Origin: Flavobacterium piscis
GTDB taxonomy: Bacteria; Bacteroidota; Bacteroidia; Flavobacteriales; Flavobacteriaceae
Length of the DNA: 64,000 nucleotides
Assembly: GCF_001686925.1 (NCBI RefSeq)
Contig: NZ_LVEN01000044.1
Span: forward strand, 1-64,000
Direction of reading: 5' to 3'
The notes below the pieces were generated by a model. The model saw only the letters and a program-made list of their open reading frames with translations. It had not been told where the DNA came from and searched no databases. Below, piece after piece: positions 1 through 64,000 of the stretch. How positions within the stretch are numbered: the first letter of the stretch is position 1; every line of letters starts with the position of its first letter. Made by a program: the position numbers and the translations under genes.

Positions 1-39
1 AGGTTTTTTTTATTGTCTGTAATGCTGTCTTTATTAAGG

Positions 40-100
40 TCGCAAAGGCTGTTCGTTGCGAACTTTGCGTAATCCCTTGCGTTCTTTGCGGTTAAATAAC
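40..100. repeat. TTTGCG-word repeat cluster
   Basis: Short words built on TTTGCGAACTTTGCG and its complement CGCAAAG are repeated here (for example TTGCGAACTTTGCG at about 56-69 and TTCTTTGCGG at about 83-92). The same words fill other gaps near 22.65, 30.25, 50.5, 57.1 and 58.5 kb. No coding potential is seen. The rest of the 447-base leader holds the element at 217-329 and the promoter of the phosphatase gene. Confidence 0.7.
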
Positions 101-216
101 AGTTTATTTACATGATCTCTTCTGAAAGTAAAAACTATGAGGTTCTATGGATTGGAATTTGGGATTTAGAAGTTGGAATTTCCTTTGAAAATAGTACTTC
201 CTTTTTACCGTAAACT

Positions 217-329
217 GCGTTAGGGATGGGAGCGATATCCTTTTGCGACACACTACACTTCTGGCAAAGCAATCTAAAACGTCTCTCGCAAAAGATTTAG
301 CGGACAGCCCGGCCCGGAGGGAAACGCCC
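217..329. repeat. Structured intergenic element with ATCCTTTT...AAAAGAT core
   Basis: The element runs from GCGTTAGGGAT to the complement of GGGCGTTTCCC. Its core is a 9-bp inverted repeat, CTTTTGCGA at 240-248 and TCGCAAAAG at 286-294, flanked by AGCGATATC on one side and TTTAGCGGACAG on the other. The same architecture recurs at 15002-15119 and 26826-26909. From memory this resembles a very common flavobacterial intergenic element, possibly the Flavo-1 RNA motif, but I could not test that. Open frames across it are taken as spurious. Confidence 0.5.
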
Positions 330-417
330 ATATAATTTTAAGTCTATTTTTCTGTTAAATTATAATCGTTTTTAAGTTTTAAATTATAGTGCGCTAGCCT
401 ATCTAAATGCTAATCTG

Positions 418-425
418 TATTTTTG
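418..425 (+). promoter_or_regulatory. Bacteroidota -7 box for pafA
   Basis: TATTTTTG matches the Bacteroidota -7 consensus TAnnTTTG and lies 22 bases before the phosphatase ATG, predicting a leader of about 15-20 nt. Confidence 0.5.
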
Positions 426-447
426 TATCAAATATTATAATTGAAGT

Positions 448-2067
448 ATGAAAAAAAGTATTGTATTGTTGACATTGTTTGTTATCTCAAATTTAAGTGC
501 TCAACAGCGACCTAAGTTGGTGGTAGGTATTGTAGTAGATCAGATGAAAATGGAATATTTGTATCGCTTTTCAGATGATTTTTCACCAAACGGATTTAAG
601 AGACTAATGAATAATGGATATACTTTTCAGAATATGCATTATAATTATATGCCTACTTATACAGCTCCTGGACATGCTTCTATTTATACTGGAACTACTC
701 CGGCGACACACGGAATTGTGGGGAATGAATGGTTTAGCAGAACCCTTGGTAAGGAAATGTATTGCACAGATGATGCCGGTGTAAAAACTGTAGGGGATGG
801 CACAGTTGAAGAAGGCGCAATGTCTCCTAAGAATTTACAAAGTACTACTATTACTGACGAAGTAAGAATGGCTACTAATTTTGAAGGAAAAGTTATTGGA
901 ATTAGCCTTAAAGATCGTGGCGCAATTTTACCAGCAGGTCATTTTGCTAATTGGGCTTTTTGGTATAGTAAAACCGGGTCTTTTATTTCCAGTACTTTTT
1001 ACGGAGAAAAATTGCCTGAATGGGTTACTGAGTTTAATAATGAGAAACATTATATGCCTTACATTAATAAAGGTTGGGATTTGTACAAGCCAGCTTCTAC
1101 TTATAACGAAAGTTTACCGGATAATAATCCTTACGAGGGTAAGTTGTACGGAAGTGCAGCTCCCGTTTTCCCATATGATTTAAAGTCAATGTATGAGAAG
1201 AATGATGCAGGGATTTTAAGGGCGACTCCTTTTGGAAATGATTTGTTGGCTGAATTTGCTAAGAAAGCTATTGAAAAAGAAGAATTAGGAAAAGATAATA
1301 TTACAGACTTTTTAACTGTAAGTTTTTCTTCTACTGATTATGTAGGCCACTTACTTGGGCCACGTTCGATGGAACTACAGGATACTTATTTAAGACTCGA
1401 CCAAACTATTGCCGATTTCTTGGCCTATTTAGATAAAACTGTTGGAAAAGGAAATTATTTACTTTTCTTAACTGCTGATCATGCTGGTGCTGAAAACGTA
1501 ATTTATTTGAAAGATCGTAAATATAATGTAGATAATTATCCGTCTAAAGATGTTAAAAAGAGTTTACAGGATTTCTCAACTAAAACATTTGGAGTTGATT
1601 TAATTTTAAATTATTCAAATTTCAATGTTTTCTTTAATAAGCAAATTATTAAAGATAAGAAGTTAGACTTGGTAAAAGTAAAACAAGCTTTTAAAGAATT
1701 TTTGATTTCGCAGCCACAAGTTAAAAAGGTTTACACTGAAGAAGAAATATTGGCTAATTCAGGAAATGACTATTATTTAAATTTTGTTGCAAAAGGTTTT
1801 GATGTAACTCAAAATGGGGATTTGGTTATTATTGATAAACCTGGTGATATAGAATATTCAACTACAGGAACATCTCATGGAACGCCTTATAGTTATGATA
1901 CTCATGTGCCTGCTATTTTTTATGGATGGCATATTAAAAAAGGAGAATCTTATGATAAGAAAGCTATTACTGAAATTGCTCCAACAATAGCACAGAAAAT
2001 TAAAGTTACTTTCCCAAATGGGACTGAAGCAAAAGTGTTACAAGAAGTATTAGATGAGAAAAAATAG
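448..2067 (+). CDS. pafA: PafA-type alkaline phosphatase (exported)
   Basis: This 539-residue member of the alkaline phosphatase superfamily is predicted to hydrolyse phosphate monoesters in the periplasm. A signal peptide (about residues 1-18, ending LSAQ) precedes the first metal ligand, Asp31 in VVDQMK. Thr72 in YTAPGHAS is the expected nucleophile. Asn93, Lys155 and Arg157 (SLKDRG) sit at a constant seven-residue offset from the substrate-binding Asn100/Lys162/Arg164 of Elizabethkingia PafA, as I recall that enzyme. Further metal-binding segments are SSTDYVGH, TADHAG and GTSHGTP. The length is normal for the family. The gene is monocistronic, with its own -7 box and terminator. Specificity for monoesters over diesters is inferred from the Lys/Arg/Asn set. 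Confidence 0.9.
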   Translation: MKKSIVLLTLFVISNLSAQQRPKLVVGIVVDQMKMEYLYRFSDDFSPNGFKRLMNNGYTFQNMHYNYMPTYTAPGHASIYTGTTPATHGIVGNEWFSRTLGKEMYCTDDAGVKTVGDGTVEEGAMSPKNLQSTTITDEVRMATNFEGKVIGISLKDRGAILPAGHFANWAFWYSKTGSFISSTFYGEKLPEWVTEFNNEKHYMPYINKGWDLYKPASTYNESLPDNNPYEGKLYGSAAPVFPYDLKSMYEKNDAGILRATPFGNDLLAEFAKKAIEKEELGKDNITDFLTVSFSSTDYVGHLLGPRSMELQDTYLRLDQTIADFLAYLDKTVGKGNYLLFLTADHAGAENVIYLKDRKYNVDNYPSKDVKKSLQDFSTKTFGVDLILNYSNFNVFFNKQIIKDKKLDLVKVKQAFKEFLISQPQVKKVYTEEEILANSGNDYYLNFVAKGFDVTQNGDLVIIDKPGDIEYSTTGTSHGTPYSYDTHVPAIFYGWHIKKGESYDKKAITEIAPTIAQKIKVTFPNGTEAKVLQEVLDEKK

Positions 2068-2090
2068 TTTTCATTATTTGATATAAAAAT

Positions 2091-2122
2091 AAAACCTGTC
2101 AAAATTCATGACAGGTTTTTTT
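2091..2122 (+). terminator. Intrinsic terminator after pafA
   Basis: AAAACCTGTC pairs with GACAGGTTTT across a 9-base loop and is followed by a T run. It lies 24 bases after the pafA stop, between convergent genes. Confidence 0.85.
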
Positions 2123-2199
2123 ATGTCTAAAAAAAAGACTTTTCAATTAAGAAAAGCCCTTAAATAGTGTTTTAGTAAGCACTTATTTTAATGTTAGCA

Positions 2200-3318
2200 C
2201 TATGCGTTTGCTAACACTAACTCTTCGTTAAAAGGAAGATTCCAAGCTTCAGCAACTCCTTTATAAAGAATTTTTCCGTTAGCAATATTTAATCCTTTTT
2301 TCAATTCTTCGTTTTCGCTGCAAGCTTTTTCCCATCCTTTGTTTGCTAATTGCACTGCATAAGGCAAAGTAGCATTAGTTAAGGCTAAAGTCGATGTGTA
2401 AGGAACAGCACCAGGCATATTTGCTACACAGTAGTGAACAATATCATCAATAATAAAAGTTGGATTTTCATGTGTTGTAGGAGTACAAGTTTCAATACAT
2501 CCTCCCTGGTCAACTGCAACGTCAACAACAACAGTTCCCGGACGCATTAATTTTAGCATATCACGAGTAATTAAGTGAGGTGCTTTTGCTCCTGGAATTA
2601 AAACGGCTCCAACAATTAAATCAGCTGTAGCGATTGCTTTTGTAATATTGTAGTGATTAGACATTTCTGTATTTACGTTTGCTGGCATAATGTCATCTAA
2701 ATAACGTAAACGTGGCAAACTTAAATCCATAATGGTTACCTGAGCACCTAAACCAGCAGCCATTTTTGCAGCTTGAGTTCCAACGATTCCTCCACCTAAA
2801 ACTAAAACTTTAGCAGGAGGTACACCCGGAACACCACCTAAAAGAATTCCTCTTCCTTTTAATGGTTTTTCAAGATATTTAGCTCCTTGTTGAATAGCCA
2901 TACGACCTGCAACTTCAGACATTGGCACCAATAATGGTAAACTACGATCTGCTTTTTCTACTGTTTCGTAAGCTAAACATACAGCACCTTTTTCAAGCAT
3001 TGCATGAGTTAATGGCTCTGATGAAGCAAAATGGAAGTAAGTAAATAATAATTGATCTTTTTTGATTAATGGATATTCAGATGCAATTGGTTCTTTTACT
3101 TTGATGATCATTTCAGCAATAGCATACACTTCTTCGATAGTAGCCAAAACTACTGCACCTGCAGTTGTATATTCTTCGTCACTAAAACCGCTGCCTAAAC
3201 CAGCAGTTGCCTGAACATAAACTACATGTCCGTGTTTTTTCATTTCAGAAACACCTGCAGGAGTTAACGCTACACGGTTTTCGTTATTTTTTATTTCTTT
3301 TGGAACACCTATTATCAT
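2200..3318 (-). CDS. ald: Alanine dehydrogenase
   Basis: At 372 residues this has the usual length of NAD-dependent L-alanine dehydrogenase, which interconverts alanine with pyruvate plus ammonia. The N-terminal IGVPKEIKNNENRVALTP segment carries the substrate-binding Arg15. YFHFA holds the active-site His, and the nucleotide-binding fold contains VLVLGGGIVGTQAA. The VVVDVAVDQGGC motif and the MPGAVPYTST C-terminal motif are typical. It is transcribed divergently from an Lrp/AsnC-type regulator about 200 bp away, a common arrangement in which the regulator controls ald; regulation here is inferred. Pyridine nucleotide transhydrogenase alpha is related, but its shorter domain layout does not fit. 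Confidence 0.93.
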   Translation of the reverse strand: MIIGVPKEIKNNENRVALTPAGVSEMKKHGHVVYVQATAGLGSGFSDEEYTTAGAVVLATIEEVYAIAEMIIKVKEPIASEYPLIKKDQLLFTYFHFASSEPLTHAMLEKGAVCLAYETVEKADRSLPLLVPMSEVAGRMAIQQGAKYLEKPLKGRGILLGGVPGVPPAKVLVLGGGIVGTQAAKMAAGLGAQVTIMDLSLPRLRYLDDIMPANVNTEMSNHYNITKAIATADLIVGAVLIPGAKAPHLITRDMLKLMRPGTVVVDVAVDQGGCIETCTPTTHENPTFIIDDIVHYCVANMPGAVPYTSTLALTNATLPYAVQLANKGWEKACSENEELKKGLNIANGKILYKGVAEAWNLPFNEELVLANA

Positions 3319-3356
3319 TTTTGTTGGATTTTTTTGTTTTTGTTGAGATTCTTTTA

Positions 3357-3364
3357 CAAAACTA
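3357..3364 (-). promoter_or_regulatory. -7 box for ald
   Basis: On the minus strand TAGTTTTG matches TAnnTTTG, giving a leader of about 35 nt before the ald ATG. The divergent regulator gene starts at 3520, so this 200-bp gap is the likely regulatory region for both. Confidence 0.5.
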
Positions 3365-3519
3365 CAGATAGAGAATTTATTATGGATTAAGGACCTATAA
3401 ATAAGAAAATATTATTTTATTTAATACTTTTACAGAAAAATATTCTATTTGAGAGTGTTTAAACTCGTCCAAAAAGAAAAAATGACTTATTTTTATTAAT
3501 TACAGAAAACGTTTTCGTT

Positions 3520-3978
3520 ATGGCTTTAGATGAAATTGACAAAAAAATCTTACGTCTTTTACAGGAAAATGCGCACTACACGCTAAAAGACATCGCAAAC
3601 AAAATAAATTTGTCTTTAACCCCTGTTCATGATCGGGTAAAACGTCTTGAAAAAGATGGAGTTATTGAAAAATATGTTTCTATTTTGAATAAGAAAAAAC
3701 TCGGCAATAATCTTACGGTTTATTGTCAGGTTACCTTAACAAAGCAAACTTATGACACATCAGAAGGATTTAATCAATCGATTTTAAATTTGCCTGAAGT
3801 CGTAGAGTGTAATTATGTTTCAGGAAATTTTGATTATATGCTAAAAATTATCATTCCGGATATGGAAAGTTATCATCAGTTTCATCAAAAAAAATTATCG
3901 ATATTACCGGAGGTTTCTCTTATTAATACTGTTTTTGTAATTTCTGAAGTAAAGAGTACAACTGTTTTGCCAATATAA
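3520..3978 (+). CDS. Lrp/AsnC family transcriptional regulator
   Basis: This 152-residue protein has the Lrp/AsnC layout: an N-terminal helix-turn-helix starting LDEIDKKILRLLQENAHYTLKDIA with recognition helix LSLTPVHDRVKRLEKDGVI, then a C-terminal ligand-binding RAM domain (VYCQVTLT, VVECNYVSGNFDYMLKI). Members form dimers and octamers that sense amino acids. Its divergent position to alanine dehydrogenase suggests it responds to alanine or another amino acid and controls ald, which is an inference from context. No clear -7 box is seen upstream. A bidirectional hairpin follows. Confidence 0.92.
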   Translation: MALDEIDKKILRLLQENAHYTLKDIANKINLSLTPVHDRVKRLEKDGVIEKYVSILNKKKLGNNLTVYCQVTLTKQTYDTSEGFNQSILNLPEVVECNYVSGNFDYMLKIIIPDMESYHQFHQKKLSILPEVSLINTVFVISEVKSTTVLPI

Positions 3979-4029
3979 TTTACAATTGAGATTCTGATTT
4001 AGAGCATGTAAATTTTTGATAATAGAAAA

Positions 4030-4056
4030 AAACCACCAGACAGGGCCTGATGGTTT
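4030..4056. terminator. Bidirectional terminator between lrp-type gene and gap
   Basis: AAACCACCAG pairs with CTGATGGTTT with one mismatch. There are A/T runs on both sides, and it lies between convergent genes. Confidence 0.65.
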
Positions 4057-4092
4057 TAGATAAATGGTTTGTTGATTTGTTTTGGTTATATG

Positions 4093-5541
4093 TTAATAGT
4101 AAGTAAAACGTCTTACTTTGGCAATGTATTTTGCTAATCTAATTACCTGATGACTGTAACCATATTCGTTATCATACCAAATATATAATACAATGTTTTT
4201 TCCGTCTTGAGATACTATTGTGGCATTACTGTCATAAATAGATGGGGCAGATGTACCAACAATATCAGATGAAACAAGTTCATTATTTAATGAATATTTT
4301 ATTTGTTCGACCAATTCGCCTTCAAGGGCGTATTTTTTCATGATTTTATTGATAGCCGAAATCGAAGTCGCTTTTTTAACTTCTAAATTCAAAACAACTA
4401 AAGAACCATTTGGGACGGGTACTCTAATAGCATTCGAAGTTAATTTTCCTTCTAATGAGGGTAATGCTTTTGCAACAGCACTTCCGGCACCAGTTTCGGT
4501 AATAACCATATTTAAAGCTGCAGCTCTTCCACGACGGTATTTTTTATGCATATTATCGACCAGATTTTGATCGTTTGTATAAGCGTGAATGGTTTCTAAG
4601 TGCCCTTTTACAACTCCTAGGGTATCTTCAATAGCTTTTAAGACGGGTGTTATCGCATTTGTAGTGCAAGAAGCAGCTGAAAAAATATTTATTTCGTCAG
4701 GATTATATTCATTGTGATTTACGCCATGTACAATATTAGGAACTCCTTTTCCGGGTGCTGTCAATAAAACTTTACTAGTACCTTGAGATGTTAAATGTCT
4801 TTTTAAAGCTTCCTCGGTAGTAAAAGCTCCGGTATTATCAATCACTAACGTATCATTGATTCCGTATTGGGTATAATCAATTTCTTCCGGGGAATTTGCT
4901 GTGATGATATGTACAGTAGTTCCGTTGATAATCAGCGCATTGTTTTTTGGGTCAGCAATCACAGATCCTTGAAAATCTCCGTGAATAGAATCATATCGCA
5001 AAAGAGAAGCTCGTTTCTCTAAAGTAATTGCGTCATTTTTATCACGGGTTACAATTGCTCTCAAACGCAATTGATTTCCTTTTCCCGTTTTAGACATTAA
5101 TTCTCTTGCCAATAAACGTCCGATTCTTCCAAATCCATATAATACAACATCTTTTGGCTGAATTTCTTCTGATGATTTTGCTTTTTTCAATTTGTCGATT
5201 ACAAAATATCTCGCATCGGGATATTTTTCATCTTCTAAACGATATTCATAAGTTAGTTTTCCAAGATCTAATTTTGCAGGAGGAAGATCTAAAGATAAAA
5301 CAACTTTTGCGATTTCAACCGAATCAAAAATGGTGATAGGTTTGCCTACGAATTCACCTGCATATTGATGTAAATTGATAATATCGCTGACATTTTTATC
5401 CAATAATTGATTTTTGAATAAGACCATTTCAATGGATTTGTCATACCATAAATCGCTTATGATTTTAATTAATTCGACACCAGCTCTTCTTCGGTCGACT
5501 TGTAATGATACCTCTTTTTGGTACAATGTTTTTTTGCTCAT
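4093..5541 (-). CDS. gap: Glyceraldehyde-3-phosphate dehydrogenase, long form
   Basis: At 482 residues this is well over the usual 330-340 of phosphorylating GAPDH. Residues 1 to about 130 form an extra N-terminal region with no motif I recognise. The canonical enzyme begins at the Rossmann motif GFGRIGR (136-142), continues with the catalytic Cys292 in SAASCTTNAITPV, and ends with the WYDNEYGYSHQVIRLAKYI segment. Long GAPDHs of this type occur in Bacteroidota and some Gammaproteobacteria. The enzyme converts glyceraldehyde-3-phosphate to 1,3-bisphosphoglycerate in glycolysis or the reverse. The gene is monocistronic, with a -7 box about 50 bases upstream. Confidence 0.9.
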   Translation of the reverse strand: MSKKTLYQKEVSLQVDRRRAGVELIKIISDLWYDKSIEMVLFKNQLLDKNVSDIINLHQYAGEFVGKPITIFDSVEIAKVVLSLDLPPAKLDLGKLTYEYRLEDEKYPDARYFVIDKLKKAKSSEEIQPKDVVLYGFGRIGRLLARELMSKTGKGNQLRLRAIVTRDKNDAITLEKRASLLRYDSIHGDFQGSVIADPKNNALIINGTTVHIITANSPEEIDYTQYGINDTLVIDNTGAFTTEEALKRHLTSQGTSKVLLTAPGKGVPNIVHGVNHNEYNPDEINIFSAASCTTNAITPVLKAIEDTLGVVKGHLETIHAYTNDQNLVDNMHKKYRRGRAAALNMVITETGAGSAVAKALPSLEGKLTSNAIRVPVPNGSLVVLNLEVKKATSISAINKIMKKYALEGELVEQIKYSLNNELVSSDIVGTSAPSIYDSNATIVSQDGKNIVLYIWYDNEYGYSHQVIRLAKYIAKVRRFTYY

Positions 5542-5590
5542 AATTGATTAAATTGAAAAAATAAATACACGAATATTTTTAAATTTTGCG

Positions 5591-5598
5591 CAAAAGTA
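5591..5598 (-). promoter_or_regulatory. -7 box for long-form gap
   Basis: TACTTTTG on the minus strand matches TAnnTTTG. The predicted leader is about 45 nt. Confidence 0.5.
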
Positions 5599-5650
5599 TC
5601 CATTTCAATCGATTTCGTAAACTATTTTGCGATTTATTTTTGAAAAATAA

Positions 5651-5682
5651 AAAAGCCACCTTATTGCTAAGATGGCTTTTTT
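5651..5682. terminator. Terminator downstream of the Deg protease
   Basis: AAAAGCCACCTTA pairs with TAAGATGGCTTTT with one mismatch, and T runs lie on either strand. Read on the minus strand it closes the protease transcript. Confidence 0.8.
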
Positions 5683-5699
5683 ACATTGTTAAATTTATA

Positions 5700-5766
5700 A
5701 GTTTTCAGTCTCGGTCTCAGTTTTCAGTCTGTAAAGAAACTGTATACTGTTACTGGAAACTGAGAC
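5700..5766. repeat. CAGTTTTCAGT-word repeat
   Basis: Words of the type GTTTTCAGTCTC and their complement GAAACTGAGAC are repeated here. The same word family fills the gaps at 26955-26981, 37018-37076 and 38147-38212. Confidence 0.65.
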
Positions 5767-5773
5767 TTTTCTT

Positions 5774-7174
5774 TTAAATAATAATTCTAAGGATTTCTCC
5801 ATTTTTATTGATCATTTCCAGACGAACACTTTGTGCTTCATCTTTTCTGTTTAAAAGTTTAGCAACCGTCTCGATATTTGTTGCTTTTACATTATCGATA
5901 CTCAGGATAATATTACCTTGTAATTCGTTTTGATATTGCATTAAGTTTTCATTGTTGATGTTTCTGATTTTTACACCATAATCAATTCTGAATTTCTTTT
6001 TGTCGGCAGCATCAATGTTTTCTAATTCAATTCCTTTAAATTCGGTACTATAAAATTCGTTTTTGCTTAAAGTTACGGGAACTGTTTTGGTTTTTCCTTC
6101 TTTTATATAAGTTACTTTAACAACATCATTTGGTCGTTTTGTATTGATATATCCAGAAAGATCAGCATAAGTTGCAATATTTTGATCGTCAAGTTTTACA
6201 ATAATATCTCCTTTACCCAAACCGGCTTTTTCTGCACCTGAATTTTTAGAAACTTTACTGATGTAAAAACCCTGAGTTTCAGTAACACCTAATTCTTTAG
6301 AGGCAGTACTATTTAATTCGCCGCCTTCGACGCCTAGAATTCCTCTTTGAACATTTCCAAATTCCATAATATCTTCGATAATTTTTCGGGCGATATTCGA
6401 AGGAACAGCAAATGAATAACCTACATAAGAACCTGTCATAGATGAAATCATGGTATTAATACCAATTAATTCTCCTCTCGTGTTAACTAGTGCACCACCA
6501 CTATTACCTGGGTTTACGGCAGCATCAGTTTGAATAAAAGACTGAATTCCTTTAGTATCTAAATTTCTGGCTTTCGCCGAAACAATTCCGGCAGTTACGG
6601 TTGAAGTCAAGTTATACGGATTTCCAACTGCCAAAACCCATTCGCCAATTTTTACAGAATCTGAATTGGCAAAAGCGGTGTAAGGTAATTTTTCATCAGC
6701 ATCAATTTTTAGTAAAGCGATATCCATTTTAGAATCGGTACCAATTAGTTTTGCTTTATATGACTTTTTATTGTTTAAAGTAATTTCGATTTCTGTGGCA
6801 TCTTTGATAACGTGATTATTCGTGACAATATATCCGTCTTCAGAAATAATTACACCAGATCCCGTTCCTACTTGTTCTTGCTGCTGTTGGCCGCCGTAGC
6901 CATAGAAAAATTCTAACATAGGATTGCTAACAGTTCTTCGCGAAACATTTTTTACGTGAACAACTGTGTGAATTGTTTTATCTGCGGCGGCTGTAAAATC
7001 GACCGTTTCAGTAGATAAAGCAACATTTTTTCCAAACGAATTAGGGGCAAGAGTTACAACAGAATTTTGTCTTCCAAAAAAAGAATTGTTGCTTTCAAAT
7101 AATAACTTGTAAGCACCAAGTGTAGTAGCACCGCTAAGTAGTGAAACCAAAAATAAGGTTGAAAGTCTTTTCAT
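5774..7174 (-). CDS. Deg/HtrA-family periplasmic serine protease
   Basis: This 466-residue S1C protease starts with an N-terminal membrane or signal segment (about residues 5-25). The trypsin-like domain carries the triad His121 (VTNNHV), Asp151 (KMDIALLKI) and Ser225 (NPGNSGGAL). A first PDZ domain lies at about 280-370 (ILGVEGGEL, SGAEKAGLGKGDIIVKLD), with a shorter, less typical PDZ-like region at the C-terminus. It degrades or refolds misfolded envelope proteins. A Gln-rich stretch near residue 96 (GGQQQQEQ) sits in the loop before the active-site His. The gene appears monocistronic. Assignment to DegP, DegQ or DegS is not possible by eye. Confidence 0.92.
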   Translation of the reverse strand: MKRLSTLFLVSLLSGATTLGAYKLLFESNNSFFGRQNSVVTLAPNSFGKNVALSTETVDFTAAADKTIHTVVHVKNVSRRTVSNPMLEFFYGYGGQQQQEQVGTGSGVIISEDGYIVTNNHVIKDATEIEITLNNKKSYKAKLIGTDSKMDIALLKIDADEKLPYTAFANSDSVKIGEWVLAVGNPYNLTSTVTAGIVSAKARNLDTKGIQSFIQTDAAVNPGNSGGALVNTRGELIGINTMISSMTGSYVGYSFAVPSNIARKIIEDIMEFGNVQRGILGVEGGELNSTASKELGVTETQGFYISKVSKNSGAEKAGLGKGDIIVKLDDQNIATYADLSGYINTKRPNDVVKVTYIKEGKTKTVPVTLSKNEFYSTEFKGIELENIDAADKKKFRIDYGVKIRNINNENLMQYQNELQGNIILSIDNVKATNIETVAKLLNRKDEAQSVRLEMINKNGEILRIII

Positions 7175-7306
7175 AGTTATATTATATGTTTAAGTTGTTA
7201 TAATTTATGTTTATGTATTTTCACGTAAAAATAATTCAAAAAATTAACGAATAAAATGGTTTAACGCTCTTTAACATTGATTAACATTTCATTAATTATT
7301 TGTTCG

Positions 7307-7314
7307 TACTTTTG
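7307..7314 (+). promoter_or_regulatory. -7 box that fixes the dapF start
   Basis: TACTTTTG lies downstream of an in-frame ATG at 7277 and 19 bases before the ATG at 7334, so transcription probably begins too late for the upstream start. Confidence 0.6.
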
Positions 7315-7333
7315 TATTATTAATGGAAAAAAA

Positions 7334-8116
7334 ATGCAAATAGAATTTTATAAATATCAGGGTACCGGAAATGATTTTGTAATGATTGATAATCGTTCAG
7401 ATTTCTTTCCAAAAGATAATATTAAATTGATTGAACGCCTGTGTGACAGACGTTTCGGAATTGGAGCAGATGGACTTATTTTATTAGAAAATGATACCGA
7501 AACTGACTTCAGAATGGTGTATTATAACTCAGACGGAAATCAGAGTTCAATGTGCGGAAACGGCGGACGTTGCTTAGTGGCTTTTGCCAACCAATTAGGC
7601 GTTATTAAAGACGAAGCTACATTTATAGCAACAGACGGTTTGCATCACGCTTCTGTAGGTGATGATGCTATTATTTCTCTGCAAATGATTGATGTTGATC
7701 AAGTACAAAAGAAAGATTCATATACTTTTTTAGATACCGGTTCTCCACATCATGTTCAGATTGTTGATGACCTAGAACATTATAATGTAAAAGAGAATGG
7801 TGCTGCAATTCGATATGGCGAGTTGTATGGCGAAAAAGGAAGCAATATCAATTTTGTAAAAAAGGTTGACGATGGTACTTTTTCACTTCGTACTTATGAA
7901 AGAGGTGTTGAAGATGAAACTCTGGCTTGCGGAACGGGAGCAACAGCAGTTGCAATTGCAATGAACGCTATAGGTCAAACAGATAAAACTTCGATTAACT
8001 TAAATGTTGAAGGCGGAAAACTAGTTGTTTCTTTTGATAAACTTGGAGATCATTTTACCAATGTTTTCCTAACCGGTCCTGCGAAATTTGTTTTTAAAGG
8101 TACAATAGAGGTATAA
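7334..8116 (+). CDS. dapF: Diaminopimelate epimerase
   Basis: This enzyme converts LL- to meso-diaminopimelate for lysine and peptidoglycan synthesis. The start at 7334 gives 260 residues and the conserved N-terminus MQIEFYKYQGTGNDFVMIDN. An earlier in-frame ATG adds 19 residues that do not belong to the family, and the -7 box lies after it. The two catalytic cysteines are Cys74 (SSMCGNGGRC) and Cys199 (ETLACGTGA). Other family motifs are RFGIGADGLI and GSPHHV. It is followed by an acetyltransferase and mltG in the same direction and may share their transcript. Confidence 0.95.
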   Translation: MQIEFYKYQGTGNDFVMIDNRSDFFPKDNIKLIERLCDRRFGIGADGLILLENDTETDFRMVYYNSDGNQSSMCGNGGRCLVAFANQLGVIKDEATFIATDGLHHASVGDDAIISLQMIDVDQVQKKDSYTFLDTGSPHHVQIVDDLEHYNVKENGAAIRYGELYGEKGSNINFVKKVDDGTFSLRTYERGVEDETLACGTGATAVAIAMNAIGQTDKTSINLNVEGGKLVVSFDKLGDHFTNVFLTGPAKFVFKGTIEV

Positions 8117-8117
8117 A

Positions 8118-8178
8118 ATTCAATTTTTAAATTCCAAATTCCAAAATTTGTAGACTAAAATCTGCAATCTAAATCAAC
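8118..8178. repeat. AATTCCAAATTCC / CTAAAATCT word repeat
   Basis: AAATTCCAAATTCC-type and AATCTAAAATCT-type words sit in the 63-bp gap between dapF and the next gene. Both words recur in other gaps (46669-46712, 28320-28428, 36305-36342). Confidence 0.55.
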
Positions 8179-8179
8179 A

Positions 8180-8713
8180 ATGATTACACTAAAAGGAGAA
8201 AATATTTATCTGCGTGCATTAGAACCTAATGATCTGGAGTTTGTTTATGCAATGGAAAATGATGAAAGCATTTGGGAAGTCAGTAATACACAAACACCTT
8301 ATAGCCGGTTTTTAGTTCGCCAATATCTCGAAAATGCACAACAAGATATTTATGAAGCCAAACAATTGCGTTTGGCAATCTGTCAGGATCAGGATTTTCC
8401 GGCGATTGGGTTAATTGATTTATTCGAATTTGATCCTAAAAATAACAGGGCAGGTGTTGGAATTGTTATTCAGAAAGGTGAAAACAGAAATCAAAATATT
8501 GGTTCTGAGGCTTTAGAACTTTTAATCAAGTATTCTTTTCATAATTTAAATTTACATCAACTGTATGCAAATATTGCTGTAGGAAATGTAGCAAGTATAG
8601 CTCTTTTTACTAAATTTGGCTTTGAGAAAATAGGAATCAAAAAGGATTGGATTTTGCTTAATAACCACTATCAGGATGAAGCAATTTTTCAGTTAATTAA
8701 TAAACAAATTTAA
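8180..8713 (+). CDS. GNAT family acetyltransferase (RimJ/RimL-like)
   Basis: The protein has 177 residues and the layout of RimJ/RimL-type N-acetyltransferases. It opens with LKGENIYLRALEPNDLEFVYAMENDE. The acetyl-CoA-binding segment GIVIQKGENRNQNIGSEALELLIKYSF carries a degenerate Q/R-x-x-G-x-G/A motif. The C-terminal part LHQLYANIAVGNVASIALFTKFGFEKIG is the usual strand-helix end of the fold. The substrate cannot be told from sequence. It lies between dapF and mltG, 10 bases from the latter, so co-transcription is likely. A link to cell-wall metabolism is only suggested by context. Confidence 0.85.
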   Translation: MITLKGENIYLRALEPNDLEFVYAMENDESIWEVSNTQTPYSRFLVRQYLENAQQDIYEAKQLRLAICQDQDFPAIGLIDLFEFDPKNNRAGVGIVIQKGENRNQNIGSEALELLIKYSFHNLNLHQLYANIAVGNVASIALFTKFGFEKIGIKKDWILLNNHYQDEAIFQLINKQI

Positions 8714-8723
8714 ACTTTATACT

Positions 8724-9764
8724 TTGAGCTTAAAAAAAATCATCACAATAACTGCTGTAGCCGTAATTTCAGTTTTAATGATTTACGGATTTATTTTAAT
8801 TAGTAAAATATTCAGTGCCAATACTAAATTTGACGAAAAGGAACTATATGTATACGTTCCTACAAATGCAAATTATACAGATGTAAAGAAAATATTAGCG
8901 CCTTACATTAAAAATTTCGACAATTTTGAAATGGTAGCCAGTAAAAGAAGCTATCCTGAAAATGTAAAATCAGGTCGCTTTTTACTTAAAAAAGACATGA
9001 ATAATATCGATTTGGTTCGCGCAATGAGAGCCAATATTCCTGTAAAATTATCTTTTAATAATCAGGAACGCTTAGAAAACTTTGCCGGAAGAGTGGGTGC
9101 TGAGATCGAAGCGGACAGTTTATCTTTAATGAAAGCAATTAAAGATCCGGCTTTTCTAAAAGAAAATGGTTTTAATGAAGAAAATGTTTTTGCGATGTTT
9201 ATCCCAAATACCTATGAGATTTATTGGAATACTTCTGCAGAGAAATTTCGCGATAAAATGATTAAGGAATATCATAATTTCTGGACGGCTGAAAGAATCG
9301 AAAAAGCAAAAAAACAAGGTTTAACTCCGGTTCAGGCTACCATTTTAGCTTCTATCGTTCATAAAGAATCAGTTAAAAAAGATGAAAGACCTCGCATTGC
9401 GGGCGTATATTTGAATCGTTTACGTTTAGAAATGCCTTTACAAGCAGATCCAACCGTTATTTATGCCTTAAAATTGAGAGATAATAATTTTGATCAGGTT
9501 ATCAAGAGAGTTTTTTATAATGATCTGGTTATGAGATCTCCATACAATACCTATGTAAATATTGGACTTCCTCCAGGACCAATCGCAATGCCTGATATCA
9601 CAGCTGTTGATGCGGTTTTAAATCCTGAAAAGAACGATTATATTTATTTCTGTGCAAGTATAGATCGTTTTGGCTATCATGAATTTGCATCAACTTATGA
9701 GCAGCATCAAATAAATGCAAAAAAATATTCTGACTGGATCGCTAGTCAGGGAGTGACAAGATAA
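8724..9764 (+). CDS. mltG: Endolytic murein transglycosylase MltG
   Basis: MltG cleaves nascent glycan strands and so sets their length. The 346-residue protein has one N-terminal transmembrane helix (about residues 5-30) and a periplasmic YceG-like domain. The catalytic Glu is expected at residue 215 in LASIVHKES, followed by RIAGVYLNRLRLEMPLQADPTVIYA and SPYNTYVNIGLPPGPI, all family hallmarks. The start is TTG, 10 bases after the preceding stop. The next Met would cut into the membrane helix, so TTG is preferred. A terminator follows. Confidence 0.95.
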   Translation: MSLKKIITITAVAVISVLMIYGFILISKIFSANTKFDEKELYVYVPTNANYTDVKKILAPYIKNFDNFEMVASKRSYPENVKSGRFLLKKDMNNIDLVRAMRANIPVKLSFNNQERLENFAGRVGAEIEADSLSLMKAIKDPAFLKENGFNEENVFAMFIPNTYEIYWNTSAEKFRDKMIKEYHNFWTAERIEKAKKQGLTPVQATILASIVHKESVKKDERPRIAGVYLNRLRLEMPLQADPTVIYALKLRDNNFDQVIKRVFYNDLVMRSPYNTYVNIGLPPGPIAMPDITAVDAVLNPEKNDYIYFCASIDRFGYHEFASTYEQHQINAKKYSDWIASQGVTR

Positions 9765-9799
9765 TTTTATTCACTATTAATGATTAAAATAAGACAAAG

Positions 9800-9828
9800 A
9801 AACCGAAGACTTACTCTTCGGTTTTTTT
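9800..9828 (+). terminator. Intrinsic terminator after mltG
   Basis: AACCGAAGA pairs with TCTTCGGTT across a short loop, followed by a T run. Confidence 0.85.
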
Positions 9829-10286
9829 ATCTTATTTACTTATGTTGTTCTATTATTTAAAATAAATAATTTTCTAGAAATTTAGGAAGATTCTTTATTG
9901 AATATTTTTGCTCATTTTTCATTCTAATTTTAAAATAATAATTAAAAAATACAGATCATAATTCTCAATTTATTTAATCTGAAAAACTAAAATTTACAAA
10001 ATATTATATTTTAGTTTACATAAATTTAATGAAAAAACCAAATTTAAATGCCGTAAATTATCTTTAAAAATCATAAGTGTTTGGTAGGTTTAATCTTGCT
10101 ATTTTAACTAATTTGCTAAAAAATTGATAAAAATTGCATTTTTCAGATTTATATTTTGGCGCTTTTGAAGCTAAATTAAAACCTTGGTTTTCGCCTCGTA
10201 ATCTGCATCAATAAAGGGATTAGTAGCTATATTTATATTTCTAAAAATATGTAACTTATTGATTTACAGGGTTGTTTTGTATTTCT
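9829..10286. other. AT-rich gap without a recognisable gene
   Basis: The 579-base interval between mltG and the next gene is AT-rich with no convincing open frame. On the minus strand a GC-richer patch at about 10182-10235 reads NPFIDADYEAKTKVLI and then stops. It has no start codon, so at most it is a gene remnant. Nothing else is supported here. Confidence 0.4.
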
Positions 10287-10294
10287 TATCTTTG
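10287..10294 (+). promoter_or_regulatory. -7 box for lysozyme-like gene
   Basis: TATCTTTG matches TAnnTTTG. The predicted leader is about 45 nt before the ATG at 10344. Confidence 0.5.
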
Positions 10295-10343
10295 CACCGT
10301 AGAAATTTCAAAGAGGTGACAGGGATTTGAAGAAAAACAATTT

Positions 10344-10994
10344 ATGATAAAGAAGTGGTATTTTTATGCGAGTTTGATCGTTATTATTACATTTTTAAGT
10401 TTGGGTTTTAAACCCTTTAATCTAGAAACTAAACCTTGGTTTCTAATAGAAAAAACAGATGGATCTGAATACTTGTTTCCATCGCTGGAAGAGGATGATT
10501 ATCCTACAGTCAAAAAGGTAAATGTTGTATTTACAGAAAAGCGCCTTATCAGTTTTAAAGAAGCGGTAGCCTTTAAAGAATCTCAGGGAAAATACCGATT
10601 GGTAAATTCGTTAGGTTATATGGGGAAATACCAATTTGGTTCTAAAGCATTAAGGGCGGTTGGTGTTAAAAACAACAAAGCCTTTTTAAAAGATCCTGCA
10701 TTACAAGAAAAAGCATTTATTGCATTACTGTCCAAAAACAAATGGATTTTACGTAATGAAATAGAAAAGTATGAAGGAAAGATTATCAATGGTATTGAAA
10801 TTACCGAATCGGGAATTTTAGCCGCCGCACACCTTGGAGGAGCTGGTTCAGTAAAAAACTTTTTTAAAAATAGAAACAGGCATTTTAGAGATGCTTACGG
10901 AACTTCATTAAAAAGTTATATGAAAGCCTTTGGAGGTTATGATCTTTCTCGTATCGAAGCTGATAGTGATGCTACAATACACGATCAAATTTAA
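10344..10994 (+). CDS. Exported lysozyme/transglycosylase-like protein
   Basis: This 216-residue protein has an N-terminal signal or membrane segment (about residues 4-21) and a mid-region resembling the lysozyme-fold active site: FKEAVAFKESQGKYRLVNSLGYMGKYQFG, with Glu79 in KESQGKY as candidate catalytic residue. ILAAAHLGGAGSVKNFF and SYMKAFGGYDLS complete a pattern seen in flavobacterial proteins often annotated as peptidoglycan-binding or transglycosylase-like. It probably acts on peptidoglycan in the periplasm. The activity is inferred from the motif and not assured. It is monocistronic, between a -7 box and a terminator. Confidence 0.65.
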   Translation: MIKKWYFYASLIVIITFLSLGFKPFNLETKPWFLIEKTDGSEYLFPSLEEDDYPTVKKVNVVFTEKRLISFKEAVAFKESQGKYRLVNSLGYMGKYQFGSKALRAVGVKNNKAFLKDPALQEKAFIALLSKNKWILRNEIEKYEGKIINGIEITESGILAAAHLGGAGSVKNFFKNRNRHFRDAYGTSLKSYMKAFGGYDLSRIEADSDATIHDQI

Positions 10995-11008
10995 AATTTG
11001 CATAAGCA

Positions 11009-11040
11009 AAAAAAATCCCGATACAATTCGGGATTTTTTT
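11009..11040. terminator. Bidirectional terminator
   Basis: AAAAATCCCGA pairs with TCGGGATTTTT and has A and T runs on its two sides. It lies between the convergent lysozyme-like gene and mutB. Confidence 0.85.
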
Positions 11041-11047
11041 ATGCTTT

Positions 11048-13189
11048 TTAGTCAATTAGAATTTCCAGAATTTTAATAGCCGCTTCGCTAATTTTAGTTC
11101 CCGGTCCGAAAACCGCAATAGCTCCTGCATCAAATAAAAATTGATAGTCTTGCGCAGGAATTACTCCGCCTACAATAACCATGATATCGTCGCGTCCGTG
11201 TTTTTTAAGTTCTTCTATAACTTGCGGTACAAGTGTTTTATGTCCTGCTGCTAATGATGAAACGCCTAAAATATGTACGTCATTTTCAACCGCTTGTTTG
11301 GCAGCCTCGGCAGGGGTTTGAAAAAGTGGACCTATGTCGACATCAAAACCTACATCGGCATATCCGGTGGCAACTACTTTTGCACCGCGATCATGACCGT
11401 CCTGTCCCATTTTGGCAATCATAATTCTGGGACGTCTTCCTTCTTGCTTTGCAAAGGCATCTGCTAATTGTTTTGCCTTTTCAAAATTCTCGTCGTTTTT
11501 TATTGCTGCACTATACACACCGCTAAAGGATTTAATTTGGGCTTTATATCGGCCAAAAATACTTTCCAGAGCATCGCTAATTTCGCCTAATGTTGCCCTG
11601 TTTCGAGCGGCTTCGATAGCAATTTCCAATAAGTTTCCTTGTCCGGTTTTGGCACAAAGTATTAATTTTTCGAGTGATTGATTTACTTTTTCAGTATCTC
11701 TTGTTGCTTTTATTTGTTCAAGTTGCTCTAATTGTTGTTTGCGGACCATTTGGTTGTCCACATCCAAAATATGCAATGGATCTTCTTTTTCCAGGCGATA
11801 TTGGTTTACACCCACAATAATATCCTGTCCGCTATCAATTCTTGCTTGTTTTCTGGCTGCAGCTTCTTCAATTCTTAGTTTCGGAATTCCGGCTTCAATC
11901 GCTTTTGTCATTCCGCCTAATTCTTCAACTTCTTCTATTAGTTTCCAGGTACTTTTTAAAATTTCATTTGTTAGGCTTTCAACGTAATAACTTCCTCCCC
12001 AAGGATCAACAGTTTTTGTAATTTTAGTCTCTTCCTGTAAAAAAATCTGTGTATTACGGGCAATCCTTGCCGAAAAGTCGGTTGGTAATGCAATCGCTTC
12101 GTCTAGTGCATTAGTATGTAAGGATTGCGTTCCTCCAAAGGCGGCCGCAGTGGCTTCGATACAAGTTCTGGCGACATTATTAAAAGGATCTTGTTCTGTT
12201 AGACTCCAGCCACTTGTCTGGCAATGTGTTCGTAAAGCTAAAGATTTATCGCTTTTAGGATTAAATTGCTGCACTAATTTTGCCCAGATCATTCTTCCGG
12301 CGCGCATTTTAGCAATTTCCATAAAGTGATTCATTCCAATTGCCCAAAAGAAAGACAGGCGAGGAGCGAACTCATCGATTGTCATTCCGGTAGAAAGTCC
12401 TGTTCGAATATATTCTAAACCATCTGCCAAAGTATACGCCAATTCAATATCGGCTGTTGCTCCGGCTTCCTGCATATGATATCCGGAAATAGAGATCGAA
12501 TTGAATTTTGGCATTTTCTTGCTCGTAAATTCAAAAATATCTGCAATAATCTTCATAGAAGGTGTTGGCGGATAGATATAAGTATTACGGACCATAAATT
12601 CTTTTAGAATATCATTCTGGATCGTTCCTGATAATTTTTCAATTGCTACACCTTGTTCTTCAGCTGCCACAATATAAAAGGCCATAATAGGCAAAACTGC
12701 ACCATTCATGGTCATTGAAACCGACATTTCGTCTAGCGGAATCTGATCAAATAAAACTTTCATGTCTTCGACAGAATCGATTGCAACTCCGGCTTTTCCG
12801 ACATCACCAACAACTCTTTCATGATCAGAATCATAACCACGATGCGTAGGTAAATCAAAAGCGATAGAAAGTCCTTTTTGTCCTGCTGCAAGATTTCTTC
12901 TGTAAAAGGCATTGCTTTCTTCTGCGGTCGAAAATCCGGCATATTGTCGAATTGTCCACGGGCGTCTCACATACATAGTAGCGTAAGGACCTCTCAAATT
13001 GGGAGCAAAACCTGCTCCAAAATCAAGAAACTCTAAATCCTCGATATCTTTTTCAGAATAAGTTTTTTTGAGCTCGATGCCTTCTGCTGTGTAAAAATTT
13101 TCAGTTATAGGTTCTGAATTATTCGTCAGTTCGTCTAACTTCTCACTTTTAACTTCTAACTTAATATGTTTAAGGTCTTTTCTTATCAT
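11048..13189 (-). CDS. mutB: Methylmalonyl-CoA mutase, large (catalytic) subunit
   Basis: This adenosylcobalamin enzyme rearranges (R)-methylmalonyl-CoA to succinyl-CoA and back. The 713-residue chain has the TIM-barrel catalytic domain ([77 protein letters not shown]). A C-terminal B12-binding domain carries the base-off motif DGHDRG in [16 protein letters not shown]. The small subunit gene lies immediately upstream, 44 bases away, and the GTPase chaperone MeaB is encoded at 60.6 kb. No epimerase gene is seen in the window. Confidence 0.96.
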
Positions 13190-13233
13190 GGAAATACTCT
13201 TTTGAGTAGTTTATTAATTACTTTGAAAAATGA

Positions 13234-14598
13234 TTACTCAAGATCTAATCGTTCTTGTTCCAGTTTTTCGGCCAATCGTTTTTCGATTATGGGTGTAATT
13301 AATGTTTTTCTTGGTTTTATTTTTACGAAAGGAAACAATTCTAAATCGTGTTTCATTCTATCCTCTTTGTTGGGGTATTTATTCGTTCCCAACAAAACTT
13401 CTTTTTTAGAATCGAACAATTCCTGTTCTTTTGCAGCGCTCTCCTGAATCTTCTTTTTAATAGTTCCGTCGTTTAGAAGTTTTAAGAAACCTCCATTTGC
13501 TTCAATATCTTTAAATAAAGCCAAACTTTTTTCAGCCAATTGCATGGTCAGACTTTCTATGTAATAACTTCCGTCTGCCGGATTATTTACTTTATCAAAA
13601 TAACTTTCATGTTTTAAAACCAACAATTGGTTACGGGCAATTCGGTCGCCAAATTCGTTGTCTTTATGGTATAAGGAATCATACGGTAAATTTGCCACAG
13701 CATCTGCGCCACCCAATATTGCCGACATGCATTCGGTTGTGGTACGTAACATATTTACATTATAATCGTAAATTGTTTTATTGCGTTTAGTTGGTGTTAC
13801 CAGAAAATGGTATTCTAATTCCGGATGATATTCTGAAGCAATTAATTTGAAAAGCATTCGTAAAGCACGAAGTTTTGCAATTTCAAAAAAATAATTTGTT
13901 CCTACTGATATTTGAAATACAAACGGTTTTGTAATTGTTGGTAAACGATTCAAATATTCGTTTGCGTGCGCTAAACTGTAGGTAATTTGTTGTGTAATGT
14001 TAGCTCCGGCATTTTGATACAAACCTGAATCGACACTTAAAAGTGTCAGGTTTGTAGTAGCTTTTGCAATTTTTTCGATCGCTTCGAAATTATTTTTATC
14101 AGCTGTAATAAACCAGTTTCCTTCTCTTGCAAAATGACCAATAGGGTCCATATTGCAATAAAAAATAGCTTTTTTCTGAATCGAAATGGTGTCTAATACT
14201 TTTACGAAATCGATTGAAATAAATTTCAAATTAAAGTAAACGGTTCTGTTTTCTAAAGGAAGATTTTCTAATAATTTTTGAACATCTATTTTTTCATTTT
14301 CGATAGTAAAACGTAAGCTTTCGGCACCTCTGTCGATAGTATTTATAGCTCTTTGAATCGATTTATCAATGTCGTATACAAAGATGTTTTGACAAATTTT
14401 AAAATTGGATGCTTGGGTTTTAACAGAAGCAGCCTTAGAAAATTCATCTATATGATAAAACGGTTTAACCTGAATGTCTTCCGGAGAATTCCAAATTACG
14501 GTTTCATTATAATCTGCTCCATCTAATTCAAACTGAATTTTTTGTTTCCATTGTTTGGATGAAATCGAATTAAAATCGTCGAATAGGGTAGTAGCCAT
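13234..14598 (-). CDS. mutA: Methylmalonyl-CoA mutase, small subunit
   Basis: The protein has 454 residues from the ATG at 14598 (MATTLFDDFNSISSKQWKQKIQFELDGADYNETVIWNSPEDI). An upstream in-frame start would add 19 Lys-rich residues and overlap the preceding gene's end. The chain follows the barrel of the large subunit (PTITKPFVFQISVGTNYFFEIAKLRALR, CMSAILGGADAVANLPYD, VNNPADGSYYIESLT) but has no B12-binding domain, as usual for the non-catalytic partner. It forms the heterodimer with MutB, encoded next. It probably belongs to one transcript with the DivIC/FtsB-like gene 22 bases upstream. Confidence 0.93.
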   Translation of the reverse strand: MATTLFDDFNSISSKQWKQKIQFELDGADYNETVIWNSPEDIQVKPFYHIDEFSKAASVKTQASNFKICQNIFVYDIDKSIQRAINTIDRGAESLRFTIENEKIDVQKLLENLPLENRTVYFNLKFISIDFVKVLDTISIQKKAIFYCNMDPIGHFAREGNWFITADKNNFEAIEKIAKATTNLTLLSVDSGLYQNAGANITQQITYSLAHANEYLNRLPTITKPFVFQISVGTNYFFEIAKLRALRMLFKLIASEYHPELEYHFLVTPTKRNKTIYDYNVNMLRTTTECMSAILGGADAVANLPYDSLYHKDNEFGDRIARNQLLVLKHESYFDKVNNPADGSYYIESLTMQLAEKSLALFKDIEANGGFLKLLNDGTIKKKIQESAAKEQELFDSKKEVLLGTNKYPNKEDRMKHDLELFPFVKIKPRKTLITPIIEKRLAEKLEQERLDLE

Positions 14599-14620
14599 TG
14601 GTTTTTTTACTTTTTTCTGG

Positions 14621-14956
14621 TTATTCTTGTGTGTCTTGAATAGTATCTCCTTCAAATTGAATGATGTAAATATCTTCGCTGTCTTTTTTCATGAAGTACT
14701 TTTCGCGGGCATATTTTTCTATTTGTTCAGGATTTTTAAGCTGTTTGATCTGTTCCTGATCTTTTTTTATTTCGTCCTGATAATATTTTTTGTTGTCTTG
14801 TAGTTCGTTAATCTGCCCGTCCAGAAAACGATGATCAAAATAAGAGTAATTGTCCAGAAATAACATCCAGACAATAAAAAAAAGTAAAACCCAAACATAT
14901 TTATTGCTCAGTAATTTAAACCAGCGCTTGCCTTTATATGGGTTTTTAAATTTCAT
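14621..14956 (-). CDS. DivIC/FtsB-like septum formation protein
   Basis: This 111-residue bitopic membrane protein has a short cytoplasmic basic segment (KNPYKGKRWFKLL), one transmembrane helix (YVWVLLFFIVWMLFL), and a periplasmic coiled coil (INELQDNKKYYQDEIKKDQEQIKQL). A KNPEQIEKYAREKYFMKKDSEDIYII tail is typical of the FtsB/DivIC family, which links FtsL and FtsQ in the divisome. ATG at 14956 is chosen over an in-frame TTG at 14968. It lies between udk and mutA on the same strand, 22 bases before mutA. Confidence 0.88.
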   Translation of the reverse strand: MKFKNPYKGKRWFKLLSNKYVWVLLFFIVWMLFLDNYSYFDHRFLDGQINELQDNKKYYQDEIKKDQEQIKQLKNPEQIEKYAREKYFMKKDSEDIYIIQFEGDTIQDTQE

Positions 14957-15001
14957 TTTCTCTTTCAACTGATTATTTCTTTTAATTTCGATTGGTGTTC
15001 T

Positions 15002-15119
15002 AGCCCCGATTATTTCACTTAGTTTACTGTTTTCATTTGTGTTCAGTGAACTTCGTTTGAGCCTCTATCCTTTTATAGCAGCTGCGGCGGACATAAAAGT
15101 ATAGAGGCGAAAGCAGGTT
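15002..15119. repeat. Structured intergenic element, second copy
   Basis: The element starts AGCCCCGAT. Its core, CCTCTATCCTTTTAT (about 15063-15077) with ATAAAAGTATAGAGG (about 15094-15108), is a near-perfect hairpin followed by GCGAAAGCAGG. It has the same plan as the elements at 217-329 and 26826-26909. A further small hairpin, CCGATTGCTATCGG, lies at about 15120-15133. Confidence 0.45.
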
Positions 15120-15160
15120 CCGATTGCTATCGGGATTATGGAATAAATTTACGATAAAAA

Positions 15161-15769
15161 TTATGAAATTCGTTGATTAATTACAGCGCGAACTACATCA
15201 ATGGCTACCGTATTGTATTTATCGTTAGGGATGATGATATCTGCAAAAGCTTTAGATGGCTCGATAAATTGCTCGTGCATAGGTTTTAAGGTGTTTTGAT
15301 AACGGGTTAAAACCTCGTCGATATCACGTCCTCGTTCTGAAATATCACGTTTTAAACGACGAATTAATCTTTCGTCAGAGTCGGCATGAACGAAAACTTT
15401 AACATCAAAAAGATCACGAAGCTCCGGATTTGTCAAAATTAAAATTCCTTCAACAATCATCACTTTTCTTGGATGCGTCGAAACTGTATCATCAGTTCTG
15501 TTATGTTGTATGAAAGAATAAACGGGCTGATCGATAGTTTCGCCTTCTTTTAATGCTTTTAAATGTTTTACCAATAACTCAAAATCGATCGCGCGCGGAT
15601 GATCAAAATTGATTAATGCTCTTTCGTCGAACGACAAATTATGGGTTTCTTTATAGTAGGAATCCTGAGAAATTACGCCAACTTCAGTGTCTGGTAATTC
15701 GTTCATAATTTGATGTACTACTGTTGTTTTTCCACTTCCTGTTCCTCCTGCAATTCCAATAATGAGCAT
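15161..15769 (-). CDS. udk: Uridine kinase
   Basis: This 202-residue P-loop kinase phosphorylates uridine and cytidine in pyrimidine salvage. The Walker A motif GIAGGTGSGKTT is at the N-terminus, followed by DSYYKETHNLSFDERALINFDHPRAIDFELL and the IVEGILIL segment. RLIRRLKRDISERGRDIDEVLTRYQNTLKPMHEQFIEPSK is the family lid and base-binding region. ATG at 15769 is chosen because an in-frame TTG at 15796 overlaps the -7 box. Downstream genes on the same strand are the divisome protein and mutAB, separated by a 200-bp gap with a structured element. Confidence 0.95.
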   Translation of the reverse strand: MLIIGIAGGTGSGKTTVVHQIMNELPDTEVGVISQDSYYKETHNLSFDERALINFDHPRAIDFELLVKHLKALKEGETIDQPVYSFIQHNRTDDTVSTHPRKVMIVEGILILTNPELRDLFDVKVFVHADSDERLIRRLKRDISERGRDIDEVLTRYQNTLKPMHEQFIEPSKAFADIIIPNDKYNTVAIDVVRAVINQRIS

Positions 15770-15793
15770 ATTTTTTTTTATTATTTGTTTTGG

Positions 15794-15801
15794 CAAAAAT
15801 A
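15794..15801 (-). promoter_or_regulatory. -7 box for udk
   Basis: TATTTTTG on the minus strand gives a leader of about 20 nt to the ATG at 15769 and overlaps the alternative upstream TTG, so it decides the start. Confidence 0.55.
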
Positions 15802-15839
15802 ATAATTTAAGTGAATTGAATGAACATATTATTTATTTA

Positions 15840-15925
15840 AACCATATAAGTGATATAAGTAAATGTAAGTAACAATATTTTTAAACAAAATGCTACTTAA
15901 CTGAACTTATATCGCTTATATGGTT
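15840..15925. repeat. 21-bp inverted repeat, ATATAAGT words
   Basis: The arm at 15840-15860 (starting AACCATATAAG) is matched by 15905-15925 (ending TTATATGGTT) with one mismatch in 21. A third partial copy, ACTTATATGGT, follows at about 15937-15947. The spacer is 44 bases. It lies between the SDR terminator and the udk promoter. Confidence 0.75.
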
Positions 15926-15961
15926 AAAAGATTGTGACTTATATGGTAAAAAAAAAATAAA

Positions 15962-15990
15962 AAATCCCGATAACAATGTCATCGGGATTT
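15962..15990 (-). terminator. Terminator after the SDR gene
   Basis: AAATCCCGAT and ATCGGGATTT are perfect 10-bp arms. On the minus strand they are followed by a long T run. Confidence 0.85.
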
Positions 15991-16044
15991 AGTGCAATCA
16001 GTATAGTTTTAATAAAATATTCTGAATTTAGTAAGCACTTGTAA

Positions 16045-16926
16045 TTATTTATTCTTTTTTGCTTTTATCATCATTTCAAGCTGATCCCAAAGTTCTTCGG
16101 GAATGGCTTCTAATAAATTAAATTGTCCTGCGCCTTTTAGCCATTCGCCACCATCGATCGTGATTACTTCGCCATTTACATAAGCAGAAAAATCAGAAAC
16201 TAAATAAGCAGCTAAATTGGCCAATTCCTGATGATCTCCTACACGTTTCAATGGTACTTTTTTAGCCATGTCGAATTTTTCGGCAAGATCTCCGGGTAAT
16301 AATCTGTCCCACGCTCCTTTTGTTGGGAATGGTCCCGGTGCAATCGCGTTAGAACGGATTCCATATTTTGCCCATTCTACCGCTAAACTGCGTGTCATGG
16401 CCAAAACTCCAGCTTTTGCAGTGGCACTTGGTACAACATAAGCTGATCCTGTCCAGGCATAAGTGGTAACGATATTTAATATTGTAGAAGACTTTTGTTT
16501 GGTATCGATCCAGTGTTTCCCAAAAGCCAGCGTACAGTTTTTAGAACCTTTTAATACGATATCTATAACAGTATCAAATGCATTTGCAGATAAACGCTCA
16601 GTTGGAGAAATGAAATTTCCGGCAGCATTGTTTAAAAGAACATCCACTTTTCCAAAAGCTTTTAGAACTTCCTGAAGCATATTCTCTACTTCTTCATAAT
16701 GACGAACGTCACATTGAAGCGGTAAACATTTTCCTCCAGTTTCAGTTTCAAGTTCGGTGGCTGTATTTTTTAGCTTTTCTAAATCTCTTGAAGTAATGGC
16801 TACCTGAGCGCCTAATTCTAAGAAATATTTGGTCATTGCTTTTCCTAAACCGCTTCCGCCGCCTGTTACTACTATGACTTTACCTTTTAAAGCGTCATCT
16901 CTTAACATTTTATCTGTATAGCTCAT
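16045..16926 (-). CDS. SDR oxidoreductase, 2,4-dienoyl-CoA reductase-like
   Basis: This 293-residue short-chain dehydrogenase has the cofactor motif TGGGSGLGKA and LLNNAAGNFISP. The region TTYAWTGSAYVVPSATAKAGVLAMTRSLAVEWAKYGIRSNAIAPGP matches, motif for motif, the mitochondrial-type 2,4-dienoyl-CoA reductase pattern, in which the catalytic Tyr sits before the usual YxxxK position. The TKGAWDRL segment and the ANLAAYLVSDFSAYVNGEVITIDGG end fit the same group. It likely reduces dienoyl-CoA during unsaturated fatty acid oxidation; the substrate is inferred. The gene is monocistronic with a strong terminator. Confidence 0.8.
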   Translation of the reverse strand: MSYTDKMLRDDALKGKVIVVTGGGSGLGKAMTKYFLELGAQVAITSRDLEKLKNTATELETETGGKCLPLQCDVRHYEEVENMLQEVLKAFGKVDVLLNNAAGNFISPTERLSANAFDTVIDIVLKGSKNCTLAFGKHWIDTKQKSSTILNIVTTYAWTGSAYVVPSATAKAGVLAMTRSLAVEWAKYGIRSNAIAPGPFPTKGAWDRLLPGDLAEKFDMAKKVPLKRVGDHQELANLAAYLVSDFSAYVNGEVITIDGGEWLKGAGQFNLLEAIPEELWDQLEMMIKAKKNK

Positions 16927-17003
16927 ATTTTTTTCTTTTTATTACAATATTAATTAAATAAATAGGATGCACGCATAATAATGTTATAAAATTTTAATAA
17001 ACT

Positions 17004-18131
17004 TTATATATCACATAATTTTTTTGCTGCAGATTCTAATGTAAAATTGTCCTTAGCAAAGCAAAAACGTATTAATTTTTGGTCTTTATGATCAGAATAA
17101 AAAGTAGAAATTGGAATTGCAGCAACGCCATGATCTGTGATTAGTTTTTTACAAAAAGTAACATCATCTTCATTTGAAATGTTGGCGTAAGAAGCAACCT
17201 GAAAGTAAGTTCCCTCGCAAGGTTTTAGTTCAAAACGGCTATTTTGAAGCAGTTTCTGGAAGTAGTCTCGTTTTTCCTGGTAGAATTTTCCAAGCAAATT
17301 GACATCAACAACATTTAAATATTCACTTACGGCAGCTTGCGAAATACTATTAACGCTAAAAACCAAAAACTGATGTACTTTTTTGATTTCTTTCATTAAA
17401 TGTTCTGGTGCAACGGTGTAACCAATTTTCCAGCCTGTAATATGAAATGATTTTCCGAAAGATGAAACCATGATACAACGATTTAAAAGAAAATCTTTGG
17501 TATGAGCCGAAATATGTTTTTCTTCGAAAGTAATATATTCGTAGACTTCATCAGATAAAACAATAATGTCCGGATGTTTTGAAAGTAATTTTTCTAATTG
17601 AAGAAAATCAGCTTCCGTTAAAATTTTCCCCGTTGGATTATGCGGGTTATTGATAATGATCATCCTGGTTTTTAAGGAACAGGCTTTTTCAATCGTTTCC
17701 CAATTTGGCGTATAATCATCGTTTAATGCTACACGAACGGGTTTTGCATTGCACAATAAAACGGGAGATTCATAAGAATCATAACTTGGATCCAGAATAA
17801 CTACTTCGTCGCCGGTTTTTACCAAGGCTAAAATCGTAGTGAAAATTCCTTGAGTTGCGCCTGCAGTAACCAAAATTTCTGTTTCGGGAAGAATAGTTCT
17901 GTTGTATGAACTCTGAACCAGTTTTGCAATTTGATTCATCAAAGGCGGAAAACCTGCCATTGGTGTATATTGGTGTACGTTTTCTTTGGATAATCTCGCA
18001 ATAATATCAGTTAATCTTTCGTCTACAGGAAAGTTTGGAAATCCTTGTGAAAGATTTATTGCATTATGTTCAGCTGCCATTTTAGACATTACTGTGAAAA
18101 TGCTGGTGGTTATGTGCGGTAATTTACTCAT
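17004..18131 (-). CDS. PLP-dependent aminotransferase (methionine aminotransferase-like)
   Basis: This 375-residue class I/II aminotransferase opens INLSQGFPNFPVDERL. It shows the PLP-fold motifs HQYTPMAGFPPL, TAGATQGIFTT, NNPHNPTGKI and LSDEVYEYITFEEKH. The Schiff-base Lys lies in SSFGKSFHITGWKIGY. The whole pattern is that of YbdL-type methionine aminotransferases and kynurenine aminotransferases. It probably transaminates methionine or aromatic amino acids, feeding methionine salvage; the exact substrate is inferred. It lies 46 bases upstream of a TonB-C protein on the same strand. Confidence 0.85.
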   Translation of the reverse strand: MSKLPHITTSIFTVMSKMAAEHNAINLSQGFPNFPVDERLTDIIARLSKENVHQYTPMAGFPPLMNQIAKLVQSSYNRTILPETEILVTAGATQGIFTTILALVKTGDEVVILDPSYDSYESPVLLCNAKPVRVALNDDYTPNWETIEKACSLKTRMIIINNPHNPTGKILTEADFLQLEKLLSKHPDIIVLSDEVYEYITFEEKHISAHTKDFLLNRCIMVSSFGKSFHITGWKIGYTVAPEHLMKEIKKVHQFLVFSVNSISQAAVSEYLNVVDVNLLGKFYQEKRDYFQKLLQNSRFELKPCEGTYFQVASYANISNEDDVTFCKKLITDHGVAAIPISTFYSDHKDQKLIRFCFAKDNFTLESAAKKLCDI

Positions 18132-18177
18132 TGAAAAGTTTGATTAGGGAGAATTTTCGGAGATATTACAGAAAAAA

Positions 18178-18588
18178 CTAATTGATAGCTATTGGCATAG
18201 CATAAAATACTCTTACTTCTTTGTCTTTTAGCTTTCCGGGATTCCATTTAGGACATAGTTTTAAAACCCGAATAGCTTCCTCACCTGTGCCATAACCTAT
18301 GTCTTTATGTATCTTTATATCGTTTAATGAACCGTCTTTTTCAATAACAAAACTTGCAAAGACTTTTCCTTTTACAGAAGCAGGTTTTTCTTTTGGAACT
18401 TTGTAATTTTGAGAAATGAATTTATAAAAGTTATTAATTCCTCCTATAAATTCAGGTGCTAGATCTATTCCTGCAGTATTGTAAACTTTGTTTTCATCAT
18501 TGCTTAAATTTTCTTTAGGAACATAGTTGTCTTGGGAAAACATATTTTGAGTAAAACAAATCAAAATTAGTAATAGAAACTTTTTCAT
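18178..18588 (-). CDS. Exported protein with TonB C-terminal-like domain
   Basis: This 136-residue protein has a signal peptide (about 1-18, ending NMFS) and a C-terminal region characteristic of the TonB_C fold in Bacteroidota: FIGGINNFYKFISQNYKVP, VKGKVFASFVIEKDGSLNDIKIHKDIGYGTGEEAIRVLKLCPKWNPGKLKDKEVRVFYAMPI. It has no transmembrane anchor or Pro-rich linker, so it is not a classical TonB; such stand-alone domains are common in this phylum and of unknown role. It lies in a same-strand run between the RsmI-like and aminotransferase genes. Confidence 0.8.
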   Translation of the reverse strand: MKKFLLLILICFTQNMFSQDNYVPKENLSNDENKVYNTAGIDLAPEFIGGINNFYKFISQNYKVPKEKPASVKGKVFASFVIEKDGSLNDIKIHKDIGYGTGEEAIRVLKLCPKWNPGKLKDKEVRVFYAMPIAIN

Positions 18589-18609
18589 TATGATGGTCTT
18601 AAAGTTAGT

Positions 18610-19323
18610 TTACATTTTATGAATAATAAAAATCGTAGGTCGATTATGCAAATCAACTTTTAATTTTTTCCAATCCGCAACTCGCATGGTTTTAATAAAT
18701 TCTGTTGGCAATGTAATATCGGTCGCAATACATAAATGCGTTGAAGGATTTACGATTTGTAGAATATCTTCAACCAGTTTGTTGTTTCTATAGGGAGTTT
18801 CAATAAAAATCTGAGATTGGTTTTTATCCTGAGATAATTTCTCAAAGTGTTTCAAAGCCGATTTTTTCTCATCTTTATCAATTGGCAAATAGCCGTTGAA
18901 AGTAAAGCTTTGACCGTTCATTCCGGAAGCCATCATGGCAAGTAGGATGGAAGAAGGACCAACTAAAGGTACAACCTGAATTCCTTTCTCGTGTGCCAAT
19001 TTTACAATTACAGCACCCGGATCTGCAACTCCGGGACAACCGGCTTCGCTCATTAAACCTACATTTTTTCCTTCTAATAAAGGTTTGATGAAGTCTAAAT
19101 GCTCACTTGGTTCAGTGCGTTTATTAAGAGTGAAAAGTATAAGTTCTGATTGTTTTTTCTCAGGAGAAACTGCTTTTATTGATTTTCTGGCCGTTTTCTC
19201 GTTTTCAACAATATAATGATCTATAAAATCGATACTTCTTTTTACGGTTTGTGGCAAAACATCCATCGGATCGCTTTCGCCCATTGTGGTTGGAATTAAA
19301 TATAGTTTTCCTAGAAGTTTCAT
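18610..19323 (-). CDS. RsmI/tetrapyrrole methylase-family SAM methyltransferase
   Basis: This 237-residue protein of the tetrapyrrole methylase fold has GKLYLIPTTMGES near the start, the SEAGCPGVADPGAVIVKLAHEKGIQVVPLVGPSSILLAMMASGM core that binds SAM, and FIETPYRNNKLVEDIL. These are hallmarks of RsmI, which methylates C1402 of 16S rRNA. The chain is shorter than typical RsmI (about 280) and lacks some N-terminal residues of it. Many Bacteroidota carry this shorter paralogue beside true RsmI, so the rRNA target is uncertain. Confidence 0.75.
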   Translation of the reverse strand: MKLLGKLYLIPTTMGESDPMDVLPQTVKRSIDFIDHYIVENEKTARKSIKAVSPEKKQSELILFTLNKRTEPSEHLDFIKPLLEGKNVGLMSEAGCPGVADPGAVIVKLAHEKGIQVVPLVGPSSILLAMMASGMNGQSFTFNGYLPIDKDEKKSALKHFEKLSQDKNQSQIFIETPYRNNKLVEDILQIVNPSTHLCIATDITLPTEFIKTMRVADWKKLKVDLHNRPTIFIIHKM

Positions 19324-19392
19324 TTGTGATGGTTTAATATTAAAAGAAAAATGTACTTCAATTATCAGTTAAGTAATTAAAATACATTAAAA

Positions 19393-19857
19393 TTATGAAT
19401 GTTTTTCGATAAGTTTTTTTGCAATTATTTCGGCAGCTTCGTCCAGCATTTGATAAACGTTGTCGAAACCATTTACAGCTCCGTAATAAGGATCTGGAAC
19501 ATCTACATTTTCATCCGGAAATAATTCGTTTAGAATAAGATGCACTTTGTTTTTGTGTTCCGGAGTTTTGGCTAGCTGAATGACATCTCTGTAATTTGAA
19601 CTATCCATAACATAGATATAATCAAATTCATCAAAATCAGCTGTTTTAAATTGTCTGCCTTTTTGATTGTCAATGCATAATCCGTTTTTTTGGGCTACTG
19701 CAATCGAACGTTTGTCAGGTGAATGACCCACGTGCCATGATCCGGTTCCTGCAGAATCAACTATAAAGTTTTCAGGTAATTTTGATGCTAAAATACCTTC
19801 GGCTAAAGGTGATCTGCAAATATTTCCCAAGCAAACCATTAAAATTTTTACTGGCAT
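19393..19857 (-). CDS. Low-molecular-weight protein-tyrosine phosphatase
   Basis: This 154-residue protein carries the phosphate-binding loop CLGNICRS near its N-terminus (Cys9, Arg15), with the general acid Asp in the DVPDPYYG segment and the usual DSAGTGSWHVG and MDSSNYRD motifs. It dephosphorylates phosphotyrosine or small phosphorylated substrates in the cytoplasm. There is no tyrosine kinase or capsule gene nearby, so its partner is unknown. The gene lies 9 bases after dnaA on the same strand and may be co-transcribed with it. Confidence 0.92.
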   Translation of the reverse strand: MPVKILMVCLGNICRSPLAEGILASKLPENFIVDSAGTGSWHVGHSPDKRSIAVAQKNGLCIDNQKGRQFKTADFDEFDYIYVMDSSNYRDVIQLAKTPEHKNKVHLILNELFPDENVDVPDPYYGAVNGFDNVYQMLDEAAEIIAKKLIEKHS

Positions 19858-19866
19858 GATTCGCGT

Positions 19867-21294
19867 TTATAGCGTTAATTTTTTGTTGATGTCTTCGACA
19901 AATTTCTTGAATTGTTTGTCTGTAGAAACTAAATTGTCAACAGTTTTACAGGCGTGCAAAACAGTAGCGTGATCGCGATCTCCAATTTGTGAACCAATGT
20001 TTGCCAAAGAAGCTTTAGTAAATTTCTTTGCAAAAAACATCGCCAATTGTCTTGCCTGAACCACGTGCCTCTTTCTGGTTTTAGATTGAAGTGTTTCAAT
20101 ATCCAACTGGAAATAATCAGACACAATTTTTTGAATATAATCGATAGAGATTTCTCTCTTTACGTTTTTAACGAATTTCTCTACAACGCTTTTTGCTAAT
20201 TCGATCGTAACTTCTTTTTTGTTAAAAGAAGATTGTGCGATTAGCGAAATGATTGCGCCTTCAAGTTCTCTCACATTCGATTTAATGTTGCGGGCAACAT
20301 ATTCAATAATATCTTCCGGCATCTCAACACCGTCACGATATAGAATATTTTTTAAGATCGAAATTCTGGTTTCATAATCTGGCTGGTGCAATTCAGCAGA
20401 TAATCCCCATTTAAAACGGGACAACAAACGTTGTTCGATATCCTGCATGTCAACAGGAGCTTTGTCCGAAGTCAAAATTACCTGCTTTCCGTTTTGGTGC
20501 AAATAATTGAAAATATGGAAAAATACGTCCTGAGTTCCTGATTTTCCAGATAAAAACTGAACATCATCAATAATCAAAACGTCGATTAATTGGTAAAAGT
20601 GAATGAAATCATTACGATTGTTCTTTTTAACCGAATCAATATATTGTTGTGTGAAAATCTCGGCAGAAATATATAAAACCGTTTTCTCAGGATATTTGTC
20701 TTTTACTTCGACACCAATAGCATGTGCCAGGTGTGTTTTTCCTAAACCAACTCCACCAAAAATCAATAAAGGGTTAAATGATGTTCCTCCAGGTTTGTTG
20801 GCAACTGCCATACCTGCAGAACGAGCTAAACGGTTAGAGTCTCCTTCAAGGAAATTGTCAAAACTATAATTAGGATTTAACTGAGATTCAATTTTTAAAT
20901 TTCGGATTCCCGGAATTACAAAAGGATTCTTAAGTTCAGGATTCAGGTTTTTAAATGGAGCATCAACCTCTTGCGGTTTCATAGGAACTCTGTTGGAACT
21001 TGGCAGCTGCTCGGTAAAAGGCTGTTTATTTCCATAAGTGTTCTCCATTTTAATTTTATAGAGTAACTTTGCGTTTTTTCCCAGTTCTTTGGTAAGCGCA
21101 ACTTTCAATAATTTTACGTAGTGTTCTTCTAACCATTCGTAGAAAAATTTACTTGGTACTTGAATATATAACGCGTTGTCGGTTAGCTCAACTGATTTGA
21201 TTGGTTCGAACCAAGTTTTATAGGCTTGATCTTGAATATTGTCTTTTATAAAGGACAAACAGTTTTCCCATACCGATTGAGCAGTTTTAGTCAT
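19867..21294 (-). CDS. dnaA: Chromosomal replication initiator DnaA
   Basis: This 475-residue AAA+ initiator binds origin DnaA boxes and melts DNA. Domain I opens SVWENCLSFIKDNIQDQAYKTWF. A linker of about residues 90-140 precedes the AAA+ domain, which holds Walker A (FGGVGLGKTHLAHAIG), Walker B (VLIIDDVQFLSG) and the sensor SRFKWGL. Domain IV ends with the DNA-binding signature GSQIGDRDHATVLHACK. A short AT-rich stretch with a small hairpin (CTCCT/AGGAG near 21332) lies upstream. Only weak DnaA-box-like sequences occur there, so an adjacent origin is not claimed. Confidence 0.98.
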   Translation of the reverse strand: MTKTAQSVWENCLSFIKDNIQDQAYKTWFEPIKSVELTDNALYIQVPSKFFYEWLEEHYVKLLKVALTKELGKNAKLLYKIKMENTYGNKQPFTEQLPSSNRVPMKPQEVDAPFKNLNPELKNPFVIPGIRNLKIESQLNPNYSFDNFLEGDSNRLARSAGMAVANKPGGTSFNPLLIFGGVGLGKTHLAHAIGVEVKDKYPEKTVLYISAEIFTQQYIDSVKKNNRNDFIHFYQLIDVLIIDDVQFLSGKSGTQDVFFHIFNYLHQNGKQVILTSDKAPVDMQDIEQRLLSRFKWGLSAELHQPDYETRISILKNILYRDGVEMPEDIIEYVARNIKSNVRELEGAIISLIAQSSFNKKEVTIELAKSVVEKFVKNVKREISIDYIQKIVSDYFQLDIETLQSKTRKRHVVQARQLAMFFAKKFTKASLANIGSQIGDRDHATVLHACKTVDNLVSTDKQFKKFVEDINKKLTL

Positions 21295-21481
21295 AGATTC
21301 AGATAAATTTTTTTATTATTGATAAAGATTCTCCTAATAAAAAAGGAGCAATTTTATTCCGTATTTCGGGATAACAAATATGTGAACAAATTTCTGTAAA
21401 AAAAAATATTTTGGCCTCTAATTTTATAAAAAAAAGTTGTAAGTGAACTTTTTAAATTTAATTTTTTTTAATATATAACTA

Positions 21482-21886
21482 ATGAAAAATCATCAAACGC
21501 AAGTGCGTGTTCGTTACTCAGAAACCGATCAAATGGGAGTCGTTTATCACGGAAATTATGTTCCTTATTTTGAGATCGGACGCGTGGAATGGCTTAGAGA
21601 TAAAGGGATTTCGTATAAAAGTATGGAAGAAAGCGGAATTGGTTTGCCAATAGTTTCGATGCAAATAAATTATAAAAAATCTGCACGTTATGATGAGCTT
21701 CTTACAATTCATACTACTTTCAAAAGTCAATCCTCAGTCAAGATTGAATTTGACTGTGAGATTTATAATGAAGCTAATGAGTTATTAACAACTGCCGTGT
21801 TTATTTTGGTATTTATATCGTTAAAATCAGGTCGCCCAACTGCTCCTCCAAATTATATTTTAGAATTGTTTAAAACACTTGAATAA
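21482..21886 (+). CDS. YbgC-like acyl-CoA thioesterase
   Basis: This 134-residue hot-dog fold protein has VRYSETDQMGVVYHGNYVPYFEIGRVEWLRDKGISY, in which the Asp of TDQMG is the family catalytic residue. The fold's central helix and strands follow (LPIVSMQINYKKSARYDELLTIHT). Members hydrolyse acyl-CoA or 4-hydroxybenzoyl-CoA thioesters; in Proteobacteria the gene sits in the tol-pal cluster, but here it lies alone between the divergent dnaA and convergent yigZ. The substrate is not predictable. Confidence 0.88.
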   Translation: MKNHQTQVRVRYSETDQMGVVYHGNYVPYFEIGRVEWLRDKGISYKSMEESGIGLPIVSMQINYKKSARYDELLTIHTTFKSQSSVKIEFDCEIYNEANELLTTAVFILVFISLKSGRPTAPPNYILELFKTLE

Positions 21887-21917
21887 TTGTTAAAATGAGA
21901 TAGCTTTTTATATCAAT

Positions 21918-22550
21918 TTATATAATTTCAATATCGATTTCAAACATTAAATCAAAAATGTCGAATACTGATTCGGCATTTTTTTTGCGCGTTTTTGTCT
22001 TGATTTTGCCAATTGGTAAACCTGAATCTTCATCGATTTCCATTTCCTGAGACGTAATTTCAAGTTTTTTTTCTTTGATGACCCGCATTACTTTGTTCAT
22101 GTTTTTGTAATCAAAAGAAATTAAAAAATGAACATCAATTGTTTTTTCGACAATCTCACAAACTTCAAGAGTCATTTGTGCGGTTGTTTTATAAGCAGCG
22201 ATTAATCCGCCGACACCTAATTTTACTCCGCCAAAAATTCGAACAACCACTACAAGAACGTTTGTTAGTCCAAAAGATTGTATTTGTCCGTAAATTGGTG
22301 CTCCGGCAGTATTGCTTGGTTCGCCATCATCATTGGCACGATACGAAATTTTAGGAGCTGTGCCCAATTGATATGCGTAACAATAATGCACCGCATGCGG
22401 ATGTTGCTTTTTTAAAGTTTCGATGATGGGTTTTACTTCGTCTTCGTGTTCTATAGGAAAAGCATAACCAAAGAACTTGCTTCCTTTTTCTTTAAAAAGC
22501 ACTTCTTCAGATTCAAAAGCTATGGTTTTATAAGTGTCGTCGTATTCCAA
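21918..22550 (-). CDS. YigZ/IMPACT family protein
   Basis: This 210-residue protein carries the IMPACT-family N-terminal domain signature (HAVHYCYAYQLG, NDDGEPSNTAGAPIYGQIQSFGLTNVLVVVVRIFGGVKLGVGGLIAAY) and a DUF1949-like C-terminal domain. YigZ proteins bind nucleic acids; bacterial function is poorly defined. The first codon is TTG (22548-22550), which gives the conserved N-terminus EYDDTYKTIAFESEEVLFKEKGSKFFGYAFP. That TTG lies inside a TACTTTTG sequence that itself looks like a -7 box (22548-22555), so either the box is fortuitous or translation starts later. No good later start is seen. Confidence 0.85.
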   Translation of the reverse strand: MEYDDTYKTIAFESEEVLFKEKGSKFFGYAFPIEHEDEVKPIIETLKKQHPHAVHYCYAYQLGTAPKISYRANDDGEPSNTAGAPIYGQIQSFGLTNVLVVVVRIFGGVKLGVGGLIAAYKTTAQMTLEVCEIVEKTIDVHFLISFDYKNMNKVMRVIKEKKLEITSQEMEIDEDSGLPIGKIKTKTRKKNAESVFDIFDLMFEIDIEII

Positions 22551-22599
22551 AAGTAAAATTCTAAATTATGTTTACTATTTTTTTTAGCAGAGTTGATTT

Positions 22600-22760
22600 T
22601 ATCGCAAAGTTCGCCAGGGTTTTATTGTTAACTGTTTGTTTATAAGCTTAAAAAGTTCGCAAAGCTAAATCAATACAAAGCTTTGCGAACTTTGTATTCT
22701 TAATTCGTTAAAATCTTCGCGAACTTTGCGTAAATCTTTGCGTCTTTGCGGTAAATTCTC
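22600..22760. repeat. TTTGCG-word cluster with 15-bp perfect hairpin
   Basis: AAAGTTCGCAAAGCT (22652-22666) and AGCTTTGCGAACTTT (22679-22693) are perfect arms around a 12-base loop. The whole 42-base unit recurs at 30265-30306 with two substitutions. Further single words follow up to 22755. There is no gene in this 222-base gap. Confidence 0.85.
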
Positions 22761-22772
22761 TCCAAATTCAAT

Positions 22773-23375
22773 TTACAATATCTTTTTCTCAAATAAATCT
22801 ACAACATCTTCCTGTCCAACTTGTAAATTCCAAACATGAAGACCTAAAGCGGCGGCAGCATCTGTGTTTTCTTTTTTGTCATCAACAAACAAAGTACGTT
22901 TTGGCGATAATTCATGTTTGTTAATAATATATTGATAAGCTTCCGGATTTGGTTTTCGCATTCCAATTTCAAATGAAAAATAGACTTTTTCAAAACATTG
23001 ATAAAAATCGCTGTAAAATGAAATTCCGTTTGCGTTTTCGAAAGTTTCAATATGAATAGAATCTGTATTGCTCAATAAAAACAATCGGTATTTTTTTGAA
23101 AGCATTTGAAGAAACTCTAATCGATACAAAGGAAAATCTGCTAAAACCGCATTCCACGCTTTTAAGATTTCTTCTATCGAAGCATTTGGTAATTCTTTCT
23201 GAAAACCAGCCAGAAAATCATCATACGATATATCTCCGGTTTCAAACAAAAGATTCAAACGGTCCAGTTCTGCATTCCATTCCGTCATGCCTAATTGCTG
23301 CAATCCCGAAATGGTAGCTTGTTTGTTTAAATTGATAAAAATATCTCCAAAGTCAAAAATTATAGTATCAATCAT
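22773..23375 (-). CDS. HAD-superfamily hydrolase (YihX-like)
   Basis: This 200-residue HAD hydrolase of subfamily IA begins MIDTIIFDFGDIFINLN. Motif I has the D-x-G-D form seen in YihX-type phosphatases instead of D-x-D-G. Motif II is FLLSNTDS, motif III the Lys of MRKPNPEAY, and motif IV FVDDKKENTDAAAALG. It probably dephosphorylates a small metabolite. Its start overlaps the 3' end of ribD by 8 bases on the same strand, so the two are translationally coupled. A role in dephosphorylating the RibD product is an attractive but unproven idea. Confidence 0.85.
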   Translation of the reverse strand: MIDTIIFDFGDIFINLNKQATISGLQQLGMTEWNAELDRLNLLFETGDISYDDFLAGFQKELPNASIEEILKAWNAVLADFPLYRLEFLQMLSKKYRLFLLSNTDSIHIETFENANGISFYSDFYQCFEKVYFSFEIGMRKPNPEAYQYIINKHELSPKRTLFVDDKKENTDAAAALGLHVWNLQVGQEDVVDLFEKKIL

Positions 23376-24417
23376 GATTTCTAATGTTTAGCAATTCATC
23401 GCTCTGAATGTAGGTTTTAATTGGATTTTTCATCTGAATCATTGGCGCTTTAGTTCCTTTTTCAAAAGAAATGTTTCCTATAAAAATTCGGGCTTCATCC
23501 CAAATATTCTCATCTATAAAAGATTGCAAAGTCTGCAATCCGCCTTCAATTATAATAGACTGAATTTGGTTTTGATGTAAAACAGCCAAAATCTGCGGTA
23601 TTATATTTTGATTAAAATCAATTACTTCAAAGTTAGTGTTTTCTGCCGAAAGGTTGGTTTCAGATTTTGTAAACACGATGGTTTTTACCATATTATCAAA
23701 AACAAAACTGTCTTTTGGGATGCGATTGTTTTGATCTAAAACAACTCTTACCGGATTTTTTCCTGACCAGTCTCTGGTATTTAATTTCGGATTGTCGTCG
23801 ATTACAGTTTGTGTTCCTGCTAAAATAGCTTGTTCTTCGCTGCGCCATTTATGAACCAATTGCCTTGAATAGGTATTTGTAATCCAAACCGGTTTGCGAT
23901 CCTGCTCAATTTCTTTTTCTGGAGATAGAAAACCGTCCTGACTTTGGGCCCATTTCAATATTATATAAGGTCTTTTTTGCTGATGAAAAGTAAAAAAGCG
24001 TTTGTTGAGTTCGTTGCATTCTTTTTCTAAAACACCAACTGTTACATTGGCTCCGGCGGCAATTAGTTTTTTGATGCCGTTTCCTGCTACTTTTTCGTTA
24101 GGATCCACCGTTCCAACTACAACATTTGGAATTTGGTGTTCTATGATTAAATCGCAGCAAGGAGGCGTTTTGCCAAAATGACTGCAAGGTTCCAGGCTTA
24201 CATAAATTGTAGCTTTTTTTAATAATGATTTGTCTTTTACAGATCGAATGGCATTGACTTCAGCGTGCGGTTCTCCGGCTTTTTTGTGCCAGCCTTCACC
24301 TATAATTTGATTTTCGTAAACAATTACGCTACCAACCATAGGGTTAGGAAATGTAGTTCCCAAGCCATTTTGTGCCAAATTTATGCAGCGTTTTATGTAT
24401 TTTTCATGTATATTCAC
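23368..24417 (-). CDS. ribD: Bifunctional riboflavin deaminase/reductase RibD
   Basis: RibD carries out the second and third steps of riboflavin synthesis. The N-terminal deaminase domain has the zinc ligands His51 and the cysteines 78 and 87 with catalytic Glu53 (HAEVNA, PCSHFGKTPPC). The C-terminal reductase domain starts near residue 145 (RPYIILKWAQSQDGFLS) and includes AILAGTQTVIDDNPKLNTR and IIEGGLQTL. At 349 residues the length is normal. The start is GTG at 24417, and a -7 box lies only 4 bases before it, hinting at a leaderless transcript. A HAD phosphatase gene overlaps its end. Confidence 0.95.
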   Translation of the reverse strand: MNIHEKYIKRCINLAQNGLGTTFPNPMVGSVIVYENQIIGEGWHKKAGEPHAEVNAIRSVKDKSLLKKATIYVSLEPCSHFGKTPPCCDLIIEHQIPNVVVGTVDPNEKVAGNGIKKLIAAGANVTVGVLEKECNELNKRFFTFHQQKRPYIILKWAQSQDGFLSPEKEIEQDRKPVWITNTYSRQLVHKWRSEEQAILAGTQTVIDDNPKLNTRDWSGKNPVRVVLDQNNRIPKDSFVFDNMVKTIVFTKSETNLSAENTNFEVIDFNQNIIPQILAVLHQNQIQSIIIEGGLQTLQSFIDENIWDEARIFIGNISFEKGTKAPMIQMKNPIKTYIQSDELLNIRNHD

Positions 24418-24421
24418 GGTA

Positions 24422-24429
24422 CAAAAGTA
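24422..24429 (-). promoter_or_regulatory. -7 box for ribD
   Basis: TACTTTTG on the minus strand ends 4 bases before the GTG start of ribD, predicting a very short or absent leader. It is divergent from the box at 24491-24498. Confidence 0.55.
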
Positions 24430-24490
24430 GTTATTTTTGTTTAGTTCGATGGTTAACGATATAGTTAAGAAACTATCAAAAAACTATTTT

Positions 24491-24498
24491 TACTTTTG
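24491..24498 (+). promoter_or_regulatory. -7 box for the acetyltransferase at 24524
   Basis: TACTTTTG lies 25 bases before the ATG at 24524 and downstream of the alternative start at 24437, so it decides the start. Confidence 0.6.
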
Positions 24499-24523
24499 TA
24501 ATACAATACACGAATACATACAT

Positions 24524-25009
24524 ATGGAAAATTGGATTATCAGAGCAATTAAAAAAGAAGACAATCAAGCAGTTGCCCAATTAATACGATCGGTTTTTGA
24601 TGAAATGGAAATTCCGAAAGTGGGTACAGCATACGAAGATCCGTATTTGGATTTAATGTTTGAAGAATATAACAAACCGCAATCAGTTTATTTTGTGGTC
24701 GAAAATAATAGTAAAATTGTAGGCTGTGCAGGAATTGCAAAGCTTGAAAATGGAGATCCTGAAATTTGCGAATTGCAAAAAATGTATTTCCTGCCAGAAA
24801 CCCGTGGTTTAGGGATTGGAAGTAAAATGATGGAAAAATGTTTAGAGAAGGCAAAAGATTTTGGTTTTAAAAAATGCTATATCGAAACGATGCCTTTTAT
24901 GCATGCAGCTCAAAAATTGTATAAAAAATCCGGTTTTGAATATTTAAATGCTCCTTTAGGAAATACCGGGCACAGTTCTTGCCCAGTGTGGATGTTGAAA
25001 AACCTATAA
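24524..25009 (+). CDS. GNAT family N-acetyltransferase
   Basis: From the ATG at 24524 the protein is 161 residues (MENWIIRAIKKEDNQAVAQLIRSVFDEME). An upstream in-frame ATG would add 29 residues, but it precedes the -7 box. The acetyl-CoA motif is LPETRGLGIGSKMMEKCLEKAKDFGFKKCYIET, with R-G-L-G-I-G as the canonical R/Q-x-x-G-x-G/A, followed by AAQKLYKKSGFEYL. The GHSSCPVWMLKNL end is typical of a flavobacterial group. Substrate unknown. A lipoprotein gene begins 7 bases downstream and is probably co-transcribed. Confidence 0.88.
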   Translation: MENWIIRAIKKEDNQAVAQLIRSVFDEMEIPKVGTAYEDPYLDLMFEEYNKPQSVYFVVENNSKIVGCAGIAKLENGDPEICELQKMYFLPETRGLGIGSKMMEKCLEKAKDFGFKKCYIETMPFMHAAQKLYKKSGFEYLNAPLGNTGHSSCPVWMLKNL

Positions 25010-25016
25010 ATTTACT

Positions 25017-25826
25017 ATGAAAAAAATAATACTTCCGTTTTTGTTGTTCTCGATTTTGTTTTCCTGCAAAGACGATAAAGTAATAAAAACTCATGGAGCT
25101 CAAACTCCGGTTAAGAATCATGTTGTTAAAGATTCTGCTGTAAGTGATGAAGTTTTCGTTGAGGAGGATGTTAAAAACGATTTTGAAATTTTGTTGCCAC
25201 GAAGTTACAGAGATGATCAAGGGAATAATCCTGCTAATTCCTTGAATAAAGACTGGATTGATTTGTTTGAGCAAAATGGAACCTATTATTTAGGAAAAAC
25301 TGATTTTACGATCGAAAAAGGATATGATGAATGTGTTGGAGATTCTACAAGATCAATAGTTTCTAAAAACAAATCGATTTTGTTTATGGATTATCCGAAA
25401 TTGAAGTTGGGGAAAATAAAGTCTTTGAAATTGGATAAAAATAAAATCTGGCCAGGCGAAAAAGTAACTTTGAAATTCGAAAATGCTGATTATTTTTTTA
25501 GAGCTGAAGGAAAAGTGCTTTCGACTGAAAAAAGAATTTTAGATGATAATAAAGAGGAAATTTATAAAAAAGTAGAAAACTATAAGTTGTTTTTGAAAAC
25601 AAATAACGGCCCTGAAAAATTGCTTTTGCAAGTAGAGACTTTCAATGATACTTTTGTTGAATTGCTTTTTGCCGGAGATATTGATAATGATGGTAAACTG
25701 GATTTTATTTTTGGTGCCAACAGAGATTATGAAGAAAAACGCGTAATGTTATTTCTCTCTTCGAAGGCAGAAAATGAGGAACCGGTAAAAAAGGTTTCTG
25801 AAATAGTAATTCAGTTTGATTGCTAG
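25017..25826 (+). CDS. Putative lipoprotein with VCBS/FG-GAP-like motif
   Basis: This 269-residue protein has a lipoprotein signal (MKKIILPFLLFSILFSCKDDK, lipid-modified Cys near residue 17). The body is of unknown family. Near the C-terminus, AGDIDNDGKLDFIFGANRDYEEKRVMLFLSSKA matches the D-x-D-x-D-G-x-x-D calcium-binding pattern of VCBS/FG-GAP repeats. A similar motif pair occurs in the lipoprotein at 45525-46142. It probably resides at the outer or inner membrane facing the periplasm. It lies directly after the acetyltransferase gene. Function unknown. Confidence 0.7.
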   Translation: MKKIILPFLLFSILFSCKDDKVIKTHGAQTPVKNHVVKDSAVSDEVFVEEDVKNDFEILLPRSYRDDQGNNPANSLNKDWIDLFEQNGTYYLGKTDFTIEKGYDECVGDSTRSIVSKNKSILFMDYPKLKLGKIKSLKLDKNKIWPGEKVTLKFENADYFFRAEGKVLSTEKRILDDNKEEIYKKVENYKLFLKTNNGPEKLLLQVETFNDTFVELLFAGDIDNDGKLDFIFGANRDYEEKRVMLFLSSKAENEEPVKKVSEIVIQFDC

Positions 25827-25907
25827 AATCGTAAACTAAATTGATTGTTGAAAAAAATAGATTAAAATATTTGCTTAAAAATTGAGGCATTAAAAAATAA
25901 ACTCAAA

Positions 25908-26774
25908 ATGAGAATCAAACAATATAGAACTCAATTTATAAAAGAATTATCGCCTTTTTATGACGCTTATGAAGCGGAGAGTTTTTTTTATTTAATATTA
26001 GAGGACAAACATAAATTGCGTCAGATAGATTTGGCATTAAATCACGAATTGACTTTTTCGGAAAGTGATTTTGCTGTCTGGGATTTATTATTAGCGCAAT
26101 TAAAAAAGGAAGTTCCTATTCAGTATTTGTTGGGGAAAACTAATTTTTACGGATTGGATTTTGAAGTGAATGAAAATGTTTTGATCCCGAGACCGGAAAC
26201 CGAAGAATTGGTAGAATGGATTGTCAATGAAAATTCAAAAGTTGATAAGGCTAAAACAATTAAAATTCTGGACATAGGAACAGGGAGTGGCTGTATTGCA
26301 ATTTCATTGGCAAAAAATATTCCGAATGCTCAGGTTTATGCGATGGATGTTTCTAAAAAAGCTATAGAAACAGCGAAGCGAAATGCTGTAAACAATAAAA
26401 CAGATATTACTTTTATTCTTCAGGATGTTTTGAATGCAGAAGAATTGAAATGTAATTTTGATATTATAGTGTCTAATCCTCCGTATGTCCGTAATCTAGA
26501 GAAAGAAGAAATCAAGAAGAACGTGCTGGATTATGAACCACATTTAGCGCTTTTTGTAGAAGATAATGATGCCTTGGTTTTTTATCGAAAGATAGCCGCA
26601 TTGGCACAAAGTAATCTGTTAGAAAACGGGCAATTGTATTTTGAAATCAATCAGTATCTTGGATGTGAAATGAAAGATTTGTTAGAAAAAATGAATTTTG
26701 AAAACATCGAATTGCGAAAAGATATCTATGATAATGACCGCATGATTTTTGGTAAGGTTTCGAAAACTTTGTAG
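25908..26774 (+). CDS. prmC: Release factor glutamine methyltransferase
   Basis: PrmC methylates the Gln of the GGQ motif of release factors 1 and 2. The 288-residue protein has the family N-terminal helical domain (QYLLGKTNFYGLDFEVNENVLIPRPETEELVEWI). The SAM-binding domain carries ILDIGTGSGCIAISLAKNIPNAQVYAMDVS and the catalytic NPPY motif in IVSNPPYVRNLE. The end FGKVSKTL is ordinary. A structured repeat element and a divergently oriented permease gene follow. Confidence 0.95.
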   Translation: MRIKQYRTQFIKELSPFYDAYEAESFFYLILEDKHKLRQIDLALNHELTFSESDFAVWDLLLAQLKKEVPIQYLLGKTNFYGLDFEVNENVLIPRPETEELVEWIVNENSKVDKAKTIKILDIGTGSGCIAISLAKNIPNAQVYAMDVSKKAIETAKRNAVNNKTDITFILQDVLNAEELKCNFDIIVSNPPYVRNLEKEEIKKNVLDYEPHLALFVEDNDALVFYRKIAALAQSNLLENGQLYFEINQYLGCEMKDLLEKMNFENIELRKDIYDNDRMIFGKVSKTL

Positions 26775-26825
26775 TTTTTTTTAAAGTATTACCTGAAAGA
26801 TCTTAAAAAAATGAAACTTCTAATC

Positions 26826-26909
26826 TAGCCCCGATTGCAGTGGAAATCCTTTTATTTTTTTTCTTTAAAAAAATAAAAGATTGAAATGAAAAGCGGGACA
26901 AGTGGTCTT
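26826..26909. repeat. Structured intergenic element, third copy
   Basis: It starts AGCCCCGATTGCAGTGG. Its core is CTTTTATTTTTTT pairing perfectly with AAAAAAATAAAAG, flanked by GGAAATC on one side and ATTGAAATGAAAAGCGGGAC on the other. It has the same plan as 217-329 and 15002-15119. From memory the conserved flanks recur widely in Flavobacterium genomes; the Flavo-1 RNA motif is a candidate identity. Confidence 0.5.
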
Positions 26910-26954
26910 TTGAATGATTGATTTCTACTTCAAATATTTAAGAAACCGAAAAAT

Positions 26955-26981
26955 GGAAAACTGTGACTGAAAACTGAAAAC
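26955..26981. repeat. CAGTTTTCAGT-word repeat at a gene end
   Basis: AAAACTGTGACTGAAAACTG-type words run up to the stop codon region of the permease gene at 26981. Same family as 5700, 37018 and 38147. Confidence 0.55.
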
Positions 26982-28225
26982 TATTCGTAACGCAAAGCTT
27001 CGATAGGATCTAGTTTTGAGGCTTTTATAGCAGGATATAAACCCGAAACAATCGCAACGGTAAAACTAGTTGCAAATGCTGCAAAAATAGCAACCCACGG
27101 AATCACGAATGCAAAACTCATTGCAGTTGCAATGGCAAAGCCTAAAAGTATTCCGATTATAATACCAATCAAGCCTCCAATTTGTCCTATAAGTAAAGTT
27201 TCGATAAAAAACTGAAAAGCAACTGTTGATCTTTTTGCTCCTAAAGCTTTACGAACGCCAATTTCGCGTGTACGTTCTGTCACCGAAACGATCATGATAT
27301 TCATTAAAGCGATTGAAGATCCTAAAATGGTAATAACGCTAATGATCCAGGATGCCCAGCCTAAATATTTTGTGATGCCCAAAATACGGTTGATTAAATC
27401 ATCGCTACGGCCAATTCCGAAATTGTTGTCGCGCGTTGGGCTTAATTTTCGTACTCGTCGCATGGTGCTTGTTGCATTGTCGATGGCTTCGTCCAGCAAT
27501 TCTTTTTTAGCCACCATTACGCTCATTGTATAATTGATATTTGGGGCAGTAAATAAAGAACGTGCTACCTGAATTGGAATTAAAACACGTAAATCCTGAC
27601 TGTTGCCAAACGTTGATCCTTTTTCTTTTAGTACGCCAATAACTTTAAAACGCGCGCCACGAATGGAAATTATTTTATCTAGTGGATTTACATCTTTTAA
27701 TAATCCTTTTTCGAAATCTGATCCTACCACACACGAATAGGTATTGTTGTCGACATCGAATTGATTGAAACTACGGCCCAGATTTATTTCTAAACCCGAG
27801 TTGGATATAAAATGTTCGTCGACACCCAAAATCTGAATTTCCGGATCGGTTTTTTTGTCTAAGTATTTTACTTCTGCCGTTCTGGTGGCTGTAAAGGATA
27901 AAGAAGTTTCGGTAAAAGGATATTTGTATTTGTTTTTGAAAGCAACAGCTTCAGGGTACGAAATAATTGGGTTTACAATTTCACGTTCGTTACTTCCTCT
28001 GTTTTTAAGGTTGTTTTCGTATTGGTTAATGTTGAAAGTATTGGCTCCCATAGAAGCGAAATTGGTCGAGATAGTATTTTCGAGTGCTGTTACAACCGTT
28101 AGGATTCCAACCAAAGCGGTAATCCCGATAGCGATAATTAATACGGTAAGAATAGTACGCAATAATTGTGTTTTGATAGAACCAAAAGCAATTCGGATAT
28201 TTTCTTTAAATAATTTTAGCATCAT
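26981..28225 (-). CDS. MacB-like ABC transporter permease (FtsX family)
   Basis: About 414 residues from the ATG at 28225; an in-frame TTG at 28231 adds two residues. A transmembrane helix near residue 20 (RTILTVLIIAIGITALVGILTV) precedes a large periplasmic MacB_PCD-like domain. Three C-terminal helices form the FtsX domain (GWASWIISVITILGSSIALMNIMIVSV, then TERTREIGVRKALGAKRSTVAFQFFIETLLIG). The end SGLYPAIKASKLDPIEALRYE is the family signature. No cognate ATPase gene is adjacent; it may pair with one elsewhere. Such mechanotransmission systems export small molecules or lipoproteins. Confidence 0.9.
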   Translation of the reverse strand: MMLKLFKENIRIAFGSIKTQLLRTILTVLIIAIGITALVGILTVVTALENTISTNFASMGANTFNINQYENNLKNRGSNEREIVNPIISYPEAVAFKNKYKYPFTETSLSFTATRTAEVKYLDKKTDPEIQILGVDEHFISNSGLEINLGRSFNQFDVDNNTYSCVVGSDFEKGLLKDVNPLDKIISIRGARFKVIGVLKEKGSTFGNSQDLRVLIPIQVARSLFTAPNINYTMSVMVAKKELLDEAIDNATSTMRRVRKLSPTRDNNFGIGRSDDLINRILGITKYLGWASWIISVITILGSSIALMNIMIVSVTERTREIGVRKALGAKRSTVAFQFFIETLLIGQIGGLIGIIIGILLGFAIATAMSFAFVIPWVAIFAAFATSFTVAIVSGLYPAIKASKLDPIEALRYE

Positions 28226-28319
28226 GACCAATTTGTCACGAAAATACGTTTTTTGTTACAAGTTTGTTTTCGAACTGGCATTATTTATTTTAAAAAATAA
28301 GATATTTGCAGACGATTTA

Positions 28320-28428
28320 GGATTCGAAGAAAATCTAAAATCTAAATATAATTAATATAAAAGAGCTTTTGGTTTTAGAATTTTTAAAAGAATCTAAAAT
28401 CAGAAGTCTAAAATCTAAAATAAAAAAG
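28320..28428. repeat. CTAAAATCT-word repeat before hisS
   Basis: Words AATCTAAAATCTAAA and AGTCTAAAATCTAAAA recur up to the hisS start. In-frame translation of this region would add 20 Lys/Ser-rich residues to HisS, which I treat as non-coding. Confidence 0.6.
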
Positions 28429-29856
28429 ATGGCTTCAAAACCAAGCATACCACAAGGAACAAGAGATTTTTCGCCTGCAGAGGTTTCAAAACGTCAATAT
28501 ATTATTCAGACGATAAAAAATAATTTCGAGAAATTTGGTTTTCAGCCAATCGAAACGCCTTCGTTTGAAAATTCAGATACCTTAATGGGGAAATATGGAG
28601 AAGAAGGCGATCGTTTGATTTTTAAAATATTGAATTCGGGTAATTTTTTCTTTAATAAAAATAAAATTGAATTACCGGAATCTATAGAAGCGCTGCAAAC
28701 TAATTCTGCCGAAACAATAGATTTGAATCAAAGAATTGAGCTGAATAAATTTACCGGAAAAATTTCGGAGAAAGCATTGCGTTACGATTTAACAGTTCCG
28801 TTTGCGAGATATGTGGTTCAGCACCAAAACGAAATTGAATTTCCTTTTAAAAGATATCAAATTCAACCGGTGTGGAGAGCTGATCGTCCACAAAGAGGGC
28901 GTTACAGAGAATTTTATCAATGTGATGCCGATGTTGTAGGTTCAAAGTCATTATGGCAGGAAGTAGAATTAGTTCAGTTATATGATACGGTTTTTACTTC
29001 TTTAGGTTTAGAAGGCGTAACAATCAAAATCAATAACAGAAAAATATTATCCGGAATTGCCGAAGTTATTGGAGCATCAGACAAATTGATCGATTTTACA
29101 GTAGCTCTTGATAAACTGGATAAAATTGGTGAAGATGGTGTGAAAAAAGAAATGATCGAAAAAGGTATTGATGAAAAAGCTTTGGTTAAAGTTCAGCCGC
29201 TTTTTAGTTTTACGGGATCATTTGCAGATAAAATTGCTCAGCTTTCAGATTTACTAGCAGAATCTGAGGAAGGAATGAAAGGAGTACAGGAATTGAAATT
29301 TATTTGTGACAATGTGGCAACTTTAGGTTTGGCAACAGCGACTTTAGATCTTGATGTTACTCTTGCCCGCGGATTAAATTATTATACCGGAGCTATTTTT
29401 GAAGTTGCGGCTCCAAAAACGGTGTCAATGGGTTCTATTGGCGGCGGTGGAAGATACGACGATTTGACGGGTATTTTTGGTTTAAAAAATATGAGTGGTG
29501 TTGGAATTTCTTTTGGTTTAGACCGAATTTATTTGGTTTTAGAAGAATTACAGTTATTCCCTGAAACAGTTGCAGCAACATCAAAAGCATTGTTTATCAA
29601 TTACGGTGATGCCGAGGCTTTATATGCTTCGCAGGCCATCCAGAAATTGAGAAAAGAAAATATAAAAGTAGAATTGTATCCTGATAATGTAAAAGTGGGG
29701 AAACAGTTTCAATATGCAGATAAACGATTGATTCCGTTTGCAGTAATTGCAGGAGATCAGGAAATTGCTTCGAATTCTTATTCGCTTAAAAATCTGGTTT
29801 CAGGAGAGCAGATTTCTGTAGATTTTGAAGGATTGAAAAACGCTTTGTTGGCTTAA
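28429..29856 (+). CDS. hisS: Histidyl-tRNA synthetase
   Basis: This class II synthetase charges tRNA-His. From the ATG at 28429 it has 475 residues (MASKPSIPQGTRDFSPAEVSKRQYIIQTI). An upstream in-frame ATG lies in repeat DNA and is rejected. Motif 2 is YQIQPVWRADRPQRGRYREFYQCDADVVG. The histidine-binding loops are LARGLNYYTGAIFEVAAP and GSIGGGGRYDDLTGIFG, and motif 3 is GVGISFGLDRIYLVLEE. A C-terminal anticodon-binding domain follows. Its gene is flanked by repeat DNA on both sides and seems independent. Confidence 0.96.
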   Translation: MASKPSIPQGTRDFSPAEVSKRQYIIQTIKNNFEKFGFQPIETPSFENSDTLMGKYGEEGDRLIFKILNSGNFFFNKNKIELPESIEALQTNSAETIDLNQRIELNKFTGKISEKALRYDLTVPFARYVVQHQNEIEFPFKRYQIQPVWRADRPQRGRYREFYQCDADVVGSKSLWQEVELVQLYDTVFTSLGLEGVTIKINNRKILSGIAEVIGASDKLIDFTVALDKLDKIGEDGVKKEMIEKGIDEKALVKVQPLFSFTGSFADKIAQLSDLLAESEEGMKGVQELKFICDNVATLGLATATLDLDVTLARGLNYYTGAIFEVAAPKTVSMGSIGGGGRYDDLTGIFGLKNMSGVGISFGLDRIYLVLEELQLFPETVAATSKALFINYGDAEALYASQAIQKLRKENIKVELYPDNVKVGKQFQYADKRLIPFAVIAGDQEIASNSYSLKNLVSGEQISVDFEGLKNALLA

Positions 29857-29879
29857 TATTTTTAAAAGCAAAGTTTTTT

Positions 29880-30120
29880 AGCCACAGATTTACAGATTAA
29901 AATGATTTTTATTCGTGAATTCGTGGCGAAATTAACCGCAAAGACCACCAAGATTTACGCAAAGTCCGCAAAGGTTTTGAGCTTATGAAAGAATACAAAA
30001 TTCACAAAGCTTTGGGGTTGATTGTGTTAATAAATTATAAGCAATTATCTTGCTAAAATCTTTTTAAATCTGCCTGAAATAGTTGCCAGAGAAGAAAAAA
30101 AACTTTTAATTTGCCGACCT
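29880..30120. repeat. Repeat-rich gap upstream of tRNA-Trp
   Basis: GCCACAGATTTACAGATT and its near-complement ATTCGTGAATTCGTGGC flank about 20 bases, followed by GCAAAGACC/CGCAAAG words up to about 29975. No open frame is convincing in the 890-base interval 29857-30746 apart from the tRNA gene. Confidence 0.6.
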
Positions 30121-30126
30121 TAAGTT

Positions 30127-30197
30127 ACGGGCGTAGTTCAAGGGTAGAATAGCGGTCTCCAAAACCGTTGATGGGGGTTCGAATCCCTCCGCCCGTG
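30127..30197 (+). tRNA. tRNA-Trp (anticodon CCA)
   Basis: The acceptor stem ACGGGCG/CGCCCGT is complete. The D arm is GTTCAAGGGTAGAAT. The anticodon stem GCGGT/ACCGT encloses the loop CTCCAAA with anticodon CCA, and the T arm is GGGGGTTCGAATCCCTC. The discriminator base is G, as expected for tryptophan. The 3' CCA is not encoded (GCAA follows), so it must be added by nucleotidyltransferase. The gene stands alone within repeat DNA rather than next to secE-nusG, where many bacteria have it. Confidence 0.93.
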
Positions 30198-30264
30198 CAA
30201 TTAAATTATTTTTTACCGCAAAGAGCGCAAAGATTTTTATCTAAGAATATTTTAAAAAAAAAAC

Positions 30265-30306
30265 AAAGTTCGCAAAGCTAAATCAACATAAAGCTTTGCG
30301 AACTTT
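30265..30306. repeat. 42-base hairpin unit, twin of 22652-22693
   Basis: AAAGTTCGCAAAGCT (30265-30279) and AGCTTTGCGAACTTT (30292-30306) are perfect 15-bp arms. Only two loop bases differ from the copy at 22652-22693, 7.6 kb away. Further TTTGCG words continue to about 30440. Confidence 0.85.
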
Positions 30307-30464
30307 TATTTGAAAAAATTAACCGCAGAGAACACAAAGTTTTTTAAATTGTAAGTTTAGTAAAAACACAAAGTTCACAATGCTTTGCGAACTTACATTG
30401 TGTAAACACAACTTAAATCTTAGTGATCTCTGCGGTAAATTTTTCTTTCTCAGAAAGCATAAAA

Positions 30465-30499
30465 AAAAAGCTTCGTCTCTTAAGGCGAAGCTTTTTTTA
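30465..30499. terminator. Strong hairpin with flanking A and T runs
   Basis: AAAAAGCTTCG and CGAAGCTTTTT form a symmetric terminator-like hairpin in the gap upstream of grpE. It could end read-through from either direction. Confidence 0.65.
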
Positions 30500-30690
30500 A
30501 TATAAGGTAAATTTGAATTAATAATTATTTTGAGGCCGAGGCCAACCCTTAAATTCAATTTTGGTGGTAATGATTTTTGTTTTACGCTACCAAAGATAAA
30601 ATAAACTATAACGTAATAGTCTTAAATTTATACTAAAATTTAATTGTATAATTTCGTTTTTTAAAAGACTAATAATTAATAAAGTGACAA

Positions 30691-30723
30691 TTTGACATTT
30701 TATAAGATTTGGCAGTACTTTTG
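30691..30723 (+). promoter_or_regulatory. Promoter for grpE-dnaJ
   Basis: A TTTG -33 box (30691-30694) and TACTTTTG -7 box (30716-30723) are separated by 21 bases, which fits the Bacteroidota promoter consensus. The leader is about 20 nt. Confidence 0.65.
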
Positions 30724-30746
30724 CAATCCAACAGAAAGAATAAAAA

Positions 30747-31325
30747 ATGAAGTTTAAGAATATTTTTAAAAATAAAAGTGATATGACTACGGAAAATACA
30801 GAGTTCGATCAGGAATTAGATGATGCAACGTTAGAGAACAATGCAAACGGTGAACAATTAATTGTTGAAGAATTAAGTGTTGAAGAGCAATTGGCTCAAG
30901 ACTTGGCAAAAGAAAAAGATAAATTCTTGAGATTATTTGCTGAATTTGAAAATTATAAAAAAAGAACTTCAAAAGAACGTATCGATTTATTTAAAACGGC
31001 AAATCAAGAGGTATTGTTAGCAATGCTTCCTGTTTTAGATGATTTTGACAGAGCAACTGTAGAAATCAACAAATCTGAAGATGAGAATTTGAAAAAAGGA
31101 GTGGAGTTAATTCACGAAAAATTGAAAAGTACTTTGGTTTCTAAAGGTTTAGAGCAAGTTGAAGTAAGAGCAGGTGATGCTTTTAATGCTGATTTTGCTG
31201 AAGCAATTACCCAAATCCCAGCTCCGTCTGATAAATTAAAAGGGAAAATTGTTGATGTTATTGAAAAAGGATACAAATTAGGAGACAAAATTATTCGTTT
31301 CCCTAAAGTGGTTATCGGAAACTAA
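30747..31325 (+). CDS. grpE: Nucleotide exchange factor GrpE
   Basis: GrpE releases ADP from DnaK. The 192-residue protein has an acidic N-terminus, a long coiled coil with the core LRLFAEFENYKKRTSKERIDLFKTANQEVLLAMLPVLDDFDRA, and the C-terminal beta domain (VEVRAGDAFNADFAEAITQIPA, KGKIVDVIEKGYKLGDKIIRFPKVVIG), in which the usual nucleophile-side motif G-Y-x-L-x-x-x-x-x-R-x-x-x-V is intact. It is followed after 81 bases by dnaJ in the same direction. dnaK is not in this window. Confidence 0.96.
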   Translation: MKFKNIFKNKSDMTTENTEFDQELDDATLENNANGEQLIVEELSVEEQLAQDLAKEKDKFLRLFAEFENYKKRTSKERIDLFKTANQEVLLAMLPVLDDFDRATVEINKSEDENLKKGVELIHEKLKSTLVSKGLEQVEVRAGDAFNADFAEAITQIPAPSDKLKGKIVDVIEKGYKLGDKIIRFPKVVIGN

Positions 31326-31406
31326 AAAATACAGATAAAATATTCTGAAGATCAATTTTTTAAGTATTGGGATTTAGAATTTTTGATTTGCAATTTAACC
31401 TAAATT

Positions 31407-32519
31407 ATGAAAAAAGATTTTTACGAAATACTAGGCATTTCAAAAAATGCTGATGCTGCCGAAATTAAAAAAGCTTACCGAAAAAGTGCATTGAAATATC
31501 ACCCGGATAAAAATCCAGGCGACAAAGAGGCAGAAGAAAACTTTAAATTAGCCGCAGAAGCTTATGAAGTTTTAAGCGATCCTAACAAAAAAGCAAAATA
31601 CGACCAGTACGGACACCAGGCATTTGATGGTTCCGGAGGATTTGGTGGTGGCCACGGCGGTATGAATATGGATGATATTTTCAGCCAGTTTGGTGATATT
31701 TTTGGTGGAGGATTTGGTGGTTTCGGTGGAGGCGGAGGCGGTGGCCCTCGTCGTGCTAAAGGAAGCAATCTTCGAATTAAAGTGAAACTTACTTTAGAAG
31801 AAATTGCAAATGGAGTTGAGAAAAAAGTAAAAGTAAAACGTAAAGTTCAGGCTAAAGGAGTAACATACAAAACATGTTCGACTTGTAACGGTCAGGGACA
31901 GGTAATGCGTGTAACCAATACTATTCTAGGAAGAATGCAATCTGCGTCAACTTGTCCTACTTGTGGCGGTTCTGGTCAGATTTTAGATAAAAGACCTTCT
32001 GAAGCAGATGCTCAGGGAATGGTTCAGGAAGACGAAACAGTATCGATCAAAATTCCTGCGGGAGTTGTTGATGGTATGCAATTGAAAGTTTCTAATAAAG
32101 GAAACGATGCTCCGGGAAATAGTATTCCAGGAGATTTAATTGTAGCGATTGAAGAACTGGAGCATGAATTCCTGAAACGTGAAGGTGAAAACGTTCACTA
32201 TGATTTATACATCAGTTTCCCAGAGGCAGTCTTAGGAGTTTCTAAAGATATCGAAGCCATCAACGGAAAAGTGCGTATAAAGTTAGAAGAAGGAATTCAA
32301 TCCGGAAAAATCCTAAGATTAAAAGGAAAAGGTATTCCAAGTATTAACGGTTACGGAAGTGGTGATTTACTAGTTCACGTAAATGTTTGGACTCCAAAAA
32401 CGCTGAATAAAGAGCAAAAACAATTTTTTGAAAATGCTTTAAATGACGAGCACTTTATTCCAAGTCCTGAAAAATCAGAAAAATCATTTTTCGAGAAAGT
32501 AAAAGATATGTTTTCATAA
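31407..32519 (+). CDS. dnaJ: Chaperone DnaJ with reduced zinc-finger region
   Basis: DnaJ delivers clients to DnaK and stimulates its ATPase. The 370-residue chain has a J domain with HPD at 32-34, a Gly-rich linker (about 77-115) and C-terminal substrate-binding domains. In the cysteine-rich region only two CxxCxGxG motifs are visible, CSTCNGQG (157-164) and CPTCGGSG (183-190), where classical DnaJ has four. By spacing they match repeats 2 and 3, which form zinc centre II; centre I is absent. It follows grpE and is closed by a strong terminator. Confidence 0.95.
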   Translation: MKKDFYEILGISKNADAAEIKKAYRKSALKYHPDKNPGDKEAEENFKLAAEAYEVLSDPNKKAKYDQYGHQAFDGSGGFGGGHGGMNMDDIFSQFGDIFGGGFGGFGGGGGGGPRRAKGSNLRIKVKLTLEEIANGVEKKVKVKRKVQAKGVTYKTCSTCNGQGQVMRVTNTILGRMQSASTCPTCGGSGQILDKRPSEADAQGMVQEDETVSIKIPAGVVDGMQLKVSNKGNDAPGNSIPGDLIVAIEELEHEFLKREGENVHYDLYISFPEAVLGVSKDIEAINGKVRIKLEEGIQSGKILRLKGKGIPSINGYGSGDLLVHVNVWTPKTLNKEQKQFFENALNDEHFIPSPEKSEKSFFEKVKDMFS

Positions 32520-32551
32520 GTTCCGCTTTTTCTGAAAAAGTAAATAAATTT

Positions 32552-32590
32552 AAAACCCATTCTATATAAAATTATAGAATGGGTTTTTTT
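32552..32590 (+). terminator. Terminator after dnaJ
   Basis: AAAACCCATTCTAT pairs with ATAGAATGGGTTTT, followed by a T run. Confidence 0.88.
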
Positions 32591-32681
32591 ATTAATAGTA
32601 CAAAATTTCGTTAGTAATTATTTACTTTTACAGTCTTAATACCACAATGGTTAAACCAAAGCAGAAAATCTTAAATATAGC

Positions 32682-33602
32682 ATGAGCAACTTACTCGAAG
32701 TACATAAAGTCGTAAAAAAATACGGCGATTATGTAGCGCTTAACGAAGTTTCATTAAATGTACCAAAAGGTAGTATTTATGGGCTATTAGGTCCAAATGG
32801 AGCCGGAAAAACTTCCCTTATACGTATCATCAATCAAATTACTTTACCTGATAGCGGCGAAATAATTTTAGATGGAGAAAAATTACAGCCAAAACATGTG
32901 CAGACTATTGGTTATCTTCCTGAAGAAAGAGGATTGTATACCTCGATGAAAGTTGGCGAGCAATGTTTGTATCTGGCACAAATGAAAGGACTTAGTAAAG
33001 CCGAAGCAAAAGCACAGTTAGAATACTGGTTTGAGCGTTTGGGAATTCAGGGTTGGTGGAACAAAAAAATCCAGGAACTTTCTAAAGGAATGGCACAAAA
33101 AATTCAGTTCGTAGTTTGTGTGCTGCACAAACCAAAATTGCTAATTTTTGACGAACCTTTTTCCGGATTTGATCCTGTAAATGCAAATGTGATCAAAGAT
33201 GAAATTTTGGCATTAAAAGAACAAGGTGCAACAATTATTTTTTCGACTCACCGTATGGAAAGCGTTGAAGAACTTTGCGATCATATTGCTTTGATTCATA
33301 AATCGAATAAATTAATCGAAGGAAAACTAAGCGATGTTAAACGTCAGTTTAGAACCAATAGTTTTGAGGTAGGAATTTTGACCAGCAATGTCGAAGGTTT
33401 AATGTACGATATCACACAAAAGTTTACCGTTTCGCCGGCAAGTTTTAAATCCCTGAATGATGATTTAAAATTAGATATACAGATAGGAAATTCGACTCCA
33501 AATGAGTTATTGAATATTCTGACACAAAGAGGACAAGTAACCCATTTTGTAGAAAAAATACCAAGTGTAAACGATATTTTTATTCAGACAGTTACTGGAT
33601 AG
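32682..33602 (+). CDS. ABC transporter ATP-binding protein (NatA-like)
   Basis: This 306-residue ATPase has Walker A GPNGAGKTS, the signature ELSKGMAQKIQFV (variant of LSGGQ), Walker B LLIFDEPFSGFDPVN and the switch region STHRMESVEELCDH. A C-terminal extension after residue 220 of about 80 residues is typical of ABC-2 exporters of the NatA/YhaQ type. It works with the permease encoded 99 bases downstream. The gap between them holds a perfect 15-bp inverted repeat. The substrate is unknown; sodium or drug export is known for homologues. Confidence 0.9.
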   Translation: MSNLLEVHKVVKKYGDYVALNEVSLNVPKGSIYGLLGPNGAGKTSLIRIINQITLPDSGEIILDGEKLQPKHVQTIGYLPEERGLYTSMKVGEQCLYLAQMKGLSKAEAKAQLEYWFERLGIQGWWNKKIQELSKGMAQKIQFVVCVLHKPKLLIFDEPFSGFDPVNANVIKDEILALKEQGATIIFSTHRMESVEELCDHIALIHKSNKLIEGKLSDVKRQFRTNSFEVGILTSNVEGLMYDITQKFTVSPASFKSLNDDLKLDIQIGNSTPNELLNILTQRGQVTHFVEKIPSVNDIFIQTVTG

Positions 33603-33614
33603 ATTTTTAGATCC

Positions 33615-33680
33615 TAGACTTCTTAGATTCGTAGACTGAATCTGGAGATCTAATAAAAATCTAATAATCTAAGAAGTCTA
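33615..33680. repeat. 15-bp perfect inverted repeat inside the ABC operon
   Basis: TAGACTTCTTAGATT (33615-33629) and AATCTAAGAAGTCTA (33666-33680) are exact complements with a 36-base spacer. Extra CTAATAATC/CTAAAAATC words surround it. No T run follows, so it is not a plain terminator. Confidence 0.85.
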
Positions 33681-33701
33681 AAAATCTAATTAATCTAAAA
33701 A

Positions 33702-35018
33702 ATGAGCATAATTTCATTAATTATTAAAAGAGAATTCATTGCAAAAGTCCGCAATAAGTCTTTTGTTGTCATGACTTTTTTAAGTCCGTTGTTGTTTGTT
33801 GCAATCGCTGGATTTATTGGTTATTTGAGTTCGATGAAAGCTGAAACAAAAAAAATCGCCATTCACGATGAGACAGGTTTGTTTGCGAATGATTTTGTAA
33901 AACAGAATAAAAAAGAAGCAGCCTTTAAATATCTAAATCTATCTGAAATAGATACAAAAGCACTTAAAGATAGTATTACAAATGAAAATTTTGATGGTTT
34001 AATTATCATTCCAAAAACAAATAATTTAAAAGATTTAGAAAGTAAAATTGAATTTATTTCGAATAACAGTCCCAGTATTTCTTTTATCGAAAAAACACAG
34101 AATGTTATTGCAGAGAAAATTACAAAGATAAATCTCGAAACAGCAAAACTTGATACTTTAGCCATTCAAAAGGCCCAATCTTCAGTCAATATTCATTTGA
34201 TAAAAGCTTCGGGAGAAGAAAGTCTAAAAGGACTAAATGAAATCAAAATAGGGATTGGTGGAGCTTTTGGTTATTTGATTATGATGTTCATTATCATTTA
34301 CGGAAACATGGTGATGCGTAGTGTGATCGAAGAAAAAACAAACCGAATTATAGAAATCATTATTTCATCGGTAAAACCCTTTCAGTTAATGATTGGTAAA
34401 ATCATCGGAACTTCGCTTGCGGGATTATTGCAATTTATGATTTGGGCCGTAATTGGGTTGAGTTTAATGTTTGCAGCTTCGGCATTTTTTGGTGTAAATG
34501 TTGGCCCAACAGCAAGAATTTCGCCTGAATTGATGCAATCAGCGCAAAGTGAAATGTCGGGAAGTGCTCAAATGTACATTAGCGAATTGTGGAATTTGCC
34601 TATTGCCAGTATTATAATAGGTTTTGTTATTTATTTTATTGGAGGATACTTTTTATATAGTTCATTTTACGCAGCAATTGGAGCAGCAGTTGACAATCAA
34701 ACCGATTCTCAGCAATTTCTTTTGCCTATTTTAATGCCACTAATTTTAAGTGTTTATATCGGATTTTTTACGGTTGTCAATGATCCTCACGGAACAATTG
34801 CCGTGCTATTTTCAATGATTCCGTTAACTTCGCCAATTGTAATGTTAATGCGACTTCCGTTTGGAGTGCCGTGGTGGCAAATCGCAATTTCGGTATCATT
34901 ATTGTTTGCTACGTTTTTCCTTGTAGTTTGGTTCGCTGCCAAAATTTATCGTATTGGTATTTTAATGTACGGCAAGAAACCAACCTGGAAGGAATTGTAT
35001 AGATGGCTTAAATATTAA
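33702..35018 (+). CDS. ABC-2 type transporter permease (NatB-like)
   Basis: This 438-residue membrane protein has an N-terminal helix (SFVVMTFLSPLLFVAIAGFIGYL), a periplasmic domain of about 150 residues (40-190), and five to six C-terminal helices starting IGIGGAFGYLIMMFIIIYGNMVMRSVIEEKTNRIIEIIISSVKPFQLMIGKIIG, the ABC-2 signature. Helices SIIIGFVIYFIGGYFLYSSFY, PILMPLILSVYIGFF and ISVSLLFATFFLVVWFAAKI follow. It is the partner of the upstream ATPase. The substrate is unknown. Confidence 0.9.
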   Translation: MSIISLIIKREFIAKVRNKSFVVMTFLSPLLFVAIAGFIGYLSSMKAETKKIAIHDETGLFANDFVKQNKKEAAFKYLNLSEIDTKALKDSITNENFDGLIIIPKTNNLKDLESKIEFISNNSPSISFIEKTQNVIAEKITKINLETAKLDTLAIQKAQSSVNIHLIKASGEESLKGLNEIKIGIGGAFGYLIMMFIIIYGNMVMRSVIEEKTNRIIEIIISSVKPFQLMIGKIIGTSLAGLLQFMIWAVIGLSLMFAASAFFGVNVGPTARISPELMQSAQSEMSGSAQMYISELWNLPIASIIIGFVIYFIGGYFLYSSFYAAIGAAVDNQTDSQQFLLPILMPLILSVYIGFFTVVNDPHGTIAVLFSMIPLTSPIVMLMRLPFGVPWWQIAISVSLLFATFFLVVWFAAKIYRIGILMYGKKPTWKELYRWLKY

Positions 35019-35028
35019 TTTTTTAAAG

Positions 35029-35104
35029 TTGCTAAGGTTCTAAGGGACTAAGAAACTAAGTTTTTTAGTTTCTTTATAAATAAAAACCTTAGAGCCTTAG
35101 CAAC
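35029..35104. repeat. CCTTAGCAAC-word inverted repeat
   Basis: GTTGCTAAGGTTCTAAGG (35029-35046) and CCTTAGAGCCTTAGCAAC (35087-35104) pair over 18 bases with one mismatch. More TTAG words fill the interval before the next gene. Confidence 0.8.
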
Positions 35105-35129
35105 TCAGAACCTTAGCACCTCAAAAAAA

Positions 35130-36293
35130 ATGAGTAAAATACTAATTATAGAAGACGAAGCATCGATTAGAAGAGTTTTGGTGAAAATTTTATCAGAAGA
35201 AAATGATACGTATCAGGTAGAGGAAGCAGAAGATGGAGTTGCGGGTCTTGAAAAAATAAAAAACAACGATTACGATTTGGTTTTGTGTGATATCAAAATG
35301 CCAAAAATGGACGGTGTAGAAGTTTTAGAAGAAGCTAAAAAAATCAAACCTGAAATCCCGATGGTGATGATCTCAGGTCACGGCGATATGGAAACCGCGA
35401 TTCATACCATGCGTTTGGGAGCTTTTGATTATATCTCGAAACCACCGGATTTAAATCGTTTATTGAACACCGTTCGTAACGCTTTAGATAAAAAACAACT
35501 TGTAGTTGAAAATAAAATCTTAAAGAAAAAGGTGAGCAAAAACTACGAAATGGTAGGGGAGAGCGAAGCCATCAGTCATATTAAACTAATGATTGATAAA
35601 GTTGCCCAAACAGAAGCAAGAGTTTTAATTACAGGACCAAACGGAACCGGAAAAGAATTAGTAGCGCATCAATTACATGAAAAAAGCGAACGTGCTAATT
35701 TTCCTTTAATAGAAGTAAACTGTGCTGCGATTCCTAGTGAATTGATCGAAAGTGAATTGTTTGGTCATGTAAAAGGTGCTTTTACATCAGCAGTAAAAGA
35801 CCGTGCAGGAAAATTTGAGGCCGCTGATAAAGGAACTATATTTCTTGATGAAATTGGAGATATGAGTCTTTCGGCGCAAGCCAAAGTGTTACGTGCTTTG
35901 CAGGAAAGTATGATTACCAGAGTAGGAGCCGAAAAAGATATAAAAGTCGATGTTCGTGTTGTGGCTGCAACCAATAAAGATTTAAAAACAGAAATTGCCG
36001 AAGGCCGTTTCCGTGAAGATTTGTACCATCGCTTGGCCGTAATCTTAATTAAGGTTCCGCCATTAAATGAAAGACGTGACGATATTCCGGCTTTGATCAG
36101 GCATTTTGCTGCTAAAATAGCATCGGAACAAGGAAACGTGGTTAAAGTATTTTCGGCGCAAGCCATACAATTATTGCAGGAATACGATTGGACAGGAAAT
36201 ATCCGTGAACTTCGAAATGTAGTCGAAAGATTGATCATTTTAGGAGGAAACGAAATTTCTGAAACCGATGTAAAAATGTTTGCAAGCAAATAA
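35130..36293 (+). CDS. NtrC-like response regulator lacking a DNA-binding domain
   Basis: This 387-residue protein begins with a receiver domain (phosphoacceptor Asp54 in LVLCDIKMPKMDG; Lys104 in YISKPP). The sigma-54-type AAA+ domain has Walker A GPNGTGKE (169-176), Walker B GTIFLDEIGD and the R-finger region EGRFREDLYHRL. The sigma-54-contacting loop reads GAFTSA (216-221) rather than GAFTGA. The chain stops just after NIRELRNVVERLIILGG, with about 10 residues left, so there is no C-terminal Fis-type helix-turn-helix. It may act from solution or through a partner. No histidine kinase gene is adjacent. Confidence 0.88.
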   Translation: MSKILIIEDEASIRRVLVKILSEENDTYQVEEAEDGVAGLEKIKNNDYDLVLCDIKMPKMDGVEVLEEAKKIKPEIPMVMISGHGDMETAIHTMRLGAFDYISKPPDLNRLLNTVRNALDKKQLVVENKILKKKVSKNYEMVGESEAISHIKLMIDKVAQTEARVLITGPNGTGKELVAHQLHEKSERANFPLIEVNCAAIPSELIESELFGHVKGAFTSAVKDRAGKFEAADKGTIFLDEIGDMSLSAQAKVLRALQESMITRVGAEKDIKVDVRVVAATNKDLKTEIAEGRFREDLYHRLAVILIKVPPLNERRDDIPALIRHFAAKIASEQGNVVKVFSAQAIQLLQEYDWTGNIRELRNVVERLIILGGNEISETDVKMFASK

Positions 36294-36304
36294 TGATTTT
36301 ATTT

Positions 36305-36342
36305 TTCAATCTGAAATCTAAAATCTAAATTCTAAAATTAGA
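36305..36342. repeat. CTAAAATCT-word repeat
   Basis: CTGAAATCTAAAATCTAAATTCTAAAAT-type words fill most of the 51-base gap between the regulator and the DEAD-like gene. Confidence 0.55.
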
Positions 36343-36344
36343 AG

Positions 36345-37010
36345 ATGAAACTAAAAAAAATAAACGAAAAATTACAAGACGCATTAATCGAAAATGGTTT
36401 AACAGAAGCAAATGTTTTGCAGCAGGAAACTTTTTCGACGATAAAAAGTGGTGCAGATTGCATTATTCTTTCTCCGGCCGGAAGCGGAAAATCGACAACT
36501 ATTGTTTTGAATGTTATTCAGCAATTGTCAGGTCATACTGAAGAATCACCACGCGCTTTGATTTTTGTTGAAGACAAAGCGAAAGTATTAGAAATGGAAG
36601 CACTTTTCGAAAAGTACGGAAAATATTCTAATCTTGAAGTTTACGGCGTACACGACAAAGGTGATACAGATTATGATAAAAATTATATTTCTACCGGAAT
36701 CGATGTTTTAATTGGTACACCCAATAAATTAAGCGATATGTTTACAACCGCAGGTTATAATGTAAACCGCTTGAAAATGTTTATTATAGATGATGCTGAT
36801 CCTATGTTGAAATTACGTCATGAAACTAAAATCATGCGTATTTCAAACAGTGTCACCAAAACGCAACGTCTTATTTTTGCTGAAACATTGACAGAACGCA
36901 TCGAAATTCTGGCAGATAAAATGATGTTAGAGCCTTATTTATTTGATATGGATGAAGAAGGTGAAGAGGAGCTTGATGAGGAAGAAGATGACATTCAGGA
37001 AGAAGAGTAA
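36345..37010 (+). CDS. DEAD-like protein with a single RecA domain
   Basis: This 221-residue protein has the N-terminal half of a DEAD-box helicase only. It shows a Q-motif-like LQQETFSTIKSGADCIILSPAGSGKST with Walker A, motif Ia-like ALIFVEDKAKVLEME, LIGTPNKLSDM, motif II as IDDADPML (DDAD in place of DEAD) and a motif III-like IFAETLTERIE. The second RecA domain, with motifs IV-VI, is absent. The C-terminus is a run of Asp/Glu (about 200-221). It cannot unwind RNA by the usual two-domain mechanism, and a regulatory or RNA-binding role is possible. The open frame looks intact. Confidence 0.8.
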   Translation: MKLKKINEKLQDALIENGLTEANVLQQETFSTIKSGADCIILSPAGSGKSTTIVLNVIQQLSGHTEESPRALIFVEDKAKVLEMEALFEKYGKYSNLEVYGVHDKGDTDYDKNYISTGIDVLIGTPNKLSDMFTTAGYNVNRLKMFIIDDADPMLKLRHETKIMRISNSVTKTQRLIFAETLTERIEILADKMMLEPYLFDMDEEGEEELDEEEDDIQEEE

Positions 37011-37017
37011 GAAAGTC

Positions 37018-37076
37018 GCAGTTTTCAGTTTCAGTTTCAGTCTCAGTCTGAAAACTGTGACTGCGACTGAAAACTA
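37018..37076. repeat. CAGTTTTCAGT-word inverted repeat
   Basis: GTCGCAGTTTTCAG and CTGAAAACTGTGAC pair with one mismatch; extra TTCAGT and CTGAAAACT words surround them. It starts 8 bases after the preceding stop codon. Confidence 0.75.
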
Positions 37077-37087
37077 AAAAATAATCT

Positions 37088-37903
37088 ATGGAGATGCTGA
37101 AAACACTTAAATTTTTGACAATTGTGCTTCTGGCATTTTTTGTTGTTATTTATGTCTTCATTGTTTCCTATGTGTATTTCAATCAGGTTGGAATGGTTTT
37201 TCAGACTTCTCAACTTTCAAAAGATTATCAATTTGATTATCAGCAGAAATTTGAAGAAATAAATATCACATCTTTTGATGATGTAAAATTAAACGGATTA
37301 TTATTTGAAGCTGAAAAATCTAAAGGTTTGATTTTTTATCTTCATGGAAATGCCGGAACATTAGAAACTTGGGGAAAGATCGCGAAAATTTATACGCGTT
37401 TAGGATATGATATTTTTATTTTAGATTATAGAAGTTTTGGTAAAAGTGAAGGTGAAATTGAAAACGAAGAACAATTGAATAAAGATGTTTCTGTTGTTTA
37501 TGAAACATTAACGAAACGATATCCGGAAAATAAAATTATTATTACGGGTTACTCAATTGGCTCGGGACTTGCAACTATTTTAGCTTCAGAGAATCACCCT
37601 AAAGCTTTGATACTGCAATCTCCTTATTATAGTTTTACAGAATTGTCGAGCAGTAGAGTACGATTTTTTCCTGATTTTATGAAAAAGTTTCATTTAGAAA
37701 CTTTTAGGTATCTGCCAAAAGTAAAAGCACCAATTTATATTTTTCATGGCACAGATGATCAATTAATTTCTTGCTCAAATTCAGTTCGATTGAATAAATT
37801 ATTAGATTTTAAAGGGCATTTTTACGCATTAAAAGATCAAGGGCATATTGGTATGAATGAAAACAATGATTTTCAAAAACAATTAAAATTAATATTAGAA
37901 TAA
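37088..37903 (+). CDS. Alpha/beta hydrolase, membrane anchored
   Basis: The protein has 271 residues with one N-terminal membrane helix (FLTIVLLAFFVVIYVFIVSYVYF). It continues with an alpha/beta-hydrolase domain: oxyanion segment FYLHGNAGTLETW, nucleophile Ser in ITGYSIGSGLA, acid Asp in HGTDDQLIS and His in DQGHIGMN. It resembles the BEM46/YfhR group of serine hydrolases. The substrate is unknown. A second ATG at 37094 is equally good as a start. It is followed closely by a DUF2007 gene. Confidence 0.88.
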   Translation: MEMLKTLKFLTIVLLAFFVVIYVFIVSYVYFNQVGMVFQTSQLSKDYQFDYQQKFEEINITSFDDVKLNGLLFEAEKSKGLIFYLHGNAGTLETWGKIAKIYTRLGYDIFILDYRSFGKSEGEIENEEQLNKDVSVVYETLTKRYPENKIIITGYSIGSGLATILASENHPKALILQSPYYSFTELSSSRVRFFPDFMKKFHLETFRYLPKVKAPIYIFHGTDDQLISCSNSVRLNKLLDFKGHFYALKDQGHIGMNENNDFQKQLKLILE

Positions 37904-37922
37904 TTATATAAAACAGAATGTT

Positions 37923-38141
37923 ATGGGATTAATGAAAGTATATTCAGGAAGTGAAGTATTGGCACTTGCTTTACAAGAAAGATTAGAACAAGCAGGTGTA
38001 GAAACTACAAAAAAAGATAATATTCAGTCAGCTCGTTTAGGCGGTTTTGGACAATCTGATTTAGCCGTTGAGGTATTTATTCAGGAAACAGATTTTGCAA
38101 AAGCAAATCCAGTTATCGAAGAATTCAGAATGAGTATCTAA
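37923..38141 (+). CDS. DUF2007 family small protein
   Basis: This 72-residue protein (MGLMKVYSGSEVLALALQERLEQAGVETTKKD, then GGFGQSDLAVEVFIQETDFAKANPVIEEF) has the pattern of the DUF2007 'putative signal transducing' family, a small alpha/beta fold similar to ACT/PII-like domains. The function is not established. It sits between the hydrolase and the Cof-type phosphatase in the same direction. The start could be ATG 37923 or 37932. Confidence 0.8.
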   Translation: MGLMKVYSGSEVLALALQERLEQAGVETTKKDNIQSARLGGFGQSDLAVEVFIQETDFAKANPVIEEFRMSI

Positions 38142-38146
38142 AGGAA

Positions 38147-38212
38147 GTTTTCAGTTTTCAGTCGCGGTTTCCAGTGGTTACTGAGACTGAAAACTGAGAC
38201 TGAAAACTAAAA
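38147..38212. repeat. CAGTTTTCAGT-word inverted repeat
   Basis: GTTTTCAGTTTTCAGTCGCGG is echoed by ACTGAAAACTGAGACTGAAAAC, so the words form paired arms. The block fills the gap between DUF2007 and the Cof-type HAD gene and ends at the latter's start codon. Confidence 0.75.
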
Positions 38213-38216
38213 AATA

Positions 38217-39020
38217 ATGCAATATAAAATGCTAGTGCTCGACATGGATGATACCTTGTTGACAGACGATCATAAAATTTCGGACCTAAATAAAAAAGTA
38301 CTTCTTGAAGCGCAGGCAAAAGGCGTTCATTTAGTTTTGGCTTCAGGCAGACCAACATCTGCCATGACGGCTTATGCTAAAGAATTGCAGCTTGATTTGT
38401 ACGACTCTTATATTATTTCATTTAATGGTGCTGTAATTAGTACCGTAAAAGATGATTTGGTTTTGTTCGAACAATGTTTAACACCGGAACAAATTCATGA
38501 TTTATACGATTATAGTGTAAAAATGAAAACGCACATCATTACCTATATTGATGGTGAAATTGTTAGCGAAACAGATTCTGAATACATCGACATCGAAAAA
38601 GAAATCACCGGATTGCCACACAATAAAGTACCTGATTTTAAAGCAGCAGTTACCAAACCTGCAGTAAAATGTATTTTATTGGCAGAACCTTCTTATCTCA
38701 AAGAAGTTGAAGGAGATTTAAAATTGGCAATGCCACATTTAAGTGTTGCAATGTCGAAACCTTTTTTCCTGGAAGCGGCTCAAAACGGAATTGATAAAGC
38801 AGCGAGTTTAAAACTTCTGGCTGAAAAGCTAAACATTCATCAAAGTGAAATTATTGCCGTAGGAAACGCAGGAAATGATTTAACGATGATTGAATATGCC
38901 GGACTTGGAGTTTGGGTTGACAATGTAACGCCTGAATTACGGGACAGAGGAGATGTTATTGTAGCATCAAATAATAATGATGGAGTTGCTGAAGTAGTAC
39001 AACGCTACATTTTAAACTAA
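38217..39020 (+). CDS. HAD-superfamily Cof-type sugar phosphatase
   Basis: This 267-residue protein shows motif I LVLDMDDTLLTDDHKIS, motif II VLASGRPTSAM, the Lys of KAASLKLLAEKLNI and motif IV IIAVGNAGNDLTMIEYAGLGVWVDN. It belongs to the Cof/YidA class IIB HAD phosphatases, with the cap domain between motifs II and III (about residues 85-185). It probably dephosphorylates sugar phosphates or flavin precursors. It is followed by an acetyltransferase 12 bases downstream. Confidence 0.92.
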   Translation: MQYKMLVLDMDDTLLTDDHKISDLNKKVLLEAQAKGVHLVLASGRPTSAMTAYAKELQLDLYDSYIISFNGAVISTVKDDLVLFEQCLTPEQIHDLYDYSVKMKTHIITYIDGEIVSETDSEYIDIEKEITGLPHNKVPDFKAAVTKPAVKCILLAEPSYLKEVEGDLKLAMPHLSVAMSKPFFLEAAQNGIDKAASLKLLAEKLNIHQSEIIAVGNAGNDLTMIEYAGLGVWVDNVTPELRDRGDVIVASNNNDGVAEVVQRYILN

Positions 39021-39032
39021 ATTATTCCTGCG

Positions 39033-39560
39033 ATGAAAGATCCAATACAAACAGAACGTTTGATACTTAGAGAATTTATTTCTACAGATGATATTGGAAT
39101 GTTCGAATTGGAATCTAATCCAAATGTGCATACCTATGTAGGGAATAAACCTATTACGCATATTGACGAAAGTCGGGCTTATATTGAATTGGTTCAGCAA
39201 CAATACAAGAATTTTGGAACAGGTCGTTGGGCTGTGATCTTAAAAGAAACGAATGAGTTTATAGGCTGGTCCGGAATAAAATTTATTACCAATGAAATCA
39301 ACAATCATAAAGACTTTTATGAAATAGGATATCGTTTTATCGAAAAACATTGGGGAAAAGGATACGCTACCGAAGCTGGTAAAGCTTTTATAAATCACGC
39401 TTTTAACGTAATGGAGGTAGATGCGATTTACGCGTATGCAGATGCAGGAAATGAAAACTCCAGAAGAATTCTAGAAAAGCTTGGTTTGCAATACGTAAAT
39501 TCTTTTGAATATGAAGGAGAAGTGGAAGTTTGGTACGAACTAAAAAATCCAAACCTATAA
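39033..39560 (+). CDS. GNAT family acetyltransferase (RimJ/RimL-like)
   Basis: This 175-residue protein opens IQTERLILREFISTDDIGMFELESNPNVHTYVG. It has GRWAVILKETNEFIGWSGIKF, the acetyl-CoA motif EIGYRFIEKHWGKGYATEAGKAFINHAF (H-W-G-K-G-Y-A as the R/Q-x-x-G-x-G/A variant), and ENSRRILEKLGLQYV. This is the RimJ/RimL group of N-acetyltransferases acting on protein N-termini or small amines. The substrate is unknown. It is the last gene of a same-direction run. Confidence 0.88.
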   Translation: MKDPIQTERLILREFISTDDIGMFELESNPNVHTYVGNKPITHIDESRAYIELVQQQYKNFGTGRWAVILKETNEFIGWSGIKFITNEINNHKDFYEIGYRFIEKHWGKGYATEAGKAFINHAFNVMEVDAIYAYADAGNENSRRILEKLGLQYVNSFEYEGEVEVWYELKNPNL

Positions 39561-39575
39561 AACCTAAGAAATGCG

Positions 39576-39626
39576 TTCCAAATCTTTGTAAACTTAATCT
39601 CGTTTAAGATTCACAAAGATTTGGAA
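39576..39626. repeat. 14-bp perfect inverted repeat between convergent genes
   Basis: TTCCAAATCTTTGT (39576-39589) and ACAAAGATTTGGAA (39613-39626) are exact complements, with part of the loop also able to pair. It may end transcripts from both sides although no long T run follows. Confidence 0.8.
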
Positions 39627-39662
39627 AACAGCTCGTAGTTTTTCTAATATCTAAATATTAGA

Positions 39663-40181
39663 TTATTTTTTAGCTACAGAAACAAAGTATTTATTTCCGT
39701 CACCCATTGTAAGTTTTACACGCTCGTCGCAAAGATCGATTGCAAAATTCGCACTTTCGTAACAAGTACAAGTAGTGTTTTTGTCTTTAGACATTTCAGT
39801 TTTACAATTGTTGTTCTTAAAAGTTGACAATTGTGGTGTGTACAAACTAACTAAATCAGTAGAAGCTGTTACTAACGAAATAATACTTGCTGAATTATTA
39901 CTTGTAATTCTGTAAACAATTCTATCAGTATAGTTTACTTCATTTACAGTTACTTTACGAATATAAGTGTAAGCTGTTGAGCCTTCACCTGGTTCTTTTA
40001 CTTCAAATTTAAATCCAACCGCACGAATTGCAATATCAAATTGAGATTGAGAATTTAAGCTCGCCCAAGTTGTCAATGTACTAATAGATGGAAATGGATT
40101 AGCAGCTGGAGCAGCAGTTTGCGCTTGCGAGCTAAAAATGGTTAAGAACATCAAGCAGATTGTGGGTAAAAATGCTTTCAT
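39663..40181 (-). CDS. Exported hypothetical protein
   Basis: A 172-residue protein from the ATG at 40181, which begins a clear signal peptide (MKAFLPTICLMFLTIFSSQAQ). An in-frame start 81 bases upstream adds an unlikely basic leader and is rejected. The mature part has an Ala/Pro-rich linker, then a region of unknown fold with five cysteines in the last 60 residues (NNNCKTEM, NTTCTCYES, IDLCDERV), which could form disulphides in the periplasm. No family is recognised. The gene is isolated, with a 500-base upstream gap. Confidence 0.7.
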   Translation of the reverse strand: MKAFLPTICLMFLTIFSSQAQTAAPAANPFPSISTLTTWASLNSQSQFDIAIRAVGFKFEVKEPGEGSTAYTYIRKVTVNEVNYTDRIVYRITSNNSASIISLVTASTDLVSLYTPQLSTFKNNNCKTEMSKDKNTTCTCYESANFAIDLCDERVKLTMGDGNKYFVSVAKK

Positions 40182-40616
40182 ATGGAGTTTTAATTTATAA
40201 TTTTTGCCTACTCTTTCTGGTTTTCGGCCTTCCCATTTTTTATAACAACAAAACAACAACATAACGAGGGAAAAACAAAATTGTTATGCGCAAATTATTG
40301 TTTAAATAATATAATTTTTGTTCACTGCTTTTGCAGGAAGTAAAATTATTTTTAATGAACGAATTAAACAAAGCTAAATGTAAGAAAATTTCAATTTAAT
40401 ACGCAAAAAAATGTATTTAATCGATGATATTTGCATTTAATCGATGTTTTTGTCATTTTATTCTTATCGAAAAGAAAACATCATTTTTACTAAAACAAAA
40501 TTTTCATGGCTTGTGACCGCTAATTGATAGTTTTTTATGACAGTTTAAAATATTGGTTTGCTGCAAAATATTGATATATAGTATATTATTGATTTTATTT
40601 TAAAGAATATTGTACG
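40182..40616. other. AT-rich divergent regulatory gap with a direct repeat
   Basis: The interval between the exported protein gene and mtaB has no plausible gene. It contains a 12-base direct repeat ATTTAATCGATG at 40415-40426 and 40435-40446, exactly 20 bases apart (about two helical turns), which could be paired protein-binding sites. Otherwise I see only AT-rich DNA. Confidence 0.4.
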
Positions 40617-40624
40617 TAAATTTG
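40617..40624 (+). promoter_or_regulatory. -7 box for mtaB
   Basis: TAAATTTG matches TAnnTTTG; leader about 55 nt. Confidence 0.45.
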
Positions 40625-40684
40625 CAAACTCTTTAAAAGAGATGTAAATATAATATCTTACTACTTAAAACGTAGTTTATTCCC

Positions 40685-42019
40685 ATGGAAAACAGAAAAA
40701 AAGTTGCCTTTTACACGCTTGGTTGCAAACTGAATTTTTCAGAAACATCTACAATCGCCAGAAATTTTAATGACGAAGGTTTTGATCGTGTTGATTTTGA
40801 AGAAATTGCAGACATTTATGTTATCAATACATGCTCCGTTACAGAGAATGCTGATAAGCAATTTAAGCAGGTCGTAAAAAAAGCAATGAAACTTAACGAT
40901 AAAGCTTTTGTAGCGGCAGTAGGCTGCTACGCACAATTAAAACCAGAAGAATTAGCTGCAGTTGATGGCGTTGATTTGGTTCTTGGTGCTACCGAAAAAT
41001 TTAAAATTACCGATTATATTAATGATTTGAGTAAAAACGACATGGGTGAGGTTCACTCCTGCGAAATTGCCGAAGCCGATTTTTATGTAGGTAGTTATTC
41101 TATTGGAGACAGAACCCGCGCTTTCCTGAAGGTTCAGGACGGTTGCGATTATAAATGTACCTATTGTACGATTCCGTTAGCAAGAGGAATTTCAAGAAGT
41201 GATGCTCTTGAAAATGTATTGCAAAATGCTAAAGAGATTTCGGCTCAAAATATCAAAGAAATTGTTTTAACCGGAGTAAATATTGGTGATTACGGAAAAG
41301 GAGAATTTGGGAACAAAAAACACGAACATACTTTTCTGGATTTAGTTCAGGCTTTGGATAAGGTGGATGGAATCGAACGTTTGAGAATTTCATCAATAGA
41401 ACCTAATTTATTGAAAAATGAAACAATAGAATTTGTGTCTAAAAGCAGAACCTTTGTACCTCATTTTCATATTCCGTTGCAATCAGGAAGCAATGATATT
41501 TTAAAATTAATGAAACGTCGTTATTTACGTGAAGTATATACAGAACGAGTAAACAAAATTCGCGAAGTAATGCCACACGCTTGTATTGGTGTTGATGTGA
41601 TTGTTGGATTTCCCGGTGAAACCGATGAGCATTTCTTAGAAACGTATCATTTTCTTAATGAAATGGATATTTCGTACTTACACGTATTCACGTATTCTGA
41701 AAGGGACAATACCGAAGCTGCAGATATGCCAGGAAGAGTTCCGGCCAACGTAAGAGCAAAACGAAGCAAAATGCTACGCGGATTATCCGTTAAAAAACGC
41801 CGTGCTTTTTACGAAAGTCAATTGGGATCTAACAGAACGGTTTTGTTCGAAAGCGAAAATAAAGAAGGATACATTCATGGTTTTACCGAAAATTATGTAA
41901 AAGTAAAAACACCCTGGAATCCGGAGTTAGTAAATACGCTGCAAGAAATTAATTTGACTAAAATTGATGAAGATGGAAGTGTTCGTTTAGATTTTATAAA
42001 AAAATTGGCGGAAGCTTAG
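40685..42019 (+). CDS. mtaB: tRNA t6A37 methylthiotransferase MtaB
   Basis: This radical-SAM enzyme converts t6A37 to ms2t6A37 in tRNAs. The 444-residue chain has the N-terminal MTTase domain with cysteines 14 (YTLGCKLN), 50 (INTCSVT) and 81 (AVGCYAQ). The radical-SAM cluster motif CDYKCTYC (154-161) follows, then HFHIPLQSGSNDILKLMKRRY and a C-terminal TRAM-like domain (NRTVLFESENKEGYIHGFTENYVKVK). The LGCKLN start and the sequence plan favour MtaB over MiaB or RimO. It is monocistronic with a terminator. Confidence 0.93.
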   Translation: MENRKKVAFYTLGCKLNFSETSTIARNFNDEGFDRVDFEEIADIYVINTCSVTENADKQFKQVVKKAMKLNDKAFVAAVGCYAQLKPEELAAVDGVDLVLGATEKFKITDYINDLSKNDMGEVHSCEIAEADFYVGSYSIGDRTRAFLKVQDGCDYKCTYCTIPLARGISRSDALENVLQNAKEISAQNIKEIVLTGVNIGDYGKGEFGNKKHEHTFLDLVQALDKVDGIERLRISSIEPNLLKNETIEFVSKSRTFVPHFHIPLQSGSNDILKLMKRRYLREVYTERVNKIREVMPHACIGVDVIVGFPGETDEHFLETYHFLNEMDISYLHVFTYSERDNTEAADMPGRVPANVRAKRSKMLRGLSVKKRRAFYESQLGSNRTVLFESENKEGYIHGFTENYVKVKTPWNPELVNTLQEINLTKIDEDGSVRLDFIKKLAEA

Positions 42020-42142
42020 AATGTATTTTTAAGATATAGTATTTCGACCGAAGAAAGAAATCACACTAGAAATTCCGCAAAGAATATCCCTGATCTTTGT
42101 CGAGTCACGATTGTGATTTGTCTCTTAGCTAAAAGACAATAA

Positions 42143-42178
42143 AAACAAAACGCCCTTTATTAAAGAGCGTTTTTGTTT
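42143..42178. terminator. Bidirectional terminator after mtaB
   Basis: AAAACGCCCTTTA pairs with TAAAGAGCGTTTT with one mismatch and has A/T runs on both sides. It lies between the convergent mtaB and zinc-ribbon genes. Confidence 0.8.
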
Positions 42179-42191
42179 TTTACTAGTAATG

Positions 42192-43004
42192 CTATTTTCG
42201 TTCTACTATTTCGATTCCATTATAATTCGGTACTTTACCAATTGATGCAGAAAAATGAAAAGGATTTGTAGACTTTACTTCATCTGTCTTATTTATTGAA
42301 TCAATCTTCTTTTGATTGAAGAATTCGAATATTTCCTTTTTTTCTGTAATTCCTTTCATACTTATTTTATGAGGTATAGTTTCGAAAGCATTATCTTCCC
42401 GGGATAGAGAATTCCAATCATTTTCGCTGACACCTATTCCTTCGCTTTTATGCTTATTGCTAACCATTAAAAGCGTATCATTTTTTATATTTATAACTTT
42501 AAATAAAGTTTGAAAACTCTTATTTTGGGTAGCTCTTCCGTCGGGCGTTAATAACGTTGAATCCATATTAACTTTATAAACATCTCCAACTTTAGGATTT
42601 TTAAGCAACTCATTAATATGTGTATTAGTGTTTTTAAAAGACCAAAGTGAAAATAAACCATAAATAAGTGCTAATCCCAATATAATAAAAACAGTCACAG
42701 GATTAATAAATTGAAAAAGAGAGTGTTTGCGACTGGCCTTAATGTCTTTTATACCATTCAGTATTCCAGGCGTATATTCTTTTTTATCAAAATAAGTAGC
42801 ATTGACTGATTTTATTTCATGACCACATTCGGTACAATGTACACTAGTCGGACTGCCCATTGATAGAAAAGGAATGATTGCCTTAGCATATCTCGAATAT
42901 AACGTTACTTCGAGGCAACCTTTTTTTAAACAAACCGGACAAGTCTCATCGCTTAATCGTTTTGAGGTTAGAGCCTTGGTAACAATGCTAATAATGTAAA
43001 ACAT
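42192..43004 (-). CDS. Zinc-ribbon single-pass membrane protein, paralogue 2
   Basis: The protein has 270 residues. An N-terminal zinc-ribbon-like set of four cysteines, CPVC (about residues 22-25) and HCTECGHEIKS (about 57-67), precedes one transmembrane helix (VFIILGLALIYGLFSLW, about 105-125). A C-terminal domain of about 140 residues starts NPKVGDVYKVNMDSTLL and ends PNYNGIEIVERK. It is a clear paralogue of the next gene (43012-43833); the last 80 residues are nearly identical. No known family is recognised. The cysteine cluster is predicted to be cytoplasmic and the C-terminal domain periplasmic, but the topology is inferred. Confidence 0.75.
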   Translation of the reverse strand: MFYIISIVTKALTSKRLSDETCPVCLKKGCLEVTLYSRYAKAIIPFLSMGSPTSVHCTECGHEIKSVNATYFDKKEYTPGILNGIKDIKASRKHSLFQFINPVTVFIILGLALIYGLFSLWSFKNTNTHINELLKNPKVGDVYKVNMDSTLLTPDGRATQNKSFQTLFKVINIKNDTLLMVSNKHKSEGIGVSENDWNSLSREDNAFETIPHKISMKGITEKKEIFEFFNQKKIDSINKTDEVKSTNPFHFSASIGKVPNYNGIEIVERK

Positions 43005-43011
43005 AGTGTTG

Positions 43012-43833
43012 TTATTTTCGTTCTACAATTTCAATTCCATTATAATTAGGAATTTGGCCAATTGATTTGGAAAAGTGAAAAGGATTTATTGATTTTACTA
43101 CATCTGTTTTGTTTATTGAATCAATTTTCTTTTGATTAAAGAATTCGTATACTTCTTTATTTTCAGTAATTCCTTTTAAACTTATTTTGTAAGGAATAGT
43201 CTCAAACGCATTGTCTTCTCGGGATAGAGAACTCCAGTCGCTTTCTTTAACGCCAATTCCTTCTGTTTTATATTTGCTGCGAACCATCAAAAGAGTGTCA
43301 CTTTTTATATCTATGATTTTAAATAGGGTTTGTGATCTTTTACTTCCCATGGTATTTGCATTTAACAAAAACATAGAATCAATATTTACCTTATAAACGT
43401 CTCCAATTTTTGGATTTGCAAGCATTTCGCTGGTTTGTGCATTGGTATGTGAAACAGAGTATTGTTTTAACAAACCAAGAATAAATAATAAACCCAGCAA
43501 AATTAACAGTGACCAAGGATAAAGTAATTGCCAGAGTGTGCGCTTATGATTGGCTTTAATGTTTTTTATTGCATTAATTATTCCGGGAGAATATTTTTTT
43601 TGACCAAATGCTTCAGCAAGTAAAGGCGTATTTACTGATTTAATCTCATGACCACATTCGGTACAATGTACAGCGGTTGGTCTGCCTAGCCCAAACATAG
43701 GGATTATTGCAGCTGCATATTTCATGTATAATATAACTTCGATAGTTCCTTTTTTAGAGCAAACCGGGCAAGTCTCTTTTTCTATTAGTACCGAAGTTAA
43801 AGGCTTTGAAACAATACTGTGATAATAAAACAT
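43012..43833 (-). CDS. Zinc-ribbon single-pass membrane protein, paralogue 1
   Basis: The protein has 273 residues with the same plan as its neighbour: CPVCSKKG, HCTECGHEIKSVN, one membrane helix (SLLILLGLLFILGLL), then NPKIGDVYKVNIDSMFLL, SEGIGV-like KTEGIGVKESDWSSLSREDNAFETIPYKISLKG and PNYNGIEIVERK. The stop is 7 bases before the start of the second copy, so the pair arose by tandem duplication and is probably one transcript with the 43850 gene upstream. Function unknown. A sensor or assembly factor is possible. Confidence 0.75.
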   Translation of the reverse strand: MFYYHSIVSKPLTSVLIEKETCPVCSKKGTIEVILYMKYAAAIIPMFGLGRPTAVHCTECGHEIKSVNTPLLAEAFGQKKYSPGIINAIKNIKANHKRTLWQLLYPWSLLILLGLLFILGLLKQYSVSHTNAQTSEMLANPKIGDVYKVNIDSMFLLNANTMGSKRSQTLFKIIDIKSDTLLMVRSKYKTEGIGVKESDWSSLSREDNAFETIPYKISLKGITENKEVYEFFNQKKIDSINKTDVVKSINPFHFSKSIGQIPNYNGIEIVERK

Positions 43834-43849
43834 GACTTTTATGGATTAA

Positions 43850-44422
43850 TTAAATATTAGTTTTTTCGATCATTTGATAAATCGTTTTTTTGAACTTTAT
43901 AGTATCTACATCTAAAACTGTTGCTTCAATTTTAAATATTGATTGGATTTTGTTTTTGGTATTAAATTTCATCAACTTTTTTTGGGTACTATTTCCTATT
44001 TTATCAAAATAAGCAGGTGTTTTAACAGTAATGCAAAGTTCTTTTACCTTTGCAGAACCAAAGTAAGAACTCCCAGTTTCTAGTTCTGTTGCGCCAGTAA
44101 TTTCAGTCCAGGGAACAATACCTACTCCGGTATAATCCTTATTAAAAAACTCAATGCCTTTTTCTGTAAGAGCCATTATTGCCTCATTATTTGATGCAAT
44201 TTTATACTTTTTGATCGTTTCAATTAATAATATTACAAAACATATTGGCATAAAAATAACCAATTTGGGATAATAGAAATTTTCAGTAAAAAATTTTCCG
44301 GTTCCGTACCAAAATCCAAACAGGCACGATAATGTAAGCAAGCCAAAAATTATAGATTCATTTTTTAATTTTTGCTTATTTATATAGATTTTACTTGGGA
44401 ACTGTATTGATTTTGTTTCCAT
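43850..44422 (-). CDS. Two-helix membrane protein, STM3941-like
   Basis: This 190-residue protein starts with a cytoplasmic segment (IQFPSKIYINKQKLKNE), two membrane helices (IIFGLLTLSCLFGFWYG and YYPKLVIFMPICFVILLIE), and a soluble domain with GIEFFNKDYTGVGIVPWTEITGATELE and ELCITVKTPAYFDK. This order and the GxxPWxEI element fit the STM3941 family of bacterial membrane proteins with a PH-like soluble domain, a match made from memory. Function unknown. It is first in a same-strand run with the two zinc-ribbon paralogues. Confidence 0.6.
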   Translation of the reverse strand: METKSIQFPSKIYINKQKLKNESIIFGLLTLSCLFGFWYGTGKFFTENFYYPKLVIFMPICFVILLIETIKKYKIASNNEAIMALTEKGIEFFNKDYTGVGIVPWTEITGATELETGSSYFGSAKVKELCITVKTPAYFDKIGNSTQKKLMKFNTKNKIQSIFKIEATVLDVDTIKFKKTIYQMIEKTNI

Positions 44423-44521
44423 ATATTAGGCTTTTTAATTTATTTTAAAAATTTATTTCGTTTAAAAAAATGTAAATAGATATAGTTAGAAATGTGCGGC
44501 ACTTTTAGATATAACTAATGA

Positions 44522-45049
44522 TTAATTTTTATGGAGCCATCCTTCTATTACTAAATTAGTTGCAGCGTAATTTGAGCCAGAGACTGTTATTTCTGCTGGT
44601 GGCTCTGAAAAGAAATAATCCGGATATTGCGTCACAGTATTTATACTGTATGGAAGAATATCTTTATGACCATATTCTATTGAGGTATTTCCTGTTTTAC
44701 TGTAGCCAATTAAATCAAAAAACAAAGGAGTTGCCGTGTCGTTTATTATGAGGGAGGCAGAGTCTTCGTTTTGGAAGTTTACAGCTAAGATAACTCCGTT
44801 TTCAAGTTTGTAAGTGGTGTTATATACCAATACATATCTGCTAACGTTTTCATTATTTTTGACTACACAAATGTTAAGGCATCCAAAAGTCATATAAATA
44901 AATAGGCCAATGGCAGGAATTAGAAATGTTAAAACAATAGTTCGCTTATACTGTGAGAAAGAAGTTATACGAAAAACTAATATTAGAATTACAACTAGTA
45001 AGCTTGAAAAAATTATGATGAAGAAAAAAAGGAGCCAGTAAGATATCAT
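44522..45049 (-). CDS. Hypothetical membrane protein
   Basis: This 175-residue protein has two N-terminal transmembrane helices (WLLFFFIIIFSSLLVVILILVF and TIVLTFLIPAIGLFIYMTFG). A soluble domain of about 110 residues, probably periplasmic, follows (YVLVYNTTYKLENGVILAVNF, IEYGHKDILPYSINTVTQYPDYFFSEPPAEITVSGSNYAATNLVIEGWLHKN). No family is recognised. It is separated by 100 bases from the STM3941-like gene on the same strand and has a 475-base upstream gap. AT-rich codon use matches its neighbours. Confidence 0.6.
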   Translation of the reverse strand: MISYWLLFFFIIIFSSLLVVILILVFRITSFSQYKRTIVLTFLIPAIGLFIYMTFGCLNICVVKNNENVSRYVLVYNTTYKLENGVILAVNFQNEDSASLIINDTATPLFFDLIGYSKTGNTSIEYGHKDILPYSINTVTQYPDYFFSEPPAEITVSGSNYAATNLVIEGWLHKN

Positions 45050-45296
45050 TGTTTTGAATTTTTTGGTGAAATGTCTTAATGATTTGCAACTAAAAAAATA
45101 GACTAAGTTTTACGATTTCTTTTAATCTGTTCTCTATAAGAAAACATTTAAGTCTTCAATTGCAGTATGTAACCAATGAAAGCCATTATTGTTTTAACGA
45201 GTGCAAATTTCAGATTTAAGTTTGGGAAATAAAGCCTTTAAAAGACTTACAAATGTCATTTTAGGCTATATTTTGCTTTAGAAGATGGTTATAAAA
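45050..45296. other. Gap with no recognised feature
   Basis: Between the hypothetical membrane protein gene and the long hairpin I see only AT-rich DNA without an open frame or clear repeat. It presumably includes the promoter of the gene at 44522-45049. Confidence 0.4.
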
Positions 45297-45352
45297 AAAG
45301 TTCTCGAAATCAGAAAACCCTTTAAAATGTGCTTTCTGATTTCGAGAACTTT
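45297..45352 (-). terminator. Perfect 20-bp stem terminator
   Basis: Arms 45297-45316 and 45333-45352 (outer end AAAGTTCTCG, inner end TTTCTGAT) are exact complements over 20 bases with a 16-base loop. On the minus strand the stem is followed by a run of T, so it terminates the lipoprotein transcript about 170 bases after its stop codon. Confidence 0.88.
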
Positions 45353-45464
45353 GTTAAAGTTTAAATTCAATTTTTGTGGTTATTTTGCGTAAAATGAACG
45401 TTCTTTGCAGCTTTGGTTTAAAACTTTGTCAAAGTTGAAACGTTAGTTGTATTTAGAATAAATT

Positions 45465-45524
45465 CTATTTCTGATCTTCTAGAATTACCCATTTCAGAGA
45501 ATGAATAGCAAAAACTCGCGACAT
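45465..45524 (-). pseudogene. Gene-tail relic related to the 46146 gene
   Basis: Directly after the lipoprotein stop codon, a short frame reads HSLKWVILEDQK and stops, closely matching the last residues NSLKLVIPEDQK of the protein encoded at 46146-46655. The nucleotide match extends past both stop codons (GAAGATCAGAAATAGA in both). It looks like the remnant of a second copy of that gene from an old tandem duplication. A 19-codon ORF starting ATG is formally open but is not likely to be functional. Confidence 0.55.
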
Positions 45525-46142
45525 TTATTTCAATTCAATTTTCTTTCGGACCAATTTTAAACTTTCGTCATTAGGATCCCTTTCCATTTTATAAACTGTT
45601 TTATTTTCAAGGAAAATACTTTTTTGTAAATCTTCAGCTGTAAATCCTTCGCAGCCAGTTGGAATTAAAAAGGATTCTATAATTTGTTTCCAGTTTGAAT
45701 TTTGCAAAGAATAGGTTGTCATCGAATAAGTACATCCGTTCATAGGCGCCTGAAAGATTGAAAAATCATCTTTTCCGTCTTGGTTTAAATCTCCTTCGTT
45801 AATAAGCTGAGCTTCGCAACAGCCAATAACAATGGGTTTTAGTGCTGAATTACTAAAAGAAATCGTGTATTGGTCAGGAGTTCCGTCTTCAATAGGATTT
45901 CCTTCACCTTCTTTTGTTTTGGTAACAAACGCAAATTCATTTTTTCCGTCACCATCAAAGTCACCTTCAATTTTTTTACCTATCAAGAGTTTAATTGTTT
46001 TTTCTGCTTGAGAAGTTTTGTCTTGAAGTTTAACCGAAACAGAATCATTTTTTGATTTTTCGATTATGGGATTCTCGGATTTATTTTTTTGTGAACAGGA
46101 AATCAAAAGAAAGGCGGCGAATAATAGAATAGTTTTATGCAT
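45525..46142 (-). CDS. Putative lipoprotein with calcium-binding-like motifs
   Basis: This 205-residue protein has a lipoprotein signal (MHKTILLFAAFLLISCSQ, Cys16). Two D-x-D-x-D-G motifs, DFDGDGKNEFAFV (about 60-72) and DLNQDGKDDFSIF (about 118-130), resemble EF-hand-like VCBS/FG-GAP loops. The rest contains several cysteines (GCCEAQL, NGCTYSM, PTGCEGF). Function unknown. A distant relation to the lipoprotein at 25017 rests on the motif only. It starts 3 bases after the stop codon of the 46146 gene, so the two are coupled. Confidence 0.7.
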   Translation of the reverse strand: MHKTILLFAAFLLISCSQKNKSENPIIEKSKNDSVSVKLQDKTSQAEKTIKLLIGKKIEGDFDGDGKNEFAFVTKTKEGEGNPIEDGTPDQYTISFSNSALKPIVIGCCEAQLINEGDLNQDGKDDFSIFQAPMNGCTYSMTTYSLQNSNWKQIIESFLIPTGCEGFTAEDLQKSIFLENKTVYKMERDPNDESLKLVRKKIELK

Positions 46143-46145
46143 ACT

Positions 46146-46655
46146 CTATTTCTGATCTTCCGGAATCACTAATTTCAACGAATTAATATAATCCGTATCA
46201 AACTCGATAACTCTGATTTTTTGCGGATTAAAACTCAATTCACCACCAAACTGACCTTTTATATCTAAAAAATCAATAGTTAATTCCTCGTCGTTTAATT
46301 CGATCAGTTTTCCTAAATAAGCTGATTTTGCTGATTTTTTCGAAATCTGAAAAATGCCGTATTTGTTATTTACATAATTCAGGATCGAATTCAAATCTCT
46401 AATCGGGATAATATCCTCAGCATTTGTTTTTAAACCTTTTAAACGAATTACTTTTTCGGTAAATGCAAGATCCTGATCTCTGTGAATGGCTTCGATATTT
46501 TTGTTCTTCAAAATCACAAATCCATCCAGTATAAAATCTTCAGGATTGTTTCGCAGTAAAATCCAGTCGTCAGAATAATCGATAAGAAATCCGGTAAAAA
46601 GTTCTTTTTTATCTGTGAATTCTATTGATATTAATTGTCTTAAATATTGTTCCAT
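46146..46655 (-). CDS. Hypothetical cytoplasmic protein
   Basis: This 169-residue protein has no signal or membrane segment. Its first 60 residues (LISIEFTDKKELFTGFLIDYSDDWILLRNNPEDFILDGFVILKNKNIEAI) have the alternating strand pattern of Sm-like small beta barrels, and a second similar stretch follows (KLIELNDEELTIDFLDIKGQFGGELSFNPQKIRVIEFD). The fold is a guess. No family is recognised. Upstream lies a perfect 16-bp hairpin; downstream, three bases away, is the lipoprotein gene. A relic of its 3' end lies at 45465-45500. Confidence 0.65.
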   Translation of the reverse strand: MEQYLRQLISIEFTDKKELFTGFLIDYSDDWILLRNNPEDFILDGFVILKNKNIEAIHRDQDLAFTEKVIRLKGLKTNAEDIIPIRDLNSILNYVNNKYGIFQISKKSAKSAYLGKLIELNDEELTIDFLDIKGQFGGELSFNPQKIRVIEFDTDYINSLKLVIPEDQK

Positions 46656-46668
46656 TTTATTTTTTTTA

Positions 46669-46712
46669 AAATTCCAAATTCCAATTCGATGAGCGGTTGG
46701 AATTTGGAATTT
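46669..46712. repeat. TTCCAAATTCC-word perfect hairpin
   Basis: AAATTCCAAATTCCAA (46669-46684) and TTGGAATTTGGAATTT (46697-46712) pair perfectly over 16 bases with a 12-base loop, between the SDR gene and the 46146 gene. There is no T run on either side. Confidence 0.88.
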
Positions 46713-46741
46713 GAAAAGATTGAAGTTTATTTATTTTATTT

Positions 46742-47458
46742 TTAAGGATTAGTAGACCAAATACTGCTGTTTTTAATGAAAACGCGACGGCTTAATTTCA
46801 GCTGAGCGATAATTAATTCGGCTACATCTTCAGATTGCATTACTTTATCCGGATTTCCGTCCGTTAATTTTAAATCTAAAGCCAAATCGGTCGCAACCGT
46901 ACTCGGTGTTAAAGCCGTAACACGAATATTATGTTTACGAACTTCCTGCATTAAAGAATCAGTCAATCCCAAAACGGCAAATTTCGATGCGCTGTAAGCA
47001 CTTGTCAATGCATTTCCGTTTAATCCCGCTGTCGACGAAATATTGATGATATCACCAGTTTGTCTTTCGATCATATTAGGTAAAACTGCACGGGTTGTGT
47101 AGTAAGTGCCCATTAAGTTTACCTGAATAATTTTTTCCCATTCAGTTGGTTCCAATGTCATGAAATTTCCAAAAGCAGCGATTCCGGCGTTGTTGATTAA
47201 AATGTCTATGCTTTTAAACTCTGCAAAAGCTTTTTCTACAGCATTATTGATAGAATTAATATCAGAAACGTCAGCAGATAAAGCTAAGGATTTTACACCT
47301 AATGCAGCAGTTTCAGCAGCCAATTGATCAACATCTGCCTGAGTTCTTGCAACTAAAATTACGTTTACTCCTTCTTTGGCAAGTGCAATTGCAATTGCTT
47401 TTCCAATTCCTTTTCCTGCACCTGTAATTAAGGCATTTTTATTTTTTAAGTCTGTCAT
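46742..47458 (-). CDS. SDR oxidoreductase, FabG-like
   Basis: This 238-residue classical short-chain dehydrogenase has the cofactor motif [15 protein letters not shown] and NNAGIAAFG. The catalytic Ser is in NISSTAG and the YxxxK in [10 protein letters not shown]; the [11 protein letters not shown] segment follows. It is similar to 3-oxoacyl-ACP reductase FabG and to YqjQ/YdfG-type enzymes. The substrate cannot be told, and it is unlikely to be the main FabG because no fatty-acid synthesis gene is adjacent. A -7 box lies upstream at 47500-47507. Confidence 0.88.
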
Positions 47459-47499
47459 GATTTATTTTTTGAAATGCAAAAAGCATCATTTTAGTAACA

Positions 47500-47507
47500 C
47501 AAAAATA
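47500..47507 (-). promoter_or_regulatory. -7 box for the FabG-like gene
   Basis: TATTTTTG on the minus strand; leader about 36 nt. Confidence 0.45.
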
Positions 47508-47571
47508 CAGTTTTTGCTTCCTAAAATCATGCTTTCGGTTATTTTCTTAATCTAAGTTTAACAACTTCAAT

Positions 47572-48159
47572 TTATTCTTTCAGTACCATGTCGATGCACA
47601 TAACAGCGGCAAGGATTAATTGTCTTAAAGGACTATCTGGCGCAACAGTTTCTTCAATTTGTAGCACATAATTATCAGCGCTGGTAAAAAACTCTTTACC
47701 CATTCCTGCCCATTTTTTGCTTACCTGGGCCAATTGTTTGTTTTCATGACTGAATTTAAAATCCCAACCTGTCCATTTTCCCTGAAGCGTGGCGGCAGTT
47801 CTTTCGTTTTTATCGAGAATTTCAAATTTTCCTCCAATCGAAAATAATTTTTGTTTAAATGTTCCCACTAAACGGTCTTTTTCGTCAAAAACTTCAACAG
47901 TCGAACGAAGCCATGCGATACCACGTTTTACAGAAATTATTTTTTCGCCCGAAGCCGTAGTAATTTCAATATCAAAAGGAGTCATTCTTTTATAATCGGT
48001 AAAGCGTAACATTTTGGTAAAAAAGCCCAAGTTATTCTCGCGGCAGTTCATTATAATTTCATTGCTTTCCGGATTGTAAATGTCGTAGTTGTTAGCGGCT
48101 TTAAACATACCGATATGTTCTTTTACAAGAAATAGATTCTGATTTAAAATTGGGTTCAT
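47572..48159 (-). CDS. LURP-one/scramblase-like protein
   Basis: This 195-residue protein has the alternating beta-strand plan of the tubby-like C-terminal domain: NPILNQNLFLVKEHIGMFKAANNYDIYNPESNEIIMNCREN, FDIEITTASGEKIISVKRGIAWLRSTVEVFDEKDRLVGTFKQKLFSIGGKFEILDKN, GWDFKFSHENKQLAQVSKKWAGMGKEFFTSADNYVLQI. It matches the LURP1/phospholipid-scramblase-related family. A C-terminal hydrophobic helix (LRQLILAAVMCIDMVLKE) is typical. The bacterial function is unknown, and lipid scrambling is not implied. A possible -7 box, TACATTTG, is at 48233-48240 on the minus strand. Confidence 0.75.
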   Translation of the reverse strand: MNPILNQNLFLVKEHIGMFKAANNYDIYNPESNEIIMNCRENNLGFFTKMLRFTDYKRMTPFDIEITTASGEKIISVKRGIAWLRSTVEVFDEKDRLVGTFKQKLFSIGGKFEILDKNERTAATLQGKWTGWDFKFSHENKQLAQVSKKWAGMGKEFFTSADNYVLQIEETVAPDSPLRQLILAAVMCIDMVLKE

Positions 48160-48298
48160 GAAATTTTGTTTGATATTGATTTATATAAAAATTTTGATCT
48201 GAATAAATTTTGAAGGATTTTCAAAAGGAAATCAAATGTAAAAATAATTTTGTTAATAAATCAATATTAAATTGGTTTGAATTGTAATGATTTAAAGC

Positions 48299-48617
48299 TT
48301 AATCCTTCTTTTTTGATCTAATCACAATAGCTCCATGTATAGCTTTCTCTCCATAAAAAGCTGTTGCATCATTAGCTTTTAAAACCTGAATGCTTTCGAT
48401 ATCATTGGGGTTTAGTTTAGAAAATTGTTTGGCATCTATTACAATTCCGTCCAGAATTGTTAATGGCTCATTGAGAAGAGGCCGATGGTGCACAGATTAT
48501 TATTTTATTGGTTAAAATGGATTGCAATGTATCTTTTGTAGTTGTTTTTTCCTGTGCTTTAGCAACGAAAGATATAAGCATAGAAAGGGCTAATGAAATA
48601 AGTTTTACGTTTTTCAT
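48299..48617 (-). pseudogene. Frameshifted plug-domain protein gene
   Basis: Frame one starts ATG at 48617 with a signal peptide (MKNVKLISLALSMLISFVAKAQ), continues TKDTLQSILTNKIIICAPSASSQ and stops at 48468. The following codons, shifted by one base, read EPLTILDGIVIDAKQFSKLNPNDIESIQVLKANDATAFYGEKAIHGAIVI and end RSKKKD at 48299. This matches the plug domain of SusC/TonB receptors, but with no barrel. Removing one T in CAATGAGCC would join SSQ to EPLT. A real mutation or a sequencing error both fit. It is third in the sigma-factor locus. Confidence 0.75.
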
Positions 48618-48647
48618 GATGATAATTTGAAATAAATGATGCGTTTT

Positions 48648-48680
48648 ATCTTTGTCAAAGCGTTACACTTTGACAAAGAT
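48648..48680. repeat. 13-bp perfect hairpin between anti-sigma-like gene and plug pseudogene
   Basis: ATCTTTGTCAAAG and CTTTGACAAAGAT with a 7-base loop. On the plus strand it is followed by T residues; on the minus strand it is preceded by A residues, so it is not an obvious terminator for the minus-strand genes. Confidence 0.75.
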
Positions 48681-48697
48681 TTTTTAGATTTTTTCTT

Positions 48698-49639
48698 TTA
48701 GTTTTTAGGAGTTGGCTTACCTGTTTTGGTAGTGATAATTACCACTCCTTTTTTGCCTTTTTCGCCATATTTTGATGTGGCTTCAAGATCCTGAAGAACA
48801 GTTATGGTTTTTATTTCCTGTTTATTCAAAGGGGCATAAGGACTTGTGGGATTTTTGCCGAATAAATCATTTTCAGAATAATAAATTCCGTCAATAATAT
48901 ATAATGGAGCGTCCAGAACAACTAGTGAATCTACATTTTCAGGTTGCAAATTAGGAAGTTCGGCCTGCATCATTTTGTCTCTTTTTTGGTCGTCGCTATG
49001 TGCTATTGCATTTCCGTTGAGAATAATTAGCGGAGCACTTTTTTTAGCTACCTGAGTTTGTTTATCAGCAAATGCAACTTTAGCCGATTCTCTCTCTATA
49101 GTTCTGGAATAATCTATGTTTTGAGCCGCTTTATCTTTCAAATTATTATTATCTTCTTCTAGCGCATACTCAGCTTGTATAGGTGCATTGGCAGGTTCTT
49201 GACTAATAATAGCATCTGCGCTTCCTGCTCCCGTAGCCTCAGAAACGTAAGCGGTATTTTCTGCTACATTATTTTGAGTGGTAACTTGCTTATCTAAAAT
49301 TTTAAGCGCTTCCGGTTTTGGAATTAGTACTGAATCTGAAGCAACAACAGCTTTATTATTCTCTAAAATGTTTTGTTTTATCTTTTCTTTATTAACAACT
49401 GTAGAATTCTGAATTGTTGTTTTGTCTGATTTTATAAACTGAGAACCTATTGAAATTAATAATAAAAGAGAAGCTGCGATGGCAATTTTTTTCCATAACG
49501 AGATTGCTTTTTTATCTTCTTTTTTGTCGAGTTTTTCTTCCACGCGTGCCCAGACTTTGTCCATTCCGGGAAAATCTTTTTGTTCCGAGTTTTCTGCGGC
49601 TTCTTTAAATTTATTGAATATTTTATCTTGATTGTCCAT
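48698..49639 (-). CDS. Anti-sigma-like membrane protein with plug-like domain
   Basis: This 313-residue protein has a cytoplasmic N-terminus of about 45 residues (DKVWARVEEKLDKKEDKKAISLWKK), one transmembrane helix (IAIAASLLLLISIGSQF, about 48-65), and an Asn/Ala-rich periplasmic linker. Two stretches resembling the TonB-receptor plug follow: PLIILNGNAIA and PLYIIDGIYYSEND with NKQEIKTITVLQDLEATSKYGEKGKKGVVIITTK. It starts 2 bases after the ECF sigma factor stop, which points to an anti-sigma role; no canonical FecR/ZAS motif is seen, so the role is inferred. A similar plug-only gene follows. Confidence 0.72.
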   Translation of the reverse strand: MDNQDKIFNKFKEAAENSEQKDFPGMDKVWARVEEKLDKKEDKKAISLWKKIAIAASLLLLISIGSQFIKSDKTTIQNSTVVNKEKIKQNILENNKAVVASDSVLIPKPEALKILDKQVTTQNNVAENTAYVSEATGAGSADAIISQEPANAPIQAEYALEEDNNNLKDKAAQNIDYSRTIERESAKVAFADKQTQVAKKSAPLIILNGNAIAHSDDQKRDKMMQAELPNLQPENVDSLVVLDAPLYIIDGIYYSENDLFGKNPTSPYAPLNKQEIKTITVLQDLEATSKYGEKGKKGVVIITTKTGKPTPKN

Positions 49640-49641
49640 GA

Positions 49642-50178
49642 CTATTTTGCTTTTTGGTAATACAATTTATTTACTAAATCCTTTAGCTTCGTTTTGGCGG
49701 CATTCAATTGTGATTTTGATGTGCCTTCAGAAATGTTTAGCATTGCGGCAATTTCTTTGTGTCCAAAACCTTCAATTACAAAAAGGTTAAAAACAGTTTT
49801 GCAGCCGTCTGGAATATGGTTGAGTAAATTGAGTAAATCTTCTTCTTCTAATGTATTAATCTCATCCGTAAAAGGTTGCGAAAGCAATTTGACATCATCA
49901 AGATACATATTGAAATTGGTGTGCTTCTTGATCGTTGCCAAACAATGATTTACGGTTATTTTGCGCGCCCAGGCCTCAAAAGCCAGAACCTCTTTTAGCT
50001 GCTCCAGTTTTGTAAATATGGTATAGAAAGCGTCAGCCATAGCTTCTTCGATTTCTTCTTCCTTTTTGAGGTATCGTTTGCAGAGGCGATACAATTTTGG
50101 AGCCATATGCTCATAAACCTGACGCTGGGCATCACGGTTCATTTTTTTGCAGTTAGAAATTAGCGTTTCGTTTATCAC
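49642..50178 (-). CDS. ECF sigma factor (RpoE-like)
   Basis: This 178-residue sigma-70 family protein has region 2 (APKLYRLCKRYLKKEEEIEEAMADAFYTIFTKLEQLKEVLAFEAWARKITVNHCLATIKKH) and region 4 (LLNHIPDGCKTVFNLFVIEGFGHKEIAAMLNISEGTSKSQLNAAKTKLKDLV), but no region 3. The first codon is GTG at 50178; an ATG 36 bases downstream would remove part of region 2's first helix. The membrane protein encoded next, only 2 bases away, is the likely regulator. The upstream gap is repeat DNA without a clear TAnnTTTG box, so autoregulation by its own promoter type is possible. Confidence 0.92.
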   Translation of the reverse strand: MINETLISNCKKMNRDAQRQVYEHMAPKLYRLCKRYLKKEEEIEEAMADAFYTIFTKLEQLKEVLAFEAWARKITVNHCLATIKKHTNFNMYLDDVKLLSQPFTDEINTLEEEDLLNLLNHIPDGCKTVFNLFVIEGFGHKEIAAMLNISEGTSKSQLNAAKTKLKDLVNKLYYQKAK

Positions 50179-50259
50179 AATTGTTGTCTTTATACTAAAG
50201 AGGGTTGAAAAGATAAAAAGGTTGGAACGGAGGTTAAAAAAAGTTTTTTTAAAGGTTCA

Positions 50260-50600
50260 TAGTTTCAAAGGTACAGAGGTTCAAAGTTGCAAAGGTTTTA
50301 TTGTAGAGGCGCACAGCAGTGCGTCTCCCGCAAAGATATTCACCAGTTTATGTCATTGCTCCGGAATTTTACAAAGAGTTCCGGAGGAACGGATTATATT
50401 GTAGGGATGGATTTTAATCCATCTTTGCAGTTGGTCAAATAATTTTTTCATTCGAGATTAACGATTCGAATTGACATTCTTTGCGGGAGACATGATGCTT
50501 TGCGCCTCTACGTTTTTTGGTAATCTTCAATAATCTTTGCGTATCTCTGCGAAAGCTTTGTGAATCTTTGTGTTATAATAATGGCACAGAGATTCACAGA
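50260..50600. repeat. Composite inverted-repeat element upstream of the sigma factor
   Basis: A 34-base arm at 50303-50336 (starting GTAGAGGCGCA, ending CCCGCAAAGA) is matched in inverted orientation at 50478-50511 with 29 of 34 bases identical. Inside lie CTCCGGAA/TTCCGGAG (50359-50386) and GGATGGATT/AATCCATC (50405-50423). Outside lie AAAGGTTC and CTTTGCG words. No open frame is present in the 446-base gap. It could be a MITE-like or RNA-forming element. Confidence 0.7.
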
Positions 50601-50624
50601 GAAATTCACAAAGTCTCATAAAAT

Positions 50625-51461
50625 TTACTTAACCGGCAAAACCAACTTAAAAATCTTTGTTTCTAAAAGATCCGTATCATTATCCTCGCACAATAAAAAC
50701 TCGATTTTGTTATTTTCTTTTTTATAGAAAGTTAGACCTTCGAATTTATTGGTTGACGTTATTTTTTGAGTAAAATCTATTTTCATGGTTTTAAGGTCGA
50801 TTCGGCCAATGAAGCTTCCCAGGATTTCACCATCGTCGTAGGTTGATTTGGTGTCTTCGGCGGTAGAAAGGAAATAGATTTTGTCTTCGAGCAAGATGGC
50901 ATCGGTAAAACTGGAGCGAACACCTTTTATTTTTGGCAGTTTATAATTGGTAGCAACCAAGGCAAATTCTTCGCCCAGACTTTTAGCATGAATGGTAAAA
51001 ATGGTGTTTTTGTTTGAAACTCCGTTTCCGCGATTGAATAAATACCAGTTTTCACCATCGAAGATTGCACCTTCGAGATTAAAATCTTCCGGTTTTATTT
51101 CGCCAAAACTTTGCATTAAACCATATAAATCAACGAGATTGTTTTTTTGTAAAATGGTTTTGTTTTTAAGATCAAACTCGATCATTTTGTTTCGGTTTTC
51201 GGTAGAACCGGAACCAAATACATATAAAGTATCATTATGATGCGTGATCGATTCGAAATCGGGTTTAATGTTTTTCGGAATGTTTTGCGACGGATTATCA
51301 ATTAAAGCGTGTTGATTTAATTGCTGATTCTGCATATTGTATTCGTATAAAAATCCGCTGTTATCGCCAATAATATAAAGTGCATCATTGTTATAAAATA
51401 ATCCTGATGCCGAACCGATACCTATGATTTGAAATAATATTTCTAATGTGAATTTTTCCAT
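50625..51461 (-). CDS. Beta-propeller-like hypothetical protein
   Basis: This 278-residue protein has repeated beta-strand blocks typical of propellers: GLFYNNDALYIIGDNSGFLYEYNM, FESITHHNDTLYVFGSGSTENRNKMIEFDL, FNLEGAIFDGENWYLFNRGNG, FTDAILLEDKIYFLSTAED, and FEGLTFYKKENNKIEFLLCEDND. There is no clear signal peptide, so it may be cytoplasmic, or the start may be mis-set. It resembles flavobacterial proteins with no assigned function, possibly the DUF6929 group (from memory). It lies 38 bases downstream of the TPM-domain gene on the same strand. Confidence 0.65.
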   Translation of the reverse strand: MEKFTLEILFQIIGIGSASGLFYNNDALYIIGDNSGFLYEYNMQNQQLNQHALIDNPSQNIPKNIKPDFESITHHNDTLYVFGSGSTENRNKMIEFDLKNKTILQKNNLVDLYGLMQSFGEIKPEDFNLEGAIFDGENWYLFNRGNGVSNKNTIFTIHAKSLGEEFALVATNYKLPKIKGVRSSFTDAILLEDKIYFLSTAEDTKSTYDDGEILGSFIGRIDLKTMKIDFTQKITSTNKFEGLTFYKKENNKIEFLLCEDNDTDLLETKIFKLVLPVK

Positions 51462-51499
51462 GAATGTTTGTTTTGAAAGCTATGTAATAAGAAATGATT

Positions 51500-52201
51500 T
51501 TATTTAAGAATATTTTTTATCTCAATTAATGAATTATATATTCCATCATAATAATTGTTGTTTTTAAAATTTGGAATCATAAAGTCTACAATTAGTTTAT
51601 CACAATCTTTATTTGTTAAATATTTCATTGCAATTTCAGTTGTTGATATTGCAACTTTTTTTAAATTTTTACTGAAAACGATTATTGCGCCACCCTTTTC
51701 AAGAACTCCACCAATTTTCCATTCTGTAAGTTTATTAATTGAAAATTTTTGAATGTCTTTATCAGGATATAATTCATCAATTGATAGAATTATGATTTCC
51801 ATTTTATTTTTATTTCTAATTTCTTTAGCGATATCATTAATTTTTCTGCTTTGTTGAGGTGAAAATACTGAATCAATTTCAACAAGATTTGAAAATGGTA
51901 AAATAACTGAATTCTTGATTTTAAAAGAATCACAAGTTTTGTTTAGTTCTCTTATTAGTTTATAATTAATAGAATTAACCGCATTTTTCCAATTGGAAAA
52001 ATCCAAATCTTTTTTTTCATTGATAATATATTTTTCTAAAAACTTGGAATATATTTCAGCTTGCTGCAGTTTAATTGTATCAGAATGAGCCGATTTAATA
52101 GAATCGCATATTTTTAATGAAAAATTTGAAATAGATTGTCCATTTGATTTTAAGCTTGTGAAAATTAAATAGAATAAAATTAGAAATCGGATTTTCTTCA
52201 T
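51500..52201 (-). CDS. Secreted TPM-domain protein
   Basis: This 233-residue protein has a signal peptide (MKKIRFLILFYLIFTSLKSNGQ) and a C-terminal TPM domain: VEIDSVFSPQQSRKINDIAKEIRNKNKMEIIILSIDELYPDKDIQKFSINKLTEWKIGG, then GGAIIVFSKNLKKVAISTTEIAMKYLTNKDCDKLIVDFMIP. TPM domains bind metals or act as lumenal/periplasmic accessory domains; in cyanobacteria and plants one helps photosystem repair. The mature N-terminal half is Lys/Asn-rich. Codon use is notably AT-rich. Function here is unknown. Confidence 0.75.
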   Translation of the reverse strand: MKKIRFLILFYLIFTSLKSNGQSISNFSLKICDSIKSAHSDTIKLQQAEIYSKFLEKYIINEKKDLDFSNWKNAVNSINYKLIRELNKTCDSFKIKNSVILPFSNLVEIDSVFSPQQSRKINDIAKEIRNKNKMEIIILSIDELYPDKDIQKFSINKLTEWKIGGVLEKGGAIIVFSKNLKKVAISTTEIAMKYLTNKDCDKLIVDFMIPNFKNNNYYDGIYNSLIEIKNILK

Positions 52202-52244
52202 TTATAGTTTTTACAATAATGTTATTTGAAAACAATTGAGCCCT

Positions 52245-52265
52245 GATAGTCCCGAAGCTTCGGGA
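52245..52265. repeat. Small palindrome CCCGAAGCTTCGGG
   Basis: A 14-base perfect palindrome in the gap between the divergent TPM and PPK2 genes. The rest of the 268-base gap is AT-rich with no clear feature. Confidence 0.6.
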
Positions 52266-52469
52266 TAAATACTTTGAGAAGAAATTGTAAAAAAACAATT
52301 TATCGAGAAAGTATTACAATGAGCAGTCCTGATAGCTATCTGGATTCGTAAAATTAGTATATTTATAATTATAAAAATGTAGAATATATGAAATCGCCAC
52401 TTATAAATCTCTATAGAGATATGAAAAGGCGATAACATATATGACCTCTAATAAATAAAATCAACATAT

Positions 52470-53351
52470 ATGAAATCGATAGACCCGAAGGATTTTAAAG
52501 TTACAGATAAAATAAAATTGTCAAAAATTCCGACCTTATTAAAGGTAAAAGCGGATGATGACGAAAAGGAGGAAAAACTGGATAAAGTACAGGCAAAACT
52601 GAGCGATTTGCAGGATGTCATGTATGCGCATAACAAATATGCGGTTTTAATTTGCCTTCAGGGAATGGATACTTCGGGGAAAGACAGTTTGATTAGGGAG
52701 GTTTTTAAAGAATTTAATCCGCGTGGAGTAGTGGTGCACAGTTTTAAAACGCCTAATTCGGCTGAACTGGAACATGATTATTTGTGGCGTCATTATATTG
52801 CTCTGCCGGAAAAAGGGAAGTTTGCAATTTTTAACCGTACACATTACGAGAATGTTTTGGTAACGCGCGTACATCCTGAGTTTCTTTTGGCAGAGAATTT
52901 ACCGGGAATTAATTCGGTTGATGATATTAAACCCAAATTTTGGAAAAGAAGAATTGAACAAATCAATAATTTTGAAAGTCACATTGCAGAGAACGGAACG
53001 ATTGTGATGAAGTTTTATCTTCATTTAAGCAAGGAAGAACAGCGCCAACGCTTATTACGCCGACTTGAAGAAGGAAAACACAACTGGAAATTTTCGCCGG
53101 GTGATTTGAAAGAACGTGAACATTGGGACGAATATCAGGAATATTATGAAGAGGCGATCAATAAAACTTCGACAGAACACGCGCCGTGGTATATAGTTCC
53201 TGCTGATGATAAGGAGATGGCCCGTTATATTGTGGCCAAAATTATCTGGGAAGAAATGAAACAATACACTGACATTAAAGAACCGGAACTGGATGATACC
53301 ATAAAAGCCAATTTTGAAATGTACAAGGAAGAACTAAAAAAAGAGTCTTAA
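52470..53351 (+). CDS. ppk2: Polyphosphate kinase 2 family protein
   Basis: PPK2 enzymes transfer phosphate between polyphosphate and nucleotides. The 293-residue protein has Walker A CLQGMDTSGKDSLIREVF, the PRGVVVHSFKTPNSAELEHDYLWRHYIALPEKGKFAIFNRTHYENVLVTRVHPE segment (Walker B region), the IVMKFYLHLSKEEQRQRLLRRLEEGKHNWKFSPGDLKEREHWDEYQEYYEEAI lid helix, and APWYIVPADDKEMARYIVAKII. The sequence fits the group using short polyP with AMP/ADP; class assignment is not made. It is monocistronic and ends inside its terminator. Confidence 0.9.
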   Translation: MKSIDPKDFKVTDKIKLSKIPTLLKVKADDDEKEEKLDKVQAKLSDLQDVMYAHNKYAVLICLQGMDTSGKDSLIREVFKEFNPRGVVVHSFKTPNSAELEHDYLWRHYIALPEKGKFAIFNRTHYENVLVTRVHPEFLLAENLPGINSVDDIKPKFWKRRIEQINNFESHIAENGTIVMKFYLHLSKEEQRQRLLRRLEEGKHNWKFSPGDLKEREHWDEYQEYYEEAINKTSTEHAPWYIVPADDKEMARYIVAKIIWEEMKQYTDIKEPELDDTIKANFEMYKEELKKES

Positions 53352-53369
53352 AGTAAGACTCTTTTTTTT
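53338..53369 (+). terminator. Terminator overlapping the ppk2 stop
   Basis: AAAGAGTCTTA pairs with TAAGACTCTTT, followed by a T run. The stem begins before the stop codon at 53349-53351. Confidence 0.85.
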
Positions 53370-53544
53370 GCCTCAATGTTACTAGAAGTTTACGTGTGTT
53401 TTGAATTACTAATTTAATGTTAATTTTTTTGTAGTATTTCTGAGATTTTGATCTCAGTCTTATTTTTTTGATAATATGAAAGTCATTTTAAGTTAAAGAG
53501 TACAGATTTACTTTGTAAAAAAAATAAAACCAATTTTTAGCTAA

Positions 53545-55002
53545 ATGAAAAGAATTATTCTACCCCTGGTTATTTTAGGTTCGTTGATTACATCTTGTAA
53601 CAATAACGATTCTAAAGACGAAATAGAAACACCAACGAGTGTTGTATTAAAGGATCAATCTGTAACGCCAAGTTTATTAAAGGCACAGGCAGGTTTTGAG
53701 AGTTTAAAAATTTACTCTCTTTTTAGTTCAGATGATGTATTTCCGGAAAGTCCGAAATTTGTTTTTGGAGGTTCTGCAGATGGTTCAGGTTTATTGAAAA
53801 ACACTGACGGAACTTTTACTTTTTTAGTAAACAACGAAGATAATTTTGCTGTTTCGAGAATTACGCTTGACAAAACATTTAAACCTACAAAAGGGGAATA
53901 TTTGCTAAACTCTAGCGGAGGAACCTGGAGATTGTGTGGTGCAACTATGGCGACAAAAGAAGAACATGGTTTTGGACCTCTTTATTTAACTTGTGGAGAA
54001 TCTGGTGAAGAATCCCGCACGCACGCACTAGATCCTTACGGAAGTGTAGGTTCTGCATCTGTATCTAAAGAATTGGCTGGATTTGGCCGTTTAAGCGCTG
54101 AAAATGCTTTGCCATTGCGCACATCTGCTTACAAAGGGAAAACAGTAGTTGTAATTGGCGATGACGATTCTGGAACTTACGGAGGTCAGGTTTTTATGTA
54201 TGTATCAAATGCTGTAGGTGATTTAACCAATGGTTCTTTGTATATGCTAAAAAGAAATGATGACAACCAAAGAGAAAAGGATATTGAAGTTAGTAAAACA
54301 TATCCGGTTTCTTTTGTGAAAATTGACAACCATACTACGCTTACCGGTGCGCAAATCAATGCATCAGTAAATACTCTAAAAGCGATTAAATTTGGTCGTG
54401 TAGAAGATTTAGATTACCGTAAAGGTGGTGATGCTGCAGATCGTGAATTGTATTTTAACGTAACAGGACAAAATACTACAGGAACAAATGCAGATGGTTC
54501 AAGAACAAAATACGGTAGAGTTTACAAATTAAATCTTGATGCTGCTGACCCGTTAAAAGGAACTCTTGAGGTTATTCTTGACGGAGATAACCGTTCAGGT
54601 ATCGCGGGGAAATTCCAAAATCCGGATAACATTTGTGTAACTAAAAACTATGTATACGTTCAGGAAGATGCTAACGGATACGGAGACGAAACTCACGATG
54701 CTTATATCTACCAATACAACATTGCAACTAAAGCTTTGAAAGTTGTAGTTGAATTAGATCACCGTCGTACTGCTACAGATGCTGCGAAATATAACGTAGG
54801 CGGAACTTCTAAATTTGGAGATTGGGAATATGGTGCTTTGATCGACGTATCAGATCAGGTGGGTATTGATGATACTTTTATGTTAAGCGTTCAGCCACAT
54901 ACCTGGACAGGAGAAAAATATTTGAGTCCTGACGGAGGAACAAATCGTCCTAAAGAAAATCAGGCAAGTCAAATTGTAGTGATCAAAGGTTTGGCGAGAT
55001 AA
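53545..55002 (+). CDS. PhoX-like (DUF839) lipoprotein
   Basis: This 485-residue protein has a lipoprotein signal (MKRIILPLVILGSLITSCN). The mature part shows elements of the PhoX/DUF839 beta-propeller family: FGRLSAENALPLRTSAYKGKTVVVIGDDDSGTYGGQVFMYVS, GRVEDLDYRKGGDAADRELYFNVTG, YGRVYKLNLDAADPLKGTLEVILDGD, and FQNPDNICVTKNYVYVQEDANGYG, in which acidic residues would bind calcium and iron. It may be a phosphatase or a related phosphoprotein hydrolase; activity is inferred. It is followed after 95 bases by a peroxidase fusion gene in the same direction, possibly one operon. Confidence 0.72.
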   Translation: MKRIILPLVILGSLITSCNNNDSKDEIETPTSVVLKDQSVTPSLLKAQAGFESLKIYSLFSSDDVFPESPKFVFGGSADGSGLLKNTDGTFTFLVNNEDNFAVSRITLDKTFKPTKGEYLLNSSGGTWRLCGATMATKEEHGFGPLYLTCGESGEESRTHALDPYGSVGSASVSKELAGFGRLSAENALPLRTSAYKGKTVVVIGDDDSGTYGGQVFMYVSNAVGDLTNGSLYMLKRNDDNQREKDIEVSKTYPVSFVKIDNHTTLTGAQINASVNTLKAIKFGRVEDLDYRKGGDAADRELYFNVTGQNTTGTNADGSRTKYGRVYKLNLDAADPLKGTLEVILDGDNRSGIAGKFQNPDNICVTKNYVYVQEDANGYGDETHDAYIYQYNIATKALKVVVELDHRRTATDAAKYNVGGTSKFGDWEYGALIDVSDQVGIDDTFMLSVQPHTWTGEKYLSPDGGTNRPKENQASQIVVIKGLAR

Positions 55003-55097
55003 ATTTCTAAATTATTATAAAACAGTTGTCCACTATCTCTATTTGAGGTAGTGGTTTCTGTTTTTCTGAATATTCCTCTTTTAATTTTTATTACATC

Positions 55098-56879
55098 ATG
55101 AAAAAAATATATTGTTTGTTCTTTCTGGTTGTGTTTGTTGCTTGTGAGAAAAAAAGCAAACATCAGGAAGTAAATGAACTGTTTCAGGCTGATATTACTT
55201 TATTGGTTGAAAAAGTAGCCAAATTGAAGTACTCCGTACAAGCGGATTCTACTGCAGCGCAAATTCAGCGACAATTTCTGGAAGCACATGAAAGCTATAA
55301 AAAGGTCGAAATGATCAGCGAATATTATTCGCCGGCAGTTTCAAAATCCATCAACGGACCTGCAATACCTGAGTTTGAAGAAAATGATAAAGTAACGGTT
55401 CCGCCCGAAGGTTTTCAGGTTATCGAGGAATTGGTTTTTCCGAAGTACAATAAAGAAAGTAAAAAGGAACTACTTCAGGAATTGGGAGTTTTATCTTCAA
55501 ATCTAATTCGGTTAGAAAAAGTATCAAAGTCTAATGAACTAACGGATGCGCATGTTTTTGATGCTATGCGACTTGAAGTATACCGAATAATTACTTTGGG
55601 AATTACAGGTTTTGATTCTCCAGTAATATTGAATTCACTTCCTGAAGCTTCTGTAGCTTTAGCAACTATCGAAAAATATTATAAAATTTATCTGGAGAAC
55701 GAATCAGTTTCGAATGGAAATCAGGTAATTGAGATTTTAGAAAAAGGAAAGAAATATTTAAAAGCAAATACCAATTTTAATGCTTTTGATCGTGCATATT
55801 TTATCAAAGAAATTTTAAATCCGTTAAGCAAAGGAATTTATAAAACACAAGCCGAATTAGGAATTCCGTTAATGAAAGAACAAAGAGGCCTGAAAGTTAC
55901 CGCGCAAACTTTATTCGATAAAGATGCTTTTGATGCCGAAGCATTTTCGGGTTTTCCGGATTATCAAACAACACCGGAAAAAATTGCTTTAGGTAAAAAG
56001 TTATTCAATGATCCTGTTTTATCCGGAAACAATACACGTTCGTGCGCTTCATGTCATCATGCCGATAAAGCTTTTACGGATGGTTTAGAAACAGCAGTTG
56101 CATTAGACGGAAAATCGATGATTCAGCGTAATACGCCAACACTAACCAACATTGCTTTTCAGCGTGTATTTTTTGCAGATTCGAGGGTAAGTTATCTCGA
56201 AGATCAGGCCATTGCAGTTATTAAAAATGAAAATGAAATGCACGGCTCTTTAGAACAATCGGCTTTGGCGATTCAGAAGAATGGTGATTATGTGAAGGAT
56301 TTTAAAAAGGCTTTTCCAAAAGGAGAAATTAATGAATTTGCAATCAAAAATGCTTTAGCGTCTTATATTCGTTCGTTAAGTCATTACGATGCTAAGTTTG
56401 ATGCATACATGCAAAATAAAACAGCGTTTACTGAAGATGAAAAAGCAGGATTTAATTTGTTTGCCGGAAAAGCCAAATGCGCCACTTGCCATTTTGTTCC
56501 GCTAACAAACGGAACTGTTCCGCCAAACTTTGACAGATCCGAAAGTGAAATTCTGGGAACTCCCAATAAAAATAAAAAACTCGACGGAGATTTAGGAAAG
56601 TTTGTCATCACGCAGGCAGCCATTCATAAAAATTCGTTTAAAACACCAACAATAAGAAACATCGAACTTACCGGGCCCTACATGCACAATGGCGTTTATA
56701 AAACACTTGAAGAAGTAATTGATTTTTATAATGATGGAGGAGGAATAGGTTTAGGATTCGACGTTCCGAACCAAACTTTACCTGAAGACAAATTAAACTT
56801 ATCCGATAAGGAAAAAAAACAGCTGATTGCTTTTATGAAAACTTTGACGGATAAGAAGTATTTGGAGAAAAGAGAATAG
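55098..56879 (+). CDS. Imelysin-like / di-haem cytochrome c peroxidase fusion lipoprotein
   Basis: The 593-residue chain starts with a lipoprotein signal (Cys16 in VVFVACEKK). Residues of about 25-235 are helical with AHESYKKVEMISEYYSPAVSKSINGPAIP and VIEELVFP, resembling the imelysin-like domain of iron-uptake proteins. Residues of about 265-590 form the MauG/CcpA peroxidase domain with haem motifs CASCH (316-320) and CATCH (461-465), preceded by LGKKLFNDPVLSG. FKTPTIRNIELTGPYMHNGVYKTLEEVIDFYN is the family end. It probably detoxifies peroxide or oxidises proteins in the periplasm. The CDS ends in the first unit of a tandem repeat. Confidence 0.88.
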   Translation: MKKIYCLFFLVVFVACEKKSKHQEVNELFQADITLLVEKVAKLKYSVQADSTAAQIQRQFLEAHESYKKVEMISEYYSPAVSKSINGPAIPEFEENDKVTVPPEGFQVIEELVFPKYNKESKKELLQELGVLSSNLIRLEKVSKSNELTDAHVFDAMRLEVYRIITLGITGFDSPVILNSLPEASVALATIEKYYKIYLENESVSNGNQVIEILEKGKKYLKANTNFNAFDRAYFIKEILNPLSKGIYKTQAELGIPLMKEQRGLKVTAQTLFDKDAFDAEAFSGFPDYQTTPEKIALGKKLFNDPVLSGNNTRSCASCHHADKAFTDGLETAVALDGKSMIQRNTPTLTNIAFQRVFFADSRVSYLEDQAIAVIKNENEMHGSLEQSALAIQKNGDYVKDFKKAFPKGEINEFAIKNALASYIRSLSHYDAKFDAYMQNKTAFTEDEKAGFNLFAGKAKCATCHFVPLTNGTVPPNFDRSESEILGTPNKNKKLDGDLGKFVITQAAIHKNSFKTPTIRNIELTGPYMHNGVYKTLEEVIDFYNDGGGIGLGFDVPNQTLPEDKLNLSDKEKKQLIAFMKTLTDKKYLEKRE

Positions 56880-57000
56880 AACAAAGAGAATAGAATAAAG
56901 AGAATAGAATAAAGAGAATAGAATAAAGAGAATAGAATAAAGAGAATAGAATAAAGAGAATAGAAAAAAGAGAATAGAAAAAAGAGAATAGAAAAAAGAG
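56871..57000. repeat. 14-bp tandem repeat starting inside a stop codon
   Basis: Units of AGAGAATAGAATAA start at 56871, 56885, 56899, 56913, 56927, 56941, 56955, 56969 and 56983, exactly 14 bases apart: nine copies plus a partial one. The first contains the last codons and stop (GAATAG) of the peroxidase gene, so the array grew from the gene's tail. The later copies carry AAAAAA in place of AATAAA. Confidence 0.95.
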
Positions 57001-57002
57001 GT

Positions 57003-57165
57003 GAATTTTACCGCAAAGAACGCAAAGATTTTATTTGTAAGGTTTTGAAAAACAGAAAGTTAGCAAAGCTTTGTCATTTCAGCTTTGCGAACTTTGCATT
57101 CTTTTCAACAGGTAAAAACTTTGCGAACTTTGCGAAACCTTTGCGGTCTTTGCGGTAAAATGCAC
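57003..57165. repeat. TTTGCG-word cluster
   Basis: ACCGCAAAGAACGCAAAGATT, AAAGTTAGCAAAGCTTTG, CAGCTTTGCGAACTTTGC and GCGAACTTTGCG-type words fill the gap after the tandem array. It contains no gene. Confidence 0.75.
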
Positions 57166-57203
57166 ATCGCAGGTTTAATGCTTAAGCTATAAAAATACAA
57201 AAC

Positions 57204-57235
57204 CCGGGAGACTATGCGATCTCCCGGGTTTATAC
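57204..57235 (-). terminator. Terminator after outer-membrane barrel gene
   Basis: AAACCCGGGAGA and TCTCCCGGGTTT form a perfect 12-bp stem with an 8-base loop. On the minus strand T-rich sequence follows. Confidence 0.88.
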
Positions 57236-57266
57236 CAAAAACAAAAAAATAAAATAAACCTAAATT

Positions 57267-57782
57267 TTATAATTTAAAACCATAGGCTAAACGTAAAGCC
57301 ACCTGATTGGTATTAAATTTATCATAGTCCTCATAACGGACACTAATGTCAATGTATTTGTTGGCATATCCAATCCCTGGCGCCCATAAAAAAGTAGTGT
57401 CATTATAACCGTTTGTAACGGCAAATCCTGCACCAACTTCACCCATAACATAAAATTGATCTTCCCATACAAAGGCTTTAAAACCTGCTTTTGCCGGGAT
57501 AAATCCAAGATCTTTTACTTCAACTCCATTTTGATCTTTCATAAACAAGTTTGTAAAACCTGTAGTTAAAGTCAAAGATGCTTTCTTTGTCAAATCATAT
57601 TGTAAACGAACATCTCCACCAAGTGACCATCTGTAATCATTATCAGTTGGTATTCCTCCATTTACACCAAAGCCTAATCTAAAACCCTGATCATAATTCT
57701 GGATTTCACTGTCCTGAGCGAAAGTTTTGTTGGCGTATAAAAAAGCGAAGGCACATAAGCATAACATTTGTAATTTTTTCAT
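57267..57782 (-). CDS. Outer-membrane beta-barrel protein
   Basis: This 171-residue protein has a signal peptide (MKKLQMLCLCAFAFLYANKTFAQ) and eight or so amphipathic strands: FRLGFGVNGGIPTDNDYRWSLGGDVRLQYDLTKKASLTLTTGF, FIPAKAGFKAFVWEDQFYVMGEVGAGFAV, FLWAPGIGYANKYIDISVRYEDY, and the terminal NQVALRLAYGFKL with an aromatic-rich end typical of barrels inserted by BamA. It resembles the small porin-family proteins of Bacteroidota. Ligand or function unknown. It is monocistronic. Confidence 0.78.
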   Translation of the reverse strand: MKKLQMLCLCAFAFLYANKTFAQDSEIQNYDQGFRLGFGVNGGIPTDNDYRWSLGGDVRLQYDLTKKASLTLTTGFTNLFMKDQNGVEVKDLGFIPAKAGFKAFVWEDQFYVMGEVGAGFAVTNGYNDTTFLWAPGIGYANKYIDISVRYEDYDKFNTNQVALRLAYGFKL

Positions 57783-57992
57783 GGCTAATATTTTTGAATT
57801 ATTAATGATGTAAAAATACTTTCAACGTCTTCGGGCTTTGTTATATAATTTTTCAAAATTGTTACATAATTTTAAAATTGCCCTTTTTCAGACCTGTGGG
57901 GAATTTAATTTATTTTGAAGTTTCATTTTGGAATTTAAAATTTGAAGTATTGGAATTTAAATATATTTCGATTTTAAGAATCCCTTTCTGAG

Positions 57993-58000
57993 TATCTTTG
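57993..58000 (+). promoter_or_regulatory. -7 box with no ORF directly downstream
   Basis: TATCTTTG matches the Bacteroidota -7 consensus. The next plausible ORF starts 242 bases later, while a foldable segment begins right after the box (see candidate RNA). Confidence 0.4.
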
Positions 58001-58005
58001 CCGAC

Positions 58006-58096
58006 TAAAAAAGTATATACAGAATTAAGGGAACAAGGGAGTTTGAATAGGATTTTGGGAGGACCAACTTCTGCTGCAACGTCCTTTATATGCGCC
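58006..58096 (+). ncRNA. Candidate structured small RNA (6S-like?)
   Basis: Starting a few bases after a TATCTTTG box, the transcript could fold into one long interrupted hairpin: GTATATA (58013-58019) with TATATGC (58087-58093), AAGGGAAC (58027-58034) with GTCCTT (58081-58086), then an internal bubble. GAGTTTG (58039-58045) with CAACTTC (58065-58071) forms the top. A rod with a central bubble under a strong promoter is the plan of 6S RNA. The identification rests only on hand pairing, and the 6S-Flavo family is a suggestion to test. An open frame on the opposite strand is treated as spurious. Confidence 0.3.
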
Positions 58097-58241
58097 TTCA
58101 TAACCTAACAAAAAAATTAATCCAAAATTCACTTTCAAATAGTTAAATTTGAACCGAAAAACAGAGCTATTGATTTTACAGATTTTTTTAAAGAATCTTT
58201 CTAATCATTGGCTAAAAGAACAAAATAATAAATATATAAAA

Positions 58242-58469
58242 ATGGAATTACCTAAATTTTTACTCGGAGACAATACTGATTTTGCAGATGATATTTTCAT
58301 CATTCACCTTGACTACCCACGATTCATCATCAACCTAAAAGACGATGAGGTTGAATTTATGGAAGAGGCAGAAGATCTTGACGAGGCAGAATTGAATGCT
58401 GAAATGGAAGGGTTAATTGTTTTGGCGAATGAGTTTTACGACAGGGAAATAAAACGTTACGAAGAGTAG
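58242..58469 (+). CDS. Small acidic conserved-type protein
   Basis: From the ATG at 58242 the protein has 75 residues (MELPKFLLGDNTDFADDIFIIHLDYPRFIINLKDDEVEFMEEAEDLDEAEL, then EFYDREIKRYEE). An upstream in-frame ATG would add 31 residues of a different character and is rejected. It is strongly acidic, has no signal or membrane segment, and shows a strand-like start followed by an acidic helix. I recognise the type from flavobacterial genomes but no function or family name. It sits alone upstream of the LTA-synthase-like gene. Confidence 0.7.
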   Translation: MELPKFLLGDNTDFADDIFIIHLDYPRFIINLKDDEVEFMEEAEDLDEAELNAEMEGLIVLANEFYDREIKRYEE

Positions 58470-58608
58470 AGATGTATCACGCGATCTTTTTTAAATTATT
58501 TAATAAAACTTTGCGACTCTGTGACTTTGCGAGATTAAAAAAATAAAGTGATTAAAAATACTTTTATTTAAATCTCTGTTTCCACCAAAAATTAACTTTA
58601 ATGATAAA

Positions 58609-60543
58609 ATGAAAAAATTAAGTTTTTTAAAACCCATTTTTAATTTCATAGCAATCGGATTGCTAATTACTACTTTAAGCCGAATCTTTTTATTTTTTAT
58701 ATTTAAAGAGAGAGTAGTGCAAACACCGGATTTCTGGTACATCTTCCCAATCGGACTTCGAATGGATTTGATATTATTGTGTTATTTATCATTTTTGCCG
58801 GCCGTTTTAATTACTTTTCTACCGAATAAAGCATTAAAATTCACCAATAATTTTTTGGTAATTTATAGCTTTCTATTCCTGTTTCTGATTCTTTTTGTAG
58901 AATTGGCTTCACCGGATTTCGTAAAACAATACGATACGCGACCAAACAAGATCTTCTTAGATTATCTTATCTATCCTAAAGAAGTTGTTGGAATGCTTCT
59001 TAAAAGTTACCTAACTTCTATTATCTTGACTTTTATAATTTTAGGAGTTGTTATTTATTTTGCTTTCAAAAAAGGAAAAAAATATTTCCATACTACAAGT
59101 ACAGAATACAAATTCAAACTAATGCTTTTTCCGTTAGTAGCTTTTTTATTGTTTTTTGGAGCACGTTCAAGTCTTACTTCAAAACGCCCTATCAATGCCA
59201 GTAACGCTGTTTTCTCTACAGATCAATTGACAAATACTCTGGGATTAAATTCATTTTATACCGTTGCTTTTGCGGCGTATTCGATTAAAAATGAAGGAAA
59301 CACCAAGATGTACGGTAAAATGGATGAAGCCGAAGCAATTGCTCGTGTAAAAAAATACATGATTGCCGGACCAAATGATTTTACAGATGCCGAAATTCCG
59401 TTTCTACATGTACAACAACCCGATACAGTTTTAAAGCAACCTTATAACCTGGTTATTTTTCTACAAGAAAGTTTAGGTGCTGAATATGTTGGAATTTTAG
59501 GAGGAAAACCATTAACACCAGAATTTGATAAATTATCGAAAGAAGGATTATTGTTCACCAATTTATATTGCACAGGAACAAGAAGCGTTCGTGGCATTGA
59601 AGCAGTTGTAACCGGATTTTTGCCATCACCATCAGAAAGCGTAGTGAAATTAGGAAACTCTCAGCAAGGATTTTTTACTTTGGCTGAAGCTTTAAAACAA
59701 AAAGGATACGACACCAGTTTTATTTATGGCGGAATGGCGAACTTTGATAACATGGCTTCGTTTTTCAACGGAAATGGTTTTCAGGATATTGTAGATCAGG
59801 AAGATTTTGATTCTGATGGAAACAAATATGCTTTCAAAGGAACCTGGGGTTATTCTGATGAAGATTTAGTTACCAAAGCCAACAATTATTTTAAAGCAAA
59901 AGGAGATAAACCGTTCTTTTCTTTAATGTTCTCGACTTCAAATCATGAACCTTTTGAATATCCCGCGGGAAGAATCAAACCTTATGATGCAAAACCTGCA
60001 ACGGTAAACAATGCCATGAAATATGCCGATTTTTCTATTGGGAAATTCTTCGAAATGGCGAAAAAAGAACCTTATTTCAAAAACACTATTTTTATCGTAA
60101 TTGCAGATCATAATACCAGAACATACGGAAAAAATCTAGTACCAATTAATAAGTTTCACATTCCGGCTTTGATTGTAGGACCAGGAGTTCCAAAAGGAAC
60201 TTCATATAGTAAATTGGCAAGTCAGATTGATATTCCGCCAACATTATTGAGTTATTTAGGACTTTCGTTTGAAACACCAATGGTAGGAAGAAATCTAAAT
60301 AAACTAGATCCAAAAACACAAGGAAGATCTATTATGCAGTTTAACGATATCAATGCATTCCGTGTAGAAAATCAGGTTGTCATCATGCAGCCTAATTTAA
60401 AACCTTTGCAATTTGAAATCAAAAATGATACAACTTTAGTTCCAGTAAAATTAAATGAAGAATTAGCAAAAGATGCTTTGGCGCATGTAATTACAGCAGG
60501 AAATTTATATAAAGAGAATAAATATAAATTAAGGAAAAAATAG
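58609..60543 (+). CDS. LTA synthase-family sulfatase-fold membrane enzyme
   Basis: The protein has 644 residues: five N-terminal transmembrane helices (to about residue 185), then a periplasmic sulfatase-fold domain from about 275 (YNLVIFLQESLGAEYVGILGG). The nucleophile region TNLYCTGTRSVRGIEAVVTG contains the expected Thr (322 or 324). Metal-binding segments include FIYGG, FSTSNHEP and VIADHNTRTYG. LTA synthases polymerise glycerol phosphate in Gram-positive bacteria; Gram-negative relatives, including opgB-like and LPS phosphoethanolamine-type transferases, modify glycans or lipids. Here the exact product is unknown. It is followed by a repeat-rich convergent gap. Confidence 0.85.
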   Translation: MKKLSFLKPIFNFIAIGLLITTLSRIFLFFIFKERVVQTPDFWYIFPIGLRMDLILLCYLSFLPAVLITFLPNKALKFTNNFLVIYSFLFLFLILFVELASPDFVKQYDTRPNKIFLDYLIYPKEVVGMLLKSYLTSIILTFIILGVVIYFAFKKGKKYFHTTSTEYKFKLMLFPLVAFLLFFGARSSLTSKRPINASNAVFSTDQLTNTLGLNSFYTVAFAAYSIKNEGNTKMYGKMDEAEAIARVKKYMIAGPNDFTDAEIPFLHVQQPDTVLKQPYNLVIFLQESLGAEYVGILGGKPLTPEFDKLSKEGLLFTNLYCTGTRSVRGIEAVVTGFLPSPSESVVKLGNSQQGFFTLAEALKQKGYDTSFIYGGMANFDNMASFFNGNGFQDIVDQEDFDSDGNKYAFKGTWGYSDEDLVTKANNYFKAKGDKPFFSLMFSTSNHEPFEYPAGRIKPYDAKPATVNNAMKYADFSIGKFFEMAKKEPYFKNTIFIVIADHNTRTYGKNLVPINKFHIPALIVGPGVPKGTSYSKLASQIDIPPTLLSYLGLSFETPMVGRNLNKLDPKTQGRSIMQFNDINAFRVENQVVIMQPNLKPLQFEIKNDTTLVPVKLNEELAKDALAHVITAGNLYKENKYKLRKK

Positions 60544-60622
60544 GTCCAAAGGAACAAAGGTTCAAAGAAACAGAGTGTAAAATCTTTGTCGCTTTGAACC
60601 TTTGCTACTTTGAACCTTTGTT
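60541..60622. repeat. AAGGTTCAAAG-word inverted repeat between convergent genes
   Basis: AACAAAGGTTCAAAG (about 60552-60566) pairs with CTTTGAACCTTTG (twice, about 60592-60621). The second copy lies inside the 3' end of meaB and encodes its last residues NKGSK and stop. It probably also serves as a two-way terminator. Confidence 0.8.
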
Positions 60623-61702
60623 AAAATATAATTTAAGTAAACTCTGAGCAGCTGCAAAAGGTGATATTTCATCGTTTTGCACTGCTTTTTTGTTTTGTTC
60701 CAATCGCGAAATAATTTCAGGCTGATTATAAAAGTTCAGTTTAAGTTGTTCGTTTATGGTTTCCATCATCCAGAAATGATTTTGTTCTTTTCTTTTTTCC
60801 TGGAAGAAACCGGATTGATTAGTTTGCTCAAAATAACTCGAAATTGTATCCCAGATTTCCGAAATACCTTCTTTTGTAATGGAGCTGCAAGTCGTAACTT
60901 TTGGCTGCCAGTTTGATTTTTTTGGAGGAAATAAATGCAAAGCCCTGTTGAATTCCAGCTTTGCCTGATTTGCTTTTTTTACATTATCACCATCAGCTTT
61001 GTTGATGACGATGGCATCGGCCATTTCCATAATACCGCGTTTAATGCCCTGAAGTTCATCGCCGGCACCGGAAATTTTTAATAATAGAAAGAAATCGACC
61101 ATACTGTGAACAGCGGTTTCGCTTTGTCCAACGCCAACCGTTTCAATAATTATAGTGTCAAAGCCTGCAGCTTCGCATAAAATAATCGATTCGCGGGTTT
61201 TGCGTGCAACTCCGCCCAAAGTATCTCCTGAAGCACTTGGTCTTATAAAAGCATTTTCGTCCTTTACCAATTCTTCCATGCGGGTTTTGTCGCCCAAAAT
61301 ACTTCCGTGCGAAAGCGAACTGCTGGGATCAACTGCCAAAACAGCCACTTTTTTGCCTAATCGAGTCAGATAACTTCCAAAAGCTTCAATAAAAGTACTT
61401 TTTCCTACTCCGGGAACTCCAGTAATGCCTATTCGGATCGATTTATTGGCATGAGGTAAACAGCCATTAATAACTTCGTTAGCTTTAATAGCATGTTCTG
61501 GATTTGTGCTTTCGACCAAAGTTATGGCCCTGCTAAGTGAGGTAATATTTTTATTTAAAATTCCATCAATCAGTTCAGTAGAAGAGGGTTGTTGTCTTCT
61601 GTTTTTTTTAATTTGATGTATAGCAGCAACATTGGTGATTTCAGGAGGTGAAATTCCGGCTTTTTCGTGTAAGCTGCTGGATTGTTTTTTGGAACTTGAC
61701 AA
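60605..61702 (-). CDS. meaB: Methylmalonyl-CoA mutase-associated GTPase
   Basis: MeaB is a G3E-family GTPase that protects and reloads methylmalonyl-CoA mutase with adenosylcobalamin. The 365-residue protein has the P-loop GITGVPGVGKSTFIEAFG (93-110), AVDPSSSLSHGSILGDKTRMEEL, IIETVGVGQSET and the guanine-specificity NKADGDN. The start is TTG; the N-terminal 35 residues are Ser/Lys-rich. Its partners MutA and MutB are encoded 46 kb away at 11-14.6 kb. The C-terminal NKGSK residues are encoded by a dispersed intergenic repeat word, so the natural end of the protein may have been altered. Confidence 0.95.
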   Translation of the reverse strand: MSSSKKQSSSLHEKAGISPPEITNVAAIHQIKKNRRQQPSSTELIDGILNKNITSLSRAITLVESTNPEHAIKANEVINGCLPHANKSIRIGITGVPGVGKSTFIEAFGSYLTRLGKKVAVLAVDPSSSLSHGSILGDKTRMEELVKDENAFIRPSASGDTLGGVARKTRESIILCEAAGFDTIIIETVGVGQSETAVHSMVDFFLLLKISGAGDELQGIKRGIMEMADAIVINKADGDNVKKANQAKLEFNRALHLFPPKKSNWQPKVTTCSSITKEGISEIWDTISSYFEQTNQSGFFQEKRKEQNHFWMMETINEQLKLNFYNQPEIISRLEQNKKAVQNDEISPFAAAQSLLKLYFNKGSK

Positions 61703-61762
61703 AATATTGTTTTTGGTACTGTAAAAGTACAGAAAACAAAAACAGTTTCAAAAAGTTAGTTT

Positions 61763-61842
61763 GCCACGAATTTCACGAATTTATTATCCCTATCGAATTA
61801 GAATAAAAAAAAGTATTCGTGCTAATTCGTAAAATTCGTGGC
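61763..61842. repeat. GCCACGAATTTCACGAATT inverted repeat
   Basis: The 19-base arm at 61763-61781 is matched in inverted orientation at 61824-61842 with one mismatch. This word (or its variant at about 29880-29930) appears at two places in the window. Confidence 0.85.
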
Positions 61843-61852
61843 TTAAATAAAA

Positions 61853-62494
61853 TTAGTAAGCCGCAGTAAAACGAACCTGATGGTGTTTTGCATTTTCAGC
61901 TTCATCTGCAATAACAACCGCTAAATCTTCTACAGAAAGAATACTTCTTTGTTCGTCGTTAAAAACAGGATTGTCCAGACCTAAACGATATTTTCCGGTT
62001 CTTCCGGTTGTAATTCCCTGATGCATTTCGAAAGCAGGACTAAAAAATGCCCAATCCAGTTCTTTTTCTTCTTTAAGGATATTCAGATAATCTCTTGCAG
62101 CAGTTGCTCCGGCGTGGTATTCTTTAGGGAAATCAGGAGTGTCAACCGCTTGTAAACCTGGCGCGACAAATAAACTTCCGGCACCGCCAATCGTGATAAA
62201 ACGTTTCACACCAGATTTTTTTACCGCTTCCTGAATCGCTTTAGATCCGGCAATAAAATCATCGTAAATATTAGGATTTGTCCATCCCGGATTATAAGCG
62301 TTGATAACTTCATCGTGTCCTTTCAAAATTGCTGCCAATGCATCAACATTAAAAATGTCAGCACTTTTCCAGTTTACATTTGCTGTATCTTTTGGAGTTC
62401 TTGCTATCGCAGTAATTTCTTGATTTCTGCTGGCTAATTCTTTTAAAATGGCTGAGCCTACAAATCCTGTAGCTCCAATAATTGCGATTTTCAT
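61853..62494 (-). CDS. NAD(P)-binding oxidoreductase (atypical SDR)
   Basis: This 213-residue Rossmann-fold protein begins KIAIIGATGFVGSAILKELASRNQEITAIARTP, the atypical SDR/NmrA-like pattern. It continues VINAYNPGW, KRFITIGGAGSLFV, DWAFFSPAFEMHQGITTGRTGKYRLG and EDLAVVIADEAENAKHHQVRFTAAY. The group includes YwnB-type proteins whose genes pair with an Rrf2 regulator, exactly the neighbour here. The substrate is unknown; relatives are linked to redox or electrophile stress. A 7-5-7 palindrome resembling the one before the Rrf2 gene lies at 62512-62530, 18 bases upstream of its start. Confidence 0.85.
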   Translation of the reverse strand: MKIAIIGATGFVGSAILKELASRNQEITAIARTPKDTANVNWKSADIFNVDALAAILKGHDEVINAYNPGWTNPNIYDDFIAGSKAIQEAVKKSGVKRFITIGGAGSLFVAPGLQAVDTPDFPKEYHAGATAARDYLNILKEEKELDWAFFSPAFEMHQGITTGRTGKYRLGLDNPVFNDEQRSILSVEDLAVVIADEAENAKHHQVRFTAAY

Positions 62495-62511
62495 AATATA
62501 TAAATTTTATT

Positions 62512-62530
62512 AGTAATAAAAATTGTTACA
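62512..62530. promoter_or_regulatory. Possible Rrf2 operator, site 2
   Basis: AGTAATA-AAAAT-TGTTACA, 7-5-7 layout, lies 18 bases before the oxidoreductase start. It is similar to the site at 62962-62980 (TGTAATA-AAATA-TATTACA). Confidence 0.5.
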
Positions 62531-62551
62531 GTTTTGTATAAAAAAATACTT

Positions 62552-62959
62552 TTAGAATTGATTAGAAAAATCTTCCAGAGAGATGCCTTCCAATTGCAAA
62601 CTCACTTTTTGATTCATATCAGTATATAATGCACTTAAATTTTGATTGATCTTTTTTCCTACCGGACAATCAGGATTAGGCTGATTTTTTGCATAACCTA
62701 AATTAATGGTTTCAAAAGTCATTTCGAAAATTTCTTTTAATGTGATTTTCGAAGGATCTACAGACAGTTTTGTACCGCCATTTTTTCCTTCTTTACTTTC
62801 CACAATATGATGAGATTTTAAATTGGCAATTTCTTTTCGAACCAAAACAGGATTCAAATTAATGCTTCCTGCAATATACTCAGATGATAAAAAATCATTT
62901 GGGTATTTGGTGAGCAAAGTAAGAATGTGAATCGTTATGGCAAATTTACCTGAAATCAT
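62552..62959 (-). CDS. Rrf2 family transcriptional regulator
   Basis: This 135-residue winged-helix regulator of the Rrf2/YwnA type starts KFAITIHILTLLTKYPNDFLSSEYIAGSINLNPVLVRKEIANLKSHHIVESKEGKNGGTKLS. It ends with a segment holding a single Cys (NPDCPVGKK). It lacks the three-cysteine cluster of IscR-type members, so it is not an Fe-S sensor of that kind; one-cysteine members such as YwnA sense electrophiles. It is followed by the oxidoreductase on the same strand. A perfect 7-5-7 palindrome sits in its leader, suggesting autoregulation. Confidence 0.88.
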   Translation of the reverse strand: MISGKFAITIHILTLLTKYPNDFLSSEYIAGSINLNPVLVRKEIANLKSHHIVESKEGKNGGTKLSVDPSKITLKEIFEMTFETINLGYAKNQPNPDCPVGKKINQNLSALYTDMNQKVSLQLEGISLEDFSNQF

Positions 62960-62961
62960 AC

Positions 62962-62986
62962 TGTAATAAAATATATTACAAATTTA
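62962..62986 (-). promoter_or_regulatory. Rrf2 gene promoter with overlapping operator palindrome
   Basis: TGTAATA (62962-62968) and TATTACA (62974-62980) form a perfect 7-5-7 palindrome that overlaps the -7 box TAAATTTG on the minus strand (62979-62986). Binding there would block transcription, so negative autoregulation is likely. Confidence 0.6.
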
Positions 62987-63053
62987 GTTATGTTTTACTA
63001 AATAAAAAAGATTTTAACGAAAAATTAATTTTTAATGACAATTTATAAATCCT

Positions 63054-63061
63054 TATTTTTG
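63054..63061 (+). promoter_or_regulatory. -7 box for the AEC transporter
   Basis: TATTTTTG, 15 bases before the ATG at 63076. It is divergent from the Rrf2 promoter. Confidence 0.5.
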
Positions 63062-63075
63062 ATGCTTTTAGCACC

Positions 63076-63987
63076 ATGAACAATTTTATTCTTATCTTTT
63101 TCTTTCTGGCTTTAGGCTTGGTCTTGCAGCATATAAAGCAATTTCCAACCCATATTTATAAGGTTTTAAATAAAATTGTAATCTATATCTGTTTACCGGC
63201 AATAACCTTATATCACATTCCTAAAATAAAGTGGAGTAACGAATTATTATTTCCAATAGCCTCAGGATGGATTAGTTTTATACTGGCTTTTGTATTTTTT
63301 CATTTTTTAGGAAAAAGGTTAGGCTGGTCTAATAAACTCATTGGCTGTTTGGTTCTGACAGCAGGATTAAGTAATTCATCCTTTTTGGGATATCCCATTA
63401 TCGAAGCTTTATATGGAAAGAAAGGATTAGAAACGGCCATCCTTGTCGATCAGCCCGGAACTTTTGTTGTGGTTTCAACTTTGGGTGTTTTTGTAGCTGC
63501 TTTTTATTCAAAAGGAAGTCCGGATGCTTTTAGTATTTTCAAAAAAATAATTTTTTTTCCGCCCTTTATTACTTTTGTGGTGGCTTGTTTAATGAATGTC
63601 TTTCAATATGATTTAGATTTAAATCTTCAGACTGCTTTATTAAAAATAGGAAGTTTAGTAACTCCTCTTGCTTTACTTTCGGTAGGATTGCAACTTACTT
63701 TTGATCGAAAAAGCCAGCATTGGCGATTTCTTAGGCTCGGACTTTTCTTTAGGCTTATTGTAACGCCTTCTGTTATATTGGTCTTGTATGTTTTTGTTTT
63801 CAACCAACATTCTGAAGCCATAAAAATAACGATTATGGAAATGGCTATGGCACCCATGATTACAGGTGCAATTTTAGCTTCGACCTATGGTTTGAAGCCC
63901 AAGTTAAGCAGTATGATGATTGGTTTTGGAATCCCAATTTCTTTTGTAACCCTTGCTATTTGGTACTTTGTGGTAAGTTTTATTTAG
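63076..63987 (+). CDS. AEC family transporter
   Basis: This 303-residue membrane protein has about ten helices in the two-half plan of the auxin efflux carrier family: NNFILIFFFLALGLVLQHI, VIYICLPAITLYHI, LTAGLSNSSFLGYPIIEALYG (with the helix-breaking motif LSNSSFLGYP), then a second half with IGSLVTPLALLSVGLQLTF, VILVLYVFVFNQH, EMAMAPMITGAILASTYGL. Bacterial members transport malate or other organic acids. The 63062-63075 leader is short. It is divergent from the Rrf2 gene and could be part of the same regulon, but no operator is seen at its own promoter beyond the shared gap. Confidence 0.88.
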   Translation: MNNFILIFFFLALGLVLQHIKQFPTHIYKVLNKIVIYICLPAITLYHIPKIKWSNELLFPIASGWISFILAFVFFHFLGKRLGWSNKLIGCLVLTAGLSNSSFLGYPIIEALYGKKGLETAILVDQPGTFVVVSTLGVFVAAFYSKGSPDAFSIFKKIIFFPPFITFVVACLMNVFQYDLDLNLQTALLKIGSLVTPLALLSVGLQLTFDRKSQHWRFLRLGLFFRLIVTPSVILVLYVFVFNQHSEAIKITIMEMAMAPMITGAILASTYGLKPKLSSMMIGFGIPISFVTLAIWYFVVSFI

Positions 63988-64000
63988 TTATAAATATTAA

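Follow-up and report, generated by a model that had tools for sequence, protein, structure and literature searches.

The plug is the gate within TonB-dependent transporters. Dma anti-sigma factors of Bacteroides have been linked to vesiculation and to the use of polysaccharides and, together with the ECF21 Das sigma factors, have in common with the locus studied here one helix, a long disordered tether, an origin in Bacteroidota and, less certainly, an N-terminal anti-sigma domain (PMC13088901). Dma ends in its own β-barrel, whereas the protein studied here ends in half a plug and has plug and vWA-YfbK partner genes. In TonB-dependent cell-surface signaling of the Fox/Fec type, an ECF sigma factor, a membrane anti-sigma factor and transporter parts also form one pathway, in which a whole transporter has an extra N-terminal signaling domain that meets the anti-sigma factor (PMC11637429). 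SusC/RagA transporters provide the type of plug and CarboxypepD_reg modules found in our operon, whose proteins have no barrel; in nine genomes of the genus, the barrel is a separate, plug-less protein. The vWA-YfbK proteins (Pfam vWF_A, VWA and YfbK_C; E. coli YfbK) correspond to the C-terminal two thirds of the operon's usual partner, which differs in adding a CarboxypepD_reg and plug N-terminus and linkage to an ECF sigma factor; the family search was positive in the E. coli control genome. A YfbK-like vWA fold is also described on TolA-like force transducers (PMC12204202). Within the leading matches of a literature search that left out preprints and reached few subscription papers, nothing was found on plug-bearing anti-sigma factors, nor, within the same limits, on macroglobulins that bear plugs or on the pairing of vWA-YfbK proteins and ECF sigma factors.

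The window, a 64,000-nucleotide stretch of the Flavobacterium piscis genome, contains an operon whose features are listed in Table 1. The product of the first gene has Sigma70 regions 2 and 4 only (Pfam scan: Sigma70_r4_2, 2.7e-12; Sigma70_r2, 7.4e-10), in agreement with its earlier assignment to the ECF sigma factors. The second gene, encoding the anti-sigma candidate, starts 2 nt past the sigma stop, and the two genes adjoin in 80/80 named loci. The window sigma is clearly related to the sigma factors of two Dma-like Flavobacterium proteins, L246 and L247 (7e-40 and 1e-40), versus 2.3e-10 for that of the FecR-type protein L248. The earlier note had described two plug-like proteins, neither with a barrel; indeed, none of the three ORFs gives a barrel match in Pfam and NCBIfam scans, and none joins plug and barrel within one protein as a transporter does. 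Unlike in Fox/Fec systems, no signaling domain of that kind was found in the scanned ORFs, and the plug resides on the anti-sigma candidate itself. Specifically, Pfam gave no match to FecR or to the secretin/TonB N-terminal domain in the 9 ORFs around the locus, and these ORFs contain neither a FecR-domain anti-sigma factor nor an adjoining signaling-domain transporter; a FecR protein is encoded elsewhere in the window genome (L032). There is about an even chance that the operon is an ECF sigma/membrane anti-sigma switch for a small envelope regulon. The window copy seems to be decaying; the window genome has a broken third gene and a broken barrel gene.

Table 1 Features of the sigma/plug operon in the window.
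Feature	Position	Strand	Size or extent	Remarks
Predicted promoter of the sigma factor's own type	50196..50227	(-)	TTCCAACCTTT-N14-CTCTTTA	Pattern match
ECF sigma factor	49642..50178	(-)	178 aa, GTG start	Pfam Sigma70_r2, Sigma70_r4_2
Anti-sigma candidate	48698..49639	(-)	313 aa	Cytoplasmic N-domain, single helix, disordered tether, half plug at the C-terminus
Membrane helix	49433..49495	(-)	~residues 49–69	Hydrophobic stretch; helix 26–69 in model
Periplasmic tether	48920..49423	(-)	~residues 73–240	Mostly predicted disordered
Extra half-repeat of plug unit (PLIILNG...VDSLVVL)	48917..49033	(-)	~residues 203–241	Sequence reading, alignment
C-terminal half plug	48716..48916	(-)	~residues 242–308	Inserted motif NPTSPYAPL; TIGR04056, TIGR04057; pLDDT ~90
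Broken third gene, first reading frame	48468..48617	(-)	49 aa, then stop	Signal peptide MKNVKLISLALSMLISFVAKAQ + CAPS motif
Broken third gene, second reading frame	48299..48493	(-)	64 aa	Half plug; Pfam Plug 9.9e-7

The anti-sigma candidate is a membrane protein with an N-terminal cytoplasmic segment and one helix, as had been proposed. The helix and the long disordered tether match the Dma family layout; the C-terminal β-barrel of that family was not found, and a half plug takes its position. Residues 73–104 and 124–199 of the tether have a pLDDT below 50 in the structure model, and the tether measures 150–331 residues (median 181) across 131 separate anti-sigma factors. A profile of the N-domain, with matches that extend into the membrane helix and are possibly inflated, hits the Dma-like proteins L246 (E 2.8e-9) and L247 (4.5e-9) about as well as the FecR-type proteins L249 (4.1e-11) and L248 (4.1e-9), so this match alone does not point specifically to Dma. 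Pfam reported no anti-sigma domain in the product, and no anti-sigma fold was among the VIA matches listed for the poor N-domain model (pLDDT about 57–73). Two distant genomes (L229, L231) each encode, next to a sigma gene, this vWA-YfbK chain with an anti-sigma domain of the zf-HC2 type at its N-terminus. An N-domain like those of Dma-like and FecR-type proteins, a single helix and the adjoining sigma gene support an anti-sigma factor by layout and homology, with putative inhibition of the sigma factor. The earlier note had weighed a conventional anti-sigma factor by structure against its plug reading; the N-terminus is of the conventional type, but the periplasmic part is a plug.

The plug likeness of that periplasmic part persisted in profile searches, PDB sequence matches and fold comparisons. 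TIGR04056 (SusC/RagA, NCBIfam) matches residues 244–308 with an E of 8.7e-14 at profile positions 153–207 of 981, covering solely the second half of the plug; Pfam Plug was not reported for this protein. All 9 matches of a PDB sequence search are SusC/RagA-type proteins. The best 15 Foldseek matches listed are SusC/RagA-type transporters, with a best E of only 0.024, and the best 5 VIA matches listed are TonB-dependent transporters (Z 3.9–4.1 over 55–82 residues). Judged by sequence and fold, the plug (PF07715) is thus present in the third ORF, above the Pfam cut-off, and in the anti-sigma candidate as the TIGR04056 half plug. The extra half-repeat before it forms short strands at residues 205–207 and 210–212 in the structure model. 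At the level of sequence, then, the second protein has a Dma-family layout in which half a SusC plug replaces the barrel. Another membrane signaling protein of the window genome, of the BlaR1 type (L030; Peptidase_M56 7.7e-13), also has a plug-bearing tail (Plug 1.9e-13) and adjoins a small gene that looks BlaI-like by eye, instead of a sigma factor.

The third gene had been described as plug-like with a signal peptide. Its plug is real (Pfam Plug, profile positions 56–107), but the signal peptide lies in another frame, out of register with the plug frame, and the two are joined only in relatives' intact copies. An intact secreted plug protein at this position was therefore rejected; mutation or assembly error could each account for the mismatched frames. 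The start of the gene is similar to that of an intact 106-aa gene in L045, and some relatives have intact secreted plug-only genes of 105–141 aa (40 sequences, 34 distinct). These small plug genes evolve under constraint as judged by codon comparison (median dN/dS 0.38 over 539 pairs with dS 0.1–1.6, duplicates included). The reading of the third gene as a vWA-YfbK remnant is weakened, because in relatives a similar small gene occurs either without vWA-YfbK or behind an intact one (11/80 named loci, e.g., L151, L159, L162).

A near-invariant element, TYCCAACCTTT-N14-CTCTWTA, lies upstream of the sigma gene, and its core, AACC-N17-CTCT, is present in 118/125 non-redundant upstream regions. Five exact copies occur in the window genome, versus none of the reversed pattern; with up to two mismatches there are 6 sites (5 exact) versus 6 for the reversed pattern. 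One exact site lies ahead of the operon, and the other four lie ahead of a CxxC protein, a VIT-type protein, a giant macroglobulin and a barrel-macroglobulin pair. Exact sites occur in 63/69 sampled genomes with a strong anti-sigma match versus 2/81 without (Fisher 1.6e-32), and anti-sigma-positive genomes hold 141/143 of them; the reversed exact pattern has no match in the 150 genomes. Five recurrent gene types stand behind 36/43 non-operon sites, in a tally of 60 distinct sites from author-chosen fetched loci rather than all 143, with L298 and L331 moved by hand from "other" to classes and L258, L282 and L296 grouped as one type. Outside the family, three of the five types are neighbors of vWA-YfbK genes (BLAST E 2.8e-59, 1.7e-26 and 1.7e-140). 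Macroglobulins are protease traps. Those of the regulon bear plugs, as do some VIT-type proteins; in the window genome, the promoter-linked macroglobulins and the VIT-type protein have a plug and the barrel does not. A promoter map of F. psychrophilum describes a single ECF-type motif, whose CGT box sets it apart from our element, and allows that further ECF promoters may await discovery (PMC9723704).

We favor a switch built on a docking plug, an explanation that we hold, as a whole, to be about as probable as not. The sigma factor is predicted to recognize the promoter element and turn on its own operon, and the plug would be a docking module common to several proteins, through which the sigma factor learns the state of the envelope. 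In the resting cell, the plug would tie the distal end of the tether to a partner that binds plugs, possibly an outer-membrane barrel, the vWA protein or a second protein with a plug. The anchored anti-sigma factor would thereby sense conditions across the periplasm, much as Dma may through the barrel that it carries itself. Envelope damage or attack would break the plug contact, or other plug proteins would compete for the partner. Loss of contact would open the tether to proteolysis and release the sigma factor, and the plug-bearing proteins and partners then made would restore the contact. Points against this explanation include the anti-sigma factor's having only half a plug, the 7/125 upstream regions without the promoter core, the equal count of the reversed pattern at up to two mismatches, the N-domain match shared with FecR-type proteins, the loci without a plug match in vWA-YfbK or without YfbK_C nearby, the rarity of the plug-less barrel in the genus and the two broken genes of the window genome. 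Since the docking-plug switch includes the next two readings as special cases, their probabilities overlap and are not exclusive.

A narrower reading, possible although on balance unlikely, pairs the anti-sigma half plug with the vWA-YfbK protein, through its plug or another domain, or with a small plug protein, and involves no barrel. The gene-neighborhood survey that the earlier note had suggested was run over the genus, and its linkage results also favor the docking-plug switch as a whole. A strong anti-sigma match (E up to 2.1e-18) is present in 146/299 genomes, about half; 83 further genomes with a weaker best match (E up to 0.001) were counted as negative because those inspected (4 loci) gave Dma-like or FecR-type proteins. 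The window genome lacks the usual third product, a secreted protein with the order CarboxypepD_reg-plug-vWA-YfbK, which is sometimes accompanied by a separate small plug-only protein. It is adjacent to the anti-sigma factor in 84/146 loci and fused to it in 21/146; 41/146 have no nearby YfbK_C, and in at least 4 of these the contig stops short (L046, L047, L058, L074), with the start of a vWA gene visible in two. Well-supported branches of the sigma tree force at least three changes of the fused label. This tree excludes the four contig-cut loci, the duplicates L012 and L017, six earlier loci (L021–L025 and L027), and L084, whose anti-sigma ORF was not found by the script; L067 is labeled "none" although its next gene is plug-bearing (the ORF overlap was too large), so counts may shift slightly. 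A plug-bearing gene lies downstream in 79/80 named loci. The motif P.SP[YF].PL is found in 124/131 separate anti-sigma factors and 0/21 fused ones, which fits a contact made needless by fusion. Linkage and repeated fusion suggest that the plug proteins of the operon act together, and along with the conserved plug they partly support the earlier reading, in which plugs may receive a signal by pairing with each other or with a receptor elsewhere. However, some vWA partners lack a plug match (17 vWA-YfbK ORFs with a plug, 10 loci whose vWA-YfbK ORFs have none; one locus set, recount), some loci have no plug partner, and by itself this reading leaves the plugs of the regulon macroglobulins unexplained.

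Less probable again is a two-piece Dma, in which the anti-sigma plug would enter an outer-membrane barrel and reach both membranes by borrowing it. The barrel would be the plug-less SusC-like one where present, and elsewhere an unspecified or temporarily emptied SusC-type barrel. The Dma-like layout and tether favor this reading. In addition, and also in favor of the docking-plug switch as a whole, a CarboxypepD_reg protein with a SusC-like barrel and no plug stands beside a macroglobulin of one family in 9/9 pairs in the genus, the macroglobulin reads tested whole beside it all have a plug (6/6, 5 genomes), and the promoter element precedes the barrel exactly in 6/9 cases and with one mismatch in 2 more. 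The absence of a plug rests on profile searches, the barrel model being weak (pLDDT 52, pTM 0.47): no Pfam Plug was reported for L308, and the best i-E in 8 proteins at full sensitivity was 1.9, versus 8.6e-20 or better in 6 control SusC proteins of the window genome. TIGR04056 matches the barrel proteins in 2 or 3 stretches, the best being the C-terminal part, and structural matches of the model (pLDDT 52) start where transporter barrels start. The earlier suggestion of a receptor elsewhere gains from this barrel, since some genomes have it downstream of the predicted promoter element; the window genome is one of them, with a broken copy. As a general partner, however, it was rejected because it is found in just 9/299 genomes (9 of the 146 with the anti-sigma factor). 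Its obvious occupant is the macroglobulin's plug, and it may not accept half a plug. We lowered our rating of this reading because the N-domain matches FecR-type proteins about as well as Dma-like ones.

It is quite improbable that the plug is an inert or structural leftover of a fused ancestor and that regulation consists of cleavage of the disordered tether, e.g., by foreign or stress proteases. The length of the tether, mostly disordered in the window protein, and the macroglobulin-like proteins of the regulon fit such cleavage. But most near-invariant positions of the periplasmic part fall within the plug (242–305), which is kept in 80/80 named loci and in 65/67 separate anti-sigma factors of one locus set (recount), and the small plug genes are constrained. 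That the second protein is another effector of the sigma factor's operon and not an anti-sigma factor is most improbable of all: the missing Pfam anti-sigma domain and the possibly inflated profile matches favor it, sigma binding being only predicted, but the gene follows directly on the sigma gene, its product has one helix and a probably cytoplasmic N-terminus like those of Dma-like and FecR-type proteins, and the distant genomes L229 and L231 have zf-HC2 in front of this vWA-YfbK module.

The docking-plug switch puts the plug, as a part of its own, onto an anti-sigma factor and predicted sigma targets, with a plug-less barrel in the regulon of some genomes. These sequence comparisons suggest that separable plugs serve signaling and docking. 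A wider idea, rather unlikely on balance, is that the plug in Bacteroidota is an exchangeable module, with the barrel separate, plugs on other proteins, and a sigma factor that would read the plug economy through the anti-sigma plug. Carriers of plugs on this reading are macroglobulins, vWA proteins, VIT-type proteins and small secreted proteins. In its strong form, the macroglobulin plug would sit in the plug-less SusC-like barrel, and the anti-sigma factor and effectors would compete for the same type of socket. With separate plugs and a plug-less barrel at hand, it becomes directly testable whether a plug can act in trans, either as a docking tag or as a gate that can be removed. If borne out, the system would be the two-piece equivalent of Dma anti-sigma factors, and the analysis supplies a specific promoter element and a list of predicted targets for an uncharacterized sigma factor whose anti-sigma candidate is present in 146 of the 299 genomes of the genus.

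Comparative genomics shows an ECF sigma factor linked to a candidate anti-sigma protein that resembles the dual membrane-spanning anti-sigma (Dma) family of Bacteroides, with conserved SusC/RagA-type plugs, a fusable partner, and a predicted promoter element with its putative targets.

Genes of the sigma factor operon in the window
Feature	Positions	Strand	Remark
ECF sigma factor gene	50178-49642	minus	passes the Pfam cut-offs for regions 2 and 4
Gene of the 313-residue protein (candidate anti-sigma)	49639-48698	minus	2 nt after the sigma gene
Broken third gene	48617-48299	minus	3' of the gene of the 313-residue protein

Residues 244-308 of the anti-sigma match TIGR04056 (SusC/RagA; E 8.7e-14), spanning only profile positions 153-207 of 981, which correspond to the second half of the plug; a Pfam scan of the protein reported no Plug. 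In a structure model built from a 55-sequence alignment, residues 241-308 have a pLDDT of ~90, most of 73-199 is disordered, and helices span residues 2-18 and 26-69. The top rows of two fold searches with this model are SusC/RagA and other TonB-dependent transporters, at scores that are weak (E 0.024, Z ~4) because the plug domain is small.

The third gene of the window has an ORF (48493-48299) that passes Pfam Plug (9.9e-7) and a signal-peptide start at 48617 in a different frame. Its signal peptide and CAPS match those of intact copies, and the frame is lost right after CAPS. We gathered forty intact third-gene sequences, each 105-141 residues long; 34 are distinct, and among these CAPS precedes the half plug in 15 and C.PS in 20. 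The intact copies have a median dN/dS of 0.38, i.e. constraint (539 pairs, dS 0.1-1.6, duplicates counted). The secreted plug-only proteins are thus real genes of the operon in relatives, though not in the window genome as assembled. A class-level relative (L243) has a 176-residue plug protein with a signal-peptide-like start (6306-6836) upstream of both a sigma gene and a fused anti-sigma-plug-vWA-YfbK gene (2936-5623); plug-only proteins are thus found outside the family too. The third gene of six Flavobacterium loci (L048, at 3282-4406, L050, L059, L068, L071 and L072) encodes a plug, CarboxypepD_reg and a further domain that has no name and contains the motif KPVIYLYP, and a Pfam scan of the L048 gene gave no match for the stretch with this motif.

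The 313-residue protein was matched at E 1e-15 in 13 of 60 relatives, window genome counted, all of the same genus. A set of 80 named loci comes from Flavobacterium, apart from a few whose record titles read Flavobacteriaceae or [Flexibacter]; all have the sigma gene and a plug within the anti-sigma, and 79 have a plug-bearing gene downstream, which only L225, a short contig, lacks. This downstream gene encodes a ~700-residue protein type in 63 loci (three of these broken), a small secreted plug-only protein in 13 and a 221-residue plug protein in three; 11 of the 80 loci have a small plug gene in addition to the vWA gene. One copy of the ~700-residue type (L024) consists of a signal peptide and the Pfam domains CarboxypepD_reg, Plug, vWF_A, VWA and YfbK_C. 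A profile of the anti-sigma N-domain gave 146 strong loci in 299 genus genomes, with a YfbK_C match starting 1.8-3.2 kb farther on along the same strand in 84 and in the same ORF in 21. No YfbK_C was found within 6.5 kb in 41 loci, the window among them, of which at least four end at contig ends; 34 of these 41 genomes have no YfbK_C match anywhere. Separate vWA ORFs carry a plug match in 17 cases, and none was found in 11 vWA ORFs from 10 loci (two cut by contig ends).

In a tree of 76 sigma proteins, the fused and separate states switched repeatedly (nine parsimony changes, at least three forced by well supported branches), which argues that the anti-sigma and its vWA-YfbK partner would work together. 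A P.SP[YF].PL segment inside the plug is present in 124 of 131 separate anti-sigmas versus none of 21 fused ones, as would be expected for a contact made needless by fusion; the segment may instead just mark one lineage.

The pattern AACC-N17-CTCT lies ~20 nt before the sigma start codon in 118 of 125 non-redundant upstream regions (missing in L021, L066, L069, L071, L072, L075 and L104), inside a longer near-invariant element, TYCCAACCTTT-N14-CTCTWTA. The exact element has 143 copies in 150 genus genomes and its reversed control none. It occurs in 63 of 69 genomes with a strong anti-sigma match versus 2 of 81 without (Fisher 1.6e-32), a comparison in which the operon's own promoter sites are found by construction. 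The 69 genomes hold 141 exact sites and the 81 others two, a distribution which shows that the extra predicted sites, beyond the operon's own, follow the sigma factor too. Allowing up to two mismatches gave six sites in the window genome (five exact, one with one mismatch) and also six for the reversed control, so only exact or near-exact sites were used. The one-mismatch site (G000:C44:272424-272455) has no ORF of at least 60 aa close behind.

We examined 60 distinct exact sites from loci of our own selection, 17 of which belong to the operon itself. Thirty-six of the 43 others precede five recurrent gene types: VIT-type (10; Pfam VIT found in L309), CxxC protein (9), giant macroglobulin-like (8), CarboxypepD_reg-barrel (6) and a fifth that we take to be DUF4139-like (3). 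Four of the remaining sites precede other genes and three precede none. The five exact sites of the window genome lie before the operon, a CarboxypepD_reg-barrel unit, a CxxC protein, a VIT-type protein and a giant macroglobulin. Relatives of three types adjoin vWA-YfbK genes in other families (VIT-type in L245, 2.8e-59; CxxC in L227, 1.7e-26; DUF4139-like in L244, 1.7e-140), which supports a putative shared pathway.

In the window genome, the giant macroglobulin (Pfam MG2, A2M, bMG10) carries a half plug (i-E 1.9e-15; sub-threshold in Pfam), the VIT-type protein a plug unit (2.1e-9) and a 1511-residue macroglobulin a plug (i-E 1e-17), whose homologue L308 matches Pfam Plug (1.6e-11) and TIGR04056 (7e-36, profile 65-205). 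A plug was matched in only three of nine VIT-type proteins and none of eight CxxC proteins; none was found in five of eight giant macroglobulin reads, all five incomplete.

A ~920-residue protein made of CarboxypepD_reg and a SusC-like barrel is followed by a 1511-residue-type macroglobulin in nine of nine genomes, and the macroglobulins next to the barrel have a plug in all six reads tested (five genomes). Among six genomes without the barrel, five have no such macroglobulin and one has weaker matches only. No plug was found in the barrel family (eight proteins at full sensitivity; best plug i-E 1.9), compared with i-E 8.6e-20 or better in six of the window genome's SusC proteins. The barrel model is weak (pLDDT 52), and its structural match to transporters starts at residue ~150, where transporter barrels start. 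The element before the nine barrels is exact in six, with one mismatch in two and four mismatches in one, and all nine genomes are among the 146 with the anti-sigma. The window genome's barrel gene (L306:414-3232, contig C2) is split over two frames, with CarboxypepD_reg in one ORF and the barrel in the other, so that two genes of the predicted regulon are broken in this genome.

The N-domain profile matches two Flavobacterium proteins (L246, E 2.8e-9; L247, E 4.5e-9) in which the N-domain is followed by a helix, a long tether and a C-terminal part that matches OMP_b-brl below threshold; the adjoining sigma genes are related to the window sigma (7e-40 and 1e-40). Their layout is that of the Dma family, described in PMC13088901 as an N-terminal anti-sigma domain, a helix, a disordered tether and a C-terminal barrel. 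FecR-type proteins are matched about equally well (L248, 4.1e-9; L249, 4.1e-11), which leaves layout and the sigma factors as the grounds for a nearer kinship to Dma; the L248 sigma matches the window sigma at only 2.3e-10. Two more distant genomes (L229, L231) have a CarboxypepD_reg-vWA-YfbK chain that starts with a zf-HC2 anti-sigma domain. N-domain kinship, layout and these chains support the 313-residue protein as a candidate anti-sigma.

Across a phylum sample, the N-domain was matched at E 1e-7 or better in 37 of 392 genomes. Ten loci outside the genus were read for plug content: all seven from family f5 have a plug, separate in four, and none was found in the three from the window's own family, two of which are Dma-like. 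Three f5 anti-sigmas (L358, L359, L362; open frames of 752-797 aa) join a plug to a vWA-like domain unlike the YfbK-type vWA. Elsewhere in the class, other families have vWA-YfbK genes arranged back to back with genes for an ECF sigma and for an anti-sigma-like protein of 436-462 aa whose C-terminus consists of CarboxypepD_reg and TonB_C domains (L226:4863-6251, L230:679-1989, L240:639-1997). This is a second form in which a sigma-linked membrane protein carries TonB parts. The window genome also encodes an M56/BlaR1-type membrane protein (L030:5933-7945, contig C23), a further signalling protein whose tail has a plug and, by eye, several plug-like repeats; its gene adjoins a small gene, BlaI-like in looks.

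We propose that the 313-residue protein would be the brake of the sigma factor, which would activate the operon it belongs to and a few envelope proteins besides. At the tether end, the plug would be a docking module for a vWA protein, a plug protein or a barrel, and loss of docking would expose the tether to proteolysis. This logic is borrowed from a related transporter pathway in which, according to PMC11637429, contact with the anti-sigma shields it from proteolysis. The kinds of parts are already known (ECF switches, Dma anti-sigmas, plugs, vWA-YfbK and macroglobulin-like proteins), and their combination had no match among the titles and abstract starts of the literature searched. The pair of a plug-less barrel and a plug-bearing macroglobulin may merit more should a fit between the two be shown.
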